Assembly (NCBI GenBank): GCA_017934745.1
Contig: JAGBIY010000003.1
Span: forward strand, 91,336-155,335
Length of the DNA stretch: 64,000 nucleotides
Reading direction: 5' to 3'
From: Treponema sp.
Lineage (GTDB): Bacteria > Spirochaetota > Spirochaetia > Treponematales > Treponemataceae
The translations under genes and the position numbers were made by a program. How positions within the stretch are numbered: position 1 is the stretch's first letter; each line of letters starts with the position of its first letter. Shown piece by piece: positions 1 through 64,000 of this stretch. Below the pieces are notes generated by a model. The model saw only the letters and a list, made by a program, of their open reading frames with translations. It did no database searches and had not been told where the DNA came from.

Positions 1-1
1 G

Positions 2-739
2 CTCGTCTTCACCGCGAAGGACGGCACCGTCACCAGGAAGGTGATTCAGGAGATGAAGGGGCCTGGCATCCTCCAGGGAATCCACAACATGGACTCTTCG
101 ATTGAGTCGTTCGCCAAGTGCTGCTTCGAGTACGCTCTCGACCAGAAAATCAGCGTCTGGCTCGGAACGAAGGACACAATCTCCAAGACTTACGACGGAA
201 ACTTCAAGGCGATTTTCCAGAGAGTGTTCGACTCGGACTACAAGGAGAAATTCGAGAAGGCCGGAATCGAATACTTCTACACGCTCATCGACGATGCCGT
301 GGCCCGCGTAATGAAGAGCGAGGGCGGCTTCCTCTGGGCGTGCAAGAACTACGACGGCGACGTGATGAGCGACATGATAGCGAGCGCGTGCGGCTCTTTG
401 GCTATGATGACTTCGATTCTCGTCTCCCCGAACGGAGAATTCGAGTACGAGGCCAGCCACGGAACCGTGCAGAAGCACTACTACCGCTACCAGGCCGGAG
501 AGAAGACGAGCACGAACCCTGTCGCGCTGATTTTCGCGTGGACTGGCGCGCTCGCGAAACGCGCGGAACTCGACGGAACGCCGGAGCTTGCGGAATTCGC
601 AAAGAAGCTTGAGAAGGCGACGCTGGACGTAATCGAAAGCGGAGTGATGACAGGCGACCTCGCCCGCCTCGCCGAACCGAAAGCGAAAGAAATTCTGAAC
701 AGCTGGGATTTTATTGACAGAATCGCAGCGAAACTCTAA
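2..739 (+). CDS. icd: NADP-dependent isocitrate dehydrogenase, 3' part (5' end outside window)
   Basis: Oxidative decarboxylation of isocitrate to 2-oxoglutarate, giving NADPH, in the cytoplasm. The reading frame is open from base 2, so the first roughly 40% of the gene lies left of the window. The visible 245 residues match the C-terminal half of the homodimeric, eukaryote-like enzyme class (about 400 residues): KYDGxF-like and KSEGGF blocks, the metal-binding stretch CKNYDGDVMSD, and the coenzyme segment SHGTVQKHYYRYQAG followed by TSTNPVALIFAW. It ends with a normal stop. An intergenic repeat element begins 17 bases downstream. The family assignment is secure; the start and N-terminal half cannot be seen. 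Confidence 0.95.
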   Translation, partial: LVFTAKDGTVTRKVIQEMKGPGILQGIHNMDSSIESFAKCCFEYALDQKISVWLGTKDTISKTYDGNFKAIFQRVFDSDYKEKFEKAGIEYFYTLIDDAVARVMKSEGGFLWACKNYDGDVMSDMIASACGSLAMMTSILVSPNGEFEYEASHGTVQKHYYRYQAGEKTSTNPVALIFAWTGALAKRAELDGTPELAEFAKKLEKATLDVIESGVMTGDLARLAEPKAKEILNSWDFIDRIAAKL

Positions 740-755
740 TCGAAAAAGAAACACG

Positions 756-958
756 AACCGAAAGTCGAGTTTTTACAGTGCAATGACTGAAACAAGCGGA
801 AGCGGGGTTCCTGATTGAAAAACACTAAACATCGCAAGCGATGTTAACGCCACCGCGAAGCGGTACTGCCGTTTTGGGCAAGACTGCGCAAGCAGGCTGC
901 GGTTCCCGCTGGGAGCTTGTTTCAGCAACTACAGTATGCATAAACTCGGCTTTCGGCA
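756..958 (+). repeat. Dispersed structured repeat, copy 1 (degenerate ends)
   Basis: This is the longest copy of a four-member family (the others are at 10935, 19941 and 52000). It carries the conserved blocks CAAGCGGAAGCGGGGTTCC near the left, ACCGCGAAGCGGTACTGCCG in the middle and GGTTCCCGCTGGGAGCTTG near the right, plus the tail TATGCATAAACTCGG. An extra small hairpin, ACATCGC-AA-GCGATGT, precedes the central hairpin, as in copy 4. The outer ends still pair (CCGAAAGTCGAGTTT with AAACTCGGCTTTCGG), but the long variable arm is poorly paired here and no TA flanks are present, so this looks like an older copy. Confidence 0.8.
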
Positions 959-981
959 TCGACAGAGAATCGGAGGGATGC

Positions 982-1218
982 ATGTTCACGATGATTGACG
1001 ACAAAGTGATAAACATGTCGCTGGTGAAATTTTTCTATGTGGATTCAAGCTACGGAATCTACTCGCTAAAATTCGTGTTCAACGACAGCGAGGGTGGGCA
1101 GAAGGAGATAATCGACTTCGCGGACTTCGACTCGAAAGAGAAGGCAATGGTCTTCTACGAGGGATTCGCGTCGGACGTCTGCGAGGGAAGAATCAAGCCG
1201 AAGTACACGACGAAGTGA
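982..1218 (+). CDS. Small hypothetical protein (78 aa)
   Basis: I do not recognise this protein. The frame is open further upstream, but that part lies inside the repeat element. The ATG at 982 has GGAGGG four bases before it and is the likely start; an ATG at 991 is an alternative with wider spacing. The product is acidic, has no signal peptide or membrane segment, and reads like a compact alpha/beta domain (KFFYVDSSYGIYSLKFVF, then a DFADFDSKEKA stretch). It lies just after repeat copy 1 and ends 19 bases before the convergent murI stop. Codon use resembles the neighbours. Moderately likely to be real. Confidence 0.6.
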   Translation: MFTMIDDKVINMSLVKFFYVDSSYGIYSLKFVFNDSEGGQKEIIDFADFDSKEKAMVFYEGFASDVCEGRIKPKYTTK

Positions 1219-1237
1219 TTTTCAAAAAGCGAAAGGC

Positions 1238-2065
1238 TCAGACGACTCCGCCGTATTCGATTCGGCAGTATTCGCAGAGTCTTCTGTATTCTTTCTCCTG
1301 GGATTCGGTCGCGGCGGTCACGAAGAACGGCCGGTCGGCACCACCGAAGATTTTTTCGGGATTCGACGAACAGCCGCTGACGAAAAGAGCCTGCCGCGTC
1401 ACGCCGTCCCTGGAGTCTATGACCTTAACGCCCGCTCCGGCGACGCTCTGCACGGTGTCCGCGATGTGCGTGAAATGTGTGCAGGCGAGGATTATCGTGT
1501 CGCAGCCGTTTTCCTTGAAGAAGCCGACTGCGGGACGGACGGCGGCCTCTTTTTCCGCTTGGCTAGCCGTGAAGAAATCTCTCTCGATGAACGACACCAA
1601 ATCCGGGTCGCCGCGCTTGAAGACGGCGCAATCGGAAGCGAAATCGTCTATGAGCTTTTGGGAATAGGGATTGTTGACAGTGGCGTTCGTGGCGAGAAAG
1701 CCTATCCTCTTGTTCGTGGAGATTTTTGCGGCCAACTTTATCGCGGGCACAGTCCCCACAATCGGCAACGAGGGGAACTTTTTTCTGAGCGAATCCAGGG
1801 CCGTGACGGAAATCGTGTTGCAGGCGATGACGAGCGTCCGGGGGTTCCACTTCCGCACGATTAAGTCGATGGCGGACGAGGCGCAGACGGAAACCTCTTC
1901 GGGAGTCTTCTCGCCGTACGGAAAATTCTTCGTGTCGCCGAGGTAGACGCACGACGCTTCCGGCACGCGCTCCTTCAACGCCATCATGTACGGGATTCCG
2001 CCGGTGCCAGAATCCAAAAACGCGAAATCGACCCTCCCCGCTTCACCAACCGCAACTTCTTCCAT
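1238..2065 (-). CDS. murI: Glutamate racemase
   Basis: Interconverts L- and D-glutamate to supply D-glutamate for peptidoglycan precursors in the cytoplasm. The protein has the N-terminal LDSGTGG motif and the two catalytic cysteines: Cys82 in ACNTIS and Cys195 in ACTHF. Length (275 aa) is normal. The frame can be extended to a TTG at 2089, but the ATG at 2065 is preceded by GGAGAAG at good spacing and fits the family start better. It is transcribed alone, convergent with the small gene to its left. The second cysteine motif lacks the common Tyr-Pro after THF, a minor variation. Confidence 0.93.
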   Translation of the reverse strand: MEEVAVGEAGRVDFAFLDSGTGGIPYMMALKERVPEASCVYLGDTKNFPYGEKTPEEVSVCASSAIDLIVRKWNPRTLVIACNTISVTALDSLRKKFPSLPIVGTVPAIKLAAKISTNKRIGFLATNATVNNPYSQKLIDDFASDCAVFKRGDPDLVSFIERDFFTASQAEKEAAVRPAVGFFKENGCDTIILACTHFTHIADTVQSVAGAGVKVIDSRDGVTRQALFVSGCSSNPEKIFGGADRPFFVTAATESQEKEYRRLCEYCRIEYGGVV

Positions 2066-2119
2066 AAAAAACGCTTCTCCATATCGCAAACAAATTTTAT
2101 CAAAACAAAAAAATTCAAT

Positions 2120-2149
2120 GTGACAACTTTAGCACTTATCTTCTAAAAT
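2120..2149 (+). promoter_or_regulatory. Predicted promoter with -10 box 6 nt before the ATG
   Basis: GTGACA (2120-2125), an 18-nt spacer and TAAAAT (2144-2149) end six bases before the ATG at 2156. No Shine-Dalgarno sequence fits between, so the mRNA may be leaderless. Motif-based only. Confidence 0.55.
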
Positions 2150-2155
2150 AACTTC

Positions 2156-2815
2156 ATGTATTTGATGAACTTATGCAAATGCCCGGGCTGCATGAAAAGC
2201 GTGCTCTCGGACTTCGACGACAACGGAGAAATCCGCGAGAACGGAGAGTACTGCTTCACGCACCATCCGAAGAAGAACGAAATCGCCGTCAAAATCTACA
2301 ACTACATCTACACGCACGACAAAATCGTGGGGCTGAACGCAAGCGGAATGACGTTCTCCGGAATCGACTTGACCGACAAGAAATTCTACGGCTGCAACTT
2401 CCAGCACTGCTTCTTCATCGGAATCAAGGCGAAGAATCTCAGGAGCAGGGTCTGTTCGTTCGACTTCGCGCTCTTCACGGACTGCAACCTGCTCAACAGC
2501 AACATCCAGTTCGCGAGCTGCGCGGGGGCGAAATTCATCCATGTGCTTTTCACGGGGAGCGACATGATACACGACAACTTCTCAGGGCTGTCCGCGCTCC
2601 AGTCTTCGTTCGACGACTCGGACTTGTACAACTCCAGCTTCATACAGGCGAACCTCGTTGACACTTCGTTCAGGAACTGCAACGTGAAGAAGACGATTTT
2701 CTACGAGATTCAGCAGACGAACGTCTCGTTCAAGCTTTCGAACACGAAGGAAGCGGTCTTCGACAAGGCAGGAAGCCAACTTTTCCAGGGAATAGACAAC
2801 ACGGGGATACTTTAG
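2156..2815 (+). CDS. Pentapeptide-repeat protein with N-terminal Cys/His cluster
   Basis: The first 37 residues hold a possible metal-binding cluster (Cys7, Cys9, Cys12, Cys33, His36, His37). From about residue 60 to 200 the sequence follows the pentapeptide-repeat pattern with a bulky residue every fifth position (for example NFQHCFF, SNIQFASCAGAKF, DLYNSSFIQANL), which would form a right-handed quadrilateral beta-helix. No signal peptide, so cytoplasmic. The function of such proteins is varied and not predictable from sequence; a zinc-binding head on a pentapeptide helix suggests a protein-protein interaction role. The metallo-hydrolase gene starts 12 bases downstream, so the two are probably co-transcribed. 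Confidence 0.8.
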   Translation: MYLMNLCKCPGCMKSVLSDFDDNGEIRENGEYCFTHHPKKNEIAVKIYNYIYTHDKIVGLNASGMTFSGIDLTDKKFYGCNFQHCFFIGIKAKNLRSRVCSFDFALFTDCNLLNSNIQFASCAGAKFIHVLFTGSDMIHDNFSGLSALQSSFDDSDLYNSSFIQANLVDTSFRNCNVKKTIFYEIQQTNVSFKLSNTKEAVFDKAGSQLFQGIDNTGIL

Positions 2816-2827
2816 CGGAGAAAAAAA

Positions 2828-3400
2828 ATGAAAGTATATTTCCATCTGAATCTGGAATCTTTTTCCAACTGCTACTTCGTGGTCAACGAACTTTCAAAGC
2901 AGGCCATCATCATCGATCCGGGAAAAATCAACGAGCAGATAATAAAGCAGGTCGAGGACGGGAATCTGAAACTCGCCGCAGCACTGATAACGCACAACCA
3001 CATGAGCCACATGAACGGATTGAAGACGCTCAAGAAGATATACGACGTGGAAGTGTACGCGGCCGACGCGGAAATAGCGGAGAAGCCGAGCCACGTCCTC
3101 AAGGGCGACGGCTCGCTCACAATCGCGGGGATGAACGTCTCGTACTATTCGGTTCCGGGACACAGCGCGGACTCCATCGTCTTCAAAATCGGGAACGTGC
3201 TTTTCACAGGGGACACACTGCAGGCTGGGATAATCGGCACCACGAACAGCAACTACTCCAAGAAGACGCTCGTCACGAACATCAGGACGAAACTTCTCTC
3301 GCAGCATGACGACACGATTGTGATGCCCGGACACGGCCCCATGAGTTCGATAGGGGCCGAGCGGATGTTCAACATCGACACGGAGACGAGGAAATCCTAG
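2828..3400 (+). CDS. Metallo-beta-lactamase-fold hydrolase (glyoxalase II-like), altered metal motif
   Basis: A 190-residue single-domain member of the YcbL/glyoxalase II type, cytoplasmic. Metal ligands expected of the fold are His56 and His58, His61, His112 (PGHS), Asp129 (FTGDT) and His169 (PGHG). The usual THxHxDH motif reads THNHMSH, so the Asp that normally binds the second metal is Ser60. A one-metal or altered activity is possible, and the substrate is unknown. The start has a purine-rich GGAGAAAAAAA leader. Its stop codon overlaps the stop of the convergent lipoprotein gene in a shared CTAG. Confidence 0.85.
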   Translation: MKVYFHLNLESFSNCYFVVNELSKQAIIIDPGKINEQIIKQVEDGNLKLAAALITHNHMSHMNGLKTLKKIYDVEVYAADAEIAEKPSHVLKGDGSLTIAGMNVSYYSVPGHSADSIVFKIGNVLFTGDTLQAGIIGTTNSNYSKKTLVTNIRTKLLSQHDDTIVMPGHGPMSSIGAERMFNIDTETRKS

Positions 3401-5058
3401 TTGACGAGCCAGACTCGCCCTGCGTCGAGGTTCCAGCGTCCGTTCACATACTCGTCGAGTTTTCTCGAAGCGTCCACGAAATGCCTGGCACCGGTGGCGA
3501 TTATGTAGTCCGCCTCCCTTTTGGCCAAGTCCTGCGAATGCCGCCTCCCCGCCATGTCCAGAAAATACTCGGCGATGTCGCTCACGGGCTTTTGGAGCAT
3601 GTACGCCATGAATTCGTTGCGCAAAAGGTAGGGGTCGTTCACGTCGTAGTTCAGGCTCGGAGTGACCTGGAAGTAGCGGATAAGATAGCGTTTCGTCCCC
3701 TCGTCAAGCTCGTCGTAGAATTTGTAGACGGTCTTCCTGAAATCGGAGTCGAGGAAGAAGATTCCGTGCCAGCCCTCGTGGGCGATGAACTGCGTCCTCA
3801 AATACATCTGGCTCTGCTGGGAAATCGATATGACCGCACCCTTCCCCGCTTCCACGCGTCCGTCAGGCTTTTCGACAAGAACGCCGTTCTCTATCAATAT
3901 CCTCTTCAAAAGCCTTTCCTTCTCGTTTATCGGGAAATTCTCCTGCCGCACCTTCTCGTAGAATTCGGCGAGGCTCTCGGCGCGGTAGTCGTGGGCGTTG
4001 TAGCCGTGCTTGTCCTCAAGGAACGAATCGGAATAGAGTTTTCCGCGGAAACCGGCCTTCTCCACGAAGAAAGCGATTCGGCGGAAGAAATCGTCCTGAA
4101 CCGCGTAGTCGGCGATGTCCAGAATCACGACTCCGGGGAAGCGGTCCCACACGAAAAGCTCGTAGTCGTCGCCGCGCCAGTTCTTCTTTGGCCACCACAT
4201 TATGAGGCCGGGGTCGGTGACAATCGGCGTGAGGACGTATCTTTTGGAAGAGCCTTCCACGAATTTCGGCTCGGAATATTTGCTCGACGGAACAAGGACG
4301 AACGACGAGAGCTGCTCCCTGTTCTCGATGAAGGAGACCACGCCGCTTGGGTTCTTGACGGCGAGCGGGCTGAATTCTATCGACGAGGAGCCGTTCGGTT
4401 TACGCAGATAGAATTTCTCCTTGTTCACGCTCATGACAGTCGCCGTGCGCCCTGTGGAATCGGCGGAATCGGAAAACCCCGCCCGGAAGAGCATGTTCGG
4501 ACGGAACTCGACATCCGAAAAATCGATTGTCTTAGAAGAAATTTCCTCGGCGGTGATTTTTCCGCCCTTCGACGAAAAGTAGAACGAAGGAATCGAAGAG
4601 AAATCGAAGCCGATTTTGACTGGAAGGACTTTCAGGCTTTTCAACGATATTTTCCCGGAATCCAATCCGCTTTTAATGAAGAAGCCCGACGGAAGTTTTT
4701 TTTCGACTATGGAAAAGCGGATTTTCGATGAAGGAATGCCGCCAAAATCCCCGACGACTTTCTCGACCTCGGAAGACGAAGAATCGATGAAGCCGAAAGA
4801 GAATGCCCCGGAAGGAGAGCCGCCATTCTCAAAGACGAATTCGAGGGAGAACGAAGTCTTCAACTTTGAATTGAGCAGCCTGAGGTCGGACTCGTTGAAG
4901 AGGAACCTTGTGACGATGGTGCCGCCGTCTTTTTCGGAAGCTGATTTTACCGCGACTTTCGTGTCCTTGGCGATTTCGAACGAGAGCTTCTCAGAGCAGG
5001 CCGAAAACAGGACGAAAAGCAGAACTGAAAGCGATGAAAAAATTTTTTTGCAGAACAT
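3397..5058 (-). CDS. Lipoprotein with HExxH metallopeptidase-like motif
   Basis: A 553-residue exported lipoprotein: the N-terminus from the ATG at 5058 is a type II signal (basic start, hydrophobic core, LFSAC lipobox with Cys21). The frame stays open upstream to 5172, but that extension has no signal character. Near residues 427-431 lies HEGWH, a zinc-peptidase HExxH motif, and Glu482 in NEFMAY could be the third ligand, as in gluzincins. The first 230 residues look like beta-rich domains. I know of no named family; a peptidase acting at the cell surface or in the periplasm is inference. It diverges from the outer-membrane protein at 5149. Confidence 0.75.
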   Translation of the reverse strand: MFCKKIFSSLSVLLFVLFSACSEKLSFEIAKDTKVAVKSASEKDGGTIVTRFLFNESDLRLLNSKLKTSFSLEFVFENGGSPSGAFSFGFIDSSSSEVEKVVGDFGGIPSSKIRFSIVEKKLPSGFFIKSGLDSGKISLKSLKVLPVKIGFDFSSIPSFYFSSKGGKITAEEISSKTIDFSDVEFRPNMLFRAGFSDSADSTGRTATVMSVNKEKFYLRKPNGSSSIEFSPLAVKNPSGVVSFIENREQLSSFVLVPSSKYSEPKFVEGSSKRYVLTPIVTDPGLIMWWPKKNWRGDDYELFVWDRFPGVVILDIADYAVQDDFFRRIAFFVEKAGFRGKLYSDSFLEDKHGYNAHDYRAESLAEFYEKVRQENFPINEKERLLKRILIENGVLVEKPDGRVEAGKGAVISISQQSQMYLRTQFIAHEGWHGIFFLDSDFRKTVYKFYDELDEGTKRYLIRYFQVTPSLNYDVNDPYLLRNEFMAYMLQKPVSDIAEYFLDMAGRRHSQDLAKREADYIIATGARHFVDASRKLDEYVNGRWNLDAGRVWLVN

Positions 5059-5133
5059 GAATTGATTATCGGAAGGGAAAACATATCGCTTCCGTGCGAT
5101 TTTGAGGAAGATTGGGAAAGAATGCCGCAAAAA

Positions 5134-5142
5134 TGCTAAAAT
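5134..5142 (+). promoter_or_regulatory. Extended -10 promoter element 6 nt before the ATG
   Basis: TGCTAAAAT (extended -10) ends six bases before the ATG at 5149, with no Shine-Dalgarno in between. This suggests a leaderless mRNA. Confidence 0.5.
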
Positions 5143-5148
5143 CGGCGA

Positions 5149-6165
5149 ATGAGAATCAAGAGAATTTTTCAACTGGCAATTCTTCTGCTTTCGCTTTCAC
5201 CAAAATTTTTTGCGGAAGAAAATCAATCATCGAATCAACAAGAGAACCAACAAAAAGGGAACCTCGAAACCTACCTGACAATCGACGCGGCCTACTACCC
5301 GGAATCGGAGTACAGGACATCGAGCGCGCACTTGTCCAAGCTCACGGGCGCATACTACGGACTTGAGGGCAGGGCCACGCTCGGAGCCGAATACGCATTT
5401 TCCACTCCCCTCGGCGGCCACTGGCTTTTGAAAGACGCGAACGTGGCAGTCGGAGGCGCGATCGAGGTTTCCCCCGTGACGGTCAAGCCGAAACTCTCGG
5501 TGTCCTTCACTCCCCTTCCGTTCCTCGTCCTTTCGGCAGGCGGCGACGTCGGAACAGGCTGGACGCTTTTCGGCTGGGAAGGGATGAGCGTCCTGGACAA
5601 GACAAAGAGCCGGGACGAAGCGGAATACGACGACCTCGCGCCGTTCAGGCACTTCTACTACGATTTTTGGATTCAGGGGACGTTCCAGTTCGACACGGGC
5701 GCAATATGGGCGGGCGACTGGACGCACGTCCTCTTCCTCGCAAGCTACCAGGTGAAATATGCGGCGTTGTCGGAAGTGGGCGACGACGAAATTTGGGAAT
5801 GGCAGGCGAGCGACAACAAGGCGAACGGCTGGCAGTTCTACACGAACGCGATAATCGCCTACCAGATGCCGAAGATGGTCAGCAGAGTCGGCTTTCTGTT
5901 CGAGCTTGAGGGACACTACGACAAGAGCGACTACGCCGTGCTGAACAACAACGACTACAAGGGAGATTTCAAGACGGCATCCATTTCGCCATTCGCACAG
6001 ATAAAGTTCAACGAAAAGAACTCTCTTACAATACTCGCGAGCGTTTCGAGCAGGCGCGCGTTCAAGGAAGAGCACGACGAGACGACAGTGGAGCCGTACC
6101 TGAACTACACGGGCTACGAATGGTATTTCAGGAGAATCGCTCTGTCGTACACGCACAGGTTTTGA
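5149..6165 (+). CDS. Outer-membrane beta-barrel protein
   Basis: A 338-residue protein with a signal peptide (MRIKRIFQLAILLLSLSPKF then FAEE) followed by alternating polar/hydrophobic strands rich in Tyr, Trp and Gly, and a C-terminal aromatic residue (SYTHRF) typical of proteins inserted by BamA. A low-complexity Gln/Asn/Ser stretch follows the cleavage site. The barrel probably has 12-16 strands; I do not recognise the exact family and the cargo or role is unknown. Single gene, followed by a clear terminator. Confidence 0.75.
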   Translation: MRIKRIFQLAILLLSLSPKFFAEENQSSNQQENQQKGNLETYLTIDAAYYPESEYRTSSAHLSKLTGAYYGLEGRATLGAEYAFSTPLGGHWLLKDANVAVGGAIEVSPVTVKPKLSVSFTPLPFLVLSAGGDVGTGWTLFGWEGMSVLDKTKSRDEAEYDDLAPFRHFYYDFWIQGTFQFDTGAIWAGDWTHVLFLASYQVKYAALSEVGDDEIWEWQASDNKANGWQFYTNAIIAYQMPKMVSRVGFLFELEGHYDKSDYAVLNNNDYKGDFKTASISPFAQIKFNEKNSLTILASVSSRRAFKEEHDETTVEPYLNYTGYEWYFRRIALSYTHRF

Positions 6166-6196
6166 TTGAGCATGTGGATTTTTGCAGCACGGACTG

Positions 6197-6224
6197 GGGG
6201 TGCCTGACGACACCCCTGTTTTTT
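6197..6224 (+). terminator. Rho-independent terminator
   Basis: GGGGTG, an 8-base loop and CACCCC are followed by TGTTTTTT. It ends the outer-membrane protein gene and overlaps the last codon region of the convergent parE. Confidence 0.8.
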
Positions 6225-8289
6225 ACGCGTCGATTTCCTGCAGGAGGTGGTGGACGATGAAATTCCTGCGTTCGGGGGTGTTCTTTCCCATGTAGAATTC
6301 GAGCACGGCGGGGACGTTCTTGAGGGCCTCCACCTCCACCGGGGTCAGGTGCATCGTCGCGGGGTCGATGAACTGCTTGAACTCGTGGGGGGAAATCTCT
6401 CCGAGTCCCTTGAAGCGGGTGACTTCCGCAGACGCTCCGAGTTTTTTCACGGCCTTGTCGCGCTCGTCCTCGGAATAGCAGTAGATTGTGTCCTTCTTGT
6501 TCCTCGCGCGGAAAAGCGGGGTCTCAAGAATCCAGACGCGGCCGCTCGTCACCAGTTCCTCGAAATAGCCCAAAAGGAAGGTCAAAACGAGGTTCCTGAT
6601 GTGGAAGCCGTCGTTGTCGGCATCGGTCGCGATAACAATCTTGGAGTAGCGGAGGTTCGACACGTCCTGCTCGATTCCCAACGCCATCATGAGGTTGAAC
6701 AGCTCCTGGTTCTTGTAGATGTCGCTCTGTTTTTTTCCGTACATGTTCTCTGGCTTTCCGCGCAACGAGAAAATCGCCTGATACGACGGGTCGCGGCTTC
6801 CGACCATAGAACCAGTCGCAGAGTCTCCTTCCGTTATGAAAATCATCGAATTCGCGCCCTTCTCCCCGTCCTCAAGATGGAAGCGGCAGTCCTTGAGCTT
6901 TTCGATTTTGAGGGAGATTTTCTTGGCGGCCTCTTTCGCTTCCTTTTTCACGGCATTCAATTCCGTCCTGAGCTTCTCGTTCGCCTCGATTTTGCCCTTG
7001 AGCAACTCCGCTTCCTTCGGGTGCTTGTGGAGCCAATCGTCAAGGCCGGACTGGGTCTCGCCCACAATCCACTGGCGGATGTCGGTGTTCCCCAGCTTGT
7101 TCTTGGTCTGGCTCTCGAAGACCGGATTCTGCACTTTCGCTAGGACCGCGGCAGTTATTCCGTCGCGCACGTCCTCCGACTTGTAGTTGGAATGGAAGAA
7201 GTCGTTGATGCCCTTGAGGAACCCTTCCTTGAACGCGTTCAAGTGCGTGCCTCCGTCGCTCGTGTACTGTCCGTTCACGAACGAGAAGTAGTTCTCTCCG
7301 TAGGCGTTCGTGTGGGTGAACGCGAACTGCAGATGCTCTCCCCTGTAGCTTCCAATCTGGTAGAGGGAATTGTCGGCAAGCTCCTTCTGCAGCAAATCCA
7401 AAAGTCCGTTCTCCGAAACGAAGTCGCGTCCGTTCAACCGGATTGTGAGTCCCGTGTTCAGATAGGCGTAGTTCCACATCCTCTTCTCCACGAATTCCAT
7501 GTTGAACGAATATTTCCCGAAAATCGACTCGTCAGGTATGAACTCGAAATATGTTCCGTTCGGCTGCTTCACCTTGAGCTTTCCGGTCTTCTGGCTCTTG
7601 AGCTTTCCGCGCTCAAAAACCGCGTCAGTGCATTCGCCGTCCCTCACGGAGACGACACGGAAGTAAGAGGAGAGAGCGTTCACGGCCTTCGTTCCGACAC
7701 CGTTCATTCCCACGGAGAACTGGAAAACCTCGTCGTTGTACTTCGCGCCCGTGTTTATCTGCGAAACGCAGTCCACCACCTTTCCGAGCGGGATTCCGCG
7801 TCCGTAGTCGCGCACGGTCACGCGCTTGTCGGCAAGAGAGATTGTCACGTCGATTCTGCCCCCGAATCCCATTATGAATTCGTCCACCGAGTTGTCGATG
7901 ATTTCTTTCAGGAGAATGTAGATTCCGTCGTTCTGGTTCGAACCGTCGCCGAGCCGCCCGATGTACATTCCAGAGCGCAGGCGGATGTGCTCCAGAGCGT
8001 CCAAGTGCTGCACCTGGTCGTCGGTGTATTCAACGGCCTTTTTCTTGCGTCCGAGGGAGGGGTCTTTCGCCTTCGCCTCCTCAAGATTCTTGGCGGTCTG
8101 TTCGAGTGTCGTTCCCGGAACGAATTTCTCCGGCTGACTTCCGCTCTTTTCGGCTTTCACGTCCTTCGTCTTCGCCTTGTCCCACGCGCGGAATGTTCCG
8201 TTCTCGTCCACGCCAGCCTTGGGTTTTGAACTTTTCGCATTTCCAGGATTTTTCACAGCTGATTTTTTCTCATTTGAATCATTAGTCAT
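6223..8289 (-). CDS. parE: DNA topoisomerase IV subunit B (type IIA, GyrB/ParE family)
   Basis: ATPase subunit of a type IIA topoisomerase that pairs with the ParC-like protein at 12545. GHKL motifs are clear: EIIDNSVDE, DYGRGIPLG, and GMNGVGTKAVNALS; the TOPRIM acidic motifs are TEGDSATG and DADNDGFHI. At 688 aa it carries about 80 extra N-terminal residues, charged and low in complexity, before the usual QHLDALEHIRLR segment. The normally conserved RPGMYIG reads RSGMYIG. It resembles the ParE subgroup with a short spacing between domains. Assignment to topo IV rather than gyrase rests on the partner and on the likelihood that gyrB lies elsewhere near dnaA. Confidence 0.88.
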   Translation of the reverse strand: MTNDSNEKKSAVKNPGNAKSSKPKAGVDENGTFRAWDKAKTKDVKAEKSGSQPEKFVPGTTLEQTAKNLEEAKAKDPSLGRKKKAVEYTDDQVQHLDALEHIRLRSGMYIGRLGDGSNQNDGIYILLKEIIDNSVDEFIMGFGGRIDVTISLADKRVTVRDYGRGIPLGKVVDCVSQINTGAKYNDEVFQFSVGMNGVGTKAVNALSSYFRVVSVRDGECTDAVFERGKLKSQKTGKLKVKQPNGTYFEFIPDESIFGKYSFNMEFVEKRMWNYAYLNTGLTIRLNGRDFVSENGLLDLLQKELADNSLYQIGSYRGEHLQFAFTHTNAYGENYFSFVNGQYTSDGGTHLNAFKEGFLKGINDFFHSNYKSEDVRDGITAAVLAKVQNPVFESQTKNKLGNTDIRQWIVGETQSGLDDWLHKHPKEAELLKGKIEANEKLRTELNAVKKEAKEAAKKISLKIEKLKDCRFHLEDGEKGANSMIFITEGDSATGSMVGSRDPSYQAIFSLRGKPENMYGKKQSDIYKNQELFNLMMALGIEQDVSNLRYSKIVIATDADNDGFHIRNLVLTFLLGYFEELVTSGRVWILETPLFRARNKKDTIYCYSEDERDKAVKKLGASAEVTRFKGLGEISPHEFKQFIDPATMHLTPVEVEALKNVPAVLEFYMGKNTPERRNFIVHHLLQEIDA

Positions 8290-8428
8290 AACTTTGAATT
8301 ATAGGAACTTTTTCTCATTTCGAGAATTAACAGAAGCAAAGTCGCGGATATGGAAAACGCTCTTCTATTATTTATTCGGCAATTCATATAAAATCTGAGT
8401 CTTAACATTGAAAATTTAGGAGTAGAAT

Positions 8429-10927
8429 ATGCTTACACTCAAGTTCGGTGGAACTTCTATGGGAAATGCCAGAAGGATTCTGGATTCAACGGACATAATG
8501 ATTGGCAGGGCAAAGGACGACAGAACCAGCGTCATCGTCTCGGCGGTGGCTGGAGTGTCGAACTCGTTGCAGGAGGCCATCGACAATGCGGTGGCAGGCA
8601 ACGACCCTACCTCTTCAATCGAGAACCTCAGAAAGATACATTCGGAAATTTGCGCGGAAATTCATTCGACGTTGGCTGATTTCGATTCAAAAGACGTGAT
8701 GAAGAAAATCGAGCCGAATTTCGTGGAACTCGAAAAGCTTTTGAGCGGAGTCGCCACGTTCGGCGAGTGCCCGAAGTCAATCCACTGCAGAATCATGGGA
8801 ATGGGCGAGCTCTGTTGCGTCCCAATCGTGAAGGAAGTCCTCCTCGCTAAAAAGCAGAGCGTCCTGCTCCTGGACTCAAGAAAATACATCTACACGACAG
8901 GAAACCAGAAGGAAGGCGACCCGGACTACGCGCGCACGGCGGCCGCCCTCGCGCCATACAGGGACGGAGCGGAACCGAACCAGGCGCGCATCCTCCTCTT
9001 CCCCGGTTTCGTCTGCGCATGGTCGAAGAACTCGGAGACGGAACCCGCGATGGGCTTGCTCGGAAGGAACGGCTCGGACTTCTCGGCATCGATTGTGGCT
9101 TCCGCGCTCGGCTCGTCAAAATGCGAATTCTGGACGGACGTTGACGGAATCTACACCGCGGACCCGCGCGTCGTTCCCGACGCGATTCTCGTGGAGGACA
9201 TGACGTACGAAGAGGCGATGGAGCTTTCGTTCTTCGGCTCGAAAGTGCTCCATCCAAAGACGCTCGCTCCGCTCGCCGCGAAGGGCATAGAAGCGTGGAG
9301 CCTGAACTCGCACAATCCGTCGGCAAGGGGAACGAGAATCGGAAAAGGCCCGTTCGAGTCCGAAAAGAACGCGGGTCCAGTGCGCGGAATCTCATGCTTG
9401 AAGAACACGGCTCTCGTCTCCGTCTCTGGAAGCGGCATGAAGGGAAAGACCGGAGTCGCCGCGAGAATCTTCCAGGCCGTCACGAGGGCGGGAATCTCCA
9501 TGCTCCTCATCACCCAGTCAAGCTCCGAGTACACGATTTCGTTCTGCGTGAAGCAGAGCGAGGCGGAAAAAGTGAAAGAGGCGTTGAGCGCGGAATTCGC
9601 CCTTGAGATAAGGGACGGCCTCCTCAACAAGATTTCGGTCGCGGAGAACACGGCAATCGTCTCAATCGTCGGCGACAACATGAAGAAGAACTGCGGCGTG
9701 GCGGGAAAATTCCTCAACTCGCTCTCAAGCAGGGGCATCAACATCCAGGCAATCGCCCAGGGTTCGAGCGAGAGGTCTATTTCGGTCGTAATCGACGGAG
9801 AATTCGGTGACATCGCCGTGAAGGCAGCGCACCTCTTCTTCTTCAACACGGCGCAGCCTATCGAGGTTTTCGCGTTCGGAGCGGGAACAATCGGAGGCGC
9901 GCTGCTTGAGCAAATCCGCGACCAGCACGACAAGCTCCTCTCCCAGAACGTGGACATCAAAGTCTGCGCGATTTCGACACTCGAAGGAATGATAATCGAC
10001 GGAAACGGAATCGACTTGAGCAAGGACTGGAGGGAAGAGATAAAGAAATCCGGAAAGAAGACGAACCTGGACGAGATTCTCGACTTCGTGAAAGAGAACA
10101 AGCCGCTGAACCCGGTTTTCGTGGACTGCACGGCAAGCTACGACCTGCCAGAAAGGTACCTCGACATCTTCAAGGCGGGAATGAGCATCGCCACCCCGAA
10201 CAAGAGGGCGAACTCGATGACGATGGAATTCTACAGGCAGCTCAGGGACGTGGCGAACGCGAACCACTGCCGCTTCCTCTACGAGACGAACGTGGGCGCA
10301 GGGCTTCCAATCATCGACACGCTGCAGAACCTCTTCAAGTCTGGAGACTCGCTCACGGGCTTCAACGGAATCATGTCGGGTTCCCTCTCGTACATTTTCG
10401 GGAAACTCGACGAGGGCAAGAAATTCTCGGAGGCGGTGAAAGAAGCGAAGGAGCTCAAGTACACGGAGCCTGACCCACGCGACGACCTGAAGGGAACGGA
10501 CGTCGCCAGAAAAGCGTTGATAATAGCGCGCGAGGCCGGAATCCCAATCGAACTGGACGACATAAAGATGAATTCTATTTTCCCGGAAGGATTCTCAATC
10601 GAAGGGACCGTGGACGAATTCATGAAGAGGCTGCCGGAGGTCGATTCGTACTTTGAAAAGAAGATGGCGGAGTTGAAGAAAGAGAACAAGGTCATCAGGA
10701 TGGGAGCCTCGATAAAGGACGGCAAAGTCTCTGTCGGTCTTTTGGAAGTGGGACCTGAGGACCCGCTCTACGGAGTGCGCGGCGGCGAGAACGCATTCGT
10801 CTTCCAGACAGCGCGCTACACGCCGATTCCGCTCACTGTAAGGGGCTACGGCGCGGGCGCGGGCGTCACGGCTGCCGGAGTCTTCGGAGATATCCTTAGA
10901 ACAGTTTCGTTTAACCCGACGAAATAA
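8429..10927 (+). CDS. thrA: Bifunctional aspartokinase / homoserine dehydrogenase
   Basis: Catalyses the first and third steps from aspartate to homoserine (threonine and methionine branch). Residues 1-300 are the aspartokinase (start MLTLKFGGTSMG, then FTDVDGIYTADPR-type block with WTDVDGIYTADPR), about 310-460 hold two ACT regulatory repeats, and from about 477 the homoserine dehydrogenase begins with a nucleotide-binding FGAGTIGG; ETNVGAGLPII and NGIMSGSLSYI are the active-site blocks. Length of 832 aa matches the fused enteric-type enzyme, so feedback inhibition through the ACT domains is expected. AGGAG lies seven bases before the ATG. The gene diverges from parE and is followed by repeat copy 2. 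Confidence 0.96.
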   Translation: MLTLKFGGTSMGNARRILDSTDIMIGRAKDDRTSVIVSAVAGVSNSLQEAIDNAVAGNDPTSSIENLRKIHSEICAEIHSTLADFDSKDVMKKIEPNFVELEKLLSGVATFGECPKSIHCRIMGMGELCCVPIVKEVLLAKKQSVLLLDSRKYIYTTGNQKEGDPDYARTAAALAPYRDGAEPNQARILLFPGFVCAWSKNSETEPAMGLLGRNGSDFSASIVASALGSSKCEFWTDVDGIYTADPRVVPDAILVEDMTYEEAMELSFFGSKVLHPKTLAPLAAKGIEAWSLNSHNPSARGTRIGKGPFESEKNAGPVRGISCLKNTALVSVSGSGMKGKTGVAARIFQAVTRAGISMLLITQSSSEYTISFCVKQSEAEKVKEALSAEFALEIRDGLLNKISVAENTAIVSIVGDNMKKNCGVAGKFLNSLSSRGINIQAIAQGSSERSISVVIDGEFGDIAVKAAHLFFFNTAQPIEVFAFGAGTIGGALLEQIRDQHDKLLSQNVDIKVCAISTLEGMIIDGNGIDLSKDWREEIKKSGKKTNLDEILDFVKENKPLNPVFVDCTASYDLPERYLDIFKAGMSIATPNKRANSMTMEFYRQLRDVANANHCRFLYETNVGAGLPIIDTLQNLFKSGDSLTGFNGIMSGSLSYIFGKLDEGKKFSEAVKEAKELKYTEPDPRDDLKGTDVARKALIIAREAGIPIELDDIKMNSIFPEGFSIEGTVDEFMKRLPEVDSYFEKKMAELKKENKVIRMGASIKDGKVSVGLLEVGPEDPLYGVRGGENAFVFQTARYTPIPLTVRGYGAGAGVTAAGVFGDILRTVSFNPTK

Positions 10928-10934
10928 AAAAATA

Positions 10935-11100
10935 GGTTGAATGTCGAGTTAATGCGGATTGTAAAAAATGGAAACAAGCTCCCGTCGGGAACCCGGTCAC
11001 AAAAACGGCAGTACCGCTTCGCGGTGGCTGAGTGTTTTTGTGACCGGAACCCCGACTCCGCTTGTTTCCATTTTTAGTTCGTAAAACTCGATATTCAGCC
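10935..11100 (-). repeat. Dispersed structured repeat, copy 2 (inverted orientation, TA flanks)
   Basis: The 166-bp element reads on the minus strand relative to the other copies. Its ends are inverted repeats (GGTTGAATGTCGAGTT and AACTCGATATTCAGCC), flanked by TA on both sides (10933-10934 and 11101-11102). Inside are complementary arms CCGGTCACAAAAAC and GTTTTTGTGACCGG around the conserved central hairpin, and outer arms AAAAATGGAAACAAGC and GCTTGTTTCCATTTTT. Both sets of arms differ in sequence from the other copies yet pair perfectly. The last base of the element and the flanking TA form the stop codon of the gene at 11100. Confidence 0.85.
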
Positions 11101-12332
11101 TACCAGTTTTTTGCAAGTTCGTTTGCGACTGTATTCATAAAAATGTTGTTAGCCGTCATATGGCAGCCACGTCCGTATGTACCTGTCGAGTAGCGGATGT
11201 AAACATTGTCTTTTGAGAAATCCGAGATTTCCTCCCCTTCCTCGATTTTTGTCATTGTAAAGCCGTTAGCATTGAAATAATCGAAAAGCTCGTCGGAATT
11301 TTTTGTCGGGACAACGTCGTCTTTGCTGTCGCTGAACATGAGGATTTTTGAAGTGGACTTCGGAGTGAAGAAGCAGTTGTAGTCTTCCATGCGGCTCCGT
11401 ATCGTTTTTCTGATGTCGCTGTCGGCGTTCAACATGTCGTCTTTGAGGCTGGCAGACCAAGCGTTTCCGGTCATGTTCACCTGCATGTCGTGAGACTTGT
11501 CCAGAAGTTCGTCGAGTATGCTTTCGTCAACGAAAACATCGCTGTTTGAAACTCCCAAGCCGGTCAAAGCGTTGTAGCTTGCGATTCCGAGCCAGATGAC
11601 GGCGGGCATCAATGGCGGGTTGTAATTGGCGATTGACTCGTCGACCACCGTGTTGATGTCGTAGCAGCCGCCGCCGGCGAAAGTCTTCGTGATGTTCACA
11701 TTCGAACCATAGAAAGAATCCGTGTCCACAATCTTCTGAACGTGCATTGCGGTCTGGCCGCCCTGGGAGAAGCCCACGTTGGCGAGTTTGTCCTCCCAAG
11801 TGTAGCCCTCTGACAAAAGCCACAACCTAGCGCAAATCAGGGCATGCAAAGCGGTCTTCGCGTTCACGTCCCCGTAGGCGAACGCCTGCGTCTCGTCTTT
11901 TGAGGCTCCAAAACCTATCAAATCAGCCTCCACGGCGATTGCGTTTGTCGAAGCCGACATCAAAGGAAGGAAGTCGCTCGTCTCGCTCACGGAAGGAGCT
12001 TCGGCGTTGTCGGTCATGGCTCCGTGGTGGACGAGAACCATGAAAGGAGCCTTCGACTTGCTCTCGTACAGGCTGGAAGTCATCATGATTGCAGCGGAGG
12101 CAGTGACTTTCTCCCCCGCCACGTTCTCAGTCGGATAATTGAAGACAATCTTCTTGAGCGCGACCGCATCCGCATCCTCGGAAGGCTTGTACGAACAATC
12201 CACGGCGGGCTGGACGACAAGCTCGGAAAGAGAGACCGCATAGGATTTTGCGCCACTGGCTTCCTCGGTCTTGTGGCAGGAGGAGAGCAACAAGGCGGAC
12301 GACAAAATTAAAAGCAGACAAAACTTTTTCAT
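11100..12332 (-). CDS. Lipoprotein alpha/beta hydrolase
   Basis: A 410-residue exported lipoprotein (signal MKKFCLLLILSSALLLSSC, Cys19 as lipid anchor). The hydrolase fold shows the nucleophile elbow GFSQGG, a likely catalytic Asp in SDSKDDVVP and a likely His in GRGCHM near the C-terminus. It resembles secreted lipase/esterase or prolyl-oligopeptidase-like enzymes; the substrate is unknown. In a pectin-using bacterium an acyl or acetyl esterase role is possible but unproven. The stop codon is created at the boundary of repeat copy 2, so the element may have trimmed or set the C-terminus. Confidence 0.85.
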   Translation of the reverse strand: MKKFCLLLILSSALLLSSCHKTEEASGAKSYAVSLSELVVQPAVDCSYKPSEDADAVALKKIVFNYPTENVAGEKVTASAAIMMTSSLYESKSKAPFMVLVHHGAMTDNAEAPSVSETSDFLPLMSASTNAIAVEADLIGFGASKDETQAFAYGDVNAKTALHALICARLWLLSEGYTWEDKLANVGFSQGGQTAMHVQKIVDTDSFYGSNVNITKTFAGGGCYDINTVVDESIANYNPPLMPAVIWLGIASYNALTGLGVSNSDVFVDESILDELLDKSHDMQVNMTGNAWSASLKDDMLNADSDIRKTIRSRMEDYNCFFTPKSTSKILMFSDSKDDVVPTKNSDELFDYFNANGFTMTKIEEGEEISDFSKDNVYIRYSTGTYGRGCHMTANNIFMNTVANELAKNW

Positions 12333-12544
12333 AATTTTCCCCTATCGTTTTTTAATAAACCTGTTCGGAAACTTCTGTTTCGGAACAACTCTGATTAAAA
12401 CAAAGTTAAAACCATCTTAATATTAGTGTATAACATCATGAATGTCGAGTTTGCGAATATCGTAATCCAACCTACATTTAAAAACTCAACGTCTATCGAA
12501 ATCAGATTGGCATTTTGCTAAACTAAGACTGAAAAAGGGAAAAC
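12333..12544. other. Intergenic region before parC
   Basis: The 212 bases between the divergent hydrolase and parC genes hold a 26-nt imperfect palindrome (12362-12387), a stretch near 12441-12502 bounded by GAATGTCGAGTTT and AAAACTCAACG that recalls the ends of the dispersed repeat without its core, and an extended -10 box TGCTAAACT (12516-12524) for parC. Nothing coding is visible. Confidence 0.5.
12362..12387. repeat. 26-nt imperfect palindrome, copy A
   Basis: TGTTCGGAAAC, a four-base loop and GTTTCGGAACA pair with one mismatch. Same length and core as the copies at 24347 and 40257. It lies about 30 bases upstream of the lipoprotein hydrolase start. Confidence 0.6.
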
Positions 12545-14506
12545 ATGGCATACGTAAAAAATCTATTCGACAAAAACTTCATTGAATACGCGAGCTACGT
12601 CATTCGTGACAGGGCGATTCCAGACATCGAGGACGGGCTCAAGCCGGTGCAGAGGCGCATCATGCACACGCTCTTCGAAATGGACGACGGCAGGTTCCAG
12701 AAAGTCGCGACAGTCGTTGGAAGGTGCATGAAGTACCATCCGCACGGAGACGCTTCGATTGGAGGCGCACTCGTTGTGCTCGCGAACAGGGACTACTTCA
12801 TAGAGAAGCAGGGAAACTTCGGGAACATCTACACTGGAGACGGAGCGTCCGCGCCGCGATACATAGAGTGCCGGGTGAATCCGCTGGCGAAGGATTTCCT
12901 CTACAACCCCAACATCACGAACTACGTCCCAAGCTACGACGGACGAAGCAAGGAGCCGACCGTCTTCCGCGCGAAGCTTCCGCTGGTGCTGCTCACAGGA
13001 GCGGAGGGAATCGCGGTCGGAATGAACACGAAGATTCCGACTTACAACATACGGGAAGTAATCGAGGCGGAAAAGAAGTGCCTGAACGGAGAGAAATTCC
13101 ACCTGAACCCGGATTTCCAGACTGGCGGACTCATCGACGTGTCCAATTTCAAGGACGGCTCTGGAAAAATCATCACCAGGGCGAAGCTCGATTTGTCGGA
13201 CGAGAAGAAAATCGTCATAACGGAGCTTGCTTACCCGAGCAACTCCAACACGCTCATCAACTCAATCGAGAACGCGGCGAAGAACGGCAAGGTGAAAATT
13301 TCGGCGATACACGACTTCACGGCGAAGGACGTGAACATAGAGCTCAAGCTTCCGCGCGGAGTCTACGCGAAGGACGTGGTGGACTCTCTCTACGCCTACA
13401 CGGAATGCGAGCAGTCGGTGACGTGCAACATGCTCGTCATCAAGGACAACATGCCGACGCAGATGACAGCGACCGAAATCATCGAATACCACGCGAAGCA
13501 GCTCCAGACGATTTTGAAGGACGAACTCGAATTCGAGAAGAACGCGCTCACGGACAAGCTCCATCTCCGAACGCTCGAACGCATTTTCGTGGAGGAGAGA
13601 ATCTACAAGAGCATAGAGACGCAAAAGACGCAGGAGGCGGTGGAGAAGGCCGTCAGGAACGGATTCGTGCCACACGCGGCCGAGCTTGTGCGCCCGATTT
13701 CGGCGGAGGACATCGAGCATCTGCTTTCGATTCCAATCAGGAGAATCTCCCTCTACGACATGGGCAAGAACAAGGCGGAAGTCACTTCGATAAACAAGCG
13801 GCTCAAGGAAATCAACAAGACTCTCAAGAACCTCGTGGGCTACGCAATCGAATATCTGGATTCAATAGAAGAGAAACTGAAGGCCGCCAAATTCGACACG
13901 AAAAGGAAGACGACCGTGAAGAAATTCTCGGCGACCGACGCGAAGGAAATCGCCAAAAGGGACATTCCATTGAGGTACGACGACAAGGGCTATCTCGGCA
14001 CGCAGGTCTCAGGCGGCTCGGAAGTCTTGAGGGTCTCGGAATTCGACAAAATCATCTGCATGAGGAAGAACGGAATGTTCACGGCGATGGACGTTCCGAA
14101 CAAAGTCTTCATCGACAAGGGCGCGTGGTTCATCGGCTTCGCGGACAAGGAGGAGGTCTCGAAAATCCTCTTCACGGTCATTTTCCGCGACCCGGAGACG
14201 AAAATCGCCTCGATAAAGCGCACGAGAATTCCCACATGGATTTTGAACAGGGACTACTTCCTCGCCCCCGACGGAATGGAAGTGCTGCACGTGGACATGA
14301 GGGAGAACTTCACTTTCGAGTTGAAATACGCGAAGAAGCCGAGGGTGCAGATTCTTTCCGAGAAGTTCAACGCGGGCGACTTCGAGGAGAAGGGCTTGAA
14401 GACGCTCGGAGTCAGGCTTTCGGCGAGGGAGTGCGAGGGCGTTTCCGTGGAGGGCGAGAACAAGGGAGAAGCGACTCTCTTTGACGAGGCGGAGGATTTG
14501 AAATGA
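12545..14506 (+). CDS. parC: DNA topoisomerase IV subunit A (type IIA, ParC-like)
   Basis: DNA-cleaving subunit of topo IV; the partner is the ParE at 6223. The active-site tyrosine is Tyr106 in ASAPRYIECR, and the upstream winged-helix block KYHPHGDASIGGAL is present, as is the coiled tower region (about 340-470). At 653 aa it is shorter than GyrA or enteric ParC: the C-terminal part after about residue 480 is short and shows no clear GyrA-box, so it probably lacks a full DNA-wrapping pinwheel. The leader has GGG-rich spacing (AAAGGGAAAAC). It overlaps the next gene by four bases (ATGA), so the two are translationally coupled. Confidence 0.9.
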   Translation: MAYVKNLFDKNFIEYASYVIRDRAIPDIEDGLKPVQRRIMHTLFEMDDGRFQKVATVVGRCMKYHPHGDASIGGALVVLANRDYFIEKQGNFGNIYTGDGASAPRYIECRVNPLAKDFLYNPNITNYVPSYDGRSKEPTVFRAKLPLVLLTGAEGIAVGMNTKIPTYNIREVIEAEKKCLNGEKFHLNPDFQTGGLIDVSNFKDGSGKIITRAKLDLSDEKKIVITELAYPSNSNTLINSIENAAKNGKVKISAIHDFTAKDVNIELKLPRGVYAKDVVDSLYAYTECEQSVTCNMLVIKDNMPTQMTATEIIEYHAKQLQTILKDELEFEKNALTDKLHLRTLERIFVEERIYKSIETQKTQEAVEKAVRNGFVPHAAELVRPISAEDIEHLLSIPIRRISLYDMGKNKAEVTSINKRLKEINKTLKNLVGYAIEYLDSIEEKLKAAKFDTKRKTTVKKFSATDAKEIAKRDIPLRYDDKGYLGTQVSGGSEVLRVSEFDKIICMRKNGMFTAMDVPNKVFIDKGAWFIGFADKEEVSKILFTVIFRDPETKIASIKRTRIPTWILNRDYFLAPDGMEVLHVDMRENFTFELKYAKKPRVQILSEKFNAGDFEEKGLKTLGVRLSARECEGVSVEGENKGEATLFDEAEDLK

Positions 14507-15399
14507 AGCTTGGACTGAAGGCGCTTTTGGCAAAGCACAGGAAAGTCACGAAGAAGAACCTGGGAAAACTCATCTACACGCTCTTTTTGATGTCGATTAT
14601 TGAAAGTTTCATGTCGCTCATGCTGCTGGGGCCGATTCTTCGGACATCTGCTGGCGACACCGCTTCATACGCGCTCTTCGCACTGGGCACACTGTTCTTC
14701 TTCCTGCTGCAGTTCGGCTTCGCCTCCATGCTGCTCAGGATGACTCGTAACGAATTCGTCACGCTCGGCTTCCTCTTCTACGGCTTCACCCGCCCGAAAA
14801 TCTCGCTGGGTCCGGCGGCCGCGTTCACAATCATGGCGTTCATCGTCATTTTCATCTCAAGGTTCCTCTTCGCCTTCATCTTTCCGGAATTGCTGGAGGT
14901 CGCGACCAAGTCGCCTGCGGAAATATTGAATACAGCGGAGCAGGCTCAGTCGGCGGAGGCCTTGGCGGGAAACACGGAACTCGTCATGCAGTCCAAGGCT
15001 CTCGTCTACCCTTCCCTGATTTTTCTGGCGGCGTTCACATTCCTCGCGCTCATTCCGTTCGCGTTCACCTTCCAGTTCAAGCTGGACAACCAGAAGAAAT
15101 CCGTGTTCTGGGCGATGAAGAAGAGCCTATCCACAGTCTTCACCGACTTCAACTACATAAAGACAATCGCGCTCGCATTCCTAGCCTCGTGGAAGCGGAT
15201 TCTGCTCGCACTCCCGATTTCGGCGCTGATGTTCATCAGCATCATCTCCGGGGGAACGCTCATCACAATCGTCTTCCACTTCTTCTTCCTTTTGAATTTC
15301 TACACCGCCCTGATTCAGATAATGATGGCAGTCCCGATAGTCTACCAGGACGCCACTCAGGCGACGGAAAAAGGGCTTCTCATCGACGTGAAAATCTGA
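14503..15399 (+). CDS. Multipass membrane protein of unknown function
   Basis: A 298-residue integral membrane protein with about six hydrophobic segments (near residues 25-45, 60-80, 105-130, 170-195, 225-245, 250-275). The starting ATGA overlaps the parC stop. The conserved Arg/Lys-rich loops between segments suggest the cytoplasmic faces. It resembles uncharacterised DUF975-like integral membrane proteins in layout, but I cannot assign a family. Coupling with parC may be positional only. A 24-bp repeat array follows 11 bases after its stop. Confidence 0.75.
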   Translation: MKLGLKALLAKHRKVTKKNLGKLIYTLFLMSIIESFMSLMLLGPILRTSAGDTASYALFALGTLFFFLLQFGFASMLLRMTRNEFVTLGFLFYGFTRPKISLGPAAAFTIMAFIVIFISRFLFAFIFPELLEVATKSPAEILNTAEQAQSAEALAGNTELVMQSKALVYPSLIFLAAFTFLALIPFAFTFQFKLDNQKKSVFWAMKKSLSTVFTDFNYIKTIALAFLASWKRILLALPISALMFISIISGGTLITIVFHFFFLLNFYTALIQIMMAVPIVYQDATQATEKGLLIDVKI

Positions 15400-15410
15400 T
15401 GGAAAATTGT

Positions 15411-15629
15411 GCTTCGACTACGCTCAGCAACCATGCTTTGACTACGCTCAGCAACCATGCTTCGACTACGCTCAGCAACCGGCTTCAGTCGGTGAGCGTA
15501 GTCGAGCCGCGGTCGGTGAGCGAAGTTGAACCGCGGTCGGTGAGCGAAGCCGAACCGCGGTCGGTGAGCGAAGCCGAACCGCGGTCGGTGAGCGATGTCG
15601 AGCCGCGGTCGGTGAGCGTAGTCGAACCG
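15411..15629. repeat. Array of 24-bp repeats, 3 forward then 6 inverted
   Basis: Three units of GCTTCGACTACGCTCAGCAACC (plus ATG spacer, starting at 15411, 15435, 15459) are followed by six units of GTCGGTGAGCGNAGNCGA type (starts 15488, 15512, 15536, 15560, 15584, 15608). The second set contains the reverse complement of the first, so the array can fold back on itself. Strict 24-nt spacing with no variable spacers excludes CRISPR. Similar short TTCGAC-AAGCTCAGC-type repeats are scattered through many bacterial genomes. Confidence 0.85.
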
Positions 15630-15648
15630 AAAATGGAAAATTGAAAAA

Positions 15649-16242
15649 ATGAAAGTACCTACGACAAATTCATCGACGGAAAGCGTGATAAAAGGCTCGC
15701 GATTCCTCTCAGAGTCGTTCATGATTTCGTCCCAGGCGGAAGTCAGAGAACTCATCAAGAAGCAGAAGCAGAAGTACGCCGACGCGACCCACGTCTGCCA
15801 CGCCTTCATCTGCGGGAAGAACGCGGAGATAATGGGCATGAGCGACGACGGAGAGCCGGGCGGAACCGCCGGGAGGCCGATGCTCGACGTGCTCAAGGGC
15901 AGGGGCGTAACGAACATCCTCGTGACGGTTACGAGATGGTTCGGCGGCACGCTGCTCGGAACGGGCGGACTCGTGAAAGCCTACGGCGACGGAGCGAAGG
16001 ACGTGCTTGAGGCAACGGCGTTCGAGGAGCTCGTGGAAAAAAGCGCATTCTCTCTCGAATGCGACTACCAGCAGTACCAAATCGTAAAGAAAATCTTCGA
16101 AGGCTATCCAATTTCCGACACCACGGAAGACTTTGGCGAGCTGATAGCGATTTCCGGCCAAATCCACGCAGCGGAATTCGAAAGCTTCAAAAGCACAGTC
16201 TTCGACAAGACGAACGGCAAAGTGGAAGTCGGAATACAGTGA
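15649..16242 (+). CDS. yigZ: YigZ/IMPACT family protein
   Basis: A 197-residue member of the YigZ (UPF0029/IMPACT) family, cytoplasmic. The hallmark SDDGEPGGTAGRPML is present at about residues 64-78, followed by TVTRWFGGTLLGTGGLVKAY. The C-terminal third is the ferredoxin-like domain typical of the family. The biochemical role is unsettled; the eukaryotic relative acts on translational control through Gcn1. There is no clear Shine-Dalgarno before the ATG, and the gene begins 20 bases after the repeat array. Confidence 0.92.
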   Translation: MKVPTTNSSTESVIKGSRFLSESFMISSQAEVRELIKKQKQKYADATHVCHAFICGKNAEIMGMSDDGEPGGTAGRPMLDVLKGRGVTNILVTVTRWFGGTLLGTGGLVKAYGDGAKDVLEATAFEELVEKSAFSLECDYQQYQIVKKIFEGYPISDTTEDFGELIAISGQIHAAEFESFKSTVFDKTNGKVEVGIQ

Positions 16243-16249
16243 CTTTTTC

Positions 16250-16275
16250 TTGACAGAATTTTTTTAAGCTATAAT
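16250..16275 (+). promoter_or_regulatory. Predicted promoter, short spacer
   Basis: TTGACA (16250-16255) and TATAAT (16270-16275) match the consensus but are only 14 bases apart. The -10 lies just before a good Shine-Dalgarno (GGAGG, 16281-16285) for the gene at 16292, so the leader would be about 10 nt. Confidence 0.5.
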
Positions 16276-16291
16276 TTTTCGGAGGAAAAAC

Positions 16292-16924
16292 ATGGACGGA
16301 TTTGAAAAAGACGAGCTGCTGAAGAAGTGCATTCTCGAAAAAGCAGAAAAAGACGGCTGCGTAGTCGTCTGCGCGTTCGACGACGACCCAAACCACAAAA
16401 ACCGCCGCAACACGAAACGGTCTCGCATCCTGAAAGGCATCATACTCGAAAATCAGTTGAGCTATTGCTATTTCTTCAAGCGGAAGTCGAAGATAGAAAC
16501 TGTAGATTATTTTGCCGTGTTCGGAAATCCAGAAGAAACTAGGGAAATCATCGAAAAGAATTGGGAGTCTTCCCGACTTCTTAATTTTTACGACGACATA
16601 CCGGCTATCCTTGAGGGGAAAAGTTTCAATCATCCCGTGACCGACAAAGAATATGAGTTATTTGAAAAGCGACATGAGCTTCATCTGGGCGAGGAAAATC
16701 TCAATCTGCTGCCTTATTCTGTTGGGCCATGGATATATGACTCACGAGCTCACATATACCGCTCAGGTCAGTTCCTTTGTTCGCTCCACTTTCCGACTGA
16801 TAAAAATCCTGAATACGTCGCGTCAATCGGCATAGTCCGTCTAATCGGTGTTCACATAAAAACAATCACCGCAAAAACTCTGGAAGAGATATCAGACGGA
16901 ATGAAAAATTGGAAAAAAGACTAA
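16292..16924 (+). CDS. Hypothetical protein (210 aa)
   Basis: Not recognised. The ATG follows GGAGGAAAAAC, a strong ribosome site, and its own promoter. The protein is soluble, rich in charged residues and cysteine-poor, with no signal peptide. Codon use is looser and more A/T-rich than in neighbouring genes, especially after about residue 90, which suggests a recent arrival. It is followed 30 bases later by the AAA-ATPase/nuclease-like gene, which has its own -10 box, so the two may form an accessory pair but need not be one operon. Confidence 0.65.
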   Translation: MDGFEKDELLKKCILEKAEKDGCVVVCAFDDDPNHKNRRNTKRSRILKGIILENQLSYCYFFKRKSKIETVDYFAVFGNPEETREIIEKNWESSRLLNFYDDIPAILEGKSFNHPVTDKEYELFEKRHELHLGEENLNLLPYSVGPWIYDSRAHIYRSGQFLCSLHFPTDKNPEYVASIGIVRLIGVHIKTITAKTLEEISDGMKNWKKD

Positions 16925-16941
16925 AGTGCGGCAAAATCGGC

Positions 16942-16947
16942 TATAAT
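16942..16947 (+). promoter_or_regulatory. -10 box 7 nt before the ATG
   Basis: TATAAT ends seven bases before the ATG at 16955, with no Shine-Dalgarno between, consistent with leaderless transcription. Confidence 0.5.
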
Positions 16948-16954
16948 AAAAAGC

Positions 16955-18517
16955 ATGAACACACGAAAGCTGCCGATTGGCATTCAGGATTTTTCTTACT
17001 TGAGAGAGGAAGGCTACATTTATGTGGACAAAACAGCCTTCATATACGACCTCGTGACAAACGGGAAGCCCTACTTCTTGAGCCGCCCGCGCAGGTTCGG
17101 AAAGAGCCTTCTGATTTCCACAATCGAAGCGTATTTCGAGGGCAAAAAGGAGCTGTTCCACGGACTTGCAATCGAAAAACTCGAAAAGGACTGGATTGAA
17201 TATCCTGTCCTGCACTTTGACTTCAACGGACAAAACTATTCGGAGCCGAACGGCTTGAACGAGATTATCGCCGCCCACCTCCGCGAATGGGAAAAACGCT
17301 ACGACTGTCCAAAGCAGAGCGAGTCGTTCGGCGTGCGTCTGGCCGACATCATAAAAGCCGCTCGCGAAAAAACAGGACGCAACGTCGTTGTTCTTGTTGA
17401 CGAGTACGATAAGCCGCTTTTGGAAACCATGACGCTCAGCGAAGAGCAGATTGAGCAGAACAGAGCCACCTTCAAGGGAATGTTCGGACAGTTGAAAAGC
17501 CTTGATAGATACTTGCGGTTCGTGCTTTTCACCGGTGTCACGAAGTTCAGCAAGGTGTCGATTTTCAGCGACTTGAACCAACTACAGGACATTTCCATGG
17601 ACAAAGAGTTTTCCGAAATCTGCGGAATCACGCAGAGCGAGCTTGAAACGACTTTTTCGCCCGAAATCGACGAGATGGCGGAGGCGAACAATATGACGCG
17701 CGAAGAATGTTTGGAAAAACTCAAGAGATTCTACGACGGCTATCATTTTTCAAAGAAGTCGGCAAATATCTACAATCCGTTCAGTTTGGTCAACGCCTTC
17801 AAAAAGCGCGAGTTCGGAAAGTTCTGGTTCGGAACCGGCACGCCGACATTCTTGGTGAAACGCTTGAACGAGATGGGCTTCAATCCTCAACAGTTCAGCG
17901 ACGGCACTCTTTACGCGAGCGAGGACGAAATCACCGACTACCGGCCTGACAACCCCGACATCGTGCCGCTTTTGTACCAATCGGGCTATCTCACGCTCAA
18001 AGAGTACGACGAGAGGTATGAGAGTTTCTCGCTCTGCTATCCGAACGAGGAAGTGAAATACGGTTTCACGCAGAGCCTCACGCCCGTTTATCTCAACCGC
18101 GACAAGCCGCTCGACGTCCGCAATTTCTGCCGCGACATCGACATGGCGAACACCGACAGTCTCCGCGACCGCTTCACCGCATTGTTCGCAAATCTTCCGT
18201 ATCCGGCAAAGCCGAGCGACTCTGTTCTTGAACGCGACTTTCAGAACGTCGTTTACCTCGTGTTCCTGCTTCTCGGGCAGTTCGTGAAGGTGGAGCAGCA
18301 CAGCGCGAAAGGACGTGCCGACTGCATTGTTGAAACGGAAGAGTACGTCTACATCTTCGAGTTCAAGCGCGACGGCACAGCGGAGAACGCCCTTTCGCAG
18401 ATTGACGCGCAGGGCTACGCAAAGCCGTACGAGGCTGATTCAAGAAAACTCATCAAAATCGGCGCGGTCTTTTCAAGCGAGGAGAGAACGCTCAGCGACT
18501 GGCTGGTGGGGGAATGA
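16955..18517 (+). CDS. AAA-ATPase-like protein with C-terminal PD-(D/E)XK nuclease-like domain
   Basis: A 520-residue protein of the abundant family annotated as AAA family ATPase (AAA-ATPase_like plus DUF1703-type nuclease domain) in gut Bacteroidetes and treponemes. The start MNTRKLPIGIQDF is typical. Walker A is RRFGKSLL (about residue 49), Walker B VVVLVDEYDKPL (about 149), and the PD-(D/E)XK-like core GRADCIVETEEYVYIFEFKR lies near residue 450. Members occur in many copies per genome; roles in defence or mobile-element biology are suspected but not shown. Base composition is a little lower in G+C than the surrounding core genes, in line with transfer. Confidence 0.85.
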   Translation: MNTRKLPIGIQDFSYLREEGYIYVDKTAFIYDLVTNGKPYFLSRPRRFGKSLLISTIEAYFEGKKELFHGLAIEKLEKDWIEYPVLHFDFNGQNYSEPNGLNEIIAAHLREWEKRYDCPKQSESFGVRLADIIKAAREKTGRNVVVLVDEYDKPLLETMTLSEEQIEQNRATFKGMFGQLKSLDRYLRFVLFTGVTKFSKVSIFSDLNQLQDISMDKEFSEICGITQSELETTFSPEIDEMAEANNMTREECLEKLKRFYDGYHFSKKSANIYNPFSLVNAFKKREFGKFWFGTGTPTFLVKRLNEMGFNPQQFSDGTLYASEDEITDYRPDNPDIVPLLYQSGYLTLKEYDERYESFSLCYPNEEVKYGFTQSLTPVYLNRDKPLDVRNFCRDIDMANTDSLRDRFTALFANLPYPAKPSDSVLERDFQNVVYLVFLLLGQFVKVEQHSAKGRADCIVETEEYVYIFEFKRDGTAENALSQIDAQGYAKPYEADSRKLIKIGAVFSSEERTLSDWLVGE

Positions 18518-18642
18518 AAGCGGCAAAAAATATCTGCGGAGACCACACGGCAACAGAAAAAGCCTAACCGGTCGCAATTTGCGACCTCAAGCGAAGAACA
18601 AAGATTGGTCGAAAACAATCAGCGAAAGACTCTGCTGAATTT
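18518..18642. other. Intergenic region with 17-nt palindrome
   Basis: Between convergent genes. It contains the perfect palindrome GGTCGCAATTTGCGACC (18570-18586). No T-tract follows directly, so it is not an obvious terminator; a pairing-prone scar is possible. Confidence 0.4.
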
Positions 18643-19806
18643 TCAATTTTTACCTTTCATCTTTACAAATAGCGCGCAGAGCAGGAGCGTGGCGGAAAGC
18701 AGGGCGAACAGATTCACGCTGGAGGATTTGCCGAAAGAGGAAGCGGCGAACAGGAAAACGACTTGAAGGGCGTTCGAACCTTGGTTGAAGACGGAAAGAA
18801 CTGTCGCCCGGTTCTTCTGCATTCCGACAGAATCCACGAAGCGGTTCACGATGCCGGAGAAGACGGCGGAAACCACGGAAAGGGACAGCGGAAGAAGCAG
18901 CATCGGAGCCAACGCATAAATCGAAGAGCAGAAAGAGATGGAAAAAGAGAGGACGGCCGCGGCCACCAAAAAAACGCAGACCACAGTTCTCTTTCCCAAG
19001 CGTTTAGAAAGCGACAGCGCGAGCGGAGTCAGCATGTTCAACGCTGTGTAGCCTAGAATCAAAGCGGTCATCCACTCCTCATCAAGCCCAATCGACTGGA
19101 TTTTGAGGATGTACAGGAAATTCACGGCTATTCCGGCCACGGCCATGACGCTCGAAAACGCAAAGATGGCGAAGCAAGGGAATTTCGGAATTTGCTTGAA
19201 AGTGGCGGAAAGAGAAAGCTGCGGCTTCGATTCAGACTCAAGAGCGCAGGTGAATTTTCTTTCGTCGGGAATGAACAGCGAAGTGAAAAACGCGACAAAT
19301 GAAGAGAAGAGAGTGGCGAGCAGGAGACCGTCCAAGGCGAAAAAATGATTCATGGGAGCGAAAAGAAGCGTACTCGCGATGAAAGCGGCTTCCCCAAAGT
19401 TCCCCAAGACTGCTCCCCTCTTCACAAATTCGTCCTCGTTCCCGGAGCAGGCGGAGTACAGATAAGCGTCCTCCGTTCCAGACGCGAGGCTCGCGCTCAA
19501 CGCCTCAAGCACGGCCTCGGCGACGAAAAACGCGAAACTCCCGCCCAAAAAGAGCATGAACCTGGTGGCAAGAAAAATCACCTGCGAAAGCACGATGGAC
19601 TTTTTATAGCCGATTCTGTCCGTCAAAAAACCGCACGGAACTTCGAGCGCGAAAACTCCCAAACTCAAAACAGCCTGCAGAACAAAAAAATCCGAAACAG
19701 AGATTCCGCAGCGAGTGCGCACCATGATTGCCGCAGGCGCGAAAAACACCAGCGAATCGCAAAACGACATGACGGCAAGTGCAGGAAAAACTCTCGAAAA
19801 CCCCAT
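18643..19806 (-). CDS. MFS transporter
   Basis: A 387-residue major facilitator with about 12 hydrophobic segments. The loop 2-3 signature GFLTDRIGYKKS is clear at about residues 59-70. The central loop is short and there is no extra domain. Substrate cannot be deduced; the sequence recalls drug or metabolite efflux carriers rather than sugar symporters. Single gene, divergent from the pectin esterase gene with repeat copy 3 between them. Confidence 0.88.
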   Translation of the reverse strand: MGFSRVFPALAVMSFCDSLVFFAPAAIMVRTRCGISVSDFFVLQAVLSLGVFALEVPCGFLTDRIGYKKSIVLSQVIFLATRFMLFLGGSFAFFVAEAVLEALSASLASGTEDAYLYSACSGNEDEFVKRGAVLGNFGEAAFIASTLLFAPMNHFFALDGLLLATLFSSFVAFFTSLFIPDERKFTCALESESKPQLSLSATFKQIPKFPCFAIFAFSSVMAVAGIAVNFLYILKIQSIGLDEEWMTALILGYTALNMLTPLALSLSKRLGKRTVVCVFLVAAAVLSFSISFCSSIYALAPMLLLPLSLSVVSAVFSGIVNRFVDSVGMQKNRATVLSVFNQGSNALQVVFLFAASSFGKSSSVNLFALLSATLLLCALFVKMKGKN

Positions 19807-19940
19807 GCCCCCATTCTACCACCATCGCCAACACGCTTCCACCAAAACGAAAAACTGCGAATTGAAAACGGAAAATTGAAAATTGTTAGTTGAATAACAT
19901 GTAAAATCTTTTCTATATCTCTGATAAATTATCACTAGAC

Positions 19941-20105
19941 GGGCGAAAGTCGAGTTTTCACAATGCTTGTCCGAAACAAGCGGAAGCGGGGTTCCGACCA
20001 AAAGAACACTCAGCCACCGCAAAGCGGTACTGCCGTTCTTTTGGTCGGGTTCCCGCTGGGAGCTTGTTCCGGCAACTACGATATGCATAAACTCGGCATT
20101 CGACC
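19941..20105 (+). repeat. Dispersed structured repeat, copy 3 (flanked by TAGAC)
   Basis: The 165-bp element has the conserved blocks and one central hairpin. Its variable arms CCGACCAAAAGAAC and GTTCTTTTGGTCGG pair perfectly and differ from those of copies 2 and 4. It is flanked by the direct repeat TAGAC (19936-19940 and 20106-20110). It ends 34 bases before the ATG of the pectin esterase gene, so it is likely to lie in, or replace, that gene's promoter region. Confidence 0.85.
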
Positions 20106-20139
20106 TAGACGTGTTATAGATGCACACGCAGAGGTTTTT

Positions 20140-23100
20140 ATGAAAAAATGTAACGGATTTTTGGGGACGGTATTCTCGTTTCTCCTGCTGGGCGCGGCGG
20201 CTTTCGGAGAAGGAAGCGGCAGGCCGGTCGATGTTTGGGACTTCGGAGCGTCGGTGGACGGCTTCGAGGGAGTCAACGACAACATAAGCGCGGCCACCTT
20301 CGACAACTTTCCAGACGACGTTCTCGGAAAGGACGGAAAGTTCAAGAAAGGCTCGATTGAATTCGGAGACCTGACGCTCATCGTGGACAACAACGACAGA
20401 ATCTACTACGGTTCGGAAGACGGAGCGGGAAAGAAGAACTACGGCTCGCAGGGATACGCGGTTACGGACTTCGACGACGGCTACACGTCGAACGGGCTCT
20501 ACTACGCGAACGGAAAAGGCAACGAGACCAAGCGGTGCATGATTCTTAGGAACGTGAAGGCGGGAGACGTCATCACGTTCTACGCGAGAATCTCGAATTC
20601 AGGAGACGAAGTGATAAACTTCGCGCATATTGACGGCGAGGGAAAAATCACCGGAAAGCAGGCTGAAAAAGCCCCACTCACGTCGGAAGCGAGGATGTAC
20701 TCGTACATCGCAGAGAACGACGGAACGTACAAAGTCTACCCCGGCTCGGCCGTGGGAAAGCCGGTCTATTTCAGGATAAAGAGGGAGCCGGCCACAAACG
20801 TCTCAGGAAAAATCGCAAACTCGAATCTCCTGAACAAAAACGCCGTCCTCAAATTCATCGTGAAGGAGACGAACCAGGAACTTCCAGCCACGATTCAAGG
20901 GGACAGATACACGGCGAACCTTCCTGCCGGGCACGACTTCACGGCTCTGCTGCAGGGCGTGCAGGGATACTCGATTTCCTCGGACACAAGGGTCTTCTCG
21001 GTTAGTGGAAACCTCGCTGGGAAATCCGCATCCGTGAACATAGCGGTCGCAGAATCGCAGACATACACCGCGAAAGGAACAATCGCGGGATTCGACCCGG
21101 CATACGACTTCTCAAATTTCGCGGTCGTTTTCGTCCCGTCGACACTCGGAATCTATCAGCCGGTCAAGGCGACTTTGGGATGGGCATTCACGCAGCCAAG
21201 TTTCATCGCAAAGCTTGAGCCTGGAGTGGAGTACACGGCGCAGCTGGAAGGGGCCAACGACTACGAAATCAAATCCGGAGCGAGATTCTCGTTCACGAAG
21301 AACACGGAGCAGAATTTGGCCGTCGCGAAAAAGCCCACATGGAACGTGGGCGGAAAATTCTTCGGGAAGACCGACGAGCTTCCGTCAAAAATCACATTCA
21401 CAAGGCTCGACGACGCATACACATACGAAGGAACAATCGAAGACGGCAAATACTCGGCATCTCTCCGCGACGGCTCCTACGAAGTCTCTGTGGAATCCGC
21501 TACCGTAAAGACCGTGAACCACATCGTAGTATCGGGCGCGGCCGTGAAGAAGGACATCAAGCTTTCTTCAATTGAAAAGAAAGCGGAGACACTTCCGTTC
21601 AAGAGCGTCATCACCGTCGGAAAGAGCGGGGACTTCAAGACCGTGGGAGAGGCTTTGAAAGCGGCTTCCGCAATGCACCCGAGAAACGAGAGCGAGCGCA
21701 TAACAATCGAAATAGAGCCGGGAATCTACCGCGAGCAGATAAAAATCGACGTTCCTTTCATCACCCTCAAGAACGCGGACAGCACGAATTCAAAAGAGGT
21801 CAAGCTCACCTGGTACTACGGAATCGGCTACAAATACTACTCGGCGGACGCTAACGGCTGGTTCGACGAGGATTTGGCGTACGACAAATTCTCCAAGAAG
21901 ACCGTGGCGAAATGGGGCGGAGCCACATACGTCATGCCAAGCGCGGAATCGTTCAAGGCAATCGGAATCACGTTCGAGACTTCCTTCAACAAGTATGTGA
22001 CAGACGAGGAGATAGCGGACGGAGTGGAGTCTGACGGCTCCATAAAATTCAACAGGAACTACAACGCGGACGTGCGCTCAAAGGCCGGCACGGAACGCTC
22101 GGCGGCGATTTTGATAGAGGGGGACGAAAGCGAATTCATAGGCTGCCGCTTCCTCGGCTCGCAGGACACCTTCTACACGGGCGCGAACATCAAGGGCTAC
22201 TTGAGGAACTGCTTCATCGAGGGAAACACCGACTACATTTTCGGCTCGGGAACGTTCGTCTTCGAAAACTGCGAGCTTCGTTTCGCGGGCTACACGGACA
22301 AACCTTCAGCAGGCTACATAACGGCGGCAAGGCAGACAGACGACAAGGGCTACCTCTTCCTCAACTGCCTCGTCTCAAGGGACGAGAACGTCTACAACGC
22401 GCCGGGCTTCTTCGGACGCCCCTGGGGAGCGGACGCCTCCGTGGCATTCGTGAAAACGACTCTCTCCACGGACGAAGCGATAAACGACGAGGGCTGGACG
22501 AAGATGAGCAGCAACAAGCCCGAGGACGCACGTTTCAAGGAAGTCAACACGATTTGGAAAAACGGACTCGACCTGGAAAGCAGGACGGAGGGGACTGTAA
22601 AAGAGGACGACGGCACATACACCGTGGAAAACTACCTCGGAAGCTGGAAGCCGTCGTTCTCGGTCAAAAAGGGAGAGATGCAGGCAGAGAAGGCCTACTT
22701 CAAGACGGAGCCGCACATAAAGACAGACGCGACATACGAGATTCCGTACGTCGGAGCGGTGCTCGAAGTCGTCTACGAACTCGACACGAAAGAAGAGGAC
22801 GCTTCCATAATCGGCTGGTTCAGGGAGAGATTCGGAAAGAAGACGCTCGTTAAGTCGGGCACGGCAGCCGACAAGGACGCGAGAATCTACGAGACAACAG
22901 AGGACGACCTCGGATGCAGGATGAGCGCGATTGTGCTTCCGCAGACGAAACCGTCGACTGTCGTGAGCTTCCAGAAAAAAACGAGCTTCACAACGGACGA
23001 CGACATCAACACGCCGTACCCAGGACACACGATAACGCTCCACTACTCCCTCGGAAGCGCGGATTCGGTGGACAATTCATCAATACGCTGGTTCAGGGTC

Positions 23101-24309
23101 AATGGAGGAAGCGGAACAGAAACGCTCGTGAAGCAGTCGACAGGATTCGGCGACAAGACATATCTGATTCAAGCGGAGGACACAGGTTGCATCATCAAGG
23201 CGGTCGTGAGCGCGAGAACGGAGACAGGACTCGAAGGCGAAACGGAAATCGCGAAGCTGGACGCGGTGGTGAACGAAGGATACGCAATTCCGTCGAACGC
23301 GGCCGCGGACGTTCCGAGGGTTTTCGGAGCCGTGAACGTGTTCCTGGCTTCGGACTCGACTTGCAAGGACTACAGCGCGAAGGGAATGTGGTCGTCGAAC
23401 CAGACGAGGAACGAGGGCGCGTGGGGAGAATTCCTCCAGTGCTTCTTCAACTCCACTGTCGCCATACAGAACTACGCGAACGGCGGACGCTCTTCAAGGA
23501 ACTTCATCAACGAAGGCTCCCTCGACAAAATCGAGGGCAACATCCAAAAGGGCGACTATCTCTTCATCCAGTTCGGGCACAACGACTCTTCAAATTCGTC
23601 AGGCTACCTTGAGGACAGGTACGTTCCTCTCGGAGAACCAGACGCGGCTGGAATCTATCCGACGACGGCAGGAAAGAAAGTCGCCACCCCGGACTCCTAC
23701 AAGGCCAAGTACGGAGACGAATTCTACTCGTACGACAACGGCGGCACCTACAAGTGGTACCTCAAGCAGTACATCGACGTGGCGAGGAAAGCTGGGGCGA
23801 CTCCGGTGCTCGTAACTCCTGTGAGCCGCATGTACTTCAGCGACGGAAAAATCAGGCCGCACCACGACTCGACCGACACCACCACGGGAACGCTCACCAC
23901 GAGCGGCAACGCCTATGTGGAGGCGGTCAGGCAGCTCGCGAAAGAGGAGAACGTCATCCTCATCGACGGCTTTGAAATCACGAAGTCGCTCTACGAGAAG
24001 GCCTACGCAGACAAGGGCGACGACTCGGCGGCCCGCGAACTGATGTTCAAGGGCGACTCCACGCACAACAACAAGCTCGGCGGCTTCATCATAGCGGGCG
24101 AATTCGCCAAGGCCATCCAGAAGCAGATTCCAGAGCTTGCAAAAAGCGTCAAGAAGCCCGCGAAGGCGATAGGAGAGAACTCGGACGGCTCAATCATGTT
24201 CACGGTGGACTCGGAAGGCAATTTCAGCTGCGGAAGCGAATACTGGACGAACTACGAGAGGGCTTCCCTTTCGGGCGCGGACAGTGCCCCATACATCGAC
24301 GCAAAATAG
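20140..24309 (+). CDS. Secreted pectin methylesterase (CE8) - rhamnogalacturonan acetylesterase (CE12) fusion
   Basis: A 1389-residue secreted enzyme that would remove methyl and acetyl groups from pectin. The ATG at 20140 follows GAGG and begins a signal peptide; the open frame upstream lies in the repeat. Order: signal (1-25), a carbohydrate-binding-like region (25-215), three beta-sandwich modules (215-480), CE8 pectinesterase (about 490-836) with SQDTFYTG, GNTDYIFGSG and FGRPWG containing the expected Gln, Asp, Asp and Arg, two repeated Ig-like modules (about 840-1050), then an SGNH esterase (about 1066-1337) with SDSTC (Ser near 1073), FGHND and DSTHNN (Asp and His near 1306-1309). The fused domains would deesterify the homogalacturonan and rhamnogalacturonan parts of one polymer. 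The catalytic assignments are firm; the ancillary modules are inferred from pattern. Confidence 0.92.
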   Translation: MKKCNGFLGTVFSFLLLGAAAFGEGSGRPVDVWDFGASVDGFEGVNDNISAATFDNFPDDVLGKDGKFKKGSIEFGDLTLIVDNNDRIYYGSEDGAGKKNYGSQGYAVTDFDDGYTSNGLYYANGKGNETKRCMILRNVKAGDVITFYARISNSGDEVINFAHIDGEGKITGKQAEKAPLTSEARMYSYIAENDGTYKVYPGSAVGKPVYFRIKREPATNVSGKIANSNLLNKNAVLKFIVKETNQELPATIQGDRYTANLPAGHDFTALLQGVQGYSISSDTRVFSVSGNLAGKSASVNIAVAESQTYTAKGTIAGFDPAYDFSNFAVVFVPSTLGIYQPVKATLGWAFTQPSFIAKLEPGVEYTAQLEGANDYEIKSGARFSFTKNTEQNLAVAKKPTWNVGGKFFGKTDELPSKITFTRLDDAYTYEGTIEDGKYSASLRDGSYEVSVESATVKTVNHIVVSGAAVKKDIKLSSIEKKAETLPFKSVITVGKSGDFKTVGEALKAASAMHPRNESERITIEIEPGIYREQIKIDVPFITLKNADSTNSKEVKLTWYYGIGYKYYSADANGWFDEDLAYDKFSKKTVAKWGGATYVMPSAESFKAIGITFETSFNKYVTDEEIADGVESDGSIKFNRNYNADVRSKAGTERSAAILIEGDESEFIGCRFLGSQDTFYTGANIKGYLRNCFIEGNTDYIFGSGTFVFENCELRFAGYTDKPSAGYITAARQTDDKGYLFLNCLVSRDENVYNAPGFFGRPWGADASVAFVKTTLSTDEAINDEGWTKMSSNKPEDARFKEVNTIWKNGLDLESRTEGTVKEDDGTYTVENYLGSWKPSFSVKKGEMQAEKAYFKTEPHIKTDATYEIPYVGAVLEVVYELDTKEEDASIIGWFRERFGKKTLVKSGTAADKDARIYETTEDDLGCRMSAIVLPQTKPSTVVSFQKKTSFTTDDDINTPYPGHTITLHYSLGSADSVDNSSIRWFRVNGGSGTETLVKQSTGFGDKTYLIQAEDTGCIIKAVVSARTETGLEGETEIAKLDAVVNEGYAIPSNAAADVPRVFGAVNVFLASDSTCKDYSAKGMWSSNQTRNEGAWGEFLQCFFNSTVAIQNYANGGRSSRNFINEGSLDKIEGNIQKGDYLFIQFGHNDSSNSSGYLEDRYVPLGEPDAAGIYPTTAGKKVATPDSYKAKYGDEFYSYDNGGTYKWYLKQYIDVARKAGATPVLVTPVSRMYFSDGKIRPHHDSTDTTTGTLTTSGNAYVEAVRQLAKEENVILIDGFEITKSLYEKAYADKGDDSAARELMFKGDSTHNNKLGGFIIAGEFAKAIQKQIPELAKSVKKPAKAIGENSDGSIMFTVDSEGNFSCGSEYWTNYERASLSGADSAPYIDAK

Positions 24310-24335
24310 CAGTAGAAAAATGGAGATTTTGGAGA

Positions 24336-24341
24336 TATAAT
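24336..24341 (+). promoter_or_regulatory. -10 box upstream of the small secreted protein
   Basis: TATAAT lies 71 bases before the ATG at 24413. The 26-nt palindrome begins five bases after it, so it would form the 5' end of the transcript or an operator at the start site. Confidence 0.5.
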
Positions 24342-24346
24342 AGACT

Positions 24347-24372
24347 TGTTCGGAGACGAAAGTTTCCGAACA
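24347..24372. repeat. 26-nt imperfect palindrome, copy B
   Basis: TGTTCGGA and TCCGAACA flank GACGAAAGTT. Related in length and core to the copies at 12362 and 40257. Placed directly after a -10 box, it would be a 5' hairpin or an operator. Confidence 0.6.
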
Positions 24373-24412
24373 GTTTTGCTATTCATGAAATTGAATCGGA
24401 AGGAGGCGGCTT

Positions 24413-24793
24413 ATGAAAAACATATTGAAAAAGTCATCGACTGCACTCGCTATCTTCATTTTCTCCGTATTCTATGCCACTGCGGCGCAAGTCTCAAAAT
24501 TCGACTTCACCGGAACGACAACGACCGAAAAAGTTTCGATAACGATAAGCGACAAGGACCAGATGATTGAATATCTGACCCCGAACAGGGACAACAAATA
24601 TCAGATTCTGGACTACGACTATCAGCACGACAAGAACACGGGGACGAAAGTCCTCTCGGCGACCGTGCTCGACCCGCTGTACAACACGGCATACACGGTG
24701 ATTCTCTACACGAACGGAACCTACTCCGACATGAGAATCGGAAGGAAGCGCATCACGTTCAAGTACGTGGACGATTTCAGGGTCGTCGAGTAG
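24413..24793 (+). CDS. Small secreted protein of unknown function
   Basis: A 126-residue protein with a signal peptide (MKNILKKSSTALAIFIFSVF then YATAA) and a strong AAGGAGG ribosome site. The mature part is beta-rich (KFDFTGTTTTEKVSITIS, then AYTVILYTNGTY), rich in Asp, Thr and Tyr, and probably forms one periplasmic or surface domain. I do not recognise the family. Its promoter and terminator make it a single-gene unit, downstream of the pectin esterase. Confidence 0.75.
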   Translation: MKNILKKSSTALAIFIFSVFYATAAQVSKFDFTGTTTTEKVSITISDKDQMIEYLTPNRDNKYQILDYDYQHDKNTGTKVLSATVLDPLYNTAYTVILYTNGTYSDMRIGRKRITFKYVDDFRVVE

Positions 24794-24813
24794 CAGTTTC
24801 GTAAAAAAGCAGG

Positions 24814-24853
24814 AATCCGCGGATGTTTTTTTGGCAGCCGCGGATTTTTTTTT
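24814..24853 (+). terminator. Rho-independent terminator
   Basis: AATCCGCGG and CCGCGGATT form a stem around a 14-base T-rich loop, followed by a run of T. Terminates the small secreted protein gene. Confidence 0.85.
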
Positions 24854-24873
24854 CCACTAAAGTCGCTGTTTTT

Positions 24874-24881
24874 GATAATAT
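24874..24881 (+). promoter_or_regulatory. -10-like box before the carboxypeptidase gene
   Basis: GATAATAT ends seven bases before the ATG at 24889 with no Shine-Dalgarno. A leaderless mRNA is possible. Confidence 0.4.
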
Positions 24882-24888
24882 TTTCGGC

Positions 24889-26799
24889 ATGAGCCTATTC
24901 AAGAAAAAATCACCAAAAAGACTGAAGAACACTGAACCATTGGTAAAATTCGACCGGGACGGAAACATAATCAGAGAAAAAAAAGAGACGGGCGGAACAC
25001 CTGATTTTGACGAGGGCATGAGCGAAAAAGAGAGGATTCTCAGGAAGAAGCTCGAAAAAATCGCGGAGGAGACCGAGACCCGCAAAAAGAAAAATGAGTC
25101 GGAACCACGCAAAAGCGATTCAAATGCAAGTCCAAAAGACGATCCCGTCAACGAGGCCGTTCCTTACGACTTTCCGGGCGACATCATAATCAGCATAAAA
25201 AAGCAGATGAACAAGTGCCTGGACTTCATAACGGGAAAGGACACTTGCGGAAACAGCACCCGCCCAGGCGGAGACGGTGGAAAAAGCCGCAGAATCAAGA
25301 TAAACAGGAACACCAGGGTCGGAAAGATAATCGGAGCGGTACTCGACGTGTTCTATGAAAAAAAGGAGAAATACATGGCACTTCCAAAGCGGATGAAGGC
25401 GCTCTCGGCTATCGCGACTATGCTTCTGCTGCTGATTTTGGCGGCCGGCGTTTTCAGCGCGTGGGCGGCGGGATTCACGCAGACGGAATTCACGGCGAGG
25501 GCGACGCACGAGGAACTGGCGTCACTTTCAAAAATCCTCGACGAAAAATACAAGGACAAGCGGTCGCAGAATCTGAAACCGCTTCCATACAAAGTCACGC
25601 AGAAAAAGCTGGACGTGAGGGCGGGTGCCGCCATACTCGTGGACGCTTCCAACGGATGCGTGCTCTACGAGAAAAACGCTGACAAAGTTATTCCGCCGGC
25701 TTCCATAACAAAGCTTTTCGTCATGTACATCGTCTATCAGGAAATCGACAAGGGAAATTTCTCCATGGACGACGAAGTTCCGCTCCCGGAAATGTCATGG
25801 GCGGTGAACCAGCCGAGGGACGCTTCGCTCATGCACCTTGGGCAGGGACAGAAGGTCACGCTGCGGGAACTGATGGAAGGGCTTGCCGTAGCCAGCGGAA
25901 ACGACGCGGCAAAGGCCATAGCGTACCACATAAGCGGAAGTCCCGCAAAATTCGTGGAAAGAATGAACGAGGAGTGCAAGAAGCTCGGACTCACAAAGAC
26001 TCGCTTCGTGGAGCCAAGTGGCTACGACGAGAACAACACGACAACGGCGCGGGAGCTCGCCACGTTCGCGAGAATCTACATCACGAAATACCCGGAATGC
26101 CTCACGGATTTCCACTCGCTCAGGTACATCGACTATCCAAAAAAGGAGAACCTCCCCAGCTGGCAGAAGAGCATGGGCGACACGCTCGCGATACACCAGG
26201 TGAACACGAACCCGCTTTTGGGATTGATGGACGGAGTGGACGGCATAAAGACCGGCTTCATCTATGAAAGCGGCTACAACCTCGCGCTCACGGCGAAGAG
26301 GGGCGACCAGAGGTTCCTTTCGATAACGCTGCAGGGACAGGGACGGGGAACTCGTGAAGGGAACGCTGGAAGAATACACGATGGAACGGAGATGATGGAA
26401 TGGGCGTTCGACACGTTCGCGGACTACGTTCCAGAAGCGAAGCACGAGCTTCTGTTCCCGGTTCCGGCGTTGGCGGTCAAGGAGAACAGGGGCAGGTTCG
26501 TGAACCTCGTGCCAGCATGGACGACACCTATTCCAGTTCCGCACATACTCGGCGACACGGCGAAGGACAGCGCGGCGGCAGTAACGTATTCGGTGGAGCT
26601 TCCAGCCTACACATACGGAAAAGTGAGCCAGGGCGACACATACGGATACATCACATACAAAATCGGGGAGATAACGCTTGAGAAAGTCCCCCTCGTCTCC
26701 GACAGATCGCTCGAAACAGGAAGCGCGTGGGACAGGTTCTGGGGAACGCTCGCGAAAATAAAGCTGACGAAAGAGGCTTCGAAGGCGGAAAAGGACTAG
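24889..26799 (+). CDS. D-alanyl-D-alanine carboxypeptidase with long cytoplasmic N-terminus
   Basis: A class A-type low-molecular-weight PBP (peptidase S11) that trims the stem pentapeptide of peptidoglycan. Catalytic motifs: SITK (about residue 272), SGND (about 336) and KTG in DGIKTGF (about 454). The usual signal peptide is missing; instead about 165 charged, Lys/Glu-rich residues precede one membrane helix (MLLLLILAAGVFSAWAAG), so the protein is anchored with a cytoplasmic tail. The C-terminal beta domain is present. The frame extends upstream to 24823, but this part overlaps the terminator; MSLFKKK at 24889 is a better start. Confidence 0.88.
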   Translation: MSLFKKKSPKRLKNTEPLVKFDRDGNIIREKKETGGTPDFDEGMSEKERILRKKLEKIAEETETRKKKNESEPRKSDSNASPKDDPVNEAVPYDFPGDIIISIKKQMNKCLDFITGKDTCGNSTRPGGDGGKSRRIKINRNTRVGKIIGAVLDVFYEKKEKYMALPKRMKALSAIATMLLLLILAAGVFSAWAAGFTQTEFTARATHEELASLSKILDEKYKDKRSQNLKPLPYKVTQKKLDVRAGAAILVDASNGCVLYEKNADKVIPPASITKLFVMYIVYQEIDKGNFSMDDEVPLPEMSWAVNQPRDASLMHLGQGQKVTLRELMEGLAVASGNDAAKAIAYHISGSPAKFVERMNEECKKLGLTKTRFVEPSGYDENNTTTARELATFARIYITKYPECLTDFHSLRYIDYPKKENLPSWQKSMGDTLAIHQVNTNPLLGLMDGVDGIKTGFIYESGYNLALTAKRGDQRFLSITLQGQGRGTREGNAGRIHDGTEMMEWAFDTFADYVPEAKHELLFPVPALAVKENRGRFVNLVPAWTTPIPVPHILGDTAKDSAAAVTYSVELPAYTYGKVSQGDTYGYITYKIGEITLEKVPLVSDRSLETGSAWDRFWGTLAKIKLTKEASKAEKD

Positions 26800-27059
26800 C
26801 CGCCAATCTTTTTTGAAAGAGGGGAAGAATCGGCGACAAAAGAGGCGAAATCGCGCTCAAGCTCGTCGAGCTTCTCCTTCATCTCGCATATCCGTTTTTC
26901 TATTCCGGCAACCTGCTGCGACTCAAGCTTGTCGAACACTTCGTCCTCCAGCTCGCTCTTCAAGGCAGGCTCCTTCTTCTGGAAACCGCACCACGGACAA
27001 TAGAAGAAATCACTCTCAATCGTGCGGCCGCAATTCTTGCAAACACTTACGAAATTCAT
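26796..27059 (-). CDS. Zinc-ribbon protein with coiled-coil tail
   Basis: An 87-residue protein. The first 25 residues hold two CxxC knuckles (CKNCG and CPWCG), the rest is an amphipathic helix rich in Glu and Lys. Such zinc-ribbon helical proteins are often accessory or adaptor proteins; no specific role is visible. The stop codon shares CTAG with the stop of the convergent carboxypeptidase gene. It is followed 15 bases later in the same direction-opposite order by the LysM-M23 gene, whose stop lies at 27075 upstream of its start, so read-through from that gene is likely. Confidence 0.75.
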   Translation of the reverse strand: MNFVSVCKNCGRTIESDFFYCPWCGFQKKEPALKSELEDEVFDKLESQQVAGIEKRICEMKEKLDELERDFASFVADSSPLSKKIGG

Positions 27060-27074
27060 TTATCAGATTCTATG

Positions 27075-28583
27075 TCACTTCTTTATCAACGGCAACGGAT
27101 CGATTCTCTTTCCGTTCTTGTAGACCGTGAAATGGAGATGCGGTCCCGTAGAATATCCGGTAGAACCGACATAGCCGATGCACGTTCCCTGATCGACGGA
27201 CTGCCCCTGCTTGACGGAATAGCGCGTCATGTGACCGTAGAGAGTCTGGTAGCCGCTAGGATGCTTTATCACGACGTAGTTTCCGTAGATGTTCGACCAG
27301 CCGGCCTTGAGCACGGAACCGCTCATCGCGGCCTTTATCGGAGTCCCCTTCGGACAGGCCATGTCGATTCCCGTGTGGTTGGAGGCCAGACCTGAAATCG
27401 GGTCTTTCCTGGGGCCGAAGTGCGACGTCAACCTCCAGCGGACAGATATCGGACTCTTGAACGTCTCGCCCATGGCGTCGCGCAAAGTCTCGATGTCCAG
27501 TTTCGCTCCAGGTATGAAAATCTTCTGCCCTATCGAAAGGATAGAGCTTGAGATGTCGTTCACGTCCAATATGTCTTCCATGGGAATGTGGTACTTCACG
27601 GAAAGCGACAGCAACGAGTCCCCCGACACGACAGAATGGAAGATTCCGTCCATGGAAGGAACTGTCAGCTTCTGCCCGGCCTTTATCGAACGGACGTTCT
27701 TTATGTCGTTCAAGGCAATCAGCGTGGAGATTGTGCGCAACCCGAATTTCGATGTTATCGACTCTATCGTTTCCCCGCTCCTGACCTTGTATGTCGAGAA
27801 AGTCACAGGCTCCACGACAGTGTACGTCTCAAGCGGAGCCGCCTCCCCGTTTTCCAATATCAAATTTCCATCGTTGTCGAAAACCGCATCGTTCTGGTTG
27901 AACGAGAATGCGAGGGAATCCTCAGCGTCCGCGACCTTGGAGCCGAACAAGGACTCAAGCGTCTCCAAATCTCGCGTCACGACCTCGCCGGAATCGGAGT
28001 CGACCTCCGTCACCTGGGGAACGACAAGCGAAGTCGCGCTCCACTCGTTCATGCCGGTGAAGTCCCTGTGGTCGACCATCTTGTTCAGGTAGCTGAATAT
28101 GAAATACGGAACGAACAGGCAGACTGAGCCGAACGCGAAGAAATGCAGAATCCTGAGCGCGACGAGGTTCAAGTCGACCCCGGAATCTGTGCCGTCTTTT
28201 TTTGGAGAAGGTCTCCTTGAAGGCGGCTCGCCGCCTGAATACCCTGAAAAAACGTAGTCGAAATTCGGCTGTCTTGATTCCTGGACGCGGTAACCCTTTA
28301 TCGTATCCTTGTTCACAAGGGAGTGAAGGGAGAACATGACGCTGTTCAACGCGGAAGAAACGCCGGAGAAAAGGCTTTTTCCACTCCCCCGCGCAGTCCG
28401 GGAGCTTTTCTTGGGAGAATATCCGTTCACGCCATACGAGTAGCCGGAAGGATAATCGCCAGAAGAAACCAGCCTCGAAGGCCTGCCCGCCGAAGGAACC
28501 GACCTCGAAGAAGTTTTTGATTTTATATCACCGCCCGCGCTGAAAGACGCGGCTTTTTTTCCATAAACAGTTATGACTTCCAT
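27075..28583 (-). CDS. LysM-M23 peptidoglycan endopeptidase (membrane-anchored)
   Basis: A 502-residue cell-wall hydrolase or hydrolase regulator. A Ser/Gly/Arg-rich cytoplasmic head (1-135) is followed by one membrane helix (about 143-168), two LysM peptidoglycan-binding domains (about 263-310 and 315-360), and a C-terminal M23 domain with HTGIDM and GPHLHF zinc ligands. All M23 metal motifs are present, so it should be active. A paralogue at 53702 has a nearly identical catalytic core. The zinc-ribbon gene is 15 bases downstream, and the gene diverges from the UPF0164 gene. Confidence 0.9.
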   Translation of the reverse strand: MEVITVYGKKAASFSAGGDIKSKTSSRSVPSAGRPSRLVSSGDYPSGYSYGVNGYSPKKSSRTARGSGKSLFSGVSSALNSVMFSLHSLVNKDTIKGYRVQESRQPNFDYVFSGYSGGEPPSRRPSPKKDGTDSGVDLNLVALRILHFFAFGSVCLFVPYFIFSYLNKMVDHRDFTGMNEWSATSLVVPQVTEVDSDSGEVVTRDLETLESLFGSKVADAEDSLAFSFNQNDAVFDNDGNLILENGEAAPLETYTVVEPVTFSTYKVRSGETIESITSKFGLRTISTLIALNDIKNVRSIKAGQKLTVPSMDGIFHSVVSGDSLLSLSVKYHIPMEDILDVNDISSSILSIGQKIFIPGAKLDIETLRDAMGETFKSPISVRWRLTSHFGPRKDPISGLASNHTGIDMACPKGTPIKAAMSGSVLKAGWSNIYGNYVVIKHPSGYQTLYGHMTRYSVKQGQSVDQGTCIGYVGSTGYSTGPHLHFTVYKNGKRIDPLPLIKK

Positions 28584-28637
28584 GTGCCCACCATAAACGC
28601 ATTATCGGCAAAACACCTCTCCTGTTTTACGGTTTTT

Positions 28638-28659
28638 TGACAACAAAAGCAGTATAATT
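28638..28659 (+). promoter_or_regulatory. Predicted promoter of the UPF0164 gene
   Basis: TATAAT (28654-28659) lies 28 bases before the ATG. TTGACA (28638-28643) is only 10 bases upstream of it and probably is not its true -35; only the -10 is a firm match. Confidence 0.4.
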
Positions 28660-28687
28660 TACCATAAGAGCAAAATTGGAGGTTTTT

Positions 28688-29767
28688 ATGAAAAAATCGA
28701 TTATAGCGACGGCTGCGGCGGTCCTGCTCGGCTCAAGCGCATTCGCCTACAATCCACCGGCAGGAGGACAGAACCTGCTGAGAATAACAAGCCCGTTCCT
28801 ACTCGTCGGAGCGAAATCAGCGGCTGGAGGCCCGTTGCTCGAAGTGCTCCCGGATTCGGTCGTCAACAACCCAGCCCTTCCGGGATTCAGCCAGAGAAGC
28901 TCCCTTGAACTCGCGGGGACAATGCTTTTCGACAGCAGCGACGAAAGCGACACATCGCTCGGAGGAGCCTTCGACCTCGGACTGCAGATAGCGACGAGAT
29001 GGTGCGTCCCGACAATCCTCGTGCAGGGTGTCTTCTCGGATTACTACGACATGCACCTCGGAAACACGATAAACTTCACGGCAGGATATTCCAAGGAAAT
29101 CACCGACAGTCTCTCCGTAGGACTCAGCGGAAACTTCGGACTCCTTTGGGGTGCCGGTTCGGACTGGACTTTGAGCGGCGCGCTCGGAGCGTACTACAAC
29201 GCAGGCGATGCCGGATTCCTCAAGAATCTCAGATTCGGAGCCGCCCTCACGAACCTCGGAAAGATGTACGACGACACGGAGACTTACGGAATCGACTCAA
29301 GCGCAAGCGTGGACGCGAACGGCAACACGACAATCGACTACGCCGACAAGTGGCCCGCCCTCGCGACGCTCAGGGTCGGAGCCGCAGCGCACCTCATCGA
29401 CGCGAACAGCTTCAAGCTCGGACTCTCGGCGGACATCGCGACACCCGGATTCCAGAACGTAGTCTTCGACGCGGGACTCCAGATGAAATTCTTCGACGTG
29501 GTGAAGCTTTCTACAGCGTGGGAATTCGATCTTCAGGAATACTCCAAATACGAATACACGAACCTCATGCCTTCAATCGGACTCAGCTTCAACATCATAA
29601 TCAAGTCAAAGAGCGAGGCTCTCAGGAAGCGCGACTGGGACCAGAGCGAAATCAACGCGGGAGCGGCCTGGCAGCGCATGTACGAGAACGTCGACGCGGT
29701 GAGCGCGGGAGTCGTCCTCGACCTCGGACTCAAGGACACGCAGCCGCCTGAAATCGAAATGTGGTAA
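28688..29767 (+). CDS. UPF0164-type outer-membrane protein
   Basis: A 359-residue outer-membrane protein of the PorV/UPF0164 type that is expanded in treponemes and distantly related to FadL. The ATG at 28688 has GGAGG six bases upstream and starts a signal peptide (MKKSIIATAAAVLLGSSAFA). The mature N-terminus AAGGPLLEVLPDSVVNNPA is the family signature, followed by about 12 beta-strands with Tyr/Trp edges. It is followed 30 bases later by the large Ig-repeat/OmpA gene, so the two are probably one operon and may work together in the envelope. Proposed roles for the family are uptake of hydrophobic or surface substrates. Confidence 0.85.
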   Translation: MKKSIIATAAAVLLGSSAFAYNPPAGGQNLLRITSPFLLVGAKSAAGGPLLEVLPDSVVNNPALPGFSQRSSLELAGTMLFDSSDESDTSLGGAFDLGLQIATRWCVPTILVQGVFSDYYDMHLGNTINFTAGYSKEITDSLSVGLSGNFGLLWGAGSDWTLSGALGAYYNAGDAGFLKNLRFGAALTNLGKMYDDTETYGIDSSASVDANGNTTIDYADKWPALATLRVGAAAHLIDANSFKLGLSADIATPGFQNVVFDAGLQMKFFDVVKLSTAWEFDLQEYSKYEYTNLMPSIGLSFNIIIKSKSEALRKRDWDQSEINAGAAWQRMYENVDAVSAGVVLDLGLKDTQPPEIEMW

Positions 29768-29797
29768 TGAAAAGAAAAAAATAAAAAAGGTGAACGA

Positions 29798-32700
29798 ATG
29801 AAAAAGATTTTATTTACATCCGCACTTGCCTTCGCGGTCTTCTCAACCGCAATCGCGACGGGCGCGGACAAGGAGACAGTCTATTTCTCCCCGAACAACG
29901 ACGGAACTAAAGACGTTCTCGAAATTCCAATCCAAATCAAGGAAAAGAGGTACGTCAAAAGCTGGAGCCTCGTAATCGAGAACGAGAGCGGCGAAATCGT
30001 CAGGACAGTCGAAAACAAGGACAAGAGGGACGCGAAACTCACGTTCAAGGGATTCTGGAAAGCCCTCTTCACGCCGAAGAACGGAGTGGCCATTCCGTCG
30101 ACAGTTTCATGGAACGGAGTCATGGACAACGGAGAAATCGCGCCGGACGGAAACTACAGGTACTACATGACGGCGACTGACGACAACGGAAACACGGGCA
30201 TGACAGACAAGCTTTCGGTCGTCGTCGACAACACTCCGCCGGAAATAGCTCTCGCAAAGCCTTCCGACGACGGAAAGATTTTCGGAGAGGGCGCGAAAGT
30301 GCTGTTCCCGGTCGAACAGTCAGGCTCCAACGAAGAGGAGTGGACGGGAGTCTTCCTCGACGTGCGCGGGAACCCGGTCAAGACAATCAAGTGGACGAAG
30401 AGCGAGCCGCTCAAATTCGAGTGGAACGGAACGGACGACACTGGTCTACCGCTCCCCGACGGAGTGTACTCGTACAAGATAAGCTCGACGGACAAGGCTG
30501 GAAACTACTCGGAGGATTCCATTCCCAACATCATCTACTCGGCCGAGAAACCCGCCACGAACATCGCAATCACCGAAGGAAAATACTTCTCCCCGCAGGG
30601 AAACAGCTCGACCAAGGAAATCAAATTCGACGTGAAAATTCCGGTTCCCGACGAACGCTCTGGCAACAAGCTCACAGAGTGGTCTGTCAAAATCATAGAC
30701 GACAAGGGAACGGTCTACCGCACTTTCTTCGGCACGGACAATCCTCCGAAAGAGATTTCATGGAACGGAAAGACCGACAGCGGAGAATTCGTCAAGGAAG
30801 GAAACAGCTACCAGGCAGCGGTCAAGGCCAAGTACCTCAACGGCTACGAGACCGCCCCACTCTCCTCCCCGCTCTTCACACTCGACAACACAGAACCTAA
30901 GGCGAAAATCGCCGCGAAGAACCTCACGTTCTCCCCGGACGGAGACGGAAATCTCGACGCGATGGAAATAGAGCAGACGTTCCCGGAAGACCCGCTCGGC
31001 TCTCCAATCGAGGACTGGAAAGGAAAGCTCGTCAACGCGAGGGGCGAGACTGTCAAGGAAGTCGATTTCGGAGCGTTCCCACCGGCCACGTTCTCATGGG
31101 ACGGTCTCGACAACGACAGCAAACTCGTGGAGGACGGAACATACAAGTACGTGCTCGCCGCGTCCGACAAGGCCGGAAACACTAGCGAAATCTCCGTGGC
31201 CGACATCAAGCTCGACACAAGCAAGACGGAGCTTCTCCTGAACCTGAACAAGACGGCGTTCAACCCGGACAGGCCGGCCGACATCAGGATAACGCCGGTC
31301 GTCAAGTCGTCCAGCAAAATCACGAACTACGCGCTCTCAATCATGGACGAAGGCGGAAAAGAAGTTTGGAAGCAGGAAGGCTCGTTCCTCCCGGCTTCGT
31401 TCACATGGACAGGAAAGGGCAGCGACAACGCCACATGCAAGGACGGACAGTACACCGCAGTCCTCAACGCGAAATCGGAGAACGGCTCTTCTTCTTCCGT
31501 GAAGTCGCAGAAGTTCCTCATCGACACGGTTCCTCCAGCGATTTCTCTCGCTCCGAAATTCACGCACTTCTCACCGGACAGCGACGGACAGAAGGACGCC
31601 GTTCCTATCGAAGTCAAATCTTCGGCAGAGGAGTCATGGACGGCGCGCGTCTACAACTCAAAGAACGAATCCGTCAAGACCTACACATGGAAGGGCGAAG
31701 TCCCGTCGTTCGACTTCGACGGAACCGACTCAAAGGGAAACACACTTCCTGACGGAACATACAAAATCGTCTTCACGTCCGAGGACGCGGCGGGAAACAA
31801 ATCGTCGGAGGAAATCCCGAACGTCGTCGTTGACAACAGGGAAGCGAAGGCATACGTCACGGCAGAATCCCAGGCGTTCAGCCCGAACGGAGACGGCAAA
31901 TTCGACACGCAGAAGTTCACGATAAAGAATTCACTCAACGACGGAATCGAAAGCTGGAAATTCTCAATCGCCACGGCTGACGGAAAAGTCGTCAAGTCAT
32001 GGACGAACGAGACGCTCAAGGACATTCCTTCATCGCTCGTATGGGACGGAACCGGGGACGATGGAAAGCCGGTCGAAGACAACGTGTACACGGCGCGTCT
32101 CAACATCGATTACGAGAAGGGCAACAAAGTGGACACCGTATCCCCAGCGTTCATCTCGTGCGTGACACCGCCGAAAGCCGCGGTCAAGACAAAGCCCGAA
32201 TACTTCAGCCCGGACAACGACGGCGAGGACGACGACCTGTTCATTCAGCTCAAGGCCGACACGCTCCTTCCGCTCAAGAGCTGGAGCTTCCAGATAAACG
32301 ATCCTAAAGGCGCGAAGTTCTGGAGCACAAGCGGAAAATCTTCAATCACGGAGCAAATCAAGTGGGACGGCCGCTCGAACAACAAATCGAACGAGCTTGT
32401 GCAGTCGGCGATGGACTATCCGTACACGTTCACCGTCACGGACTCGCTCGGCATGACGAGCACGGTCGAGGGAATCATCCCAATCGACATCCTTGTGGTC
32501 CCGGACGGAGACAAGCTCAAGATGGCAGTCCCTTCAATCATCTTCCGCTCGGACGCGGCTGACTTCAAGGGCGAGGGAGAACCTGGAGTCGCTAAGGGCA
32601 AGGGCTTGAGCAAGGAGCAGATTGCGAACAACGAGAGAATCCTCAAAAGAATCGCGGTCGTCCTGAACAAGTTCAAGAGCTACAAGGTCACGGTCGAAGG

Positions 32701-32947
32701 ACACGCGAACAGCATGTCCGGCACGGCAGCGGAAGAGGAAGGAACGAACGTCGCCCTCTACGGACCTGGTCTCAAGCAGCTCTCGAAAGAGCGCGCGGAC
32801 TTCGTGCGGAAGCAGCTCGTAAAATACGGGGTCTCTTCCAGCAGGCTCTCGGCGGTCGGAATGGGCGGAACCCAGCCAATCGTCGACAGGACGGACAAGG
32901 CGAACAACTGGAAAAACAGGCGAGTGGAATTCATTTTGATAAAATAG
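29798..32947 (+). CDS. Large periplasmic FlgD-Ig-repeat protein with C-terminal OmpA domain
   Basis: A 1049-residue exported protein (signal MKKILFTSALAFAVFSTAIA). It holds about seven to eight repeats of roughly 100 residues, each starting with a motif of the FSPNxDG type (YFSPNNDGTKD, FSPDGDGNLD, FSPDSDGQKD, FSPNGDGKFD, FSPDNDGEDD) and each with a W(N/D)G step and a D(G/N)xY step, as in FlgD-like Ig domains. The last 130 residues are an OmpA-like peptidoglycan-binding domain (VTVEGHANS, KERADFVRKQL, NRRVEF). It would bridge the wall to the outer membrane. The OmpA domain has an insertion after EGHANS. Pairing with the UPF0164 gene suggests a joint envelope complex (inference). Confidence 0.85.
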   Translation: MKKILFTSALAFAVFSTAIATGADKETVYFSPNNDGTKDVLEIPIQIKEKRYVKSWSLVIENESGEIVRTVENKDKRDAKLTFKGFWKALFTPKNGVAIPSTVSWNGVMDNGEIAPDGNYRYYMTATDDNGNTGMTDKLSVVVDNTPPEIALAKPSDDGKIFGEGAKVLFPVEQSGSNEEEWTGVFLDVRGNPVKTIKWTKSEPLKFEWNGTDDTGLPLPDGVYSYKISSTDKAGNYSEDSIPNIIYSAEKPATNIAITEGKYFSPQGNSSTKEIKFDVKIPVPDERSGNKLTEWSVKIIDDKGTVYRTFFGTDNPPKEISWNGKTDSGEFVKEGNSYQAAVKAKYLNGYETAPLSSPLFTLDNTEPKAKIAAKNLTFSPDGDGNLDAMEIEQTFPEDPLGSPIEDWKGKLVNARGETVKEVDFGAFPPATFSWDGLDNDSKLVEDGTYKYVLAASDKAGNTSEISVADIKLDTSKTELLLNLNKTAFNPDRPADIRITPVVKSSSKITNYALSIMDEGGKEVWKQEGSFLPASFTWTGKGSDNATCKDGQYTAVLNAKSENGSSSSVKSQKFLIDTVPPAISLAPKFTHFSPDSDGQKDAVPIEVKSSAEESWTARVYNSKNESVKTYTWKGEVPSFDFDGTDSKGNTLPDGTYKIVFTSEDAAGNKSSEEIPNVVVDNREAKAYVTAESQAFSPNGDGKFDTQKFTIKNSLNDGIESWKFSIATADGKVVKSWTNETLKDIPSSLVWDGTGDDGKPVEDNVYTARLNIDYEKGNKVDTVSPAFISCVTPPKAAVKTKPEYFSPDNDGEDDDLFIQLKADTLLPLKSWSFQINDPKGAKFWSTSGKSSITEQIKWDGRSNNKSNELVQSAMDYPYTFTVTDSLGMTSTVEGIIPIDILVVPDGDKLKMAVPSIIFRSDAADFKGEGEPGVAKGKGLSKEQIANNERILKRIAVVLNKFKSYKVTVEGHANSMSGTAAEEEGTNVALYGPGLKQLSKERADFVRKQLVKYGVSSSRLSAVGMGGTQPIVDRTDKANNWKNRRVEFILIK

Positions 32948-32976
32948 GCCTGTTCTGGACACCGCATTAAACTGAT

Positions 32977-33009
32977 TGGCGCGCTTGGAGACGGGCGCGC
33001 CTTTCTTTT
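32977..33009 (+). terminator. Rho-independent terminator
   Basis: GGCGCGC and GCGCGCC form a stem around a ten-base loop, followed by TTTCTTTT. It ends the OmpA-domain gene. Confidence 0.8.
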
Positions 33010-33034
33010 GCCCCTTGGGCAAGGAAAAATGACA

Positions 33035-33820
33035 ATGGACGAAAAACTCAAAGAGACGCTGCGCGCGCTCGCGGAAAAATACGAGACGGAAGAGTTCATC
33101 GACAAGGACCCATCGAAATTCATGCACCAAATCGACGACCGGAAAAACCAGGAGCTTGTGGCGTTCCTATCAGCGAACCTTGCGTTCGGCAAAAGGGAGC
33201 AGATTCTCGGCCACATCCAGCTCATACTCGACCGTTCGGGAAACGACATGGCGAAATGGATAGGCGACGGAAAATTCAGGGATTTCTTCCCCGACAACGA
33301 AAAGTCATTCTACAGGACGTACTCCAACAAGACGATGCTTCTCTTTTTTGAAACGCTCAAGGGAATACTCGAAGAGAGCGAAACGCTCGGTGAGCACGCG
33401 AGAAGGACATGGGAGAGCGAAAAGGAAAAAAGCGGCGGATTCCTCCACTTGGCGGTAGCGGGACTCTTCCCAAAAGAATGTACCCTTCTCCCCCACTCCG
33501 CAGACTCGGCCGCGAAAAAAGTGAACATGTTCCTCAGGTGGATGTGCAGGACGGACTCCCCCGTGGACTTGGGGCTTTGGACGTGGCACGACAGGAGGAA
33601 GCTCCTCATACCTCTCGACACGCACGTCATGCAGGAGGCGACGCGCTTCAATCTGATAGAGGCGAATTCGAAGGGCAAGACGAAGGGGGCGAATTTGAAG
33701 ACGGCGGTGGAGCTGACGGAAAAACTCTCGGAAGTCTTCCCCGACGACCCCGTGAAAGGAGACTTCGCTTTGTTCGGGCTTGGAGTCGACGGAGACAGGC
33801 AGTCCTCAACACTTGGGTGA
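33035..33820 (+). CDS. TIGR02757 family protein (DUF2400)
   Basis: A 261-residue cytoplasmic protein of the TIGR02757/DUF2400 family, whose function is unknown. Recognisable blocks are AFLSANLAFGKREQI, RWMCRTDSPVDLGLW and PLDTHVMQEA, the last two reminiscent of helix-hairpin-helix DNA glycosylases. ATG 33035 has AAGGAA eight bases upstream; ATG 33029 is too close to it and the frame otherwise extends to a TTG. It ends 29 bases before the HD-GYP-like gene and may be co-transcribed with it. Confidence 0.85.
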   Translation: MDEKLKETLRALAEKYETEEFIDKDPSKFMHQIDDRKNQELVAFLSANLAFGKREQILGHIQLILDRSGNDMAKWIGDGKFRDFFPDNEKSFYRTYSNKTMLLFFETLKGILEESETLGEHARRTWESEKEKSGGFLHLAVAGLFPKECTLLPHSADSAAKKVNMFLRWMCRTDSPVDLGLWTWHDRRKLLIPLDTHVMQEATRFNLIEANSKGKTKGANLKTAVELTEKLSEVFPDDPVKGDFALFGLGVDGDRQSSTLG

Positions 33821-33849
33821 AACATGCCGATATGTAAGACGGAGACACT

Positions 33850-35142
33850 ATGAATTCTTTAAATGTTGCTGATATCAAAAACGACGAGACCTTCAAGGCT
33901 TCGCTCTACATCGATGACAAATTCTTCCTCATGAACGATGGAATTCCGTTCTCGTCGAGGCTCAAGTCCACCTTGCTCGAATGGAACTTCAAGACAATTC
34001 TCATCGACAACGAAGCACAGATAGCGAAGGCAGCCGCCGCGAAACCGGTGGATCTCAAATCGTTCGAGACAGTCAGCATCGACGACGTGATGAATGACAC
34101 TCCGTCCGAAGAAAAGGAAAGTGCGAAAAACGCGGTCGCTCTCCAAAACAACAAAGAAATCAACGAAACGATAGCGTCTTATTTGGAAAAGCTCCGAAAA
34201 ATAGAAGAATCCGACATGGACACGAAGCAGATGCTCGTGAAAAAAGTCTACGACGCGTTCATGAAGTACATCACAAAGATATACACGAGGTTCGTCACGC
34301 ACAGGGAGCTGAAAATCGGGCTGATTTCGGAAGCCGTCCAGAATTTCTGCGACTTCATAGCAGAGAACAAGAAGTACATGCTCAGAATCCAGCCGCAGCT
34401 CGACGAGAAGGACAACAAGAATTTCATAATCAGCCACTCCATCCGCTCCACGATATTCGCCATTGTGATAGGACAGACGCTCAAACTCCAGAGGACAAAG
34501 CTAGTCGAACTCGGAGTGGCGGCGCTTCTCCACGAAATCGGGCAGATAAAGCTTCCGCCCCAGCTGTACATAACGAACAAGAAGCTCCTCCCCGGCGAAA
34601 AGAAACTTTTGGAGAAGCACACGATTTACGGAGTGCAGATTCTGAAGGAGAACAACTTCCCCACATCAATACAGTTCGGAATCTTCGAGCACCACGAACG
34701 CGAAAACGGAAAAGGATATCCTAGAAGAATAGACGGAACCAAGATTTCACTGTACGGAAAGATTCTTTCGGTCGTCTGCTCCTACGAGGCGATTTCGGCC
34801 CCAAGACAGTACAAGGACGCCAAGTCCACGCACGAAGCGATAATAGAGATGCTCAGGAACGAGGACAAGCAGTACGACGACACGATCATCAAGATTCTCG
34901 TCCAGAACGTATCCCTATTCCCCATCGGGGGTTATGTCTGCCTGTCAAACGGGAAAATCGGACAGGTCGTCGACGCGAACAAATTCGACCCAAGAACGCC
35001 AATCGTGCAGATTCTCGGAGAAAAGAACGAAGCGGGATTCCCGGTCACAATACAGACCGACAACGAACGCATGAAAATAACGAGGGTCTTGACACCAGAA
35101 GAAACGGCAGAAGCACTGAAGAATGCGGCCGGCAGGGCTTAG
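33850..35142 (+). CDS. Degenerate HD-GYP domain protein
   Basis: A 430-residue cytoplasmic protein. The N-terminal 130 residues are not recognised. From about residue 190 it has the HD-GYP fold: ISHSIRST, then LLHEIGQIKLP in place of the canonical HDIGK (Glu229 replaces Asp, Gln replaces Lys), then EHHERENGKGYPRR, which keeps the HHE...GxGYP part. Metal binding at the first site should be impaired, so it may sense rather than cleave cyclic di-GMP, or act on another substrate. Conserved C-terminal extension of about 80 residues. GGAGA lies before the ATG. Confidence 0.82.
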   Translation: MNSLNVADIKNDETFKASLYIDDKFFLMNDGIPFSSRLKSTLLEWNFKTILIDNEAQIAKAAAAKPVDLKSFETVSIDDVMNDTPSEEKESAKNAVALQNNKEINETIASYLEKLRKIEESDMDTKQMLVKKVYDAFMKYITKIYTRFVTHRELKIGLISEAVQNFCDFIAENKKYMLRIQPQLDEKDNKNFIISHSIRSTIFAIVIGQTLKLQRTKLVELGVAALLHEIGQIKLPPQLYITNKKLLPGEKKLLEKHTIYGVQILKENNFPTSIQFGIFEHHERENGKGYPRRIDGTKISLYGKILSVVCSYEAISAPRQYKDAKSTHEAIIEMLRNEDKQYDDTIIKILVQNVSLFPIGGYVCLSNGKIGQVVDANKFDPRTPIVQILGEKNEAGFPVTIQTDNERMKITRVLTPEETAEALKNAAGRA

Positions 35143-35154
35143 AAGATTGGATTT

Positions 35155-35925
35155 TTAATTGAAGAAGTCCCTCTGCTCCTCCACTTCCCGCATGAATTTC
35201 TCATCTATGTTCGGCGGATTCTGCGTGAAATAAAGAATCTGCTGGAGCTGCTCGGAATTCTCCACGCCCCACACGGGGACCGCGCTGTCGAACTGCCTCA
35301 GATACCCAAGCGCGAGCGGAATGTTCGTGACGATTCCTCCGCACAAAGGCCTCATCGCTATGAACCCGATGTTTTTGTTGTAGAAATCCTTCACGACATT
35401 CTCGATTTCGACAGGGCAGAGCATGTTGAACGGAAACTGCACGGTCTCCCACTGAACATCCGAAGACAGCATGGACAAGGCGACATCAAGATTCTCCGTC
35501 ACAATTCCGAAATGCCTTATCAGCCCCGACTCCTTGAGGTTCAGCAGTTTTTCCATTATGCGGTCGGGACCATCGAGCAATGGAAGCTTATGGGAATTTT
35601 CCAGCTGGTAGAGGTCGATGTAGTCGACTTTCAGGTTGCACAAACTTCTGTTTATGTCCTCGTCAATCTCATCCGAACTTCTCGCAGCGGTCTTCGTAGC
35701 CAGAACGACATCGTTCCGTATGCCGAGCGACTGAATCGCCTCTCCAAGCCGCCTCTCACTTTCCAAAGTGGAGACGGACGTGTCGAAGAAATTCACGCCG
35801 TCGTCATACGCCTGCTTCACAAGCGCGTTGACGCTCTCCTGCGAGTCCACGCGGTCGAGTGTCATCGCGCCGAACGCCGTCCGAGAAACCAGAAGATTAG
35901 ATTTTCCCAATATGACGTAGTCCAC
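35155..35925 (-). CDS. Aldo/keto reductase family protein, altered catalytic tetrad
   Basis: A 256-residue TIM-barrel protein. The family framework is clear: FFDTS with Asp48, ESERRLGEAI, LATKT with Lys78, DYIDLYQL. The catalytic Tyr position (in DTAxxYGxSE) is Thr53 and the His of YQLH is Glu109. Asp and Lys remain. It may lack normal NADPH-dependent reductase activity or use another chemistry. At 256 residues it is shorter than the usual 280-320. Last gene of the minus-strand run VTT-pssA-psd-glyS-AKR, starting 8 bases after the glyS stop. Confidence 0.85.
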   Translation of the reverse strand: MDYVILGKSNLLVSRTAFGAMTLDRVDSQESVNALVKQAYDDGVNFFDTSVSTLESERRLGEAIQSLGIRNDVVLATKTAARSSDEIDEDINRSLCNLKVDYIDLYQLENSHKLPLLDGPDRIMEKLLNLKESGLIRHFGIVTENLDVALSMLSSDVQWETVQFPFNMLCPVEIENVVKDFYNKNIGFIAMRPLCGGIVTNIPLALGYLRQFDSAVPVWGVENSEQLQQILYFTQNPPNIDEKFMREVEEQRDFFN

Positions 35926-35933
35926 CTTAGAGG

Positions 35934-37436
35934 CTATCTCCCAGAACGCTTGAAGCTGTAGTTCTTGATTGACTTCTGGATGAACGGAATGAGCTCGTCA
36001 ATCTTGACCCTCTCCTGCTCCATCGAGTCGCGGAAGCGGACAGTGACGGTTCCGAACAATTCGTTCTTGCTTCCGTCCTCTTTCGTCTCCTGAATCGTGT
36101 CGAAGTCGACAGTCACGCAGAACGGAGTTCCAACCTCGTCTTGGCGGCGGTAGCGTTTTCCGACAGTTCCGGCGACATCGTAGTCGGTGACGAAATCCTC
36201 TTTGAGGAGGTGCTGGATTTCCTTCGCCTTCTCGGCAAGTCCGCCCTTCTTCATCAACGGAAGGACAGCGACGGTGATTGGAGCCAGGCGCGGATCCAAG
36301 TGGAGGACGACCCTGTAGTCGTCTTTTCCGTCGGTTCCGACGTTCTGCTCTTCGTAGGCCTCGCAGAGGAACATCAGGAAGTTCCTGTTCAAGCCGGCGG
36401 AAGTCTCGATTACATACGGAATGTACTTCTTGTTTCCGTCCTCTTGGTCGACGTAGCTCATGTCCTTCTTGGAATACTGGGCGTGCTGGCTCAAGTCGAA
36501 GTCGGTGCGGGAGTGGATTCCCTCGATTTCCTCGAAGCCGATCGGGAAGTTGTATGTGATGTCGTATGCGTCCTTCGCGTAATGGGCGAGCTTGTCGTGG
36601 TGGTGCCACTTGAGCTGGCTCTCAGGGATGCCGTACTTCAGGTAGAATCTCCACCTGTCGTCCCTCCATCTCTGGAAAGTCTCGTCCTCGGTTCCCGGCT
36701 TGCAGAAGTACTCCATCTCCATCTGCTCGAACTCGCAGGTCCTGAAGATGAAGTTCTTGAAAATCAGCTCGTTCCTGAACGACTTTCCAACCTGCGCCAC
36801 ACCGAACGGAACCTTCATCCTGTTCGACTGGACGATTGACTTGAAGTCGGTGAAGATGCCCTGGCAAGTCTCCGGGCGGAGATAAATCAGGTGCGACTCG
36901 TCGGCGATGGCTCCCTGGTATGTCTTGAACATCAAGTTGAACTCGCGGACGGCCGTGTACTTCCTCTCTGTCGAATGGCAAGTCGGGCAGTCGATGTTCT
37001 CCTTGATGTAGGCTTCCATCTCCTCGTGGCTCATCGTGTCCACAGGCTTTCCCGGGTCCTTGTCCGGGTTCGCCGCGACGAACTCCTCGATGAGCTTGTC
37101 GGCCCTGTGGCGGGCGTTGCACTTGGGGTTCAAGCAGTCAATCATCGGGTCGGAGAAGTGACCGACATGGCCGGAAGCCTCCCAAGTCGTGTGGTGCTGG
37201 AAGATGGCCGAGTCGAGTCCAACAACGTCGTCGTGGAGCTGCGTCATCTCCTTCCACCAAGCGTTCTGGATGTTGCGCTTGAAATCGACACCGAGCGGAC
37301 CGTAGTCCCACGCTCCGGCCTGGCCGCCGTAAATCTCGGAAGCCTGATAAACGAAACCGCGTCTTTTGCAGAGCGCGATTATTTTGTCCAACGTGCAAGC
37401 ATGTTCATCGACAGGCTTTTTTTCGTTTTTTGCCAT
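35934..37436 (-). CDS. glyS: Glycyl-tRNA synthetase (alpha-dimer, class II)
   Basis: Charges tRNA-Gly in the cytoplasm. Single-chain class IIc enzyme of 500 aa, as in Gram-positives and archaea, not the alpha/beta type of E. coli. The N-terminal GGQAGAWDYGPLGVDFKRNI block, LRPETCQGIF motif 2 region, FRTCEFEQMEMEYF and the C-terminal anticodon-binding domain LDPRLAPITVAVLPLMKK are all present. It ends 8 bases before the aldo-keto reductase start, and starts 12 bases after the psd stop, so a shared transcript is likely. Confidence 0.97.
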   Translation of the reverse strand: MAKNEKKPVDEHACTLDKIIALCKRRGFVYQASEIYGGQAGAWDYGPLGVDFKRNIQNAWWKEMTQLHDDVVGLDSAIFQHHTTWEASGHVGHFSDPMIDCLNPKCNARHRADKLIEEFVAANPDKDPGKPVDTMSHEEMEAYIKENIDCPTCHSTERKYTAVREFNLMFKTYQGAIADESHLIYLRPETCQGIFTDFKSIVQSNRMKVPFGVAQVGKSFRNELIFKNFIFRTCEFEQMEMEYFCKPGTEDETFQRWRDDRWRFYLKYGIPESQLKWHHHDKLAHYAKDAYDITYNFPIGFEEIEGIHSRTDFDLSQHAQYSKKDMSYVDQEDGNKKYIPYVIETSAGLNRNFLMFLCEAYEEQNVGTDGKDDYRVVLHLDPRLAPITVAVLPLMKKGGLAEKAKEIQHLLKEDFVTDYDVAGTVGKRYRRQDEVGTPFCVTVDFDTIQETKEDGSKNELFGTVTVRFRDSMEQERVKIDELIPFIQKSIKNYSFKRSGR

Positions 37437-37448
37437 TTTATTTACCTC

Positions 37449-38381
37449 TTAATTTGTTTTTGTCTTTCCAATGTATTCGCCGTATCTTACGCGAACCTCG
37501 CCGCTCTTCCACGCCTCAAGAATCTCGTCCCGAAGCTCTATTCTGTCCTTCTCGAAAAGCAGGACGATTGTGGAGCCGTGCAGGTCGAAAAAGCCCTTCT
37601 CGTCCCCCCTCTTGAACTCGTTTTTTCCGTCCGACGGAAGATGGTTGACGATGCCGCCGACAGAGAACGCCCCAACCTCCACCTGCGCGACCTTGCCGAA
37701 GTGGGCTGTGTCGAGTATCGTCCAAGACCTTCTGTTCTTCGTGTAGACCCTGAAATTCTCGCAGGCCTTCGGCTGTACGGAATAGAGTTTTCCCTCAAGA
37801 AAGTGGTTCCCGCCAAGCTCCCCGGAATGTTTTCCGTCGTCGAAATAGCAGAACCTGTGGTAGTCCGTCGCGCACAGCCTGAAAACGAGGCAGTCGCCGC
37901 CCGCGAAAGCCTTCATCTGCGAAAGAAGTTCCGGCGACTTGAAAGCACCGCGCTCCGAGCAGAAGAAGTCCTCGAGGGAATAGTCGAAGCCCTTTATGTG
38001 GAATTTCGCGTCCTCCGTGATTTTGTACACGGAAAGAAGGGAGTCGCAGGGGGAAACGAGACGAGTCGGCTCAAAATCGACCTTCAACGCGGAGGCTTCT
38101 TTCTTCCTTGTGAAGAAGTCGTTGAACGACTTGAACCTCTTCGTCCCTCCGAATCCGGCCTCTTCATAATCCTTGAAATCGGACATGTCGATTCCGTTCT
38201 TCGCGATGAAGCTCTTGATGTAGAAATGCGAAAGCGGAGAGCGGAGGAACGCGCCGAGCAGTTTCGGGACTTTCACAGCAAGGATGAATTCAAGGAGAAT
38301 TTTTCCAAGCCGTGTTCCATAGAGGAATTCGACCGAAGAATCGTTGTGGTCTCTGTTTGCGTCAATGTTTTCCATATTCAT
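37449..38381 (-). CDS. psd: Phosphatidylserine decarboxylase proenzyme
   Basis: Converts phosphatidylserine to phosphatidylethanolamine at the inner membrane. A 310-residue proenzyme that self-cleaves at the HGST site (FFDLHGSTIVLLF) to give the pyruvoyl group. Other family blocks: FNDFFTRKKE, SPCDS, DYHRF and VGGIVNHLP. It starts immediately after the pssA stop codon (TGA next to the ATG), so the two enzymes of the pathway are translationally linked. A second in-frame ATG lies two codons inside. Confidence 0.95.
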   Translation of the reverse strand: MNMENIDANRDHNDSSVEFLYGTRLGKILLEFILAVKVPKLLGAFLRSPLSHFYIKSFIAKNGIDMSDFKDYEEAGFGGTKRFKSFNDFFTRKKEASALKVDFEPTRLVSPCDSLLSVYKITEDAKFHIKGFDYSLEDFFCSERGAFKSPELLSQMKAFAGGDCLVFRLCATDYHRFCYFDDGKHSGELGGNHFLEGKLYSVQPKACENFRVYTKNRRSWTILDTAHFGKVAQVEVGAFSVGGIVNHLPSDGKNEFKRGDEKGFFDLHGSTIVLLFEKDRIELRDEILEAWKSGEVRVRYGEYIGKTKTN

Positions 38382-39245
38382 TCACTTGGCGTCCGTCGTG
38401 TCGGAAGAGGATGCCGAATCGGTTCCAGGCTCGAAAATGACGGAGACGTCGCCGTTCTCCGAAGAAGAAATCTTCATGTTCAGCCTTTCGATTTCGCCTT
38501 CGAGGTTCGCTATTTTCTCCGTGAGGAAGTTGATTTTCTCGGCGGCCAGCTCCTTGGAATTGTTCTTGAGGCAGTAGGCTTTTCCGAAGAAGAGGAGCAC
38601 AAGCTCCACAAGGCCGATTACTATCATTACGATTTTTCCGACGATGCCGGGCTTCGGAAGCTTGAACGGCATGATGAAGGCGAACGCCATGAAGATGAGC
38701 AAAATCGCGGCAGGCTCGATTGGCGGGCGCGCGCTTCCCGCGAAATAGGAGATGATGAAGACTGCCGGCAGAATCAACGCCACGCTCGTGACAGGAAGTC
38801 CCCTGTACTCGTGCCTGGAGTCGGACGTCATCCTCTGCCTGTTCATCTCGTCAACGTTGAAGTAGGACAAGCGGATGAGGGCGCACAAAAGATAAATCGC
38901 GCAGATGCAGATGATTCCCCTCGCCTGCCAAGGGTGGTCGATTGGGTACGAGTCGTCCCCGATTGCGAGCTTGTAGACGATGAGCGACGGAAAAACGCCG
39001 TAGCTTATAATGTCCGCCATGGAATCAATCTGGATTCCGAAAAGCTTTTCGTCGTCGGTCCTGTCCTTTTTCGTCGAAGCGACTTTTCCGTCGAACATGT
39101 CCATGACGCCAGCAATCATCAAGCACAGAAGAGCCAGGATGAAGCTTCTGTCGGAATTGGAGAACACGAAGTGTATTCCCGCGAAGGAAAAGAGCATTCC
39201 AATGTAAGTCAAGATGACCGTGTAATTGTAAACCCCAAGCAACAT
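38382..39245 (-). CDS. pssA: CDP-diacylglycerol-serine O-phosphatidyltransferase
   Basis: Makes phosphatidylserine from CDP-diacylglycerol and serine in the inner membrane. The CDP-alcohol phosphotransferase motif is spread over DMFDGKVAS and FGIQIDSMAD, with all Asp residues kept; the usual Arg after DGxxA is Ser. Eight or so membrane segments follow. The C-terminal 60 residues are an added cytoplasmic coiled-coil and Ser/Asp-rich tail, not needed for catalysis. Adjacent to psd, which uses its product. Confidence 0.93.
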   Translation of the reverse strand: MLLGVYNYTVILTYIGMLFSFAGIHFVFSNSDRSFILALLCLMIAGVMDMFDGKVASTKKDRTDDEKLFGIQIDSMADIISYGVFPSLIVYKLAIGDDSYPIDHPWQARGIICICAIYLLCALIRLSYFNVDEMNRQRMTSDSRHEYRGLPVTSVALILPAVFIISYFAGSARPPIEPAAILLIFMAFAFIMPFKLPKPGIVGKIVMIVIGLVELVLLFFGKAYCLKNNSKELAAEKINFLTEKIANLEGEIERLNMKISSSENGDVSVIFEPGTDSASSSDTTDAK

Positions 39246-39280
39246 TTTTTATCCCCTTAAAAATCCATAAGGCAAGAGCC

Positions 39281-39949
39281 TTACAGAATGTTTCCAAAAA
39301 TAAGACTGTAGACCAGAATCGTTATGGGCTTGGACGTCAGGATTATTATCAAGAATCTCTTGAATTTCATCTGAGTCAAGCCCGAAAAATAGCAGAGAAA
39401 GTCGTCCGGCGAAATCGGAAGGAAAATCGCGATCCACAAAAAGATGTGGAAGTGCTTCGTCCAACGGTTCATCCAATTCTTGTAGGAACGTATTTTCTTG
39501 TCCGTGAAAATCATCCTCATGAGCGAGAATCCGAGTTTTCTTGAAAGAAGGAACGCCAAGATGGAGCCTGCGCAGATTCCGATGTAGTTGCAGACGAACC
39601 CGCCCACGGGTCCGAAGAGCATCGGTCCCACGATGCAGCCGATTGTGCCAGGGATGACCGCGTAGAGGACTTTCAGGCACTGGAAGACGGTCAGGACGAC
39701 AGGACCGAGGTAGCCGAGGGAGTTTATGTACTCCTTGAAAGAGTCCGGGTCCTTGAACGTGCCGTTCCGGTACTGTATGAAGAAAAACACGCCCAAAGCG
39801 ACGAAAGCGATGAGGAAAACCGCAGTGAAAACCCGCTTTATGAGCTTTCCCTTCGTGTTTATGAATTTTTCAGACGCTGTTTCAGAGAGGAAATCCCTCT
39901 CCTCGCTCTCTAGGTTCTCTGCTAGCTCCATATTTTCAACTTCCACCAA
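39281..39949 (-). CDS. VTT-domain (TVP38/TMEM64, DedA-related) membrane protein
   Basis: A 222-residue membrane protein with a cytoplasmic N-terminus (about 35 residues) and a VTT core. Family signs are the re-entrant loop PGTIGCIVGPMLFGPVGG (about residues 95-112) and FLPISPDD near the second loop. Recent work links VTT/DedA proteins to phospholipid or undecaprenyl-phosphate flipping, which fits its place at the head of a phospholipid synthesis run (pssA starts 35 bases downstream). The direct role here is inference. Confidence 0.9.
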   Translation of the reverse strand: MVEVENMELAENLESEERDFLSETASEKFINTKGKLIKRVFTAVFLIAFVALGVFFFIQYRNGTFKDPDSFKEYINSLGYLGPVVLTVFQCLKVLYAVIPGTIGCIVGPMLFGPVGGFVCNYIGICAGSILAFLLSRKLGFSLMRMIFTDKKIRSYKNWMNRWTKHFHIFLWIAIFLPISPDDFLCYFSGLTQMKFKRFLIIILTSKPITILVYSLIFGNIL

Positions 39950-40011
39950 TCAAAACTTGAATTTTTAGGATAACGGTTTTTTATGCGTTTCTCAATTGCG
40001 TATCCATGCAA

Positions 40012-40049
40012 AAAAAAAGGCGAAAAGTCTTACACACTCTTCACCTTTT
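40012..40049 (-). terminator. Terminator of the lepB-PBP-DUF115 unit (minus strand)
   Basis: On the minus strand AAAAGGTGAAGAGT and ACTTTTCGCC form an imperfect stem followed by TTTTTTTT. Placed downstream of the stop at 40289. Confidence 0.6.
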
Positions 40050-40175
40050 AATCATGGAGAACCGTTCTCAATGTTGACCGAACCGCATTTCATAGCTACG
40101 GAACGGACACCACATTGGCACAACACAAGCCGTCTGGATGTCTACGAACGTCCTGCATTGTCTCGGTACATTATA

Positions 40176-40198
40176 AATTTCGGAGCGGAACCGAAATT
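40176..40198. repeat. Palindromic hairpin
   Basis: AATTTCGG and CCGAAATT pair around a seven-base loop. It is followed on the plus strand by TCTTTAAA, so it could be a weak terminator. Confidence 0.4.
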
Positions 40199-40256
40199 CT
40201 TTAAATGAATTTTCCTGAATTTATGATGATTTTTCAGGGCAGGCAAAAATTAAAAC

Positions 40257-40282
40257 TGTTCGCAAATTTCAGTTTCGGAGCA
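40257..40282. repeat. 26-nt imperfect palindrome, copy C
   Basis: TGTTCGCAAA and GTTTCGGAGCA with the shared central TTTCA. More degenerate than copies A and B, seven bases beyond the stop of the DUF115 gene. Confidence 0.5.
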
Positions 40283-40288
40283 GGCCCA

Positions 40289-41800
40289 TTATGGGTTCAG
40301 GAATTCTTCCACCGAGGCGACGGAGAATCCAGGAATTTTCAGGGATTTTTTAGAGAACGAATACGACTTCACATTCGGAAATTCCGTGCACTTGCTCTCG
40401 AACCACCACGCGAACATCTTCATGCGGTTGTCCGTGAGAATCCTCTCGCCTTCGTAGTCGGAATCCCAAAGCATGTTCGCGCCGAAAAGGGCCGAGACAC
40501 CGGAAGTTTCCGCGGGGAAGAGGCGTGACGAAGACGAATGCACGGCTTCCTCGAACGTGGAGCCTCTGGCGTGCGTCTCGTTTCCAGGGAATCCCAAATC
40601 AAGGCCCGCGAAGTATATTTCCGAGGCTCCGCACAAACGGGCGAAATCCCAAGCGGCTGTCGAGACGGAGCCTCCTGAACTTAGCACGCCGCGATTTCTG
40701 TCCGAGGAGACGAACGTTTCGCCGAAACCGAGTTTTTCAAGCGGGCAGTTCGAAGCCGACAACGCAATCTCCCTGCACGGAAAATGGAACACAGGAGGGT
40801 ACGAGGCAATTTCCGTTACGAGGACGCTCGACGGAGATGAAAGGCCGGCGACATGACGGTACGCGTAGTACTGGGGGTCGCACAGGACGATGAAATCAGG
40901 CTCCACGCCGGAACGGAGACAGGCGCGAAGAGCCGTGTCCACAGCGACGACTACAGCCTTCTCCTTTATCTTTGCAAGACGCGGAAGAATTTCCGAAAGG
41001 GACGGTCCCGCGGCGAGGACGACGAACGACCGGCCAGAGAATTTTCCCTCGTAGTCGCGGACGCTCGATATTCTGCGGGCGGCGGCTCTTCCATTCTCCA
41101 TGTCTTCTATCGATTTTGTGTTCCGGGAAATGTTCCGAATCCAAATTTTCGAGAATCTTTCCAGAGTGGCCTTGTTGATTCTGTCCTTCTCCCGGTTCCG
41201 TTCGATTTGGGAATCGAGCGCGCAGAAATAGGATGAAGCGTGCTGGGTGAACGACGGATTAGAGACTATGGCGCACTTTTCAAGACCGCCCAAATTCTCT
41301 ATGAGGGAGACGACGACATCGGCGCCTGTCGCCAACGCCACCACGACGTTCTTGAGCGCGAAGACCGGCGACCAGTCGACGCAGGTGAGGGCCGTGAAAA
41401 AAGCTTTCGGGTTCGGCTCGACCAAAAGCAGGGAATCGGAAGGATATTTTTTCGCGTACGAGACAACAGAATGTCCAAGCCCGAACCCAAAAAACGCGCA
41501 GGCAGAGGAGCCTGGATTTGATTTCTTGATGTTCTCGGCCGCAGAGTCGGCCTCGCGGAGAGGGCTGTAGAGAGAATGCAGGAATTTCCCGTTCGATTTG
41601 GCCGTCGGCACGTTCTTTCCGTCGACGACCTGCCTTGACGGAAGAATCTCAATCTCATCTTTTGAAAGGAGGAATTCCCTGTTCGGCTCGCCGCCGATTC
41701 TTCCGCCCTCGTACAAATCGGATTCGCGCAGTCCCAAAAAATCCAGCAGCGGAGAGAACCTCCCGCAAAAAAGCGATACGTTATTTGAAAACAAGCTCAA
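40289..41800 (-). CDS. Motility-associated glycosyltransferase-like protein (DUF115/MAF)
   Basis: A 503-residue cytoplasmic protein of the DUF115 (6-HMPK/MptE-like) family. The core is FVVLAAGPSLSE (about residues 250-261), VDTALRACL, DPQYYAYRH and IYFAGLDLGF. Related MAF proteins glycosylate flagellins with nonulosonic acids, which would suit the periplasmic flagella of a spirochaete; the link is inference. The start at 41800 is a TTG that overlaps the upstream PBP gene by 20 bases; no ATG lies near it in frame. Last of three genes with lepB and the PBP. Confidence 0.85.
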   Translation of the reverse strand: MSLFSNNVSLFCGRFSPLLDFLGLRESDLYEGGRIGGEPNREFLLSKDEIEILPSRQVVDGKNVPTAKSNGKFLHSLYSPLREADSAAENIKKSNPGSSACAFFGFGLGHSVVSYAKKYPSDSLLLVEPNPKAFFTALTCVDWSPVFALKNVVVALATGADVVVSLIENLGGLEKCAIVSNPSFTQHASSYFCALDSQIERNREKDRINKATLERFSKIWIRNISRNTKSIEDMENGRAAARRISSVRDYEGKFSGRSFVVLAAGPSLSEILPRLAKIKEKAVVVAVDTALRACLRSGVEPDFIVLCDPQYYAYRHVAGLSSPSSVLVTEIASYPPVFHFPCREIALSASNCPLEKLGFGETFVSSDRNRGVLSSGGSVSTAAWDFARLCGASEIYFAGLDLGFPGNETHARGSTFEEAVHSSSSRLFPAETSGVSALFGANMLWDSDYEGERILTDNRMKMFAWWFESKCTEFPNVKSYSFSKKSLKIPGFSVASVEEFLNP

Positions 41801-43700
41801 TTTCCATGTTCCCTGTTATCGGAGTTCCAGGAGCGGGCTTCTGGTCAGTGACCCAGCCGCCGTCCCCGACGATTTTTATGTGGATGTCCTTCCTGTCGAA
41901 AAGAGGGAGAATCTGCCTTTTGGAGAAGCCCTTGAAATTCGGGACTGTGTCCTTGAACGTTATCGGAGGGTCTTTCGGAATCGATATCTTACCGGAGTGC
42001 GCAAGGCTCGAAGCACCTCGCCTGCTCATTCCGAGATGGTCTATTATGGTGTTGGCGGCCTTGTTGATGACAGGTGCGACGATGCGTCCCGCATACGTCT
42101 CCCCCTTCGCCTTCTCTATGACGATGTAGAGGATTATCTCCGGGTTCTCGACAGGGAAGACGGCTATGCAGTTCGAGAGGAAGTCGGTTGTGCTGTAGCC
42201 TCCGTTCTTCGCGTCCGCCATCTGCGCCGTTCCCGTCTTGACTCCGATCGAGATGTCGCCGAGGGACGCCTTCGTTCCGGTTCCGCTCTGGGCGACCGTC
42301 TCCATGCAGCTCAAAAGGTACTTGGCAGTGCTCTCCTTGAGAACCCTTTCCTTGAGGACAGGCTCGTGCGAGAATTCCTCCACGTCCTTCTCGTCCGTTA
42401 TCTTGTGGATGAACGTGAGCTGGACAGGGACTCCGCCGTTTGCGATGGCGGTCGCGGCCTGAATCATCTGAAGCGCGCTCACGGCAATTTCCTGACCGAT
42501 TGCGATTGTAGGCTTTGAGCGCGCTGACCAATACCTGTCGTTCGTCTCGCGGACCGAGCCGGCAGTCTCGCCTGGAAGCTCCACTCCGGTCTTGGAGCCG
42601 AAACCGAACGAGCGGATTTTCTTCAGGAACACCTCGGACTCCACGCGCTCGCTCATCTGCGCGAGGGCGTCGTTGCAGGAATACTTCAAGGCGTCGCGTG
42701 CCGTTATCGATCCGTGGCTTCCGAGACAGGTGATTTGGACGCGCTCGCCGGAGGAAGTGCGCCTCTCATAGATTCCATCGCAGACGAATTTGTCGTCGGG
42801 ACTTATCACGCCCTCGTCCAACAAAGACGCCACCGTGAATATCTTGAACACGGAACCGGGCTCGTAGCTTTCGGCGGCCGGGCGGTCTATCATCTCCTCT
42901 TTCGAGGCGGTCGTGTAGTCGTTCAGGTTGACACTCGGATAGCTGATGTACGAAAGAATCTCTCCGTTCTTCGCGTCCGCTGCCACGAGCATGAGGCTTG
43001 CGGCCTGAGTGGACTCCATCGCTTCCGTGGCGACCTTCTCAAGCTGCGACTGGAGGTTCGCGTCTATGGTCAGGTAGATGTTCTTCCCCTGGACCTCCTC
43101 CCCGCTCTCGCCAATCATCGGGGAAAGCGTGTCCTGCATCGAATACTCGATTCCGGCAAGTCCGTTTCCGTCCGCCCCCATGAAACCGACGAGCTGAGAC
43201 GCCAAGCCGTTCTCTGGATAAACACGGCCCGGAATCCTGTCGAAACGGACGACAGACGAGTTGTAGCCGTTCCTGTCGCAGGCGCGCTTGAGTTCGTCGT
43301 ATGTCGACTGGTCTATCTTCTTCTTCAAATAGACGAAGCTGGCGTCCTTGTTGTCTTCCAATATTCTGAGTATTGTCGACTCCTTTTCGTTGAGGATTGG
43401 GGCGACGGTATGGGCGAACAGCTTTGAATTCTTCTGTTCAACGGCCGAAGGCGTGACTCCGAAATGGTAGAAATTCGTCGCCACCGCGAGCGGTTTTCCG
43501 TTCCTGTCGAGGATGGAACCGCGGTGTACAGACTCAATCGTGTTTTTCGTCAACTCCCTTCTTGTCGACGTGGAAACAGCGGAAGCCGGCTCGGAGAACG
43601 AAATGACAGCGTACCTGGCGATTACGACGAGGGAGAATACGCTGGTCAAAGCCAGGACAAAAAACATCGGCCACTTTTTTATATATCCGTTTACTTGCAT
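41781..43700 (-). CDS. Penicillin-binding protein transpeptidase with PASTA domain (FtsI/Pbp2 type)
   Basis: A 639-residue class B PBP, anchored by one N-terminal helix (about 12-34). Motifs: YEPGSVFKIF (SxxK), YSCND (SxN) and GVKTGTAQ (KTG). The C-terminal 70 residues form a PASTA domain (VPNFKGFSKRQILPLF, then PAPGTPI). It would cross-link septal or sidewall peptidoglycan; the PASTA module suggests control by muropeptides. It overlaps lepB by 10 bases on its upstream side and the DUF115 gene by 20 bases downstream. Division role is likely, but elongation cannot be excluded. Confidence 0.92.
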   Translation of the reverse strand: MQVNGYIKKWPMFFVLALTSVFSLVVIARYAVISFSEPASAVSTSTRRELTKNTIESVHRGSILDRNGKPLAVATNFYHFGVTPSAVEQKNSKLFAHTVAPILNEKESTILRILEDNKDASFVYLKKKIDQSTYDELKRACDRNGYNSSVVRFDRIPGRVYPENGLASQLVGFMGADGNGLAGIEYSMQDTLSPMIGESGEEVQGKNIYLTIDANLQSQLEKVATEAMESTQAASLMLVAADAKNGEILSYISYPSVNLNDYTTASKEEMIDRPAAESYEPGSVFKIFTVASLLDEGVISPDDKFVCDGIYERRTSSGERVQITCLGSHGSITARDALKYSCNDALAQMSERVESEVFLKKIRSFGFGSKTGVELPGETAGSVRETNDRYWSARSKPTIAIGQEIAVSALQMIQAATAIANGGVPVQLTFIHKITDEKDVEEFSHEPVLKERVLKESTAKYLLSCMETVAQSGTGTKASLGDISIGVKTGTAQMADAKNGGYSTTDFLSNCIAVFPVENPEIILYIVIEKAKGETYAGRIVAPVINKAANTIIDHLGMSRRGASSLAHSGKISIPKDPPITFKDTVPNFKGFSKRQILPLFDRKDIHIKIVGDGGWVTDQKPAPGTPITGNMEIELVFK

Positions 43701-44263
43701 AAGACTTTTCCAAGAATGTTTTTGGTGGAGACGAATCCGTATGTTCGTGAATCGACAGACTCTTCATAGTTGTCGCCGACCGCGAGTATGTAGCCGTCGG
43801 GAACGTATTTCGAATCTTTCAAATTGTGATATTGGACTTCATTGAGGGGAATCCCGTCTCCGTCGATTTCGAGAGTATATAACGGATTTATCGAATATTC
43901 TAGCAAATTCCCTCCGACAGCGACGCACCTCTTCACCACGATTTTGTCGTTGTAGAGGTAGATGACCACATCTCCAGACTTTGGTTCGCTCCATTGAACC
44001 AAGAGGGAATCTCCATACGGCTTGACGATTCCGTAGGCAAGTTTGTTCACGACGATGGTCTCCCCGTCCTTTATGGAAGGCATCATCGAGCGGCCAGAAA
44101 CGTGCAGAAAATCCACCACGAAAAGTTTCAGAACCACTCCGATGAATATTCCCACGCAAATCATGAAGCAGAAGTGCGACTTTTTCCATTGGGAGCGTTT
44201 TTCCCCAACATCTTCAGATGCGACGCACCCGTTTTCCTCAACGCTGTTGCCAGTATTCTCCAT
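43691..44263 (-). CDS. lepB: Signal peptidase I
   Basis: Cleaves signal peptides at the outer face of the inner membrane. A 190-residue protein with one N-terminal membrane helix (about 31-50). Catalytic Ser59 lies in VSGRSMMPS and Lys111 in VVKRCVAVGG; the third block is GDNYEESVDSRTYG. Its last 10 bases overlap the PBP start. It heads the minus-strand unit lepB-PBP-DUF115. Single-helix type, shorter than the E. coli enzyme. Confidence 0.95.
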   Translation of the reverse strand: MENTGNSVEENGCVASEDVGEKRSQWKKSHFCFMICVGIFIGVVLKLFVVDFLHVSGRSMMPSIKDGETIVVNKLAYGIVKPYGDSLLVQWSEPKSGDVVIYLYNDKIVVKRCVAVGGNLLEYSINPLYTLEIDGDGIPLNEVQYHNLKDSKYVPDGYILAVGDNYEESVDSRTYGFVSTKNILGKVLCK

Positions 44264-44327
44264 ATTTCATCGTCCAAAGCAAATACAAAATAACGGGAAA
44301 AGTTCCTCCCGTTCAACTTAACTTTAA

Positions 44328-44356
44328 TTGATAGTCAGAAAAGTTTTTTATATACT
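44328..44356 (+). promoter_or_regulatory. Predicted promoter with -10 box 6 nt before the ATG
   Basis: TTGATA (44328-44333), a 17-base spacer and TATACT (44351-44356) end six bases before the ATG at 44363. This is the best full sigma-70-type match of the leaderless candidates. Confidence 0.65.
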
Positions 44357-44362
44357 ACAAGA

Positions 44363-45892
44363 ATGTCGACAAAATCAGAACCGTCTTTTTTACAAAAAAT
44401 ATTCGATGCGCTGTTCAACAAAAGCGATCCGGAAGTAATAAAAAGAAAGAAACTCAAGCAAATCGCGAAGAATCTCTCAAAGACAAAATTCAAATTCTAC
44501 AAGTCGAGCACAGACCAAATTCTCCCCGCCTTTGCAAAATTCTTCTATGAAATCTACAAGGTCATAAGCCCTTGCCAGTACGCGTTCAACAACCAGCAGA
44601 ATCCAAACGCGTACAAGATGATGGTCATAGAGTACCTTCTGTCGGAAAACCAGAAGAAAGTCCTAGACGAGCTTTCGGAGGAATCGATAAAAACGTTCTC
44701 CGCGTCGCTGTCCGTGGAGCAGCTCAAGCAGAAAGTCAAAGACCACATGAAGGTCATAGTCTCGGAAATCGACAAGAAGAAGATTGAGGAGATTGACAAC
44801 CTCTACACGAAGCTCTTGGCGTTCAAGCAGTTCTGCTCGTTCGACTTCTACTTCCTCCTCAAGAAATTCGATTCGTCGCTCACCGAGGGCGATTTCTCGA
44901 AGGCACCGAAATTCAACACGGTGGACGCATCGTATTTGGCCGACGACCTGCAGAATTTCATGTCGATAGCATGGGGCCTTCCCCTGGACGAAGAGTGGGA
45001 CGACTTGATGAAGATGTACAAGGCGACGCGCGGCGCGGAGCCGCTCAAGCCGACGACATGGAACAAAATCGTCAACCGCCTCAAGCAGCTGAGGTCAGCC
45101 GGCACGTTCGAGATGATGGCGCAACTAATCATGAAGGATCCGCAGTTCGAAGTCAAAGTCGAATTGAAGAAGGAAAACATCGCCGAATCCTACATCGAGA
45201 AGATAAAGACGCAGGCGCAGCTTGCGATAAGGAAGCTCGAAGCGGAGATGAAGAATTCGAAAATCGACAGCATAGCGGCCCAGATTTTCAAGACGACATC
45301 AATCTCTTCGACAAAATTCTACACGGAAGCCGCGAGCGAAAATTTCGTGAAGAAAGGGCTGACCGGCTACATGTACGCGAAGCCGCTCAACTACATGAAG
45401 GCGTTCCTTGTAGAATTCGTCAAAAAAGAAGTGAGGGAATACGCGGATCTCGTCCTCATAAGGGGAAAATGGACGACTCAGGAGCTTTCACAGCAAATGA
45501 GCAACGCGTACAACTCGATAATGGAGCACTCGACCGCCATAATCGAATTCGACGGCAAATTCAACGAGAACGACGGAATGTACGGCCAGAAGCTCAAGAA
45601 TCTCCTCCCTAAAATCGACAGGGACAAGGAATCGAAGAACGTGGCCATCACCACGCTCAGGGACTGCAACGCGGTGGCGAAGGAGTTGGTCGTCGTGACG
45701 ACGAAGGACCTCGTTTCGTTCGCGAAGAGCACGAAATCCCTCATAGAAGACCACAAGAAAGGCAGACCGGAACTCATTTCCAACTGGAAGGAGCTTGAAA
45801 GGTTCGCCGAGACCCCGATAAACGACTTGGCCGTTGACATATACAAAAAGACGGCGCTTCTCGTGACATTGATGCAGAACCTGCTGAAATAG
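44363..45892 (+). CDS. Conserved spirochaetal protein of unknown function (DUF5312-like)
   Basis: A 509-residue soluble protein without signal peptide or membrane helix, almost wholly alpha-helical, rich in Lys and Glu. It recalls a family found in spirochaetes (DUF5312, from memory, not verified). The first 40 residues are basic. No catalytic motif is visible. It has its own promoter with no ribosome site and a strong terminator, so it is a single-gene unit. A structural or adaptor role is as far as the sequence allows. Confidence 0.8.
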   Translation: MSTKSEPSFLQKIFDALFNKSDPEVIKRKKLKQIAKNLSKTKFKFYKSSTDQILPAFAKFFYEIYKVISPCQYAFNNQQNPNAYKMMVIEYLLSENQKKVLDELSEESIKTFSASLSVEQLKQKVKDHMKVIVSEIDKKKIEEIDNLYTKLLAFKQFCSFDFYFLLKKFDSSLTEGDFSKAPKFNTVDASYLADDLQNFMSIAWGLPLDEEWDDLMKMYKATRGAEPLKPTTWNKIVNRLKQLRSAGTFEMMAQLIMKDPQFEVKVELKKENIAESYIEKIKTQAQLAIRKLEAEMKNSKIDSIAAQIFKTTSISSTKFYTEAASENFVKKGLTGYMYAKPLNYMKAFLVEFVKKEVREYADLVLIRGKWTTQELSQQMSNAYNSIMEHSTAIIEFDGKFNENDGMYGQKLKNLLPKIDRDKESKNVAITTLRDCNAVAKELVVVTTKDLVSFAKSTKSLIEDHKKGRPELISNWKELERFAETPINDLAVDIYKKTALLVTLMQNLLK

Positions 45893-45939
45893 AAAAAACG
45901 CTTCACCAAAAGGCGGAAACCGGACGGTGAAGCGTTTTT
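45893..45939 (+). terminator. Strong bidirectional terminator
   Basis: AAAAAACGCTTCACC and GGTGAAGCGTTTTT form a 14-bp perfect stem with an 18-base loop and A/T runs on both sides. It serves the gene at 44363 and the convergent thioesterase. Confidence 0.92.
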
Positions 45940-45956
45940 CATTTTAAAGGGAACTC

Positions 45957-46373
45957 CTAAACAGTTTCCGGCGGCTCAGGCTTGAGACCTTCGACCATGA
46001 ACTTATCCGGCACTTTTGACGGGCGGCCGGTGTCCTTGTTCACGCAGCACCATGTCACGTCCGCTTCGGCGCATACGACTCCGTTCTGGTTCGCAATCGT
46101 CTGGTGAATCGTGCCGGAAACGGACTTCAGCTTCGTGGAATACGACTCGATTGTCAAATCGTCATCGAAATACGCCGAAGACTTGTAGTAGATGTCAACG
46201 TGTGAGACATAGATGAAATACCCCTCGGCGACAATTCCCTTGTAGTCGAACCCAATCTGGTTGAGGAAGTCCATTCTTCCGTATTCAAGATAATTGAGAT
46301 AGACGGCGTTGTTGACGTGTCCATATGAATCGCACTCGTAAGTGCGGACTTTGAATGTTGTTTTCGTTTTCAT
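45957..46373 (-). CDS. Acyl-CoA thioesterase, 4HBT hot-dog fold
   Basis: A 138-residue cytoplasmic thioesterase of the YbgC/FcbC type. The active-site helix starts with YECDSYGHVNNAVYLNYLEY, in which the Asp of CDSYGHVNN is the catalytic residue. It would hydrolyse acyl-CoA or acyl-ACP thioesters, either in fatty-acid turnover or as a housekeeping step. No Shine-Dalgarno stands out. It lies 51 bases downstream of the A24 peptidase gene and may belong to the same transcript. Confidence 0.88.
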   Translation of the reverse strand: MKTKTTFKVRTYECDSYGHVNNAVYLNYLEYGRMDFLNQIGFDYKGIVAEGYFIYVSHVDIYYKSSAYFDDDLTIESYSTKLKSVSGTIHQTIANQNGVVCAEADVTWCCVNKDTGRPSKVPDKFMVEGLKPEPPETV

Positions 46374-46424
46374 GCATGAATTATATCAGCCGAGCGCAGT
46401 CCGTGTGAACGAGGGAAGCTTCCG

Positions 46425-46943
46425 CTAGACAAGAAAAACGGAGAGCAGCGCGCCGAATGTGATGAACGGCACGAAAGGAATGACGAATATGCCAGTGTGG
46501 ACGTATTCGACCTGATTTTTTTTCTCAAGAATCCGCTTCCTCACTTTCTTTACGACGGCGGCGAGCAGATAGAACAATATCCCCGACAAAGCGGCGAACG
46601 CTGCGGCCACGAGATTTCTGTAGAAGCCGCAGTACACCGCCGTGTATACACCGAAAAAGATGTCGCCGATTCCAAGCCCCCCTGCGGAGAATACACGGAC
46701 GCAAAAATAAAGAAGCGCGCTCGTCGCGACCGCAATGAGCAGATTCAAGAGAGCGCGGTTGAAAAAACTCGGACTTCCCGAAAAATGGTGGATCAGGAAA
46801 ACCTTCGCCCCCAACAAGACGGCGAAACCGACAAGCACGAACTTGAGAGGAATCAGGAGTTTTCTGACATCGGAGTAGCAGGAAGGAAGCGCGAAAAACA
46901 GATAAATCACAGTCTCAATCAAAAGGAATGTGGAAAAACTCAT
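46425..46943 (-). CDS. Prepilin peptidase-like A24 membrane protease
   Basis: A 172-residue polytopic aspartic protease of the A24 type without the N-terminal methylase domain. The two catalytic Asp lie in SCYSDVRKLLIP (about residue 25) and GGLGIGDIFFG (GxGD). About six membrane segments. The frame extends to 46988 inside the upstream gene, but the ATG at 46943, 10 bases after that gene's stop, is the likely start. Substrates might be pilin-like or other membrane proteins; the upstream gene is not a pilin. Confidence 0.8.
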   Translation of the reverse strand: MSFSTFLLIETVIYLFFALPSCYSDVRKLLIPLKFVLVGFAVLLGAKVFLIHHFSGSPSFFNRALLNLLIAVATSALLYFCVRVFSAGGLGIGDIFFGVYTAVYCGFYRNLVAAAFAALSGILFYLLAAVVKKVRKRILEKKNQVEYVHTGIFVIPFVPFITFGALLSVFLV

Positions 46944-46953
46944 ACGCCCCCCG

Positions 46954-49900
46954 CTAGATGTCGGAAACGACATCGGAAACATTGTCACCGGTCGAGAACT
47001 TCGTGAACGAGAACATGCTTCCGTTCGAGCCGGCTTCGAGAGACTGCACTTCGTCTGTGTGCGCGGCGACCTCGTAAAGTTCCTCTATCAAATCCGACTC
47101 CGATTCACCGTCATCGGCATTTTCGGCGACATTTTTCCCGTCGAAGATTTTCGGATTTCCAAAAGTCAAATCCAAAGGATAGGCGACAAAATCCCTCGCC
47201 ACCTTGTCCCCGACAGAATCGTCGACTTTTCTGCTGCGGGAACTGAACACAAGCAGTTCCTTGAAATATGGGTCGTCGTTTATATTGTATGTCTTTCGGC
47301 TCTTCTCTGAATCGAAGTAGGATATGTCGACATCCTCAAGTTCCTCAAGCTCTTCGGCATCCTTCTCGGATTCCTCGGCGTTCTCGGCAAGACGGACATA
47401 CTCATCGCGGGTCTCGACAGACTCAATCTCCTCGATTGTCTCCGCCTCCGCGTCATCATTCTCGCCACCGACAAATTCCGACAAATCGACATGTTCCGAT
47501 TCCTCAACAGTCTCAGCGTCCTCAACCGGCTCAGCTTCTTCTACAGCCTCCGCTTCCTCAACGGACTCAACTTCCTCGACTGGCTCTGCTTCCGCTACAG
47601 GCTCTGCCTCTTCAACTGGCTCTGCTTCTTCAACAGTTTCCGCTTCCTCAACGGACTCAACTTCCTCAACCGGCTCAGCTTCTTCAACCGCTTCAACGTC
47701 CTCGACTGGCTCTGCTTCCGCTACAGGCTCTGCCTCTTCAACCGGCTCTGCCTCTTCAACAGTTTCCGCTTCCTCAACCGGCTCTGCCTCTTCGACTGGC
47801 TCTGCCTCTTCAACAGTTTCCGCTTCTTCTACAGCCTCAACTTTCTCGACTGCTTCCGCCTCTTCAACCGGCTCAGCTTCTTCAACCGCTTCAACGTCCT
47901 CGACTGGCTCTGCTTTCTCTACAGGCTCAGCCTCTTCGACTGGCTCGGCTTCTTCAACAGTTTCCGCTTCCTCAACTGGCTCGGCTTCCTCGACAGCCGC
48001 AGTTTCTTCAACCGCTTCAACTTCCTCGACCGGCTCAGCCTCTTCAACCGGCTCTGCTTCTTCAACAACATCTGCCTCTTCGACTGGCTCTGCTTCTTCA
48101 ACCGCCTCAACTTCCTCGACAGACGCAGCTTCCTCTACAGCCTCCGCTTCCTCAACCGGCTCAGCTTCTTCAACCGCTTCAACGTCCTCGACTGTTTCCG
48201 CTTCCTCGGCTGGCTCTGCTTCCTCGACAGCTTCCGCTTCTTCGACCGGCTCAACTTCCTCAACGGTTTCTGCTTTCTCAACAGCCTCAGCGTCCTCAAC
48301 AGGCGCAACTTCTTCAACCGGCTCTGCCTCTTCAACAGTTTCCGCTTCCTCGACAGCCGCAGTTTCTTCAACCGCTTCAACTTCCTCGACCGGCTCTGCT
48401 TCTTCAACCGCCTCAACTTCCTCAACCGGCTCTGCTTCCTCGACTGGTTCGGCTTTCTTAACGTCCTCGACTGGCTCAGATTTCCTTGTCTGCTCAATTT
48501 TTTCAGAAGGCTCGGTATTCTTTACAAATTCGGACTTTTCAGGCTGGAGAGGGGGATTGACGGTCGCGTTTATCTGGAGTTTTCCGCTGCCGAGCACTTC
48601 CTCAAGCACGCGGCGAAGCTCATCGGAATCCACTGCGGCGGAAACCTTTCCGTCAGGGCGCAGACCGAGCGCGGAGAAAATGTCGCTCCAGCTCGAATCC
48701 AAAAGCTCGTCTATCTGAGCTGAATACTTTCTTCCGCGGCGGCCGAGGCTCCTCTTTATCTCTTCGTTTATCTCTTTCTTTCTGGACTCGAAATCAAGGC
48801 GCTTTCCGCCCTTCTCGTCGAGGCTTTCAAGGGACTCGGTGACGAACGCCAGCTGGAACTGCTTTATGCGCCTGCGGATGACCAGCATGTCGTCGTGGCG
48901 GAGGTTGAACACGAGATACACAATAAGGAAAAGGGTGACGAACGTGAGGACAAGCAGGAGAATCCGCACCGTCTGGGAGAAATACATGATGTCCTTGTCG
49001 TAAATCCACGAAATGAACCCCAAATCATCGCGGAAGCTCCTCTTCGACAAAAGCACTTTCACGTCATTGTACTTCTCGAAATCCTTGGACGCAGACGCAT
49101 TTTTTCCGGCTAGCTTTGCCTGCTCGGCGGAGGCACTTTCGGAAGCCTCCCCTGCATCCGCGACGTCCAACATGTCCAGTTCCTCGGAGAGGTTCTTCCC
49201 GTCGAGAATGCCGGACTCCACCATGCGCTCGCTTATTTCCGGGACGACGTAGCGGACTGAAGGCTTCGACGACTTCACGTCGGAGTTCGATGTGGAATCG
49301 CTGTTCCACTGTTCGAGTATCAAATTTTTGAGGGAAGTGCGCCCGACATTCGACAATCCGAAAACGAAACCGCCGAAACCGTCGAAATCAGTCATCAAGA
49401 ATCCGTATCCCGTGATGTCGATGAGGTTCTCCTCGAAAAGGAACCTGCTCAAATCGCTCGGGTCGCAGTAGAAAGCGATTGTTCCCGCATACCTGTCGGA
49501 CGAATCGTGGAACGGCATGGAGAATACGACCCTGTTCCTCTCCTCGTCAAGGAAAATGCGGTTGCGCTTTATCGAATTCAAATTGGAGACGCGGACATCG
49601 GAAACCTTTATGTCCACATATTCAAGTTCGGGCGAGAGTTTTGAAGAGACCAAGTCCGAGTATTTCCTGTATGTCGTCGCCCCCGCGGAGCGGCTCATGA
49701 CATCGGACGAGAAGGAGCTGTAGAGAATGTTTATGCCGGACGAATCGATGATTCTGATTCCGACCAACGCCCTCGTGTCCATCATCAAATTCACGCGGAG
49801 CTTCTCCCTCTTCTGCACATCGGAATCGTTCGGGCGCGCGTCGGCATAGGTCCTCACAGACTCGTCCAAAACGAACGAGCCGAACCTTTTGAAGAGACTC

Positions 49901-50085
49901 TCAACATATCTTTCCTGCGCGTCTGAAATCTTGACCAATCGGCTCTCGATTCCGTCCACGACCATTGGCTGATAGAATTTCGCCTCTACAAATTCGAAAA
50001 GGCCAGCGAACGCCAAAACCGTGAAAACGGCGAAGAGAACGACGGAAATCAAAAGACTCGCGGCAACTTTTTGTCCTGAAGTCAA
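46954..50085 (-). CDS. Membrane protein with extracytoplasmic sensor-like domain and long acidic six-residue repeats
   Basis: A 1043-residue protein. One N-terminal helix (about 9-31) and a second at about 370-392 enclose a periplasmic domain of about 340 residues that recalls dCache/CHASE sensors. Behind the second helix come a basic region (RRRIKQFQL) and a short helical domain (about 430-500), then about 54 units of a six-residue repeat of the form VEEAEP/VEEVEA (residues about 535-865) and an acidic C-terminal 170 residues. No kinase, cyclase or methyl-accepting motif is seen, so signalling output is unclear. Acidic repeat proteins with variable repeat number are known in treponemes (for example Arp), but no orthology is claimed. 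Confidence 0.8.
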   Translation of the reverse strand: MTSGQKVAASLLISVVLFAVFTVLAFAGLFEFVEAKFYQPMVVDGIESRLVKISDAQERYVESLFKRFGSFVLDESVRTYADARPNDSDVQKREKLRVNLMMDTRALVGIRIIDSSGINILYSSFSSDVMSRSAGATTYRKYSDLVSSKLSPELEYVDIKVSDVRVSNLNSIKRNRIFLDEERNRVVFSMPFHDSSDRYAGTIAFYCDPSDLSRFLFEENLIDITGYGFLMTDFDGFGGFVFGLSNVGRTSLKNLILEQWNSDSTSNSDVKSSKPSVRYVVPEISERMVESGILDGKNLSEELDMLDVADAGEASESASAEQAKLAGKNASASKDFEKYNDVKVLLSKRSFRDDLGFISWIYDKDIMYFSQTVRILLLVLTFVTLFLIVYLVFNLRHDDMLVIRRRIKQFQLAFVTESLESLDEKGGKRLDFESRKKEINEEIKRSLGRRGRKYSAQIDELLDSSWSDIFSALGLRPDGKVSAAVDSDELRRVLEEVLGSGKLQINATVNPPLQPEKSEFVKNTEPSEKIEQTRKSEPVEDVKKAEPVEEAEPVEEVEAVEEAEPVEEVEAVEETAAVEEAETVEEAEPVEEVAPVEDAEAVEKAETVEEVEPVEEAEAVEEAEPAEEAETVEDVEAVEEAEPVEEAEAVEEAASVEEVEAVEEAEPVEEADVVEEAEPVEEAEPVEEVEAVEETAAVEEAEPVEEAETVEEAEPVEEAEPVEKAEPVEDVEAVEEAEPVEEAEAVEKVEAVEEAETVEEAEPVEEAEPVEEAETVEEAEPVEEAEPVAEAEPVEDVEAVEEAEPVEEVESVEEAETVEEAEPVEEAEPVAEAEPVEEVESVEEAEAVEEAEPVEDAETVEESEHVDLSEFVGGENDDAEAETIEEIESVETRDEYVRLAENAEESEKDAEELEELEDVDISYFDSEKSRKTYNINDDPYFKELLVFSSRSRKVDDSVGDKVARDFVAYPLDLTFGNPKIFDGKNVAENADDGESESDLIEELYEVAAHTDEVQSLEAGSNGSMFSFTKFSTGDNVSDVVSDI
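47498..48483 (-). repeat. Coding minisatellite, about 54 units of 18 bp
   Basis: Nearly 1 kb of in-frame 18-bp units coding for VEEAEP-type hexapeptides, with substitutions but no visible frame-breaking indels. All units keep the reading frame, so selection maintains the acidic tract. Such tracts can change length by slippage or recombination. Confidence 0.9.
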
Positions 50086-50224
50086 AATCGCTCCGAAATT
50101 TCCCGACAGTTTTACTTTTTATTCTCGGTAGAATTTCCCAGGCTTTATATCAAATTCTGAAATTCTGCTAATATGAATTCAGGGAAATTCAGAACGTTTA
50201 GAGGAAGAATCCCAAAGGAACAAC

Positions 50225-51517
50225 ATGATAGATTTGGAAGCAGAGAAAAACAAAAAAGTGACAGCGCTCCTGATAGGAGAGCCGGGCGTCGACCTCGGAG
50301 AACTCAAGGGGCTGGTGGACACGCTGGGGCTTGAGACCGTCAGGGCGGTGTCGCTGACAAGAAGGGAAATCACACCCGCATACGGAATGGGGAAAGGAAA
50401 AGCGGAGGAACTTTCGGCTCTGGCGGAGGAGCTTTCGGCGGACGTAATCATCTTCGACTTCGAAATCGACCCCAGAAAGCAGCGGAACTGGGAGAAGCTT
50501 TCGAAAAGGCCGGTCTTCGACAGGCAGGAAGTGATTCTCCGAATATTCGCGGACAGGGCGCAGACGAAGGAGGCGACGCTGCAGGTGCAGCTGGCGAGGC
50601 TTGAATACTCGCTTCCGCGTCTCGCTCACAGCTACGGCGACATGGCCAGGCAAAGGGGCGGAAACTTCGGCTCGAAAGGCTCAGGCGAAACGCAGCTCGA
50701 ACTCGACATGCGCGAAATCAGGGAGAAAATCAGGCTCGTAAAGAAGGAGCTCAAGCAGGTCGTGAAGGACAGGGAGACGCAGAGGAAAAGGCGCGAGAGC
50801 GTCCCGATACCCACATGCGCACTCGTCGGCTACACGAACGCGGGAAAGTCGTCGCTGCTGAACGCGCTCACGGGCGCCGACGTTTTCATCGAAGACAAGC
50901 TCTTCGCCACGCTCGACCCGACAACAAGGAAAATGCAGCTGCAGAACGGAGCGAACATACTCCTCACGGACACGGTAGGATTCATCTCGAACCTCCCCCA
51001 CTCGCTCGTGAACGCCTTCAAGTCAACTCTCGAAGAAGCAGAGCGCGCCGATCTCGTGCTTCTCGTGCTCGATTCCAGCGACGAGAAAATCGAATTCCAG
51101 TATTCGACGGTCACGCGCGTCCTCGAAGAGATAAACGCGGACAAGTCCCCAAGAATCATCGTACTCAACAAAATCGACAAGCTTCTTGAGCGCGGCGACG
51201 GAGAAATCGTCCTCGCGAAGCTCAACTCGCTCTTTCCCGGAAACGTGAAGGTCAGCGCGAGGACGAGGGAGGGATTCGGCACGCTCACCGAAAAGATAAG
51301 CGAAACTCTCATGGGCAGGGAGAAGGACTACATAATCCCCACGGACAAGGCGGGAATACTCTCGGAGGCGAGGAAAACCGGATTCATAATAGAAGAGAAC
51401 TGGCTCGACGACGGAGTGCACGTCAAGATGAAATCGGGAGGACTTTCATCGAACGCGAGACTTGAAGCCCTCATCGCAGAATACGAGAATGGAAGCGGCG
51501 GAGGCGAAAATGGGTAG
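50225..51517 (+). CDS. hflX: GTPase HflX
   Basis: Ribosome-associated GTPase that can split stalled 70S ribosomes. 430 aa. The N-terminal HflX domain (about 1-195, with YGMGKAEEL, FDRQEVILRIF and GSKGSGETQLELD) precedes the G domain: GYTNAGKSSLLN (G1), DTVGFISNLP (G3) and NKIDKL (G4). The C-terminal tail is complete. AAAGGAAC lies before the ATG, and TGCTAATAT (50166-50174) is a likely -10. It overlaps the FliL-like gene by 8 bases (ATGGGTAG), implying translational coupling. Confidence 0.96.
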   Translation: MIDLEAEKNKKVTALLIGEPGVDLGELKGLVDTLGLETVRAVSLTRREITPAYGMGKGKAEELSALAEELSADVIIFDFEIDPRKQRNWEKLSKRPVFDRQEVILRIFADRAQTKEATLQVQLARLEYSLPRLAHSYGDMARQRGGNFGSKGSGETQLELDMREIREKIRLVKKELKQVVKDRETQRKRRESVPIPTCALVGYTNAGKSSLLNALTGADVFIEDKLFATLDPTTRKMQLQNGANILLTDTVGFISNLPHSLVNAFKSTLEEAERADLVLLVLDSSDEKIEFQYSTVTRVLEEINADKSPRIIVLNKIDKLLERGDGEIVLAKLNSLFPGNVKVSARTREGFGTLTEKISETLMGREKDYIIPTDKAGILSEARKTGFIIEENWLDDGVHVKMKSGGLSSNARLEALIAEYENGSGGGENG

Positions 51518-51992
51518 TCGATTCAACAAATTCCTAGGCGCAGTCATCTTTCTTTTGATTGTAGGAATCATAGCGTTCACGGCAATAGCGGTCGTCAAGA
51601 ACCACGCAGTTCCGGGAGAGGGGCTTGAGCGGAAATTCGAGCGGCCGCCGGACGCTTCCAAAGGGAAATTCGGCAAGGACGTGCAGTACAACCTAATCGG
51701 CAAAATGTGGATTCAACTGAAAGAGGAAAAAGGAAAGAAAAAATCCACGCTGATAGTCTCCCCGTGGCTCGAATACAAGGAGGACAGGACGTTCTACGAG
51801 GAGATGGACAGGAAGCACTCGGAAATCAAGTCGATAATATCGGACTTCTTCTCCGAAAGGACGATGGAGGAGCTGCAAACCATGAACGAGGAGGCGATGA
51901 AGAGGGAGCTTTCCGGAAAGATAAACGAGATTCTCATAATGGGAAAAATCGACAGGATACTGTTCAACGACTTCCAGTTCCTTGTCGAATAA
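51510..51992 (+). CDS. FliL-like membrane protein
   Basis: A 160-residue protein with one N-terminal membrane helix (about 9-30) and a periplasmic domain that resembles FliL in its last 60 residues (RELSGKINEIL and IDRILFNDFQFLVE, like the conserved FliL end). FliL tunes the flagellar motor and forms stomatin-like rings around stators. The ATG at 51510 has GGAGG seven bases upstream; the frame is open further up, but that part overlaps hflX. It lies outside a flagellar operon, next to hflX, so it may be a second FliL-type protein with another partner. Confidence 0.7.
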   Translation: MGSRFNKFLGAVIFLLIVGIIAFTAIAVVKNHAVPGEGLERKFERPPDASKGKFGKDVQYNLIGKMWIQLKEEKGKKKSTLIVSPWLEYKEDRTFYEEMDRKHSEIKSIISDFFSERTMEELQTMNEEAMKRELSGKINEILIMGKIDRILFNDFQFLVE

Positions 51993-51999
51993 AAAGATA

Positions 52000-52185
52000 G
52001 GTCGAATGTCGAGTTTTCACAGTGCAATGGCAGAAACGAGCGGAAGCGGGGTTCCATAGCCGAATGCACTAAACATCGCACGCGATGTTAACGCCACCGC
52101 GAAGCGGTACTGCCGCATTCGGCTGTGGGTTCCCGCTGGGAGCGCGTTTCGGCAACTACGGTATGCATAAACTCGACATTCGCCC
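52000..52185 (+). repeat. Dispersed structured repeat, copy 4 (two-hairpin type, TA flanks)
   Basis: The 186-bp element has ends GGTCGAATGTCGAGTTT and AACTCGACATTCGCCC, flanked by TA at 51998-51999 and 52186-52187. Variable arms CCATAGCCGAATGC and GCATTCGGCTGTGG pair with one T-G wobble. As in copy 1, an extra hairpin ACATCGC-AC-GCGATGT stands before the ACCGC-GAA-GCGGT hairpin. This is the best preserved long copy. It lies between the FliL-like gene and the membrane protein of the sigma factor unit. Confidence 0.85.
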
Positions 52186-52243
52186 TAAAAAAGAACGCAA
52201 CAAAAGACGAAAAGCGGTGTCTAAAAAAGAGAGGTAACAAAGA

Positions 52244-52600
52244 ATGTCAAATCCAACATCGATTCTGCTTTCATTGATTCCGATAGTGGGAATCAGCATT
52301 GGAGGAATCATCATCTTCTTCGCGCTTCTCTGGCACCACACGGAGACGAAGCTCCGAATCCAGACCGGAAACTACACGAAGATGAAGTTCGACATGAAGA
52401 CGTATTCCCTTCTGTTCGGGCTGCTTTTGACAGGACTCGGCTGCATACTGACCATCTTCTTCACGCTTTTCGTCTTTTTTTTCAACGGACCTTTTCCTTC
52501 GCTTCTAGGCGGATTCATCCCCCTTTCACTGGGAATCTGCCTGCTGATTTTCCACAAAGTCAACTACAAAAGCGGGAAGGAAGAAAATGACGAAAAGTAG
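52244..52600 (+). CDS. Small membrane protein upstream of ECF sigma factor
   Basis: A 118-residue protein with three hydrophobic segments (about 8-28, 55-78, 82-105) separated by a basic loop (HHTETKLRIQTGNYTK). GAGAGGT is the likely ribosome site. The sigma factor gene starts six bases after its stop, so it belongs to the sigma/anti-sigma unit; layout resembles DUF6249-type small membrane proteins, which often sit beside ECF sigma factors. It may help regulate or be a target of the sigma factor. Confidence 0.75.
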   Translation: MSNPTSILLSLIPIVGISIGGIIIFFALLWHHTETKLRIQTGNYTKMKFDMKTYSLLFGLLLTGLGCILTIFFTLFVFFFNGPFPSLLGGFIPLSLGICLLIFHKVNYKSGKEENDEK

Positions 52601-52606
52601 CAGAAA

Positions 52607-53188
52607 GTGAATTTTGAAAGTTTTGAAAGAATAGAGCAGACAATAGCCAACACAAGGGACAAGCTTCTCGTCAAGTCGGTATTGGGTGGGGACGACAGGT
52701 CTTTCGCCATTCTGTCGTCGTTCTACAGGAAACGGATAGCGGCGATGGGGATGAGTTTTCTGAAAAACGAGGAGGACACGGCGGATTTCGTCCAAAACGT
52801 GTTCATCAAGGCGTACAACAACCTTCCGCAGTTCAAGTGGGTATCGAGTTTTTCGACTTGGCTCACAAGAATCGCGTACAACACGGCCATAAACGAAACG
52901 ACAAGGAGGAAGGTTTACGAACCGATAGCGAACGAGGACTCGCTTCCATCGCTAGGAATGACACCAGAGGAAGCGCAGATAAGAGAAGCGACAAAGGCGG
53001 CGGTGAGAGAGGCTGTGAAGGAGCTTCCTGAGAAATACGCGGTCTGCATCGAGCTGTATTTTTTCTACGACAACTCATACGAAGAGATATGCGCGATAAC
53101 GGGACTGAACATGAACACCGTGAAGTCGCACATATTCAGGGCGAAGAAAATATTGAGGGAAAAACTCAGAGGATTTTATGGAAAATAG
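52607..53188 (+). CDS. ECF RNA polymerase sigma factor
   Basis: A 193-residue sigma-70 family factor of the extracytoplasmic-function type. Region 2 spans about 25-95 (YRKRIAAMGMSFLKNEEDTADFVQNVF, where the ADFVQNVF segment contacts core polymerase) and region 4 about 130-190 (YEEICAITGLNMNTVKSHIFRAK, helix-turn-helix). The start is a GTG, with no strong Shine-Dalgarno. It overlaps the anti-sigma gene by 11 bases, which implies tight co-translation. It would direct transcription in response to an envelope signal transmitted by the anti-sigma partner; the target promoters are not identified. Confidence 0.93.
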   Translation: MNFESFERIEQTIANTRDKLLVKSVLGGDDRSFAILSSFYRKRIAAMGMSFLKNEEDTADFVQNVFIKAYNNLPQFKWVSSFSTWLTRIAYNTAINETTRRKVYEPIANEDSLPSLGMTPEEAQIREATKAAVREAVKELPEKYAVCIELYFFYDNSYEEICAITGLNMNTVKSHIFRAKKILREKLRGFYGK

Positions 53189-53678
53189 CAAGGAAATCGG
53201 CACAACGAAAAACATAAAAATCGAGCGGAAATGCGAGAAAATCATGGAGACATACCTTCTCCTCGACAAGAACGAAGTCGTTCCCCTTTCGGTGACGCTC
53301 CATCTTCTGCTCTGCAAATCGTGCAGGACCGAAGTCCACTATCTGTCGCTGGCGGAAAGGACGGCCGCGAAAACGCTCAAGGAAAAACTCTCGGAAGGCA
53401 ACGCGGCCAAAAAGATGGAAGCCCCCAAGAACCCAATCTCCATGACGAAGTGGATTGTTGGAGGCGCAACGATGATTATCTTCCTGCTCTTCTTCGGAGT
53501 GACGGCGAAAAGCGCGACACCGGAATTGCAGCTGCTTTTCTACATATTCTTCGCGGCGGCGATTTGCGCGTACTGCGCGGTTTTCATAGCCACGAACCTG
53601 GACTTCTTCATAAAGAAGATAGACACGCTCTCGTCCATGAACCTGCGCGACAAGGAAATCGCCGAACAGGCCTATTAG
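53178..53678 (+). CDS. Zinc-finger (ZAS-type) anti-sigma factor
   Basis: A 166-residue membrane protein. The N-terminal cytoplasmic part has H42-x3-C46-x2-C49 (LHLLLCKSC), the ZAS zinc-binding signature of anti-sigma factors, and is followed by two membrane helices (about 89-106 and 114-135) and a short cytoplasmic tail. It overlaps the sigma factor gene (ATG inside its last codons). Binding to the ECF sigma factor at 52607 until a signal releases it is the expected role. Confidence 0.85.
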   Translation: MENSKEIGTTKNIKIERKCEKIMETYLLLDKNEVVPLSVTLHLLLCKSCRTEVHYLSLAERTAAKTLKEKLSEGNAAKKMEAPKNPISMTKWIVGGATMIIFLLFFGVTAKSATPELQLLFYIFFAAAICAYCAVFIATNLDFFIKKIDTLSSMNLRDKEIAEQAY

Positions 53679-53701
53679 TTTATCGAGAAGAATCTTGACC
53701 G

Positions 53702-54772
53702 CTAATACCAAAGCGACGCCGGATTCACAAGCGCGCCGTTCTTGTTGTACACGGTGAAGTGGAGATGCGGGCCGGTGCTCAATCCAGTGCTTCCGACGCG
53801 TCCGATTCTCGTGTTCTGGTCGACGAGCTGCCCCGTGACGCACAAAATCGCGCTCAAGTGACCGTAGAGAGTCCTGTAGCCGGAAGGATGCTTGATGATG
53901 ACGTAGTTTCCGTATGTCGGGCTGTACGCAGTGGACGTGACTTTGCCCGGAAGAGCCGCGAAGACTGACGTTCCTGTCGGACACGCCATGTCGATGCCAG
54001 TGTGGCGGGAACGCGCGCCGGAGAACGGGCTAGACCTCCAGCCGAACGAAGACGAAATCCTGAACGCGGCATGGATCGGCTTCTTGAACAAGTCTCCGTT
54101 TATCTCCTGCCTTGTCGCCCAGTCCATCTCCGCGTCCGTGACGAAAAGCGTCAATCCCGATGGAAGAGACGCGTTCAGCGAGAGGTGGTTCGCGGAAGCG
54201 ACCTTTGCCGCATCGACCTTGTATTTTTCAGCGATGCCGGCGACAGTCTCGGAAGACTTCTCCGTCGTGTAAAGTATTCCCGACATCGTTGGAATCTTCA
54301 GATACTGGTTGATTTGAAGTCCCCTGGCGTTCGCGATTCTGTTCAGGCTCAATATCGAGTCCGTCGTGACCCCGAACTTTTCGGCGATTGTACCGGGAAT
54401 GTCTCCTTTTTTTACTTTGTATGTGAAATATGAAAGATTGTATTCGCTTGAATCCGATTGAATTGATGATGAAGCTTGAACGGAAGCGGAAGAATCCGAG
54501 AGTTTTTTTGAAGCCCTGCCGCCCGCGGAATCGGCGGGAGTCTCCACAAGGACGGAATTCGAAGAGGCGGCCAAATCCTCAATCAACTCCTTATCGACGA
54601 CACCTTTCAGGCTCGCGGAATCAAGACCGCCCTGCCCGTCCTCCCCAACAGGCCAATTGACTACGACGACAGTGCCGAGCACCACGGCGGCACAAGCGGC
54701 AGCGGTCAAAGACGCGCACTTGACAGCCGTCTTCGTTGAAATCTTTTCGATAAGCTTCATTTTTTTGGACAT
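53702..54772 (-). CDS. LysM-M23 peptidoglycan endopeptidase
   Basis: A 356-residue exported protein with an N-terminal hydrophobic segment (CASLTAAACAAVVLGTVVVV) acting as anchor or signal. Two LysM-like domains (about 113-160 and 163-207) precede an M23 domain with HTGIDM, YGNYVIIKHPSGY and GPHLHF zinc ligands. It is a paralogue of the protein at 27075; the region YGNYV(V/I)IKHPSGY(Q/R)TLYGH is nearly identical between them. The start at 54772 follows rlmE by three bases, so the two are one transcript. It probably remodels peptidoglycan during growth or division. Confidence 0.9.
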   Translation of the reverse strand: MSKKMKLIEKISTKTAVKCASLTAAACAAVVLGTVVVVNWPVGEDGQGGLDSASLKGVVDKELIEDLAASSNSVLVETPADSAGGRASKKLSDSSASVQASSSIQSDSSEYNLSYFTYKVKKGDIPGTIAEKFGVTTDSILSLNRIANARGLQINQYLKIPTMSGILYTTEKSSETVAGIAEKYKVDAAKVASANHLSLNASLPSGLTLFVTDAEMDWATRQEINGDLFKKPIHAAFRISSSFGWRSSPFSGARSRHTGIDMACPTGTSVFAALPGKVTSTAYSPTYGNYVIIKHPSGYRTLYGHLSAILCVTGQLVDQNTRIGRVGSTGLSTGPHLHFTVYNKNGALVNPASLWY

Positions 54773-54775
54773 CCT

Positions 54776-55402
54776 TTATTTCTTTTTTATTCCAATCAAG
54801 TATGTCTCAAAAGACTCGGACCTGCACGCGACAGGCTTGAAGCCTTTAGCCGTCGTGAAAATCTCCCGCATCATCTTGAGAAGAGCCTGCTGGTCGCCAT
54901 TCTGGAAAATCTTCACGGCGAAGTTTCCTCCTGTCTTCAGCATGACCTGAGCATACCATATAGCCATCTTCACAAGCCCCTGAGACCTGGCTGTGTCGAC
55001 GACCCTGTTACCCGTCGTAAGCGGCGCAGCATCGCAAACGACCAAATCGAAAGGGCCTTCGCCGCGAATCCGGTCGACTATCGCCTTTTCGTTCAAGTCG
55101 CCCTGGATGAAAACCAGATTCTCCGCCCTCACATCCTTCGCAAGAGGATTCAAGTCGCAGGAGACGACCTTTCCAAGGTTCTGCGCCTCGGAACTGCCGG
55201 ACGAGCCGAGAGTCTTGAGCGTCCGCAAAAGGAAAGTCGTCCAACTTCCCGGAGCCGCGCCCAAGTCAAGGACGGAATAACCTTTTTTGATCATTCCGAA
55301 TTTTTCGTCAATCTCCTTGAGTTTGTACACGCTCCTGGCTGGATAACCTTCAGAGAACGCTTTTCTCGACCAATAATCTGGCTTCTCGTAACTATTTCCC
55401 AT
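54776..55402 (-). CDS. rlmE: 23S rRNA 2'-O-ribose methyltransferase
   Basis: Methylates the 2'-OH of U2552 (E. coli numbering) in 23S rRNA using SAM. 208 aa, close to the enteric enzyme (FtsJ/RrmJ). Visible are PARSVYKLKEIDEKF, the SAM motif VLDLGAAPGSW, VVCDAAP, VKIFQ, and SESFETYLI; together these give the K-D-K-E catalytic tetrad. The LysM-M23 gene starts three bases downstream. It diverges from the OmpA gene at 55539. Confidence 0.95.
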   Translation of the reverse strand: MGNSYEKPDYWSRKAFSEGYPARSVYKLKEIDEKFGMIKKGYSVLDLGAAPGSWTTFLLRTLKTLGSSGSSEAQNLGKVVSCDLNPLAKDVRAENLVFIQGDLNEKAIVDRIRGEGPFDLVVCDAAPLTTGNRVVDTARSQGLVKMAIWYAQVMLKTGGNFAVKIFQNGDQQALLKMMREIFTTAKGFKPVACRSESFETYLIGIKKK

Positions 55403-55538
55403 ATCAATAATTTCGGTACAAGTTGATGAAATTTTGAATTTAGTTAATCAAATTTTCTTCGTTTTGTATAGTAAAAGTCAAAAATCGCTGGCCGATAATC
55501 AAAGGTAGACCCCACCAAATAAAATCAGGGAGGAATTT

Positions 55539-56822
55539 ATGAAAAAAAGCATAAAACTCGCAGCGGGAGCACTATTCGGACTGATACTGTTTTCAAGCCA
55601 AATTTCAGCCCAGGCGCAAAATTCAGCGAGCGCGGCGAATACGGAAAAGAAGCTTCTCCAGTTCAAATACAAGAAAGGCGACAGGCTCGCCCTCGTCTCA
55701 AGAGTCGAAGAGGACGTGAGCATAAACGGCCACAGGCAGCCGCACATGACAATCCTGAACAGGGTCTCCATGTTGATAAAGAACACGGACGAAAACGGCA
55801 GGGGATTCTACGAAGCGACATTCAAGACGACGGAAAGCTTTTCTGAATTCGGCTTCGCGCGCTCCGTGGACTGGGAGGAATTCGAGAGCGAAAGCATGTA
55901 CTGGAGGGACAGGAACGGAAAATTCGACATATCGAAAATCTATTTCATGCCGATAGTCCGCGACATGCCGATATTCCCCGACACGCCGGTCGGAATCGGG
56001 GACAAATGGGAGGCGGAAGGATACGAGGCGGAAGATTTCAGGCAAAATTTCAAGATTCAGGAGCCTGTGAAAGTTCCGTTCACTGCAAATTACGAATACG
56101 TCAGGGACGAGAAAATCCCGGACGAGGACGGAAACGAAACGACATACCAAATCATAAAGGTGAAATACAGCCTCATGCACACGTCGGATGTCAGCGACTT
56201 CAGCATAATAGCGACGAATCCGCCCGTCTCGACGATGGGAATTTCGGACAGGACGATATGGTGGGACAATGAGAAAGGACAGATAGCGAAATCGATAGAG
56301 AATTTCAGAATCACCATCGAATCCTACAGGGGAGACATCTACATATTCAGGGGGACGACAACATCGGAGCTGACGGAATTCCAGAGGACAGCCACAGACG
56401 ACAACGTGAAGAGCGTGCAGGTCAAGGTCGACGAGCTTGGACTTGAGAACGTGTCGGTGGCGAAAACGGACAGGGGACTACAGATTTCTCTCGAAAACAT
56501 ACAATTCGAGCCAGACTCGGCGATTCTAAGGTACACGGAGCAGAAGAAACTCAGGGAACTCGCGAAAATCCTGAAGTCCTACCCGAACGACATCCTCGTG
56601 ACAGGACACACGGCCCGCGTAGACGACGACGAGGAAGCGTGCCAGGTGCTCAGCGAGGAAAGGGCTGATTCTGTCGCGAATTTCCTCATGAAGATACGTT
56701 TCCGCACGAAGGACCACATCTTCACCGAAGGATTCGGCTCGAAACGCCCGATAGGAGACAACGCGACGGAGGAAGGCCGCAAGAAAAACAGGCGCGTGGA
56801 AATCACGATTTTGGACAAATAG
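55539..56822 (+). CDS. OmpA-family periplasmic lipoprotein-like protein
   Basis: A 427-residue exported protein with a signal peptide (MKKSIKLAAGALFGLILFSS) and a GGGAGGAATTT ribosome site. After a variable region (30-300) with the YKKGD and WWDNEKGQI stretches, the C-terminal 130 residues are an OmpA-like domain (FEPDSAIL, VTGHTARVDD, LSEERADSVANF, KNRRVEI) that binds peptidoglycan. T. pallidum Tp0624 has a similar domain layout, but the match was not tested. It is followed 27 bases later by carD, which has its own -10 box. Confidence 0.88.
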   Translation: MKKSIKLAAGALFGLILFSSQISAQAQNSASAANTEKKLLQFKYKKGDRLALVSRVEEDVSINGHRQPHMTILNRVSMLIKNTDENGRGFYEATFKTTESFSEFGFARSVDWEEFESESMYWRDRNGKFDISKIYFMPIVRDMPIFPDTPVGIGDKWEAEGYEAEDFRQNFKIQEPVKVPFTANYEYVRDEKIPDEDGNETTYQIIKVKYSLMHTSDVSDFSIIATNPPVSTMGISDRTIWWDNEKGQIAKSIENFRITIESYRGDIYIFRGTTTSELTEFQRTATDDNVKSVQVKVDELGLENVSVAKTDRGLQISLENIQFEPDSAILRYTEQKKLRELAKILKSYPNDILVTGHTARVDDDEEACQVLSEERADSVANFLMKIRFRTKDHIFTEGFGSKRPIGDNATEEGRKKNRRVEITILDK

Positions 56823-56831
56823 CGCGTTTTC

Positions 56832-56840
56832 TGCTAGAAT
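56832..56840 (+). promoter_or_regulatory. Extended -10 promoter element before carD
   Basis: TGCTAGAAT ends nine bases before the ATG at 56850. A very short or absent leader is likely. Confidence 0.5.
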
Positions 56841-56849
56841 GGGAAAACT

Positions 56850-57548
56850 ATGGACAAAGAAAGTACAGAATTCAAAGTAAACCAGAGGGTCGTATACCCA
56901 AGCCAGGGTGTCGGCGTGATAAACGAAATCGTCGACAAGAAGTATCTTGGGAACGGCGAACTTGCCGGTAAAATCGTAAAGCACTACAGAATATATCTTG
57001 AAGTTTCCGACATGGTTGTGACGGTCCCCGTCACAAGCGCGGAAAAGTTGGGAATCAGGGCCATCGTCACGGCGGAAGCCGCCCAGAAGGCCCTCGACTC
57101 GCTCTCAATCGACAACGGGCCTGTGACATCCGACTGGAAACTCCGCTTCCAGCAGAATATGGAGCTTCTCAAGAAAGGAAGCGTCGACGACATCGCGAAC
57201 ATCGTCCGCTGCCTCTACCAGCGTTCAAAGGTCAAGGAGCTTCCAATCCAGGAGAGGAAACTCTACGACAGCGCGAAGAAGCTTCTCATAGACGAAATTT
57301 CGTTCGCGCTCGGAAAGGAAGCGTCTCTCGTGGAGGCGATGATCCACGCGAAACTTGAGCCGCTCGGAGCCTCGGTCGCGAAGAAGTCCATACAGAACAA
57401 TTTCGACGACGAGGACGACGACGACGACTTCTCATCGGACGGCGAGAATTCGAACGATTCCGACGATTCTGACGACGCGGACGACGACTCGGATTCGGAC
57501 GACAGTTCAGACTCGAACGACGAAGATGACGAAGACGACGAGGACTGA
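56850..57548 (+). CDS. carD: CarD/CdnL-type RNA polymerase-binding regulator with acidic tail
   Basis: A 232-residue transcription factor that binds the RNA polymerase beta subunit and stabilises open complexes. The N-terminal Tudor-like domain starts FKVNQRVVYPSQGVGVINEI; the helical C-terminal domain has ELPIQERKLYDSAKKLL and LVEAMI. Residues from about 185 onward are an almost pure Asp/Ser/Asn/Glu tail, about 45 long. The ispDF start lies four bases after its stop. The same gene order is known in T. pallidum from memory. Confidence 0.93.
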   Translation: MDKESTEFKVNQRVVYPSQGVGVINEIVDKKYLGNGELAGKIVKHYRIYLEVSDMVVTVPVTSAEKLGIRAIVTAEAAQKALDSLSIDNGPVTSDWKLRFQQNMELLKKGSVDDIANIVRCLYQRSKVKELPIQERKLYDSAKKLLIDEISFALGKEASLVEAMIHAKLEPLGASVAKKSIQNNFDDEDDDDDFSSDGENSNDSDDSDDADDDSDSDDSSDSNDEDDEDDED

Positions 57549-57552
57549 TTCC

Positions 57553-58842
57553 ATGGCAGAACTTGCGCTCGTGATTGTGGCGGCAGGTTCGTCGACAAGG
57601 TTCAATGCGGGAGGGAAAGAGCGAATCAAGAAGGAATACCTCCCGCTCGACACAGAAGAAACATCAGACGGAACGAAAGGCGGCACGGTTCTTTCCGCGG
57701 CCGCCAAGATTTTTTTGCGCGCAAAGGACTTTTCTACGCTCGCAATCGCCTACCCTTCTTCCCCGGACAAGGAACAACAGCAAGAGAACGAGAAAGCGGC
57801 GCGCGAAGCGTTGTTCTCCGACGAATTTTTCTCATCCCCAACAGCACAGAAGACAGAAACGATTTTCGTCCCCGGCGGAGAGACTCGGCAGAAGTCGGTC
57901 AAGAACGCCCTCGAAGAAATATCAAGGAGAACGGCGGGAACAGGAAGAGAGAGAATCGTTTTCATACACGACGGAGCGCGCCCCTTTTTGAAAGCTCAGA
58001 CGATAGAGGACACTCTTGAGGCCGCATTGGAGTACGGAGCCGCAGTTCCGGGACTCCAGCCGACAGACACGCAGAAGGAAAGGGACGAAGACGGATTCAT
58101 ACGGAAGCATCTCGTACGGTCGGCATTGAGCGCGGTGCAGACGCCGCAGGTCTTCCATCTGGACGAAATCCTTGAGGGACACAGAAGAGCCGAGGAAAGC
58201 GGAGCCGAATGCACCGACGACACGGAGATATGGGACAGGTTCGTAGTCCCATTCTCAAATGGAAAATTCAAGACCGTGAAAATCGTGGAAGGCGACCCGG
58301 ACAACATAAAAATCACATACAAGTCCGATTTGGCACCAACGGCCGCGGAGAGAAAGATGATCAGGATTGGAATCGGATACGACAAGCACATATTGGTGGA
58401 CAGCGCGCAGACTGGAAGAAAGCTTTGGCTCGGAGGGGTCGAGATTCCATCCGACAAAGGCGAGGACGGGCATTCCGACGGAGACGCGCTTTTGCACGCC
58501 ATAACGGACGCTCTTCTCGGCGCGAGCGCGCTGGGCGACATAGGCTCGTACTTTCCGCCGAGCGACATGAAGTGGAAGGGCGCGGACTCGAAAGTCCTCC
58601 TTGAGACGTGCTGGAACGACGTGAAAAAAGAGGGGTGGAAGCTCGGCAACATCGACTGCGTGATAGCCTTGGAAAAGCCGAAATTCCTTCCGCACCGCGA
58701 TGAAGTGCGCGCTTCGATAGCGAAAATACTCGGCTGCGGCATTGAAAGGGTATTCGTGAAGGCGAAGACAGGAGAAAAGACAGGCGACGTCGGCCAGCGG
58801 AAAGTCGTGGAAGTCTGGTGCACTTGCCTTCTGGAAAGATAG
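57553..58842 (+). CDS. ispDF: Bifunctional IspD/IspF (MEP pathway)
   Basis: A 429-residue fusion enzyme of the isoprenoid MEP pathway. The N-terminal IspD (cytidylyltransferase) holds VIVAAGSSTRF, KKEYLPL and a loop that contacts CTP. The C-terminal IspF (MECDP synthase) begins IRIGIGYDKH, with the metal ligands in GYDKH and EDGHSDGDALLH and the EKTGDVGQRKV end. The two steps are not consecutive, so the fusion implies a complex with IspE. The ATG at 57553 has no Shine-Dalgarno but starts four bases after carD, so it probably depends on coupling; the frame extends further upstream, but only inside carD. Confidence 0.93.
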   Translation: MAELALVIVAAGSSTRFNAGGKERIKKEYLPLDTEETSDGTKGGTVLSAAAKIFLRAKDFSTLAIAYPSSPDKEQQQENEKAAREALFSDEFFSSPTAQKTETIFVPGGETRQKSVKNALEEISRRTAGTGRERIVFIHDGARPFLKAQTIEDTLEAALEYGAAVPGLQPTDTQKERDEDGFIRKHLVRSALSAVQTPQVFHLDEILEGHRRAEESGAECTDDTEIWDRFVVPFSNGKFKTVKIVEGDPDNIKITYKSDLAPTAAERKMIRIGIGYDKHILVDSAQTGRKLWLGGVEIPSDKGEDGHSDGDALLHAITDALLGASALGDIGSYFPPSDMKWKGADSKVLLETCWNDVKKEGWKLGNIDCVIALEKPKFLPHRDEVRASIAKILGCGIERVFVKAKTGEKTGDVGQRKVVEVWCTCLLER

Positions 58843-58870
58843 AAATAGGTAGAAATAGAACAGATGACAC

Positions 58871-58922
58871 AAAAAAGCCTTCCGGATGCGCTTCAAAAAA
58901 CGCACATCCAGAAGGCTTTTTT
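58871..58922 (+). terminator. Strong bidirectional terminator
   Basis: AAAAAAGCCTTCCGGATGCG pairs with CGCACATCCAGAAGGCTTTTTT (one bulge) with A and T runs on both sides. It serves ispDF and the convergent coiled-coil gene. Confidence 0.9.
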
Positions 58923-58949
58923 CATGTCCAGAGGAACGGCAGCTCTGCC

Positions 58950-61900
58950 CTACTCCTCATCGTCGAGACCGAGCCCCATCTCAAGGATTATCTCGATTTC
59001 GCTCATGCTGCGCTTCATGCTTCTGGCGATTTCTTCGATAGTCCACCCCTTTCGCTTGAGGCTCACAATCTGCTCGCGGTCCTTCGGCGACAAATCGTTC
59101 TCAGGAACCTCGATAGGATGGTTCAGAGGAGCGTCCATGTCGGCCTCTATTCCATTGTACTTGGCGAGGCTGTGGATTCTCTCGTCCACTTCGCGCGCCA
59201 TGTTCTCAAGCCTGGTCTCCTGTCGGCCGAGTCCCTCGCGTGTGCTCTGGAGCTTCTCAGCCTTCTCTTCCGCGTCCTTGAGAATCGTCTTTATCTCGCT
59301 CACCTTGTCCAAGGCATCAGTTATGCTGTCCTTGTTCTCGGTGAGGAAAGCGACCTGGCTCTCGATTTCGGAAAGCTGTCCCGGAAGACTCTCTGCCTTG
59401 TCGGAAACATCCTGGACTCTGCCCTCGATTTCCTTCAAGTTGTCGAACGTCTTGTCGACATTCTGCGAGACGGCCTCAATCATGTCGGCCTTTTTCTGCA
59501 GCCTGTCGTATTTGTCAGACATCTCGCCGAGAGAGTTTTGGAACGCGCGGACCTCAAGCTGCATGTTCTGCAAATCGTCGCTCGTGGAATGGAGAGAGTT
59601 GATTTTGTCGTCCATCGAATCGCTCAAGTTGACGAGCTTCTCGAACTTCTGGTTGAGAGTCTCGATTTTGCTCTTCTCTGCATCGAACCTCCTGATTTTT
59701 CCTTCCACCTCGTCGTTGATTTTCTCGATGCTCCTGAAGTGGCCTTCGAGGGAATTCATCTTACCCTGGTACATGTCGATTTTGAGGATGTCCTTCTGCA
59801 AGTCTGAAACCTGGCTGTCGAGCTGGCTTCTAAGCTCGTCGGCCTTCTGGTACACGCCGATGTTCTCCTCGTACTTGTCGACTTCCTTGCCGATTTCGTC
59901 CATTCTCGCGCGGAGAGCGGCGGCGTCATCCTGCATTTGGGAGACGAGGTTCCGGTTCTTCTCGGAATTCTCCTCGTAGAACTTGCGGATTTCTTCCTTC
60001 ATTTGTGAAATCTTCTCGGCGGATTCCTTGTCGGACACGGAAAGCCTCTCCTCGATGGCGGAAATCAGCCCGTCGTAGGCGTTCTTCTGCTCCGAAAGGA
60101 CGCGCTCCGTGTTCTTTTCGTAGTCGGAGACGACTTCCGCCGACTGCCTCTTCAAAGACTCGATTCCGTTCTGGATTTCGATTTTCTGCTTGTCAGCGTC
60201 GTTCTTGAGGTTGTCCATGCTGAAGGCGAAACTCGTCTGCATCTCGGCAATCTTCTGCTTCGTAGAGGACTCCATGTTGCTTATCTGCGTATCGTAGATA
60301 GATTTCGTCTGCTCGAACTGCTGCCTGATTTTCTCGCGCCAGCTGTCGAAGTCGCCCTTTATCGAATTAATAGAAGAAAGGCTCTCGGTTCGCTTTTCGC
60401 CGACCTTCTTCTCGAATTCCGAAAGTTTCGTCTCGGTGTCCTGGATTGAAGCGGCGATTGCGGAGTTGATTTTTGAGTTGTACGCGTCGAGCGTGTCCCG
60501 AACGTCCAAATCGGACTTTTCGGCGGCTTTCCTGACATCCGCTTCGAGTTTGCTGATTTTCTCGTTCAACTCGTCCTGTGTCTTTGAGATTATGCGCTCG
60601 AATTTCTCGGAATGCTCGTTCGACTTCTCCTGGAGGGAATTCAACCTCTTCTGGAGGTCGTCGTTGTACTTGGACTCAAGCATCCGCCTGTCTGCCTCGG
60701 ACTTGCTCGCGAACGAAGCGATTTTCGACTCGCACTCGGACTTGATTTTCTTGCCCTCGTTGTCGAACGAGCGGGAAAGCTCCTCAAGTTTGCCCTGGAA
60801 GAATTCCTTCCAGACAGAGAGATCCTTGTCGATTTCGTTGCCCTTCGCGTCGAGGTCGGATGAAATCTTAGACTCCATGGCGCGCTGCTTGTCGGCGTAG
60901 CTTTCCGTGAATTCCGCGATTTTCTCGTCGAACTCGTCCTTCCACTTCGAAAGCGTGTCGCGGAGGGATTCGGTCCTCTGCTGAAGCTCGGAAGAGACGT
61001 TCTTGTCGAGGACATCGTACGCGCCCCTGTACTTTTCGATGAATTCGCCGAGTTTGGAGTCGAATTCACTCTTCCAGCCGGCGAGGCGGCTTTCGGCGGA
61101 ATCAGTCTCGTCCGTTATGGCCTTGTCGACTCTTCCGGCAATCTCCTTCTGCACGCTGTCGTACTTGTCGGAGAATTCCTTGATTTTTCCGTCGAACGTG
61201 TCCTTCCAGTCCGAGATTGCCTTTTCGAGCATCGAACTTTTTTCCTGAATGCTTTCGAGGTACGATTTCTCCATTATCTTCTGGGAAGTGTCGAACGTCG
61301 TCGTGAATTTTTCGAGTTTCTCGTTGAAATTCTTCTGCCAGTTCTTGAGAGACTCGTCGATTGTGTCGCTCCGCTGTCTGAGGTCGTCCGTGAAAGATTT
61401 CTCGAAATCGCGCAGATGCTCGCTCAAACGGTCGGAAGAAGCGTCCTTCACGATGTCCAAGTCATGCTTGAGACTTGAGATTTTTCCCTCGATGGCCTCG
61501 GACTGCTTTTCAATCTCGTCCTTGAAGTCCGCGTTTCGTTTGCTCTGCGAAGATGCGAACGACGCGAATTCGTCGAGAACCTGCTTCTGCGTGTTCTCGA
61601 TTGCCTGGTGGAGCGCGATGTTGAGTTCGTCCACATCGTCGCCCGTCTTTTCGAGGTTCTTGAAGCGGTATTCCAGATTCTGCCTGTAGTTCTCAAGCTG
61701 CGCGTCGAGTTTCTCAAGGAGGTCTGTCTGCCTCTCGTCGTATGAATTCGAGAGCGTCCTCATCATCTCCGAAATCTGTGCGTTTATGGACTCCATCTTG
61801 GAATCGCTTTCCATCTTGAATTTGTCGAGTTCATCGGCCGCCGTCTGGATTCTCTCGCGGATTTGCGCGGAAGTCTCATCGGCTTTCATCGCAGAATCTG

Positions 61901-64000
61901 TGAATTCCGCTCCGATTTTCTCCATTTTTTCGTTGACGGCATCTCCCATCGACTGGATTCTCTCGTTGAGTTCACTCTCGGCAGACTCGGCGTTTTCCGT
62001 GACAGTCCTGATTTTCTCGTCGATTTCGGATACAGCGAGCTGCAGACTGTTCTGGAGTTCGTCCACGGTGGAGTTGATGCTCTCCCTGAGCCTGCCTGCG
62101 ATTGATTCCGCGCCAGATGTCGCGCTCTCCATGTCCTGCTGCAGCGTTCCGACAGTCTCGTCGAACTGCCGCTTGAGCGCGGAGAGCCGCTCGTCGACGT
62201 TCTCCTCAAGCGCAGTGACCCTGCCGTCCACGTCGCCCGATACGGTTTCGATTCTGTTTTTGGCATCGCTCTCGACGATTGTTATGCGCTCGGAAAGCTC
62301 ATTCTGCATCGAAGAGATTCTGTCGCTGATTTCGTTCTTCGCGCTTTCGGCTATCGAATCCGACTCCGCGAGCGCATCGTCCAGCGTCTGTTTTATCGTC
62401 TTGACGTTGACTGCGAGAGTGTCCTGCGCCGAGTTGATTTTGTCCTCAAGCTCGTCCTGGATGCTCTGTATCCGCTCCCCGAAGATGTTCTTGAGGCTCT
62501 CCGCGATTGCTGACGTGTCGACAGTCTTCTCGTTGATTTCATCGGCAATCTTGTTGAATTTGTCGTCGAGTCTTCCCTGGAGCTCGGCAGCTTTGTCGTC
62601 CGACTCGTATTCGATGTTTCTGAGTCTCTCGGATATGTCGTTTTCGAGCATTCCGATTTTGTCTTCGTATTCTTTGCGGGCGTTCTTCACAGTTTCGTCC
62701 GCTTCGGAAATGGCGTTGTCCAAGTCCGATCTCATCGAAGCGGCCTTGCCTCCCAGTTCGCTCTCCAACTCCGCCATGCTCGAAGCGAGCGTCTTGCGCA
62801 CTTCCTCGATTCTCGCTTCGATTCCGCTCTGCGCCGTTCCTGCGTTGTCCGCCGCGCTTCTGAGCGACTCCGACAGTTCCTCGCGCACCTTCCCGATTTC
62901 CGCTGACAGCTCGCCGCTCACGCCGCTGATTCTCTCGTCGAATTCCGCGCGCATCGTTTCGAGTCTCGTTCCGAGTTCGTTTTCTGAGTTGCCGATTCTC
63001 GAGTCGAGGTCGGAGTGCATTTCTTCGAGCTTTGTTCCGAGTTCGTTTTCTGAGTCGCCGATTCTCTCATCGAGGCTTGAGTGCATTTTTTCGAGCTTCG
63101 TTCCGAGTTCGTTTTCTGTGCCGCTGATTCTCGTGTCGAGGTCGGAGTGCATTTTTTCGAGCTTCGATCCAAGTTCGTTTTCTGTGCCACTGATTCTCGA
63201 GTCGAGGTCGGAGTGCATCGTTTCGAGTTTTGTTCCGAGGATTTCCCGGTCTTCCGCGAGCTTCGTTCCGAGTTCGGCCGTCATCGCGTTGATTTTTCCG
63301 AGGAGTTCCGCGCGCCTCTCTTCGGCGAGTCCATCGTTCTCGCTCACTGCCCTCTCAAGCTCGCTCCTTATCCTCTCCACGCTCTCGGCGAGTCCGCCCT
63401 CGGCTTCCCTTATCCTCTCCGCGAATTCGCTTTCGAGTCCGCCTAGCCTCTCTTTCGTTCCGCTCTCTATTCCGCCTAGCCTCTCGTCGGTCTCGCTTTC
63501 GAACGACTCCATCCTTCCTGACAGCTCGGCCTTCATCGCCTCGAACCTCTCGTCCGCTCCTGTCTCCAGGCTGCTCAGCCGTCTCTCCGTGTCGACTTCG
63601 AGCTTTCCGAGCCGCTCGTTCGATTCGCTTCCGAACGTCGCCATCCTGTCCGTGAGTTCCGTCTGCATCTCCGTGAATTTTCCGGCCGTGTCGGTCTGCA
63701 GGTTCCTTATTCCGTCCCTGATTTCCCCTTCCACGGCTCCTATCCTCGTGTCGAACTCCCTCTTCGCCATCTCTATCGCCGTGTTCGCGTCCGTTATCGC
63801 GTTGTCGAACACAAGCTGGATTTCCCCGGCCTTGCCTCCCAGTTCGCTCTCCATCGCCGTTATGCTCGAAGCGAGCGTCTTGCGCACTTCCTCGATTCTC
63901 GTCTCGAATCCGTTCTGCGTCGCGCTCGCGTTGTCCGCCGCGCTCCTGATTGATGCTGAGAGTTCCTCGCGCACCTTCCCGATTTCCGCTGACAGCTCGC
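58950..64000 (-). CDS. Giant coiled-coil protein with C-terminal helix-turn-helix (5' end outside window)
   Basis: The frame is open from the right edge to a stop at 58950, giving more than 1680 residues; the N-terminus is beyond the window. Almost the whole length is one coiled coil, rich in Glu, Lys, Asp and Ser with no Pro breaks. It fits the SpiroCoCo-type large coiled-coil proteins of spirochaetes by name and layout (from memory). The last 55 residues are different: LSPKDREQIVSLKRKGWTIE and the following EEIARSMKRSMSEIEI form a helix-turn-helix like sigma region 4 or a resolvase tail. A scaffold or filament role is likely; the HTH would tether it to DNA or act as a protein contact. Confidence 0.85.
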   Translation of the reverse strand, partial: ELSAEIGKVREELSASIRSAADNASATQNGFETRIEEVRKTLASSITAMESELGGKAGEIQLVFDNAITDANTAIEMAKREFDTRIGAVEGEIRDGIRNLQTDTAGKFTEMQTELTDRMATFGSESNERLGKLEVDTERRLSSLETGADERFEAMKAELSGRMESFESETDERLGGIESGTKERLGGLESEFAERIREAEGGLAESVERIRSELERAVSENDGLAEERRAELLGKINAMTAELGTKLAEDREILGTKLETMHSDLDSRISGTENELGSKLEKMHSDLDTRISGTENELGTKLEKMHSSLDERIGDSENELGTKLEEMHSDLDSRIGNSENELGTRLETMRAEFDERISGVSGELSAEIGKVREELSESLRSAADNAGTAQSGIEARIEEVRKTLASSMAELESELGGKAASMRSDLDNAISEADETVKNARKEYEDKIGMLENDISERLRNIEYESDDKAAELQGRLDDKFNKIADEINEKTVDTSAIAESLKNIFGERIQSIQDELEDKINSAQDTLAVNVKTIKQTLDDALAESDSIAESAKNEISDRISSMQNELSERITIVESDAKNRIETVSGDVDGRVTALEENVDERLSALKRQFDETVGTLQQDMESATSGAESIAGRLRESINSTVDELQNSLQLAVSEIDEKIRTVTENAESAESELNERIQSMGDAVNEKMEKIGAEFTDSAMKADETSAQIRERIQTAADELDKFKMESDSKMESINAQISEMMRTLSNSYDERQTDLLEKLDAQLENYRQNLEYRFKNLEKTGDDVDELNIALHQAIENTQKQVLDEFASFASSQSKRNADFKDEIEKQSEAIEGKISSLKHDLDIVKDASSDRLSEHLRDFEKSFTDDLRQRSDTIDESLKNWQKNFNEKLEKFTTTFDTSQKIMEKSYLESIQEKSSMLEKAISDWKDTFDGKIKEFSDKYDSVQKEIAGRVDKAITDETDSAESRLAGWKSEFDSKLGEFIEKYRGAYDVLDKNVSSELQQRTESLRDTLSKWKDEFDEKIAEFTESYADKQRAMESKISSDLDAKGNEIDKDLSVWKEFFQGKLEELSRSFDNEGKKIKSECESKIASFASKSEADRRMLESKYNDDLQKRLNSLQEKSNEHSEKFERIISKTQDELNEKISKLEADVRKAAEKSDLDVRDTLDAYNSKINSAIAASIQDTETKLSEFEKKVGEKRTESLSSINSIKGDFDSWREKIRQQFEQTKSIYDTQISNMESSTKQKIAEMQTSFAFSMDNLKNDADKQKIEIQNGIESLKRQSAEVVSDYEKNTERVLSEQKNAYDGLISAIEERLSVSDKESAEKISQMKEEIRKFYEENSEKNRNLVSQMQDDAAALRARMDEIGKEVDKYEENIGVYQKADELRSQLDSQVSDLQKDILKIDMYQGKMNSLEGHFRSIEKINDEVEGKIRRFDAEKSKIETLNQKFEKLVNLSDSMDDKINSLHSTSDDLQNMQLEVRAFQNSLGEMSDKYDRLQKKADMIEAVSQNVDKTFDNLKEIEGRVQDVSDKAESLPGQLSEIESQVAFLTENKDSITDALDKVSEIKTILKDAEEKAEKLQSTREGLGRQETRLENMAREVDERIHSLAKYNGIEADMDAPLNHPIEVPENDLSPKDREQIVSLKRKGWTIEEIARSMKRSMSEIEIILEMGLGLDDEE
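62741..64000 (-). repeat. Duplicated segment in the coiled-coil gene, offset 1086 bp
   Basis: The block starting CGGCCTTGCCTCCCAGTTCG occurs at 62741 and at 63827 (to the window end), with about 170 bases very similar between them. The offset is 362 codons, so the reading frame is kept. The second copy continues past the window. Confidence 0.7.
62920..63240 (-). repeat. 66-bp tandem repeats in the coiled-coil gene
   Basis: About four full and two partial units of 66 bp (the shared GAGTTCGTTTTCTG lies at 62973, 63039, 63105 and 63171). Each codes for 22 residues of the form ENELGTKLEKMHSDLDSRIS, equal to two hendecads. Confidence 0.8.

Follow-up and report, generated by a model that had tools for sequence, protein, structure and literature searches.

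The window analysed here is a stretch of 64,000 nucleotides from a Treponema sp. genome, positions 91336-155335 of contig C15 (assembly of 3.58 Mb in 73 contigs). It contains four copies of a dispersed element of about 165–203 bp. The copies and the parts of copy 3 are as follows:

756..958, + strand: copy 1, with a 20-nt extra hairpin and the right inner arm replaced and unpaired; core 790-925; no exact 5-bp duplication
10935..11100, - strand: copy 2, with perfect inner-arm pairing and GTC/GAC beside the internal loop; core 10969-11067; no exact 5-bp duplication
19941..20105, + strand: copy 3, a complete element whose target site is duplicated; core 19974-20072
52000..52185, + strand: copy 4, with a 20-nt extra apical hairpin and an inner arm that includes one T-G; core 52034-52152; no exact 5-bp duplication
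19936..19940: copy 3, left 5-bp target duplication TAGAC
19941..19957, + strand: copy 3, left terminal inverted repeat GGGCGAAAGTCGAGTTT
19974..19981, + strand: copy 3, left strand of the mid helix, pairing with 20062-20069
19982..19984, + strand: copy 3, left side of the internal loop, GGA
19985..20007, + strand: copy 3, left inner arm, variable portion after GGGGTTCC
20008..20034, + strand: copy 3, apical hairpin, whose GC[G/A]NAGC loop has the form CCGCAAAGCGG
20035..20057, + strand: copy 3, right inner arm
20058..20061, + strand: copy 3, right side of the internal loop, GGGA
20062..20069, + strand: copy 3, right strand of the mid helix
20089..20105, - strand: copy 3, right terminal inverted repeat
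20106..20110: copy 3, right 5-bp target duplication TAGAC

Each window copy, taken with short flanks, formed one long hairpin that folded better than 200 of 200 shuffles, with z values of -5.1, -10.6, -8.0, and -8.7 for copies 1 to 4. The ORFs on both flanks of copy 2 converge on the element. The initial annotation had described four copies with common blocks and covarying arms. The coordinates and blocks were reproduced, and the arms were as described in copies 2, 3, and 4, but the pairing did not hold in copy 1. The left arms GGTCACAAAAAC and GACCAAAAGAAC paired perfectly with their right arms, and the left arm ATAGCCGAATGC paired except for one T-G (11 positions compared in each case). The change from AGC/GCT to GTC/GAC in copy 2 was also present in the aligned copies. 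The right arm of copy 1, where pairing had been said to be kept, is GTTTTGGGCAAGACTGCGCAAGCAGGCTGCGG instead and is unpaired; this substitute is a segment that forms a small hairpin of its own. The GTTTTGGGCAAGACTGCGCAAGCAGGCTGCGG form of the right arm was found in 12 full-length copies of the genome, copy 1 among them.

The family in the source genome is large. The block GCGGWAGYGGGGTTCC occurred 130 times with up to 2 mismatches, compared with 12 times for the reversed control. A covariance model built from 17 copies (R1) gave 123 matches, in agreement with the tens of copies predicted from the window; 121 were extracted, and two reverse-strand matches, both on perfect palindromes, were left out. 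A loose regular expression gave 329 matches, mostly noise, and copy coordinates were therefore taken from the model. Among the 121 cores, 83 had a length of 99 nt, 20 contained an additional hairpin of 20 nt, the right arm was replaced in 12, and 6 fell outside these classes, four of which were cut by a contig end. In total, 56 of the 121 copies lay within 150 bp of a contig end (examples on C5, C16, C24, C66, and C67) and 65 were internal, so one genomic copy near a contig end may count twice. The element repeat is a likely cause of breaks in the assembly.

Both ends of the element carry the terminal inverted repeat GG[G/T]CGAA[A/T]GTCGAGTTT, as expected of a miniature inverted-repeat transposable element (MITE); the sequence GGNCGAANGTCGAGTTT is found in these inverted ends. 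Target duplication was counted in 62 copies of the source genome and 40 copies of relatives, all with both ends recognisable. An exact 5-bp duplication was present in 27 of the 62, compared with a mean of 2.15 and a maximum of 9 after the right flanks were shuffled. Other duplication lengths from 2 to 10 bp were at the chance level or limited to a single copy in the same set. The 5-bp signal was weak in relatives (3 of 40 copies; null 0.47). Exact 5-bp duplications also flanked copies with the replaced right arm, at C35:1241, at C18:28085, and in C28/C49, which count as one pair with identical flanks. The replaced-arm form is thus still mobile, and inner-arm pairing is not strictly required for moving. 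The inner helix may therefore serve a purpose other than transposition. No autonomous element with the same ends was found among the fetched loci, and no transposase was recognised in 45 end pairs enclosing a long ORF; ORFs were judged by eye from their first residues in both cases.

The fold consists, from the outside in, of outer arms; a mid helix; an internal loop of GGA facing GGGA; an inner helix of about 22 bp; an internal loop of A facing GCC; and an apical hairpin whose loop is GCGNAGC. The inner helix holds a conserved wobble block of G-T, T-T, and T-G, in which the pairs flanking T-T were G-T in 80 and T-G in 80 of 84 distinct cores. Conservation was highest in the unpaired parts, namely the GGA/GGGA (or GTA/GAGA) internal loop and the GCGNAGC apical loop. 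GGA faced GGGA in 112 of 121 source-genome copies and in 55 of 119 relative copies, and GTA faced GAGA in a further 43 of the 119; the relative copies came from 34 genomes and were mainly the best-scoring ones. The apical loop was GCGNAGC in 100 of 121 source-genome and 89 of 119 relative copies, with A, G, T, or C at N, and GCANAGC in a further 17 and 9 copies, respectively. Loops of the type GNA or GNNA closed by G-C are described by the discoverers of DNA mini-hairpins as extraordinarily stable, with melting of GCGAAGC given as about 78 °C (PMC4686876). RNAfold with RNA parameters often drew an apical pairing other than the GCGNAGC mini-hairpin in the relatives.

Covariation was investigated in an almost gapless alignment of 84 distinct 99-nt cores, 36 from the source genome and 48 from other genomes. 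The structure tested was predicted from the source-genome copies and had 36 pairs. Pairing was found in 97.2% of pair cells, compared with 79.9% after shuffling, and double changes occurred at 32 of the 36 pairs. The covariation score was 0.445, compared with 0.114 for shuffled data (0/500) and 0.05–0.07 for slid structures. Since the copies are related, a tree-aware null was used. In this R-scape-like test of our own, the substitutions of each column were redistributed on the tree 150 times for 80 of the 84 rows. Nine of 4560 column pairs were significant at E < 0.05; all 9 were inside the 36-pair structure and 0 outside. Covariation beyond kinship, for which R-scape had been proposed as the test, was thus found.

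The inner arms were counted in 103 of 121 source-genome copies (core lengths 99 and 119) and in 95 of 119 relative copies (94–101 nt). The 29 distinct arm pairs of the source genome had 297 Watson-Crick, 13 G-T, 2 A-C, and 7 other cells. Non-complementary arms in further copies had been named as the outcome that would speak against a real structure, and these 29 arm pairs were complementary. Plain mismatches were many in relatives, with 60 of 780 cells of the transversion type in 72 distinct arm pairs. The pairing of the arms is not by chance.

G-T and A-C intermediates between Watson-Crick states are one event viewed on two strands, and their ratio indicates which strand is folded. The ratio of G-T to A-C in distinct inner-arm pairs, counted without the fixed conserved mismatches, was 13:2 in the source genome and 19:4 in relatives. 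Counted as events over 27 pairs in 104 distinct sequences (lengths 99 and 119 only), it was 32:13 (p 0.003). The excess of G-T on one strand shows that the single strand reading GGA is the folded, constrained form. This preference fits RNA and single-stranded DNA (ssDNA) alike. Three observations support the selection on a folded RNA or DNA hairpin proposed in the initial annotation: the covariation is cross-genus, the strands are asymmetric, and the mismatches are conserved. The long-term pattern of covariation, strand preference, and kept mismatches needs selection on a one-strand fold.

Model R1 matched 9 of 23 other genomes of the same genus and 0 of 15 genomes from other genera. A second model (R2), built from 29 sequences, matched at least 85 of 147 same-genus genomes, the source genome included. 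Across the phylum, R2 matched 12 of 247 genomes, 11 of the same genus (source included) and 1 of another genus of the family. In the R2 scan of the 147 same-genus genomes, up to 23 candidates were scored per genome under stricter filters, and its counts are lower bounds. ORF neighbours could be named on both sides for 64 of the 121 copies; 21 settings were convergent, 34 tandem, and 9 divergent, and the tandem settings comprised 14 sense and 20 antisense copies. Of the 121 copies, 42 had a positive and 41 a negative local GC skew when read along the strand of the element, and neighbouring copies on a contig had like orientation in 39 and unlike orientation in 33 cases (counted by hand). These near-even counts show no orientation bias. 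In IMG/VR, 3 stretches contained the terminal-repeat word and 13 a core word; copy 3 had no match among plasmid and phage sequences.

The history of single copies was investigated by matching source-genome flanks to loci of relatives, with classification by eye and draft assemblies on both sides. The orthologous place was occupied on both sides in 12 comparisons with G083, G105, or G111 (flank identity 84.7–97.8%; loci L332 and L362 were taken as G083). C1:39935/L385, C12:46719/L281, and C15:9976/L400 were left out, the other side being empty or unrelated. The relatives' loci were fetched for holding the element, and the comparison is uninformative on the frequency of empty sites. The arms were kept in 3 of the 12: C60:96753; C60:147041; and C15:111309, which is window copy 3 and has the same site and the same arms in G083 (L388). 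Junctions and orientation were the same and the arms were other in four: C15:37201, C30:9904 (against G111), C30:5676, and C59:16811. Both arms and one apical pair of C15:37201 differed from G105, and little else, with flanks at 96–97%. C30:5676 and C59:16811 were compared with G083; C59:16811 is a replaced-arm form, and only its left arm and apical loop differed. C18:73836 had the same junctions as its counterpart in G083, with the element inverted and of another arm class. The arms differed in the last four as well (three inverted), at C20:16807, C18:79620, C60:37500, and C30:9904 (against G083); the junctions differed too, so separate insertion is possible there.

Several of the new arms at swapped sites were classes present in other copies of the source genome. 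Whole inner hairpins can be exchanged as blocks at fixed sites, once in inverted form, most simply by recombination between copies, with the caveat that the assemblies are drafts. Since arms can be exchanged as blocks, a double change that separates two copies here is no independent event and is not by itself evidence of point-by-point compensation. This corrects the initial annotation, in which such double changes were taken to argue for selection. The short-term pattern is block exchange that carries the paired arms along.

The swaps and inversions could instead be short-read assembly artefacts or separate insertions, with slow compensatory evolution as the only real process. This is rather unlikely. 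The assembler does break at the repeat, 56 of 121 copies lying no more than 150 bp from the end of a contig, and repeats are open to mis-joining; the junctions differed too in 4 of the 9 changed comparisons. However, 54 of the 56 contig-end copies fall in five common arm classes, the flanks match on both sides, 5 changed sites keep their junctions, and 3 sites keep their arms.

With moderate confidence, the element is read as MITE-like and non-autonomous, a mobile sequence built around a single-strand fold. Its inverted-repeat ends, the 5-bp duplication in the source genome, and helices that vary yet stay paired are observed, and so, in draft assemblies, is the replacement of inner hairpins as blocks. 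New hairpin versions would arise by stepwise compensation via G-T intermediates while the fold is under selection. Non-allelic gene conversion would then carry them from copy to copy, with the flanking conserved blocks as homology. Least certain is the last part, in which the selected form would be ssDNA, made accessible at replication or in transposition, for example, and a putative host or transposition protein might bind it and read the internal loops and the apical loop. Three weak grounds favour ssDNA over RNA: the copies stand either way round relative to genes, the apical loop is of the GNA class, and the element is mobile. Points that speak against the overall reading are the mobility of the replaced-arm form, the failure to recognise an autonomous element or transposase, the other apical pairings drawn by RNAfold in relatives, and the plain mismatches and weak target duplication seen there.

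It is possible, though doubtful, that the fold is selected as RNA, the copies being transcribed and the hairpin acting as a stabiliser, a terminator, or a site for an RNA-binding protein. Strong covariation with intermediates of the G-U type on one strand is consistent with this, as are the larger number of convergent (21) than divergent (9) settings among the 64 copies and a terminator-like run of at least 4 T behind the mid helix in 93 of 119 relative copies. However, the T run is nearly missing in the source genome (3 of 87 copies), no Rfam match was obtained, and the copies have no fixed gene orientation, the tandem ones being both sense and antisense. The GNA apical loop is moreover a DNA class and is not known as a usual RNA loop class. 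A reading without any selection on the fold, in which one arm is copied onto the other by template switching (quasi-palindrome correction) and pairing of the ends reflects a single transposase that reads both, appears improbable. Two of the 121 copies look corrected, and both also score on the reverse strand: C56:30232 carries GGAACCCCGC on its right side, exactly complementary to the block on the left, and in C58:28729 the apical part is a perfect palindrome. The mechanism itself is documented in E. coli (PMC7202029). However, such correction would remove the conserved mismatches, yet 80 of 84 distinct cores keep them, and strand symmetry would be expected, yet G-T exceeds A-C.

Integron attC sites are single strands read by structure, with free arms. 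The elements could accordingly be attC sites or their relics, folded single strands read by the integron integrase, and an integron integrase was found above the curated cut-off in 7 of 18 genomes tested, source included, where it lies at a contig end (G000:C45:279-1214; L410, L422). This origin is nevertheless highly improbable. In G135, attC-like repeats (CCTAACATCCGCTTAACCTG...CAGGTTGAAGCGGGTGTTAG) lie near the integrase (L416 1438-6951) and differ from the element, with boxes compared by eye. The element model had no match at E ≤ 1 in 7 fetched integrase regions, and the copies are single, in both orientations, outside arrays, and with a 5-bp target duplication.

The MITE-like reading with a folded strand has a wider, more tentative form: the element may represent a mobile class defined by its folded single DNA strand, with internal loops and a GNA apical loop read by a putative enzyme or host factor of these Treponema, arms of free sequence, and whole hairpin cassettes exchanged and at times flipped between fixed insertion sites. 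Covariation of this strength commonly counts as proof that an RNA is functional; here it lies in a dispersed mobile element with free gene orientation and a DNA mini-hairpin at its apex. This may be a case in which single-stranded DNA of the chromosome is recognised by structure alone, outside integrons and IS200/IS605 elements. The orthologous swaps also suggest that gene conversion can replace the two arms of a high-copy hairpin simultaneously, and covariation analyses of repeat families must allow for such conversion of both arms.

The placement of the element outside named families, as initially suggested, was upheld for Rfam 15, which had no match above the gathering threshold in the window and, in 6 loci, no hit on the element at E values up to 5. 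A search by title and abstract found no published account of the element. The nearest known kinds are MITEs and REPINs. Bacterial MITEs include the Correia, ERIC, and RUP elements. The element resembles MITEs in being short, non-coding, intergenic, palindromic, and of high copy number, with terminal inverted repeats and target duplication. It differs from them in a middle that keeps a fold with defined unpaired motifs genus-wide while the helices diverge, and no parent IS was found. REPINs, which are not known to have terminal inverted repeats or target duplication, are likewise dispersed intergenic hairpins in many copies, whereas the element has both features, with a 5-bp duplication, and other conserved motifs. 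REPINs are described as REP doublets that form hairpins and are moved by RAYT transposases; compensatory changes are reported as common in their spacer, of which the length and the hairpin capacity appear to matter (PMC3116915). Compensated hairpins of this kind are present in the element. Repeats of 34, 60, and 122 nt on Borrelia plasmids are also from a spirochaete and intergenic, and their hairpins are described as having compensated stems (PMC2674063). Compared by description only, they differ from the element in their plasmid location, and the part of the account considered describes no target duplication (PMC2674063).

Candidate mobilising enzymes were searched by profile. The AT-rich 5-bp duplication had suggested a miniature element of the Tn3 family (TIME); this was rejected, as Tn3 transposase PF01526 was found in 0 of 25 genomes, source included. 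A REPIN/RAYT system was rejected, as Y1/RAYT PF01797 gave 0 hits in the source genome. PF01797 was present in 10 of 30 genomes, namely in 5 of the 17 that carry copies, where one match was below the cut-off, and in 5 of the 13 that lack them, and was missing from 12 of the first 15 copy-bearing genomes tested. A retrotransposed, SINE-like RNA element was also rejected, as reverse transcriptase PF00078 (RVT_1) gave 0 hits in the source genome; it was found in 3 of 18 genomes, 2 over the cut-off.

Some further loci were noted in relatives. The same terminal repeats enclosed other inner contents by eye, also foldbacks, at L269 and L272 (T. zioleckii-like G043) and at L266 (G161). Doublet-like pairs of two inverted cores about 90–130 bp apart were seen at L246 and L247 (G382) and at L066 (G007). 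Near copies at L259 (G354) and L278 (G158) lay ORFs that resemble Rpn-type PD-(D/E)XK nucleases. In G138 (L097, L189, and L190), several copies lay closely behind look-alike stretches, perhaps a gene family together with the element.
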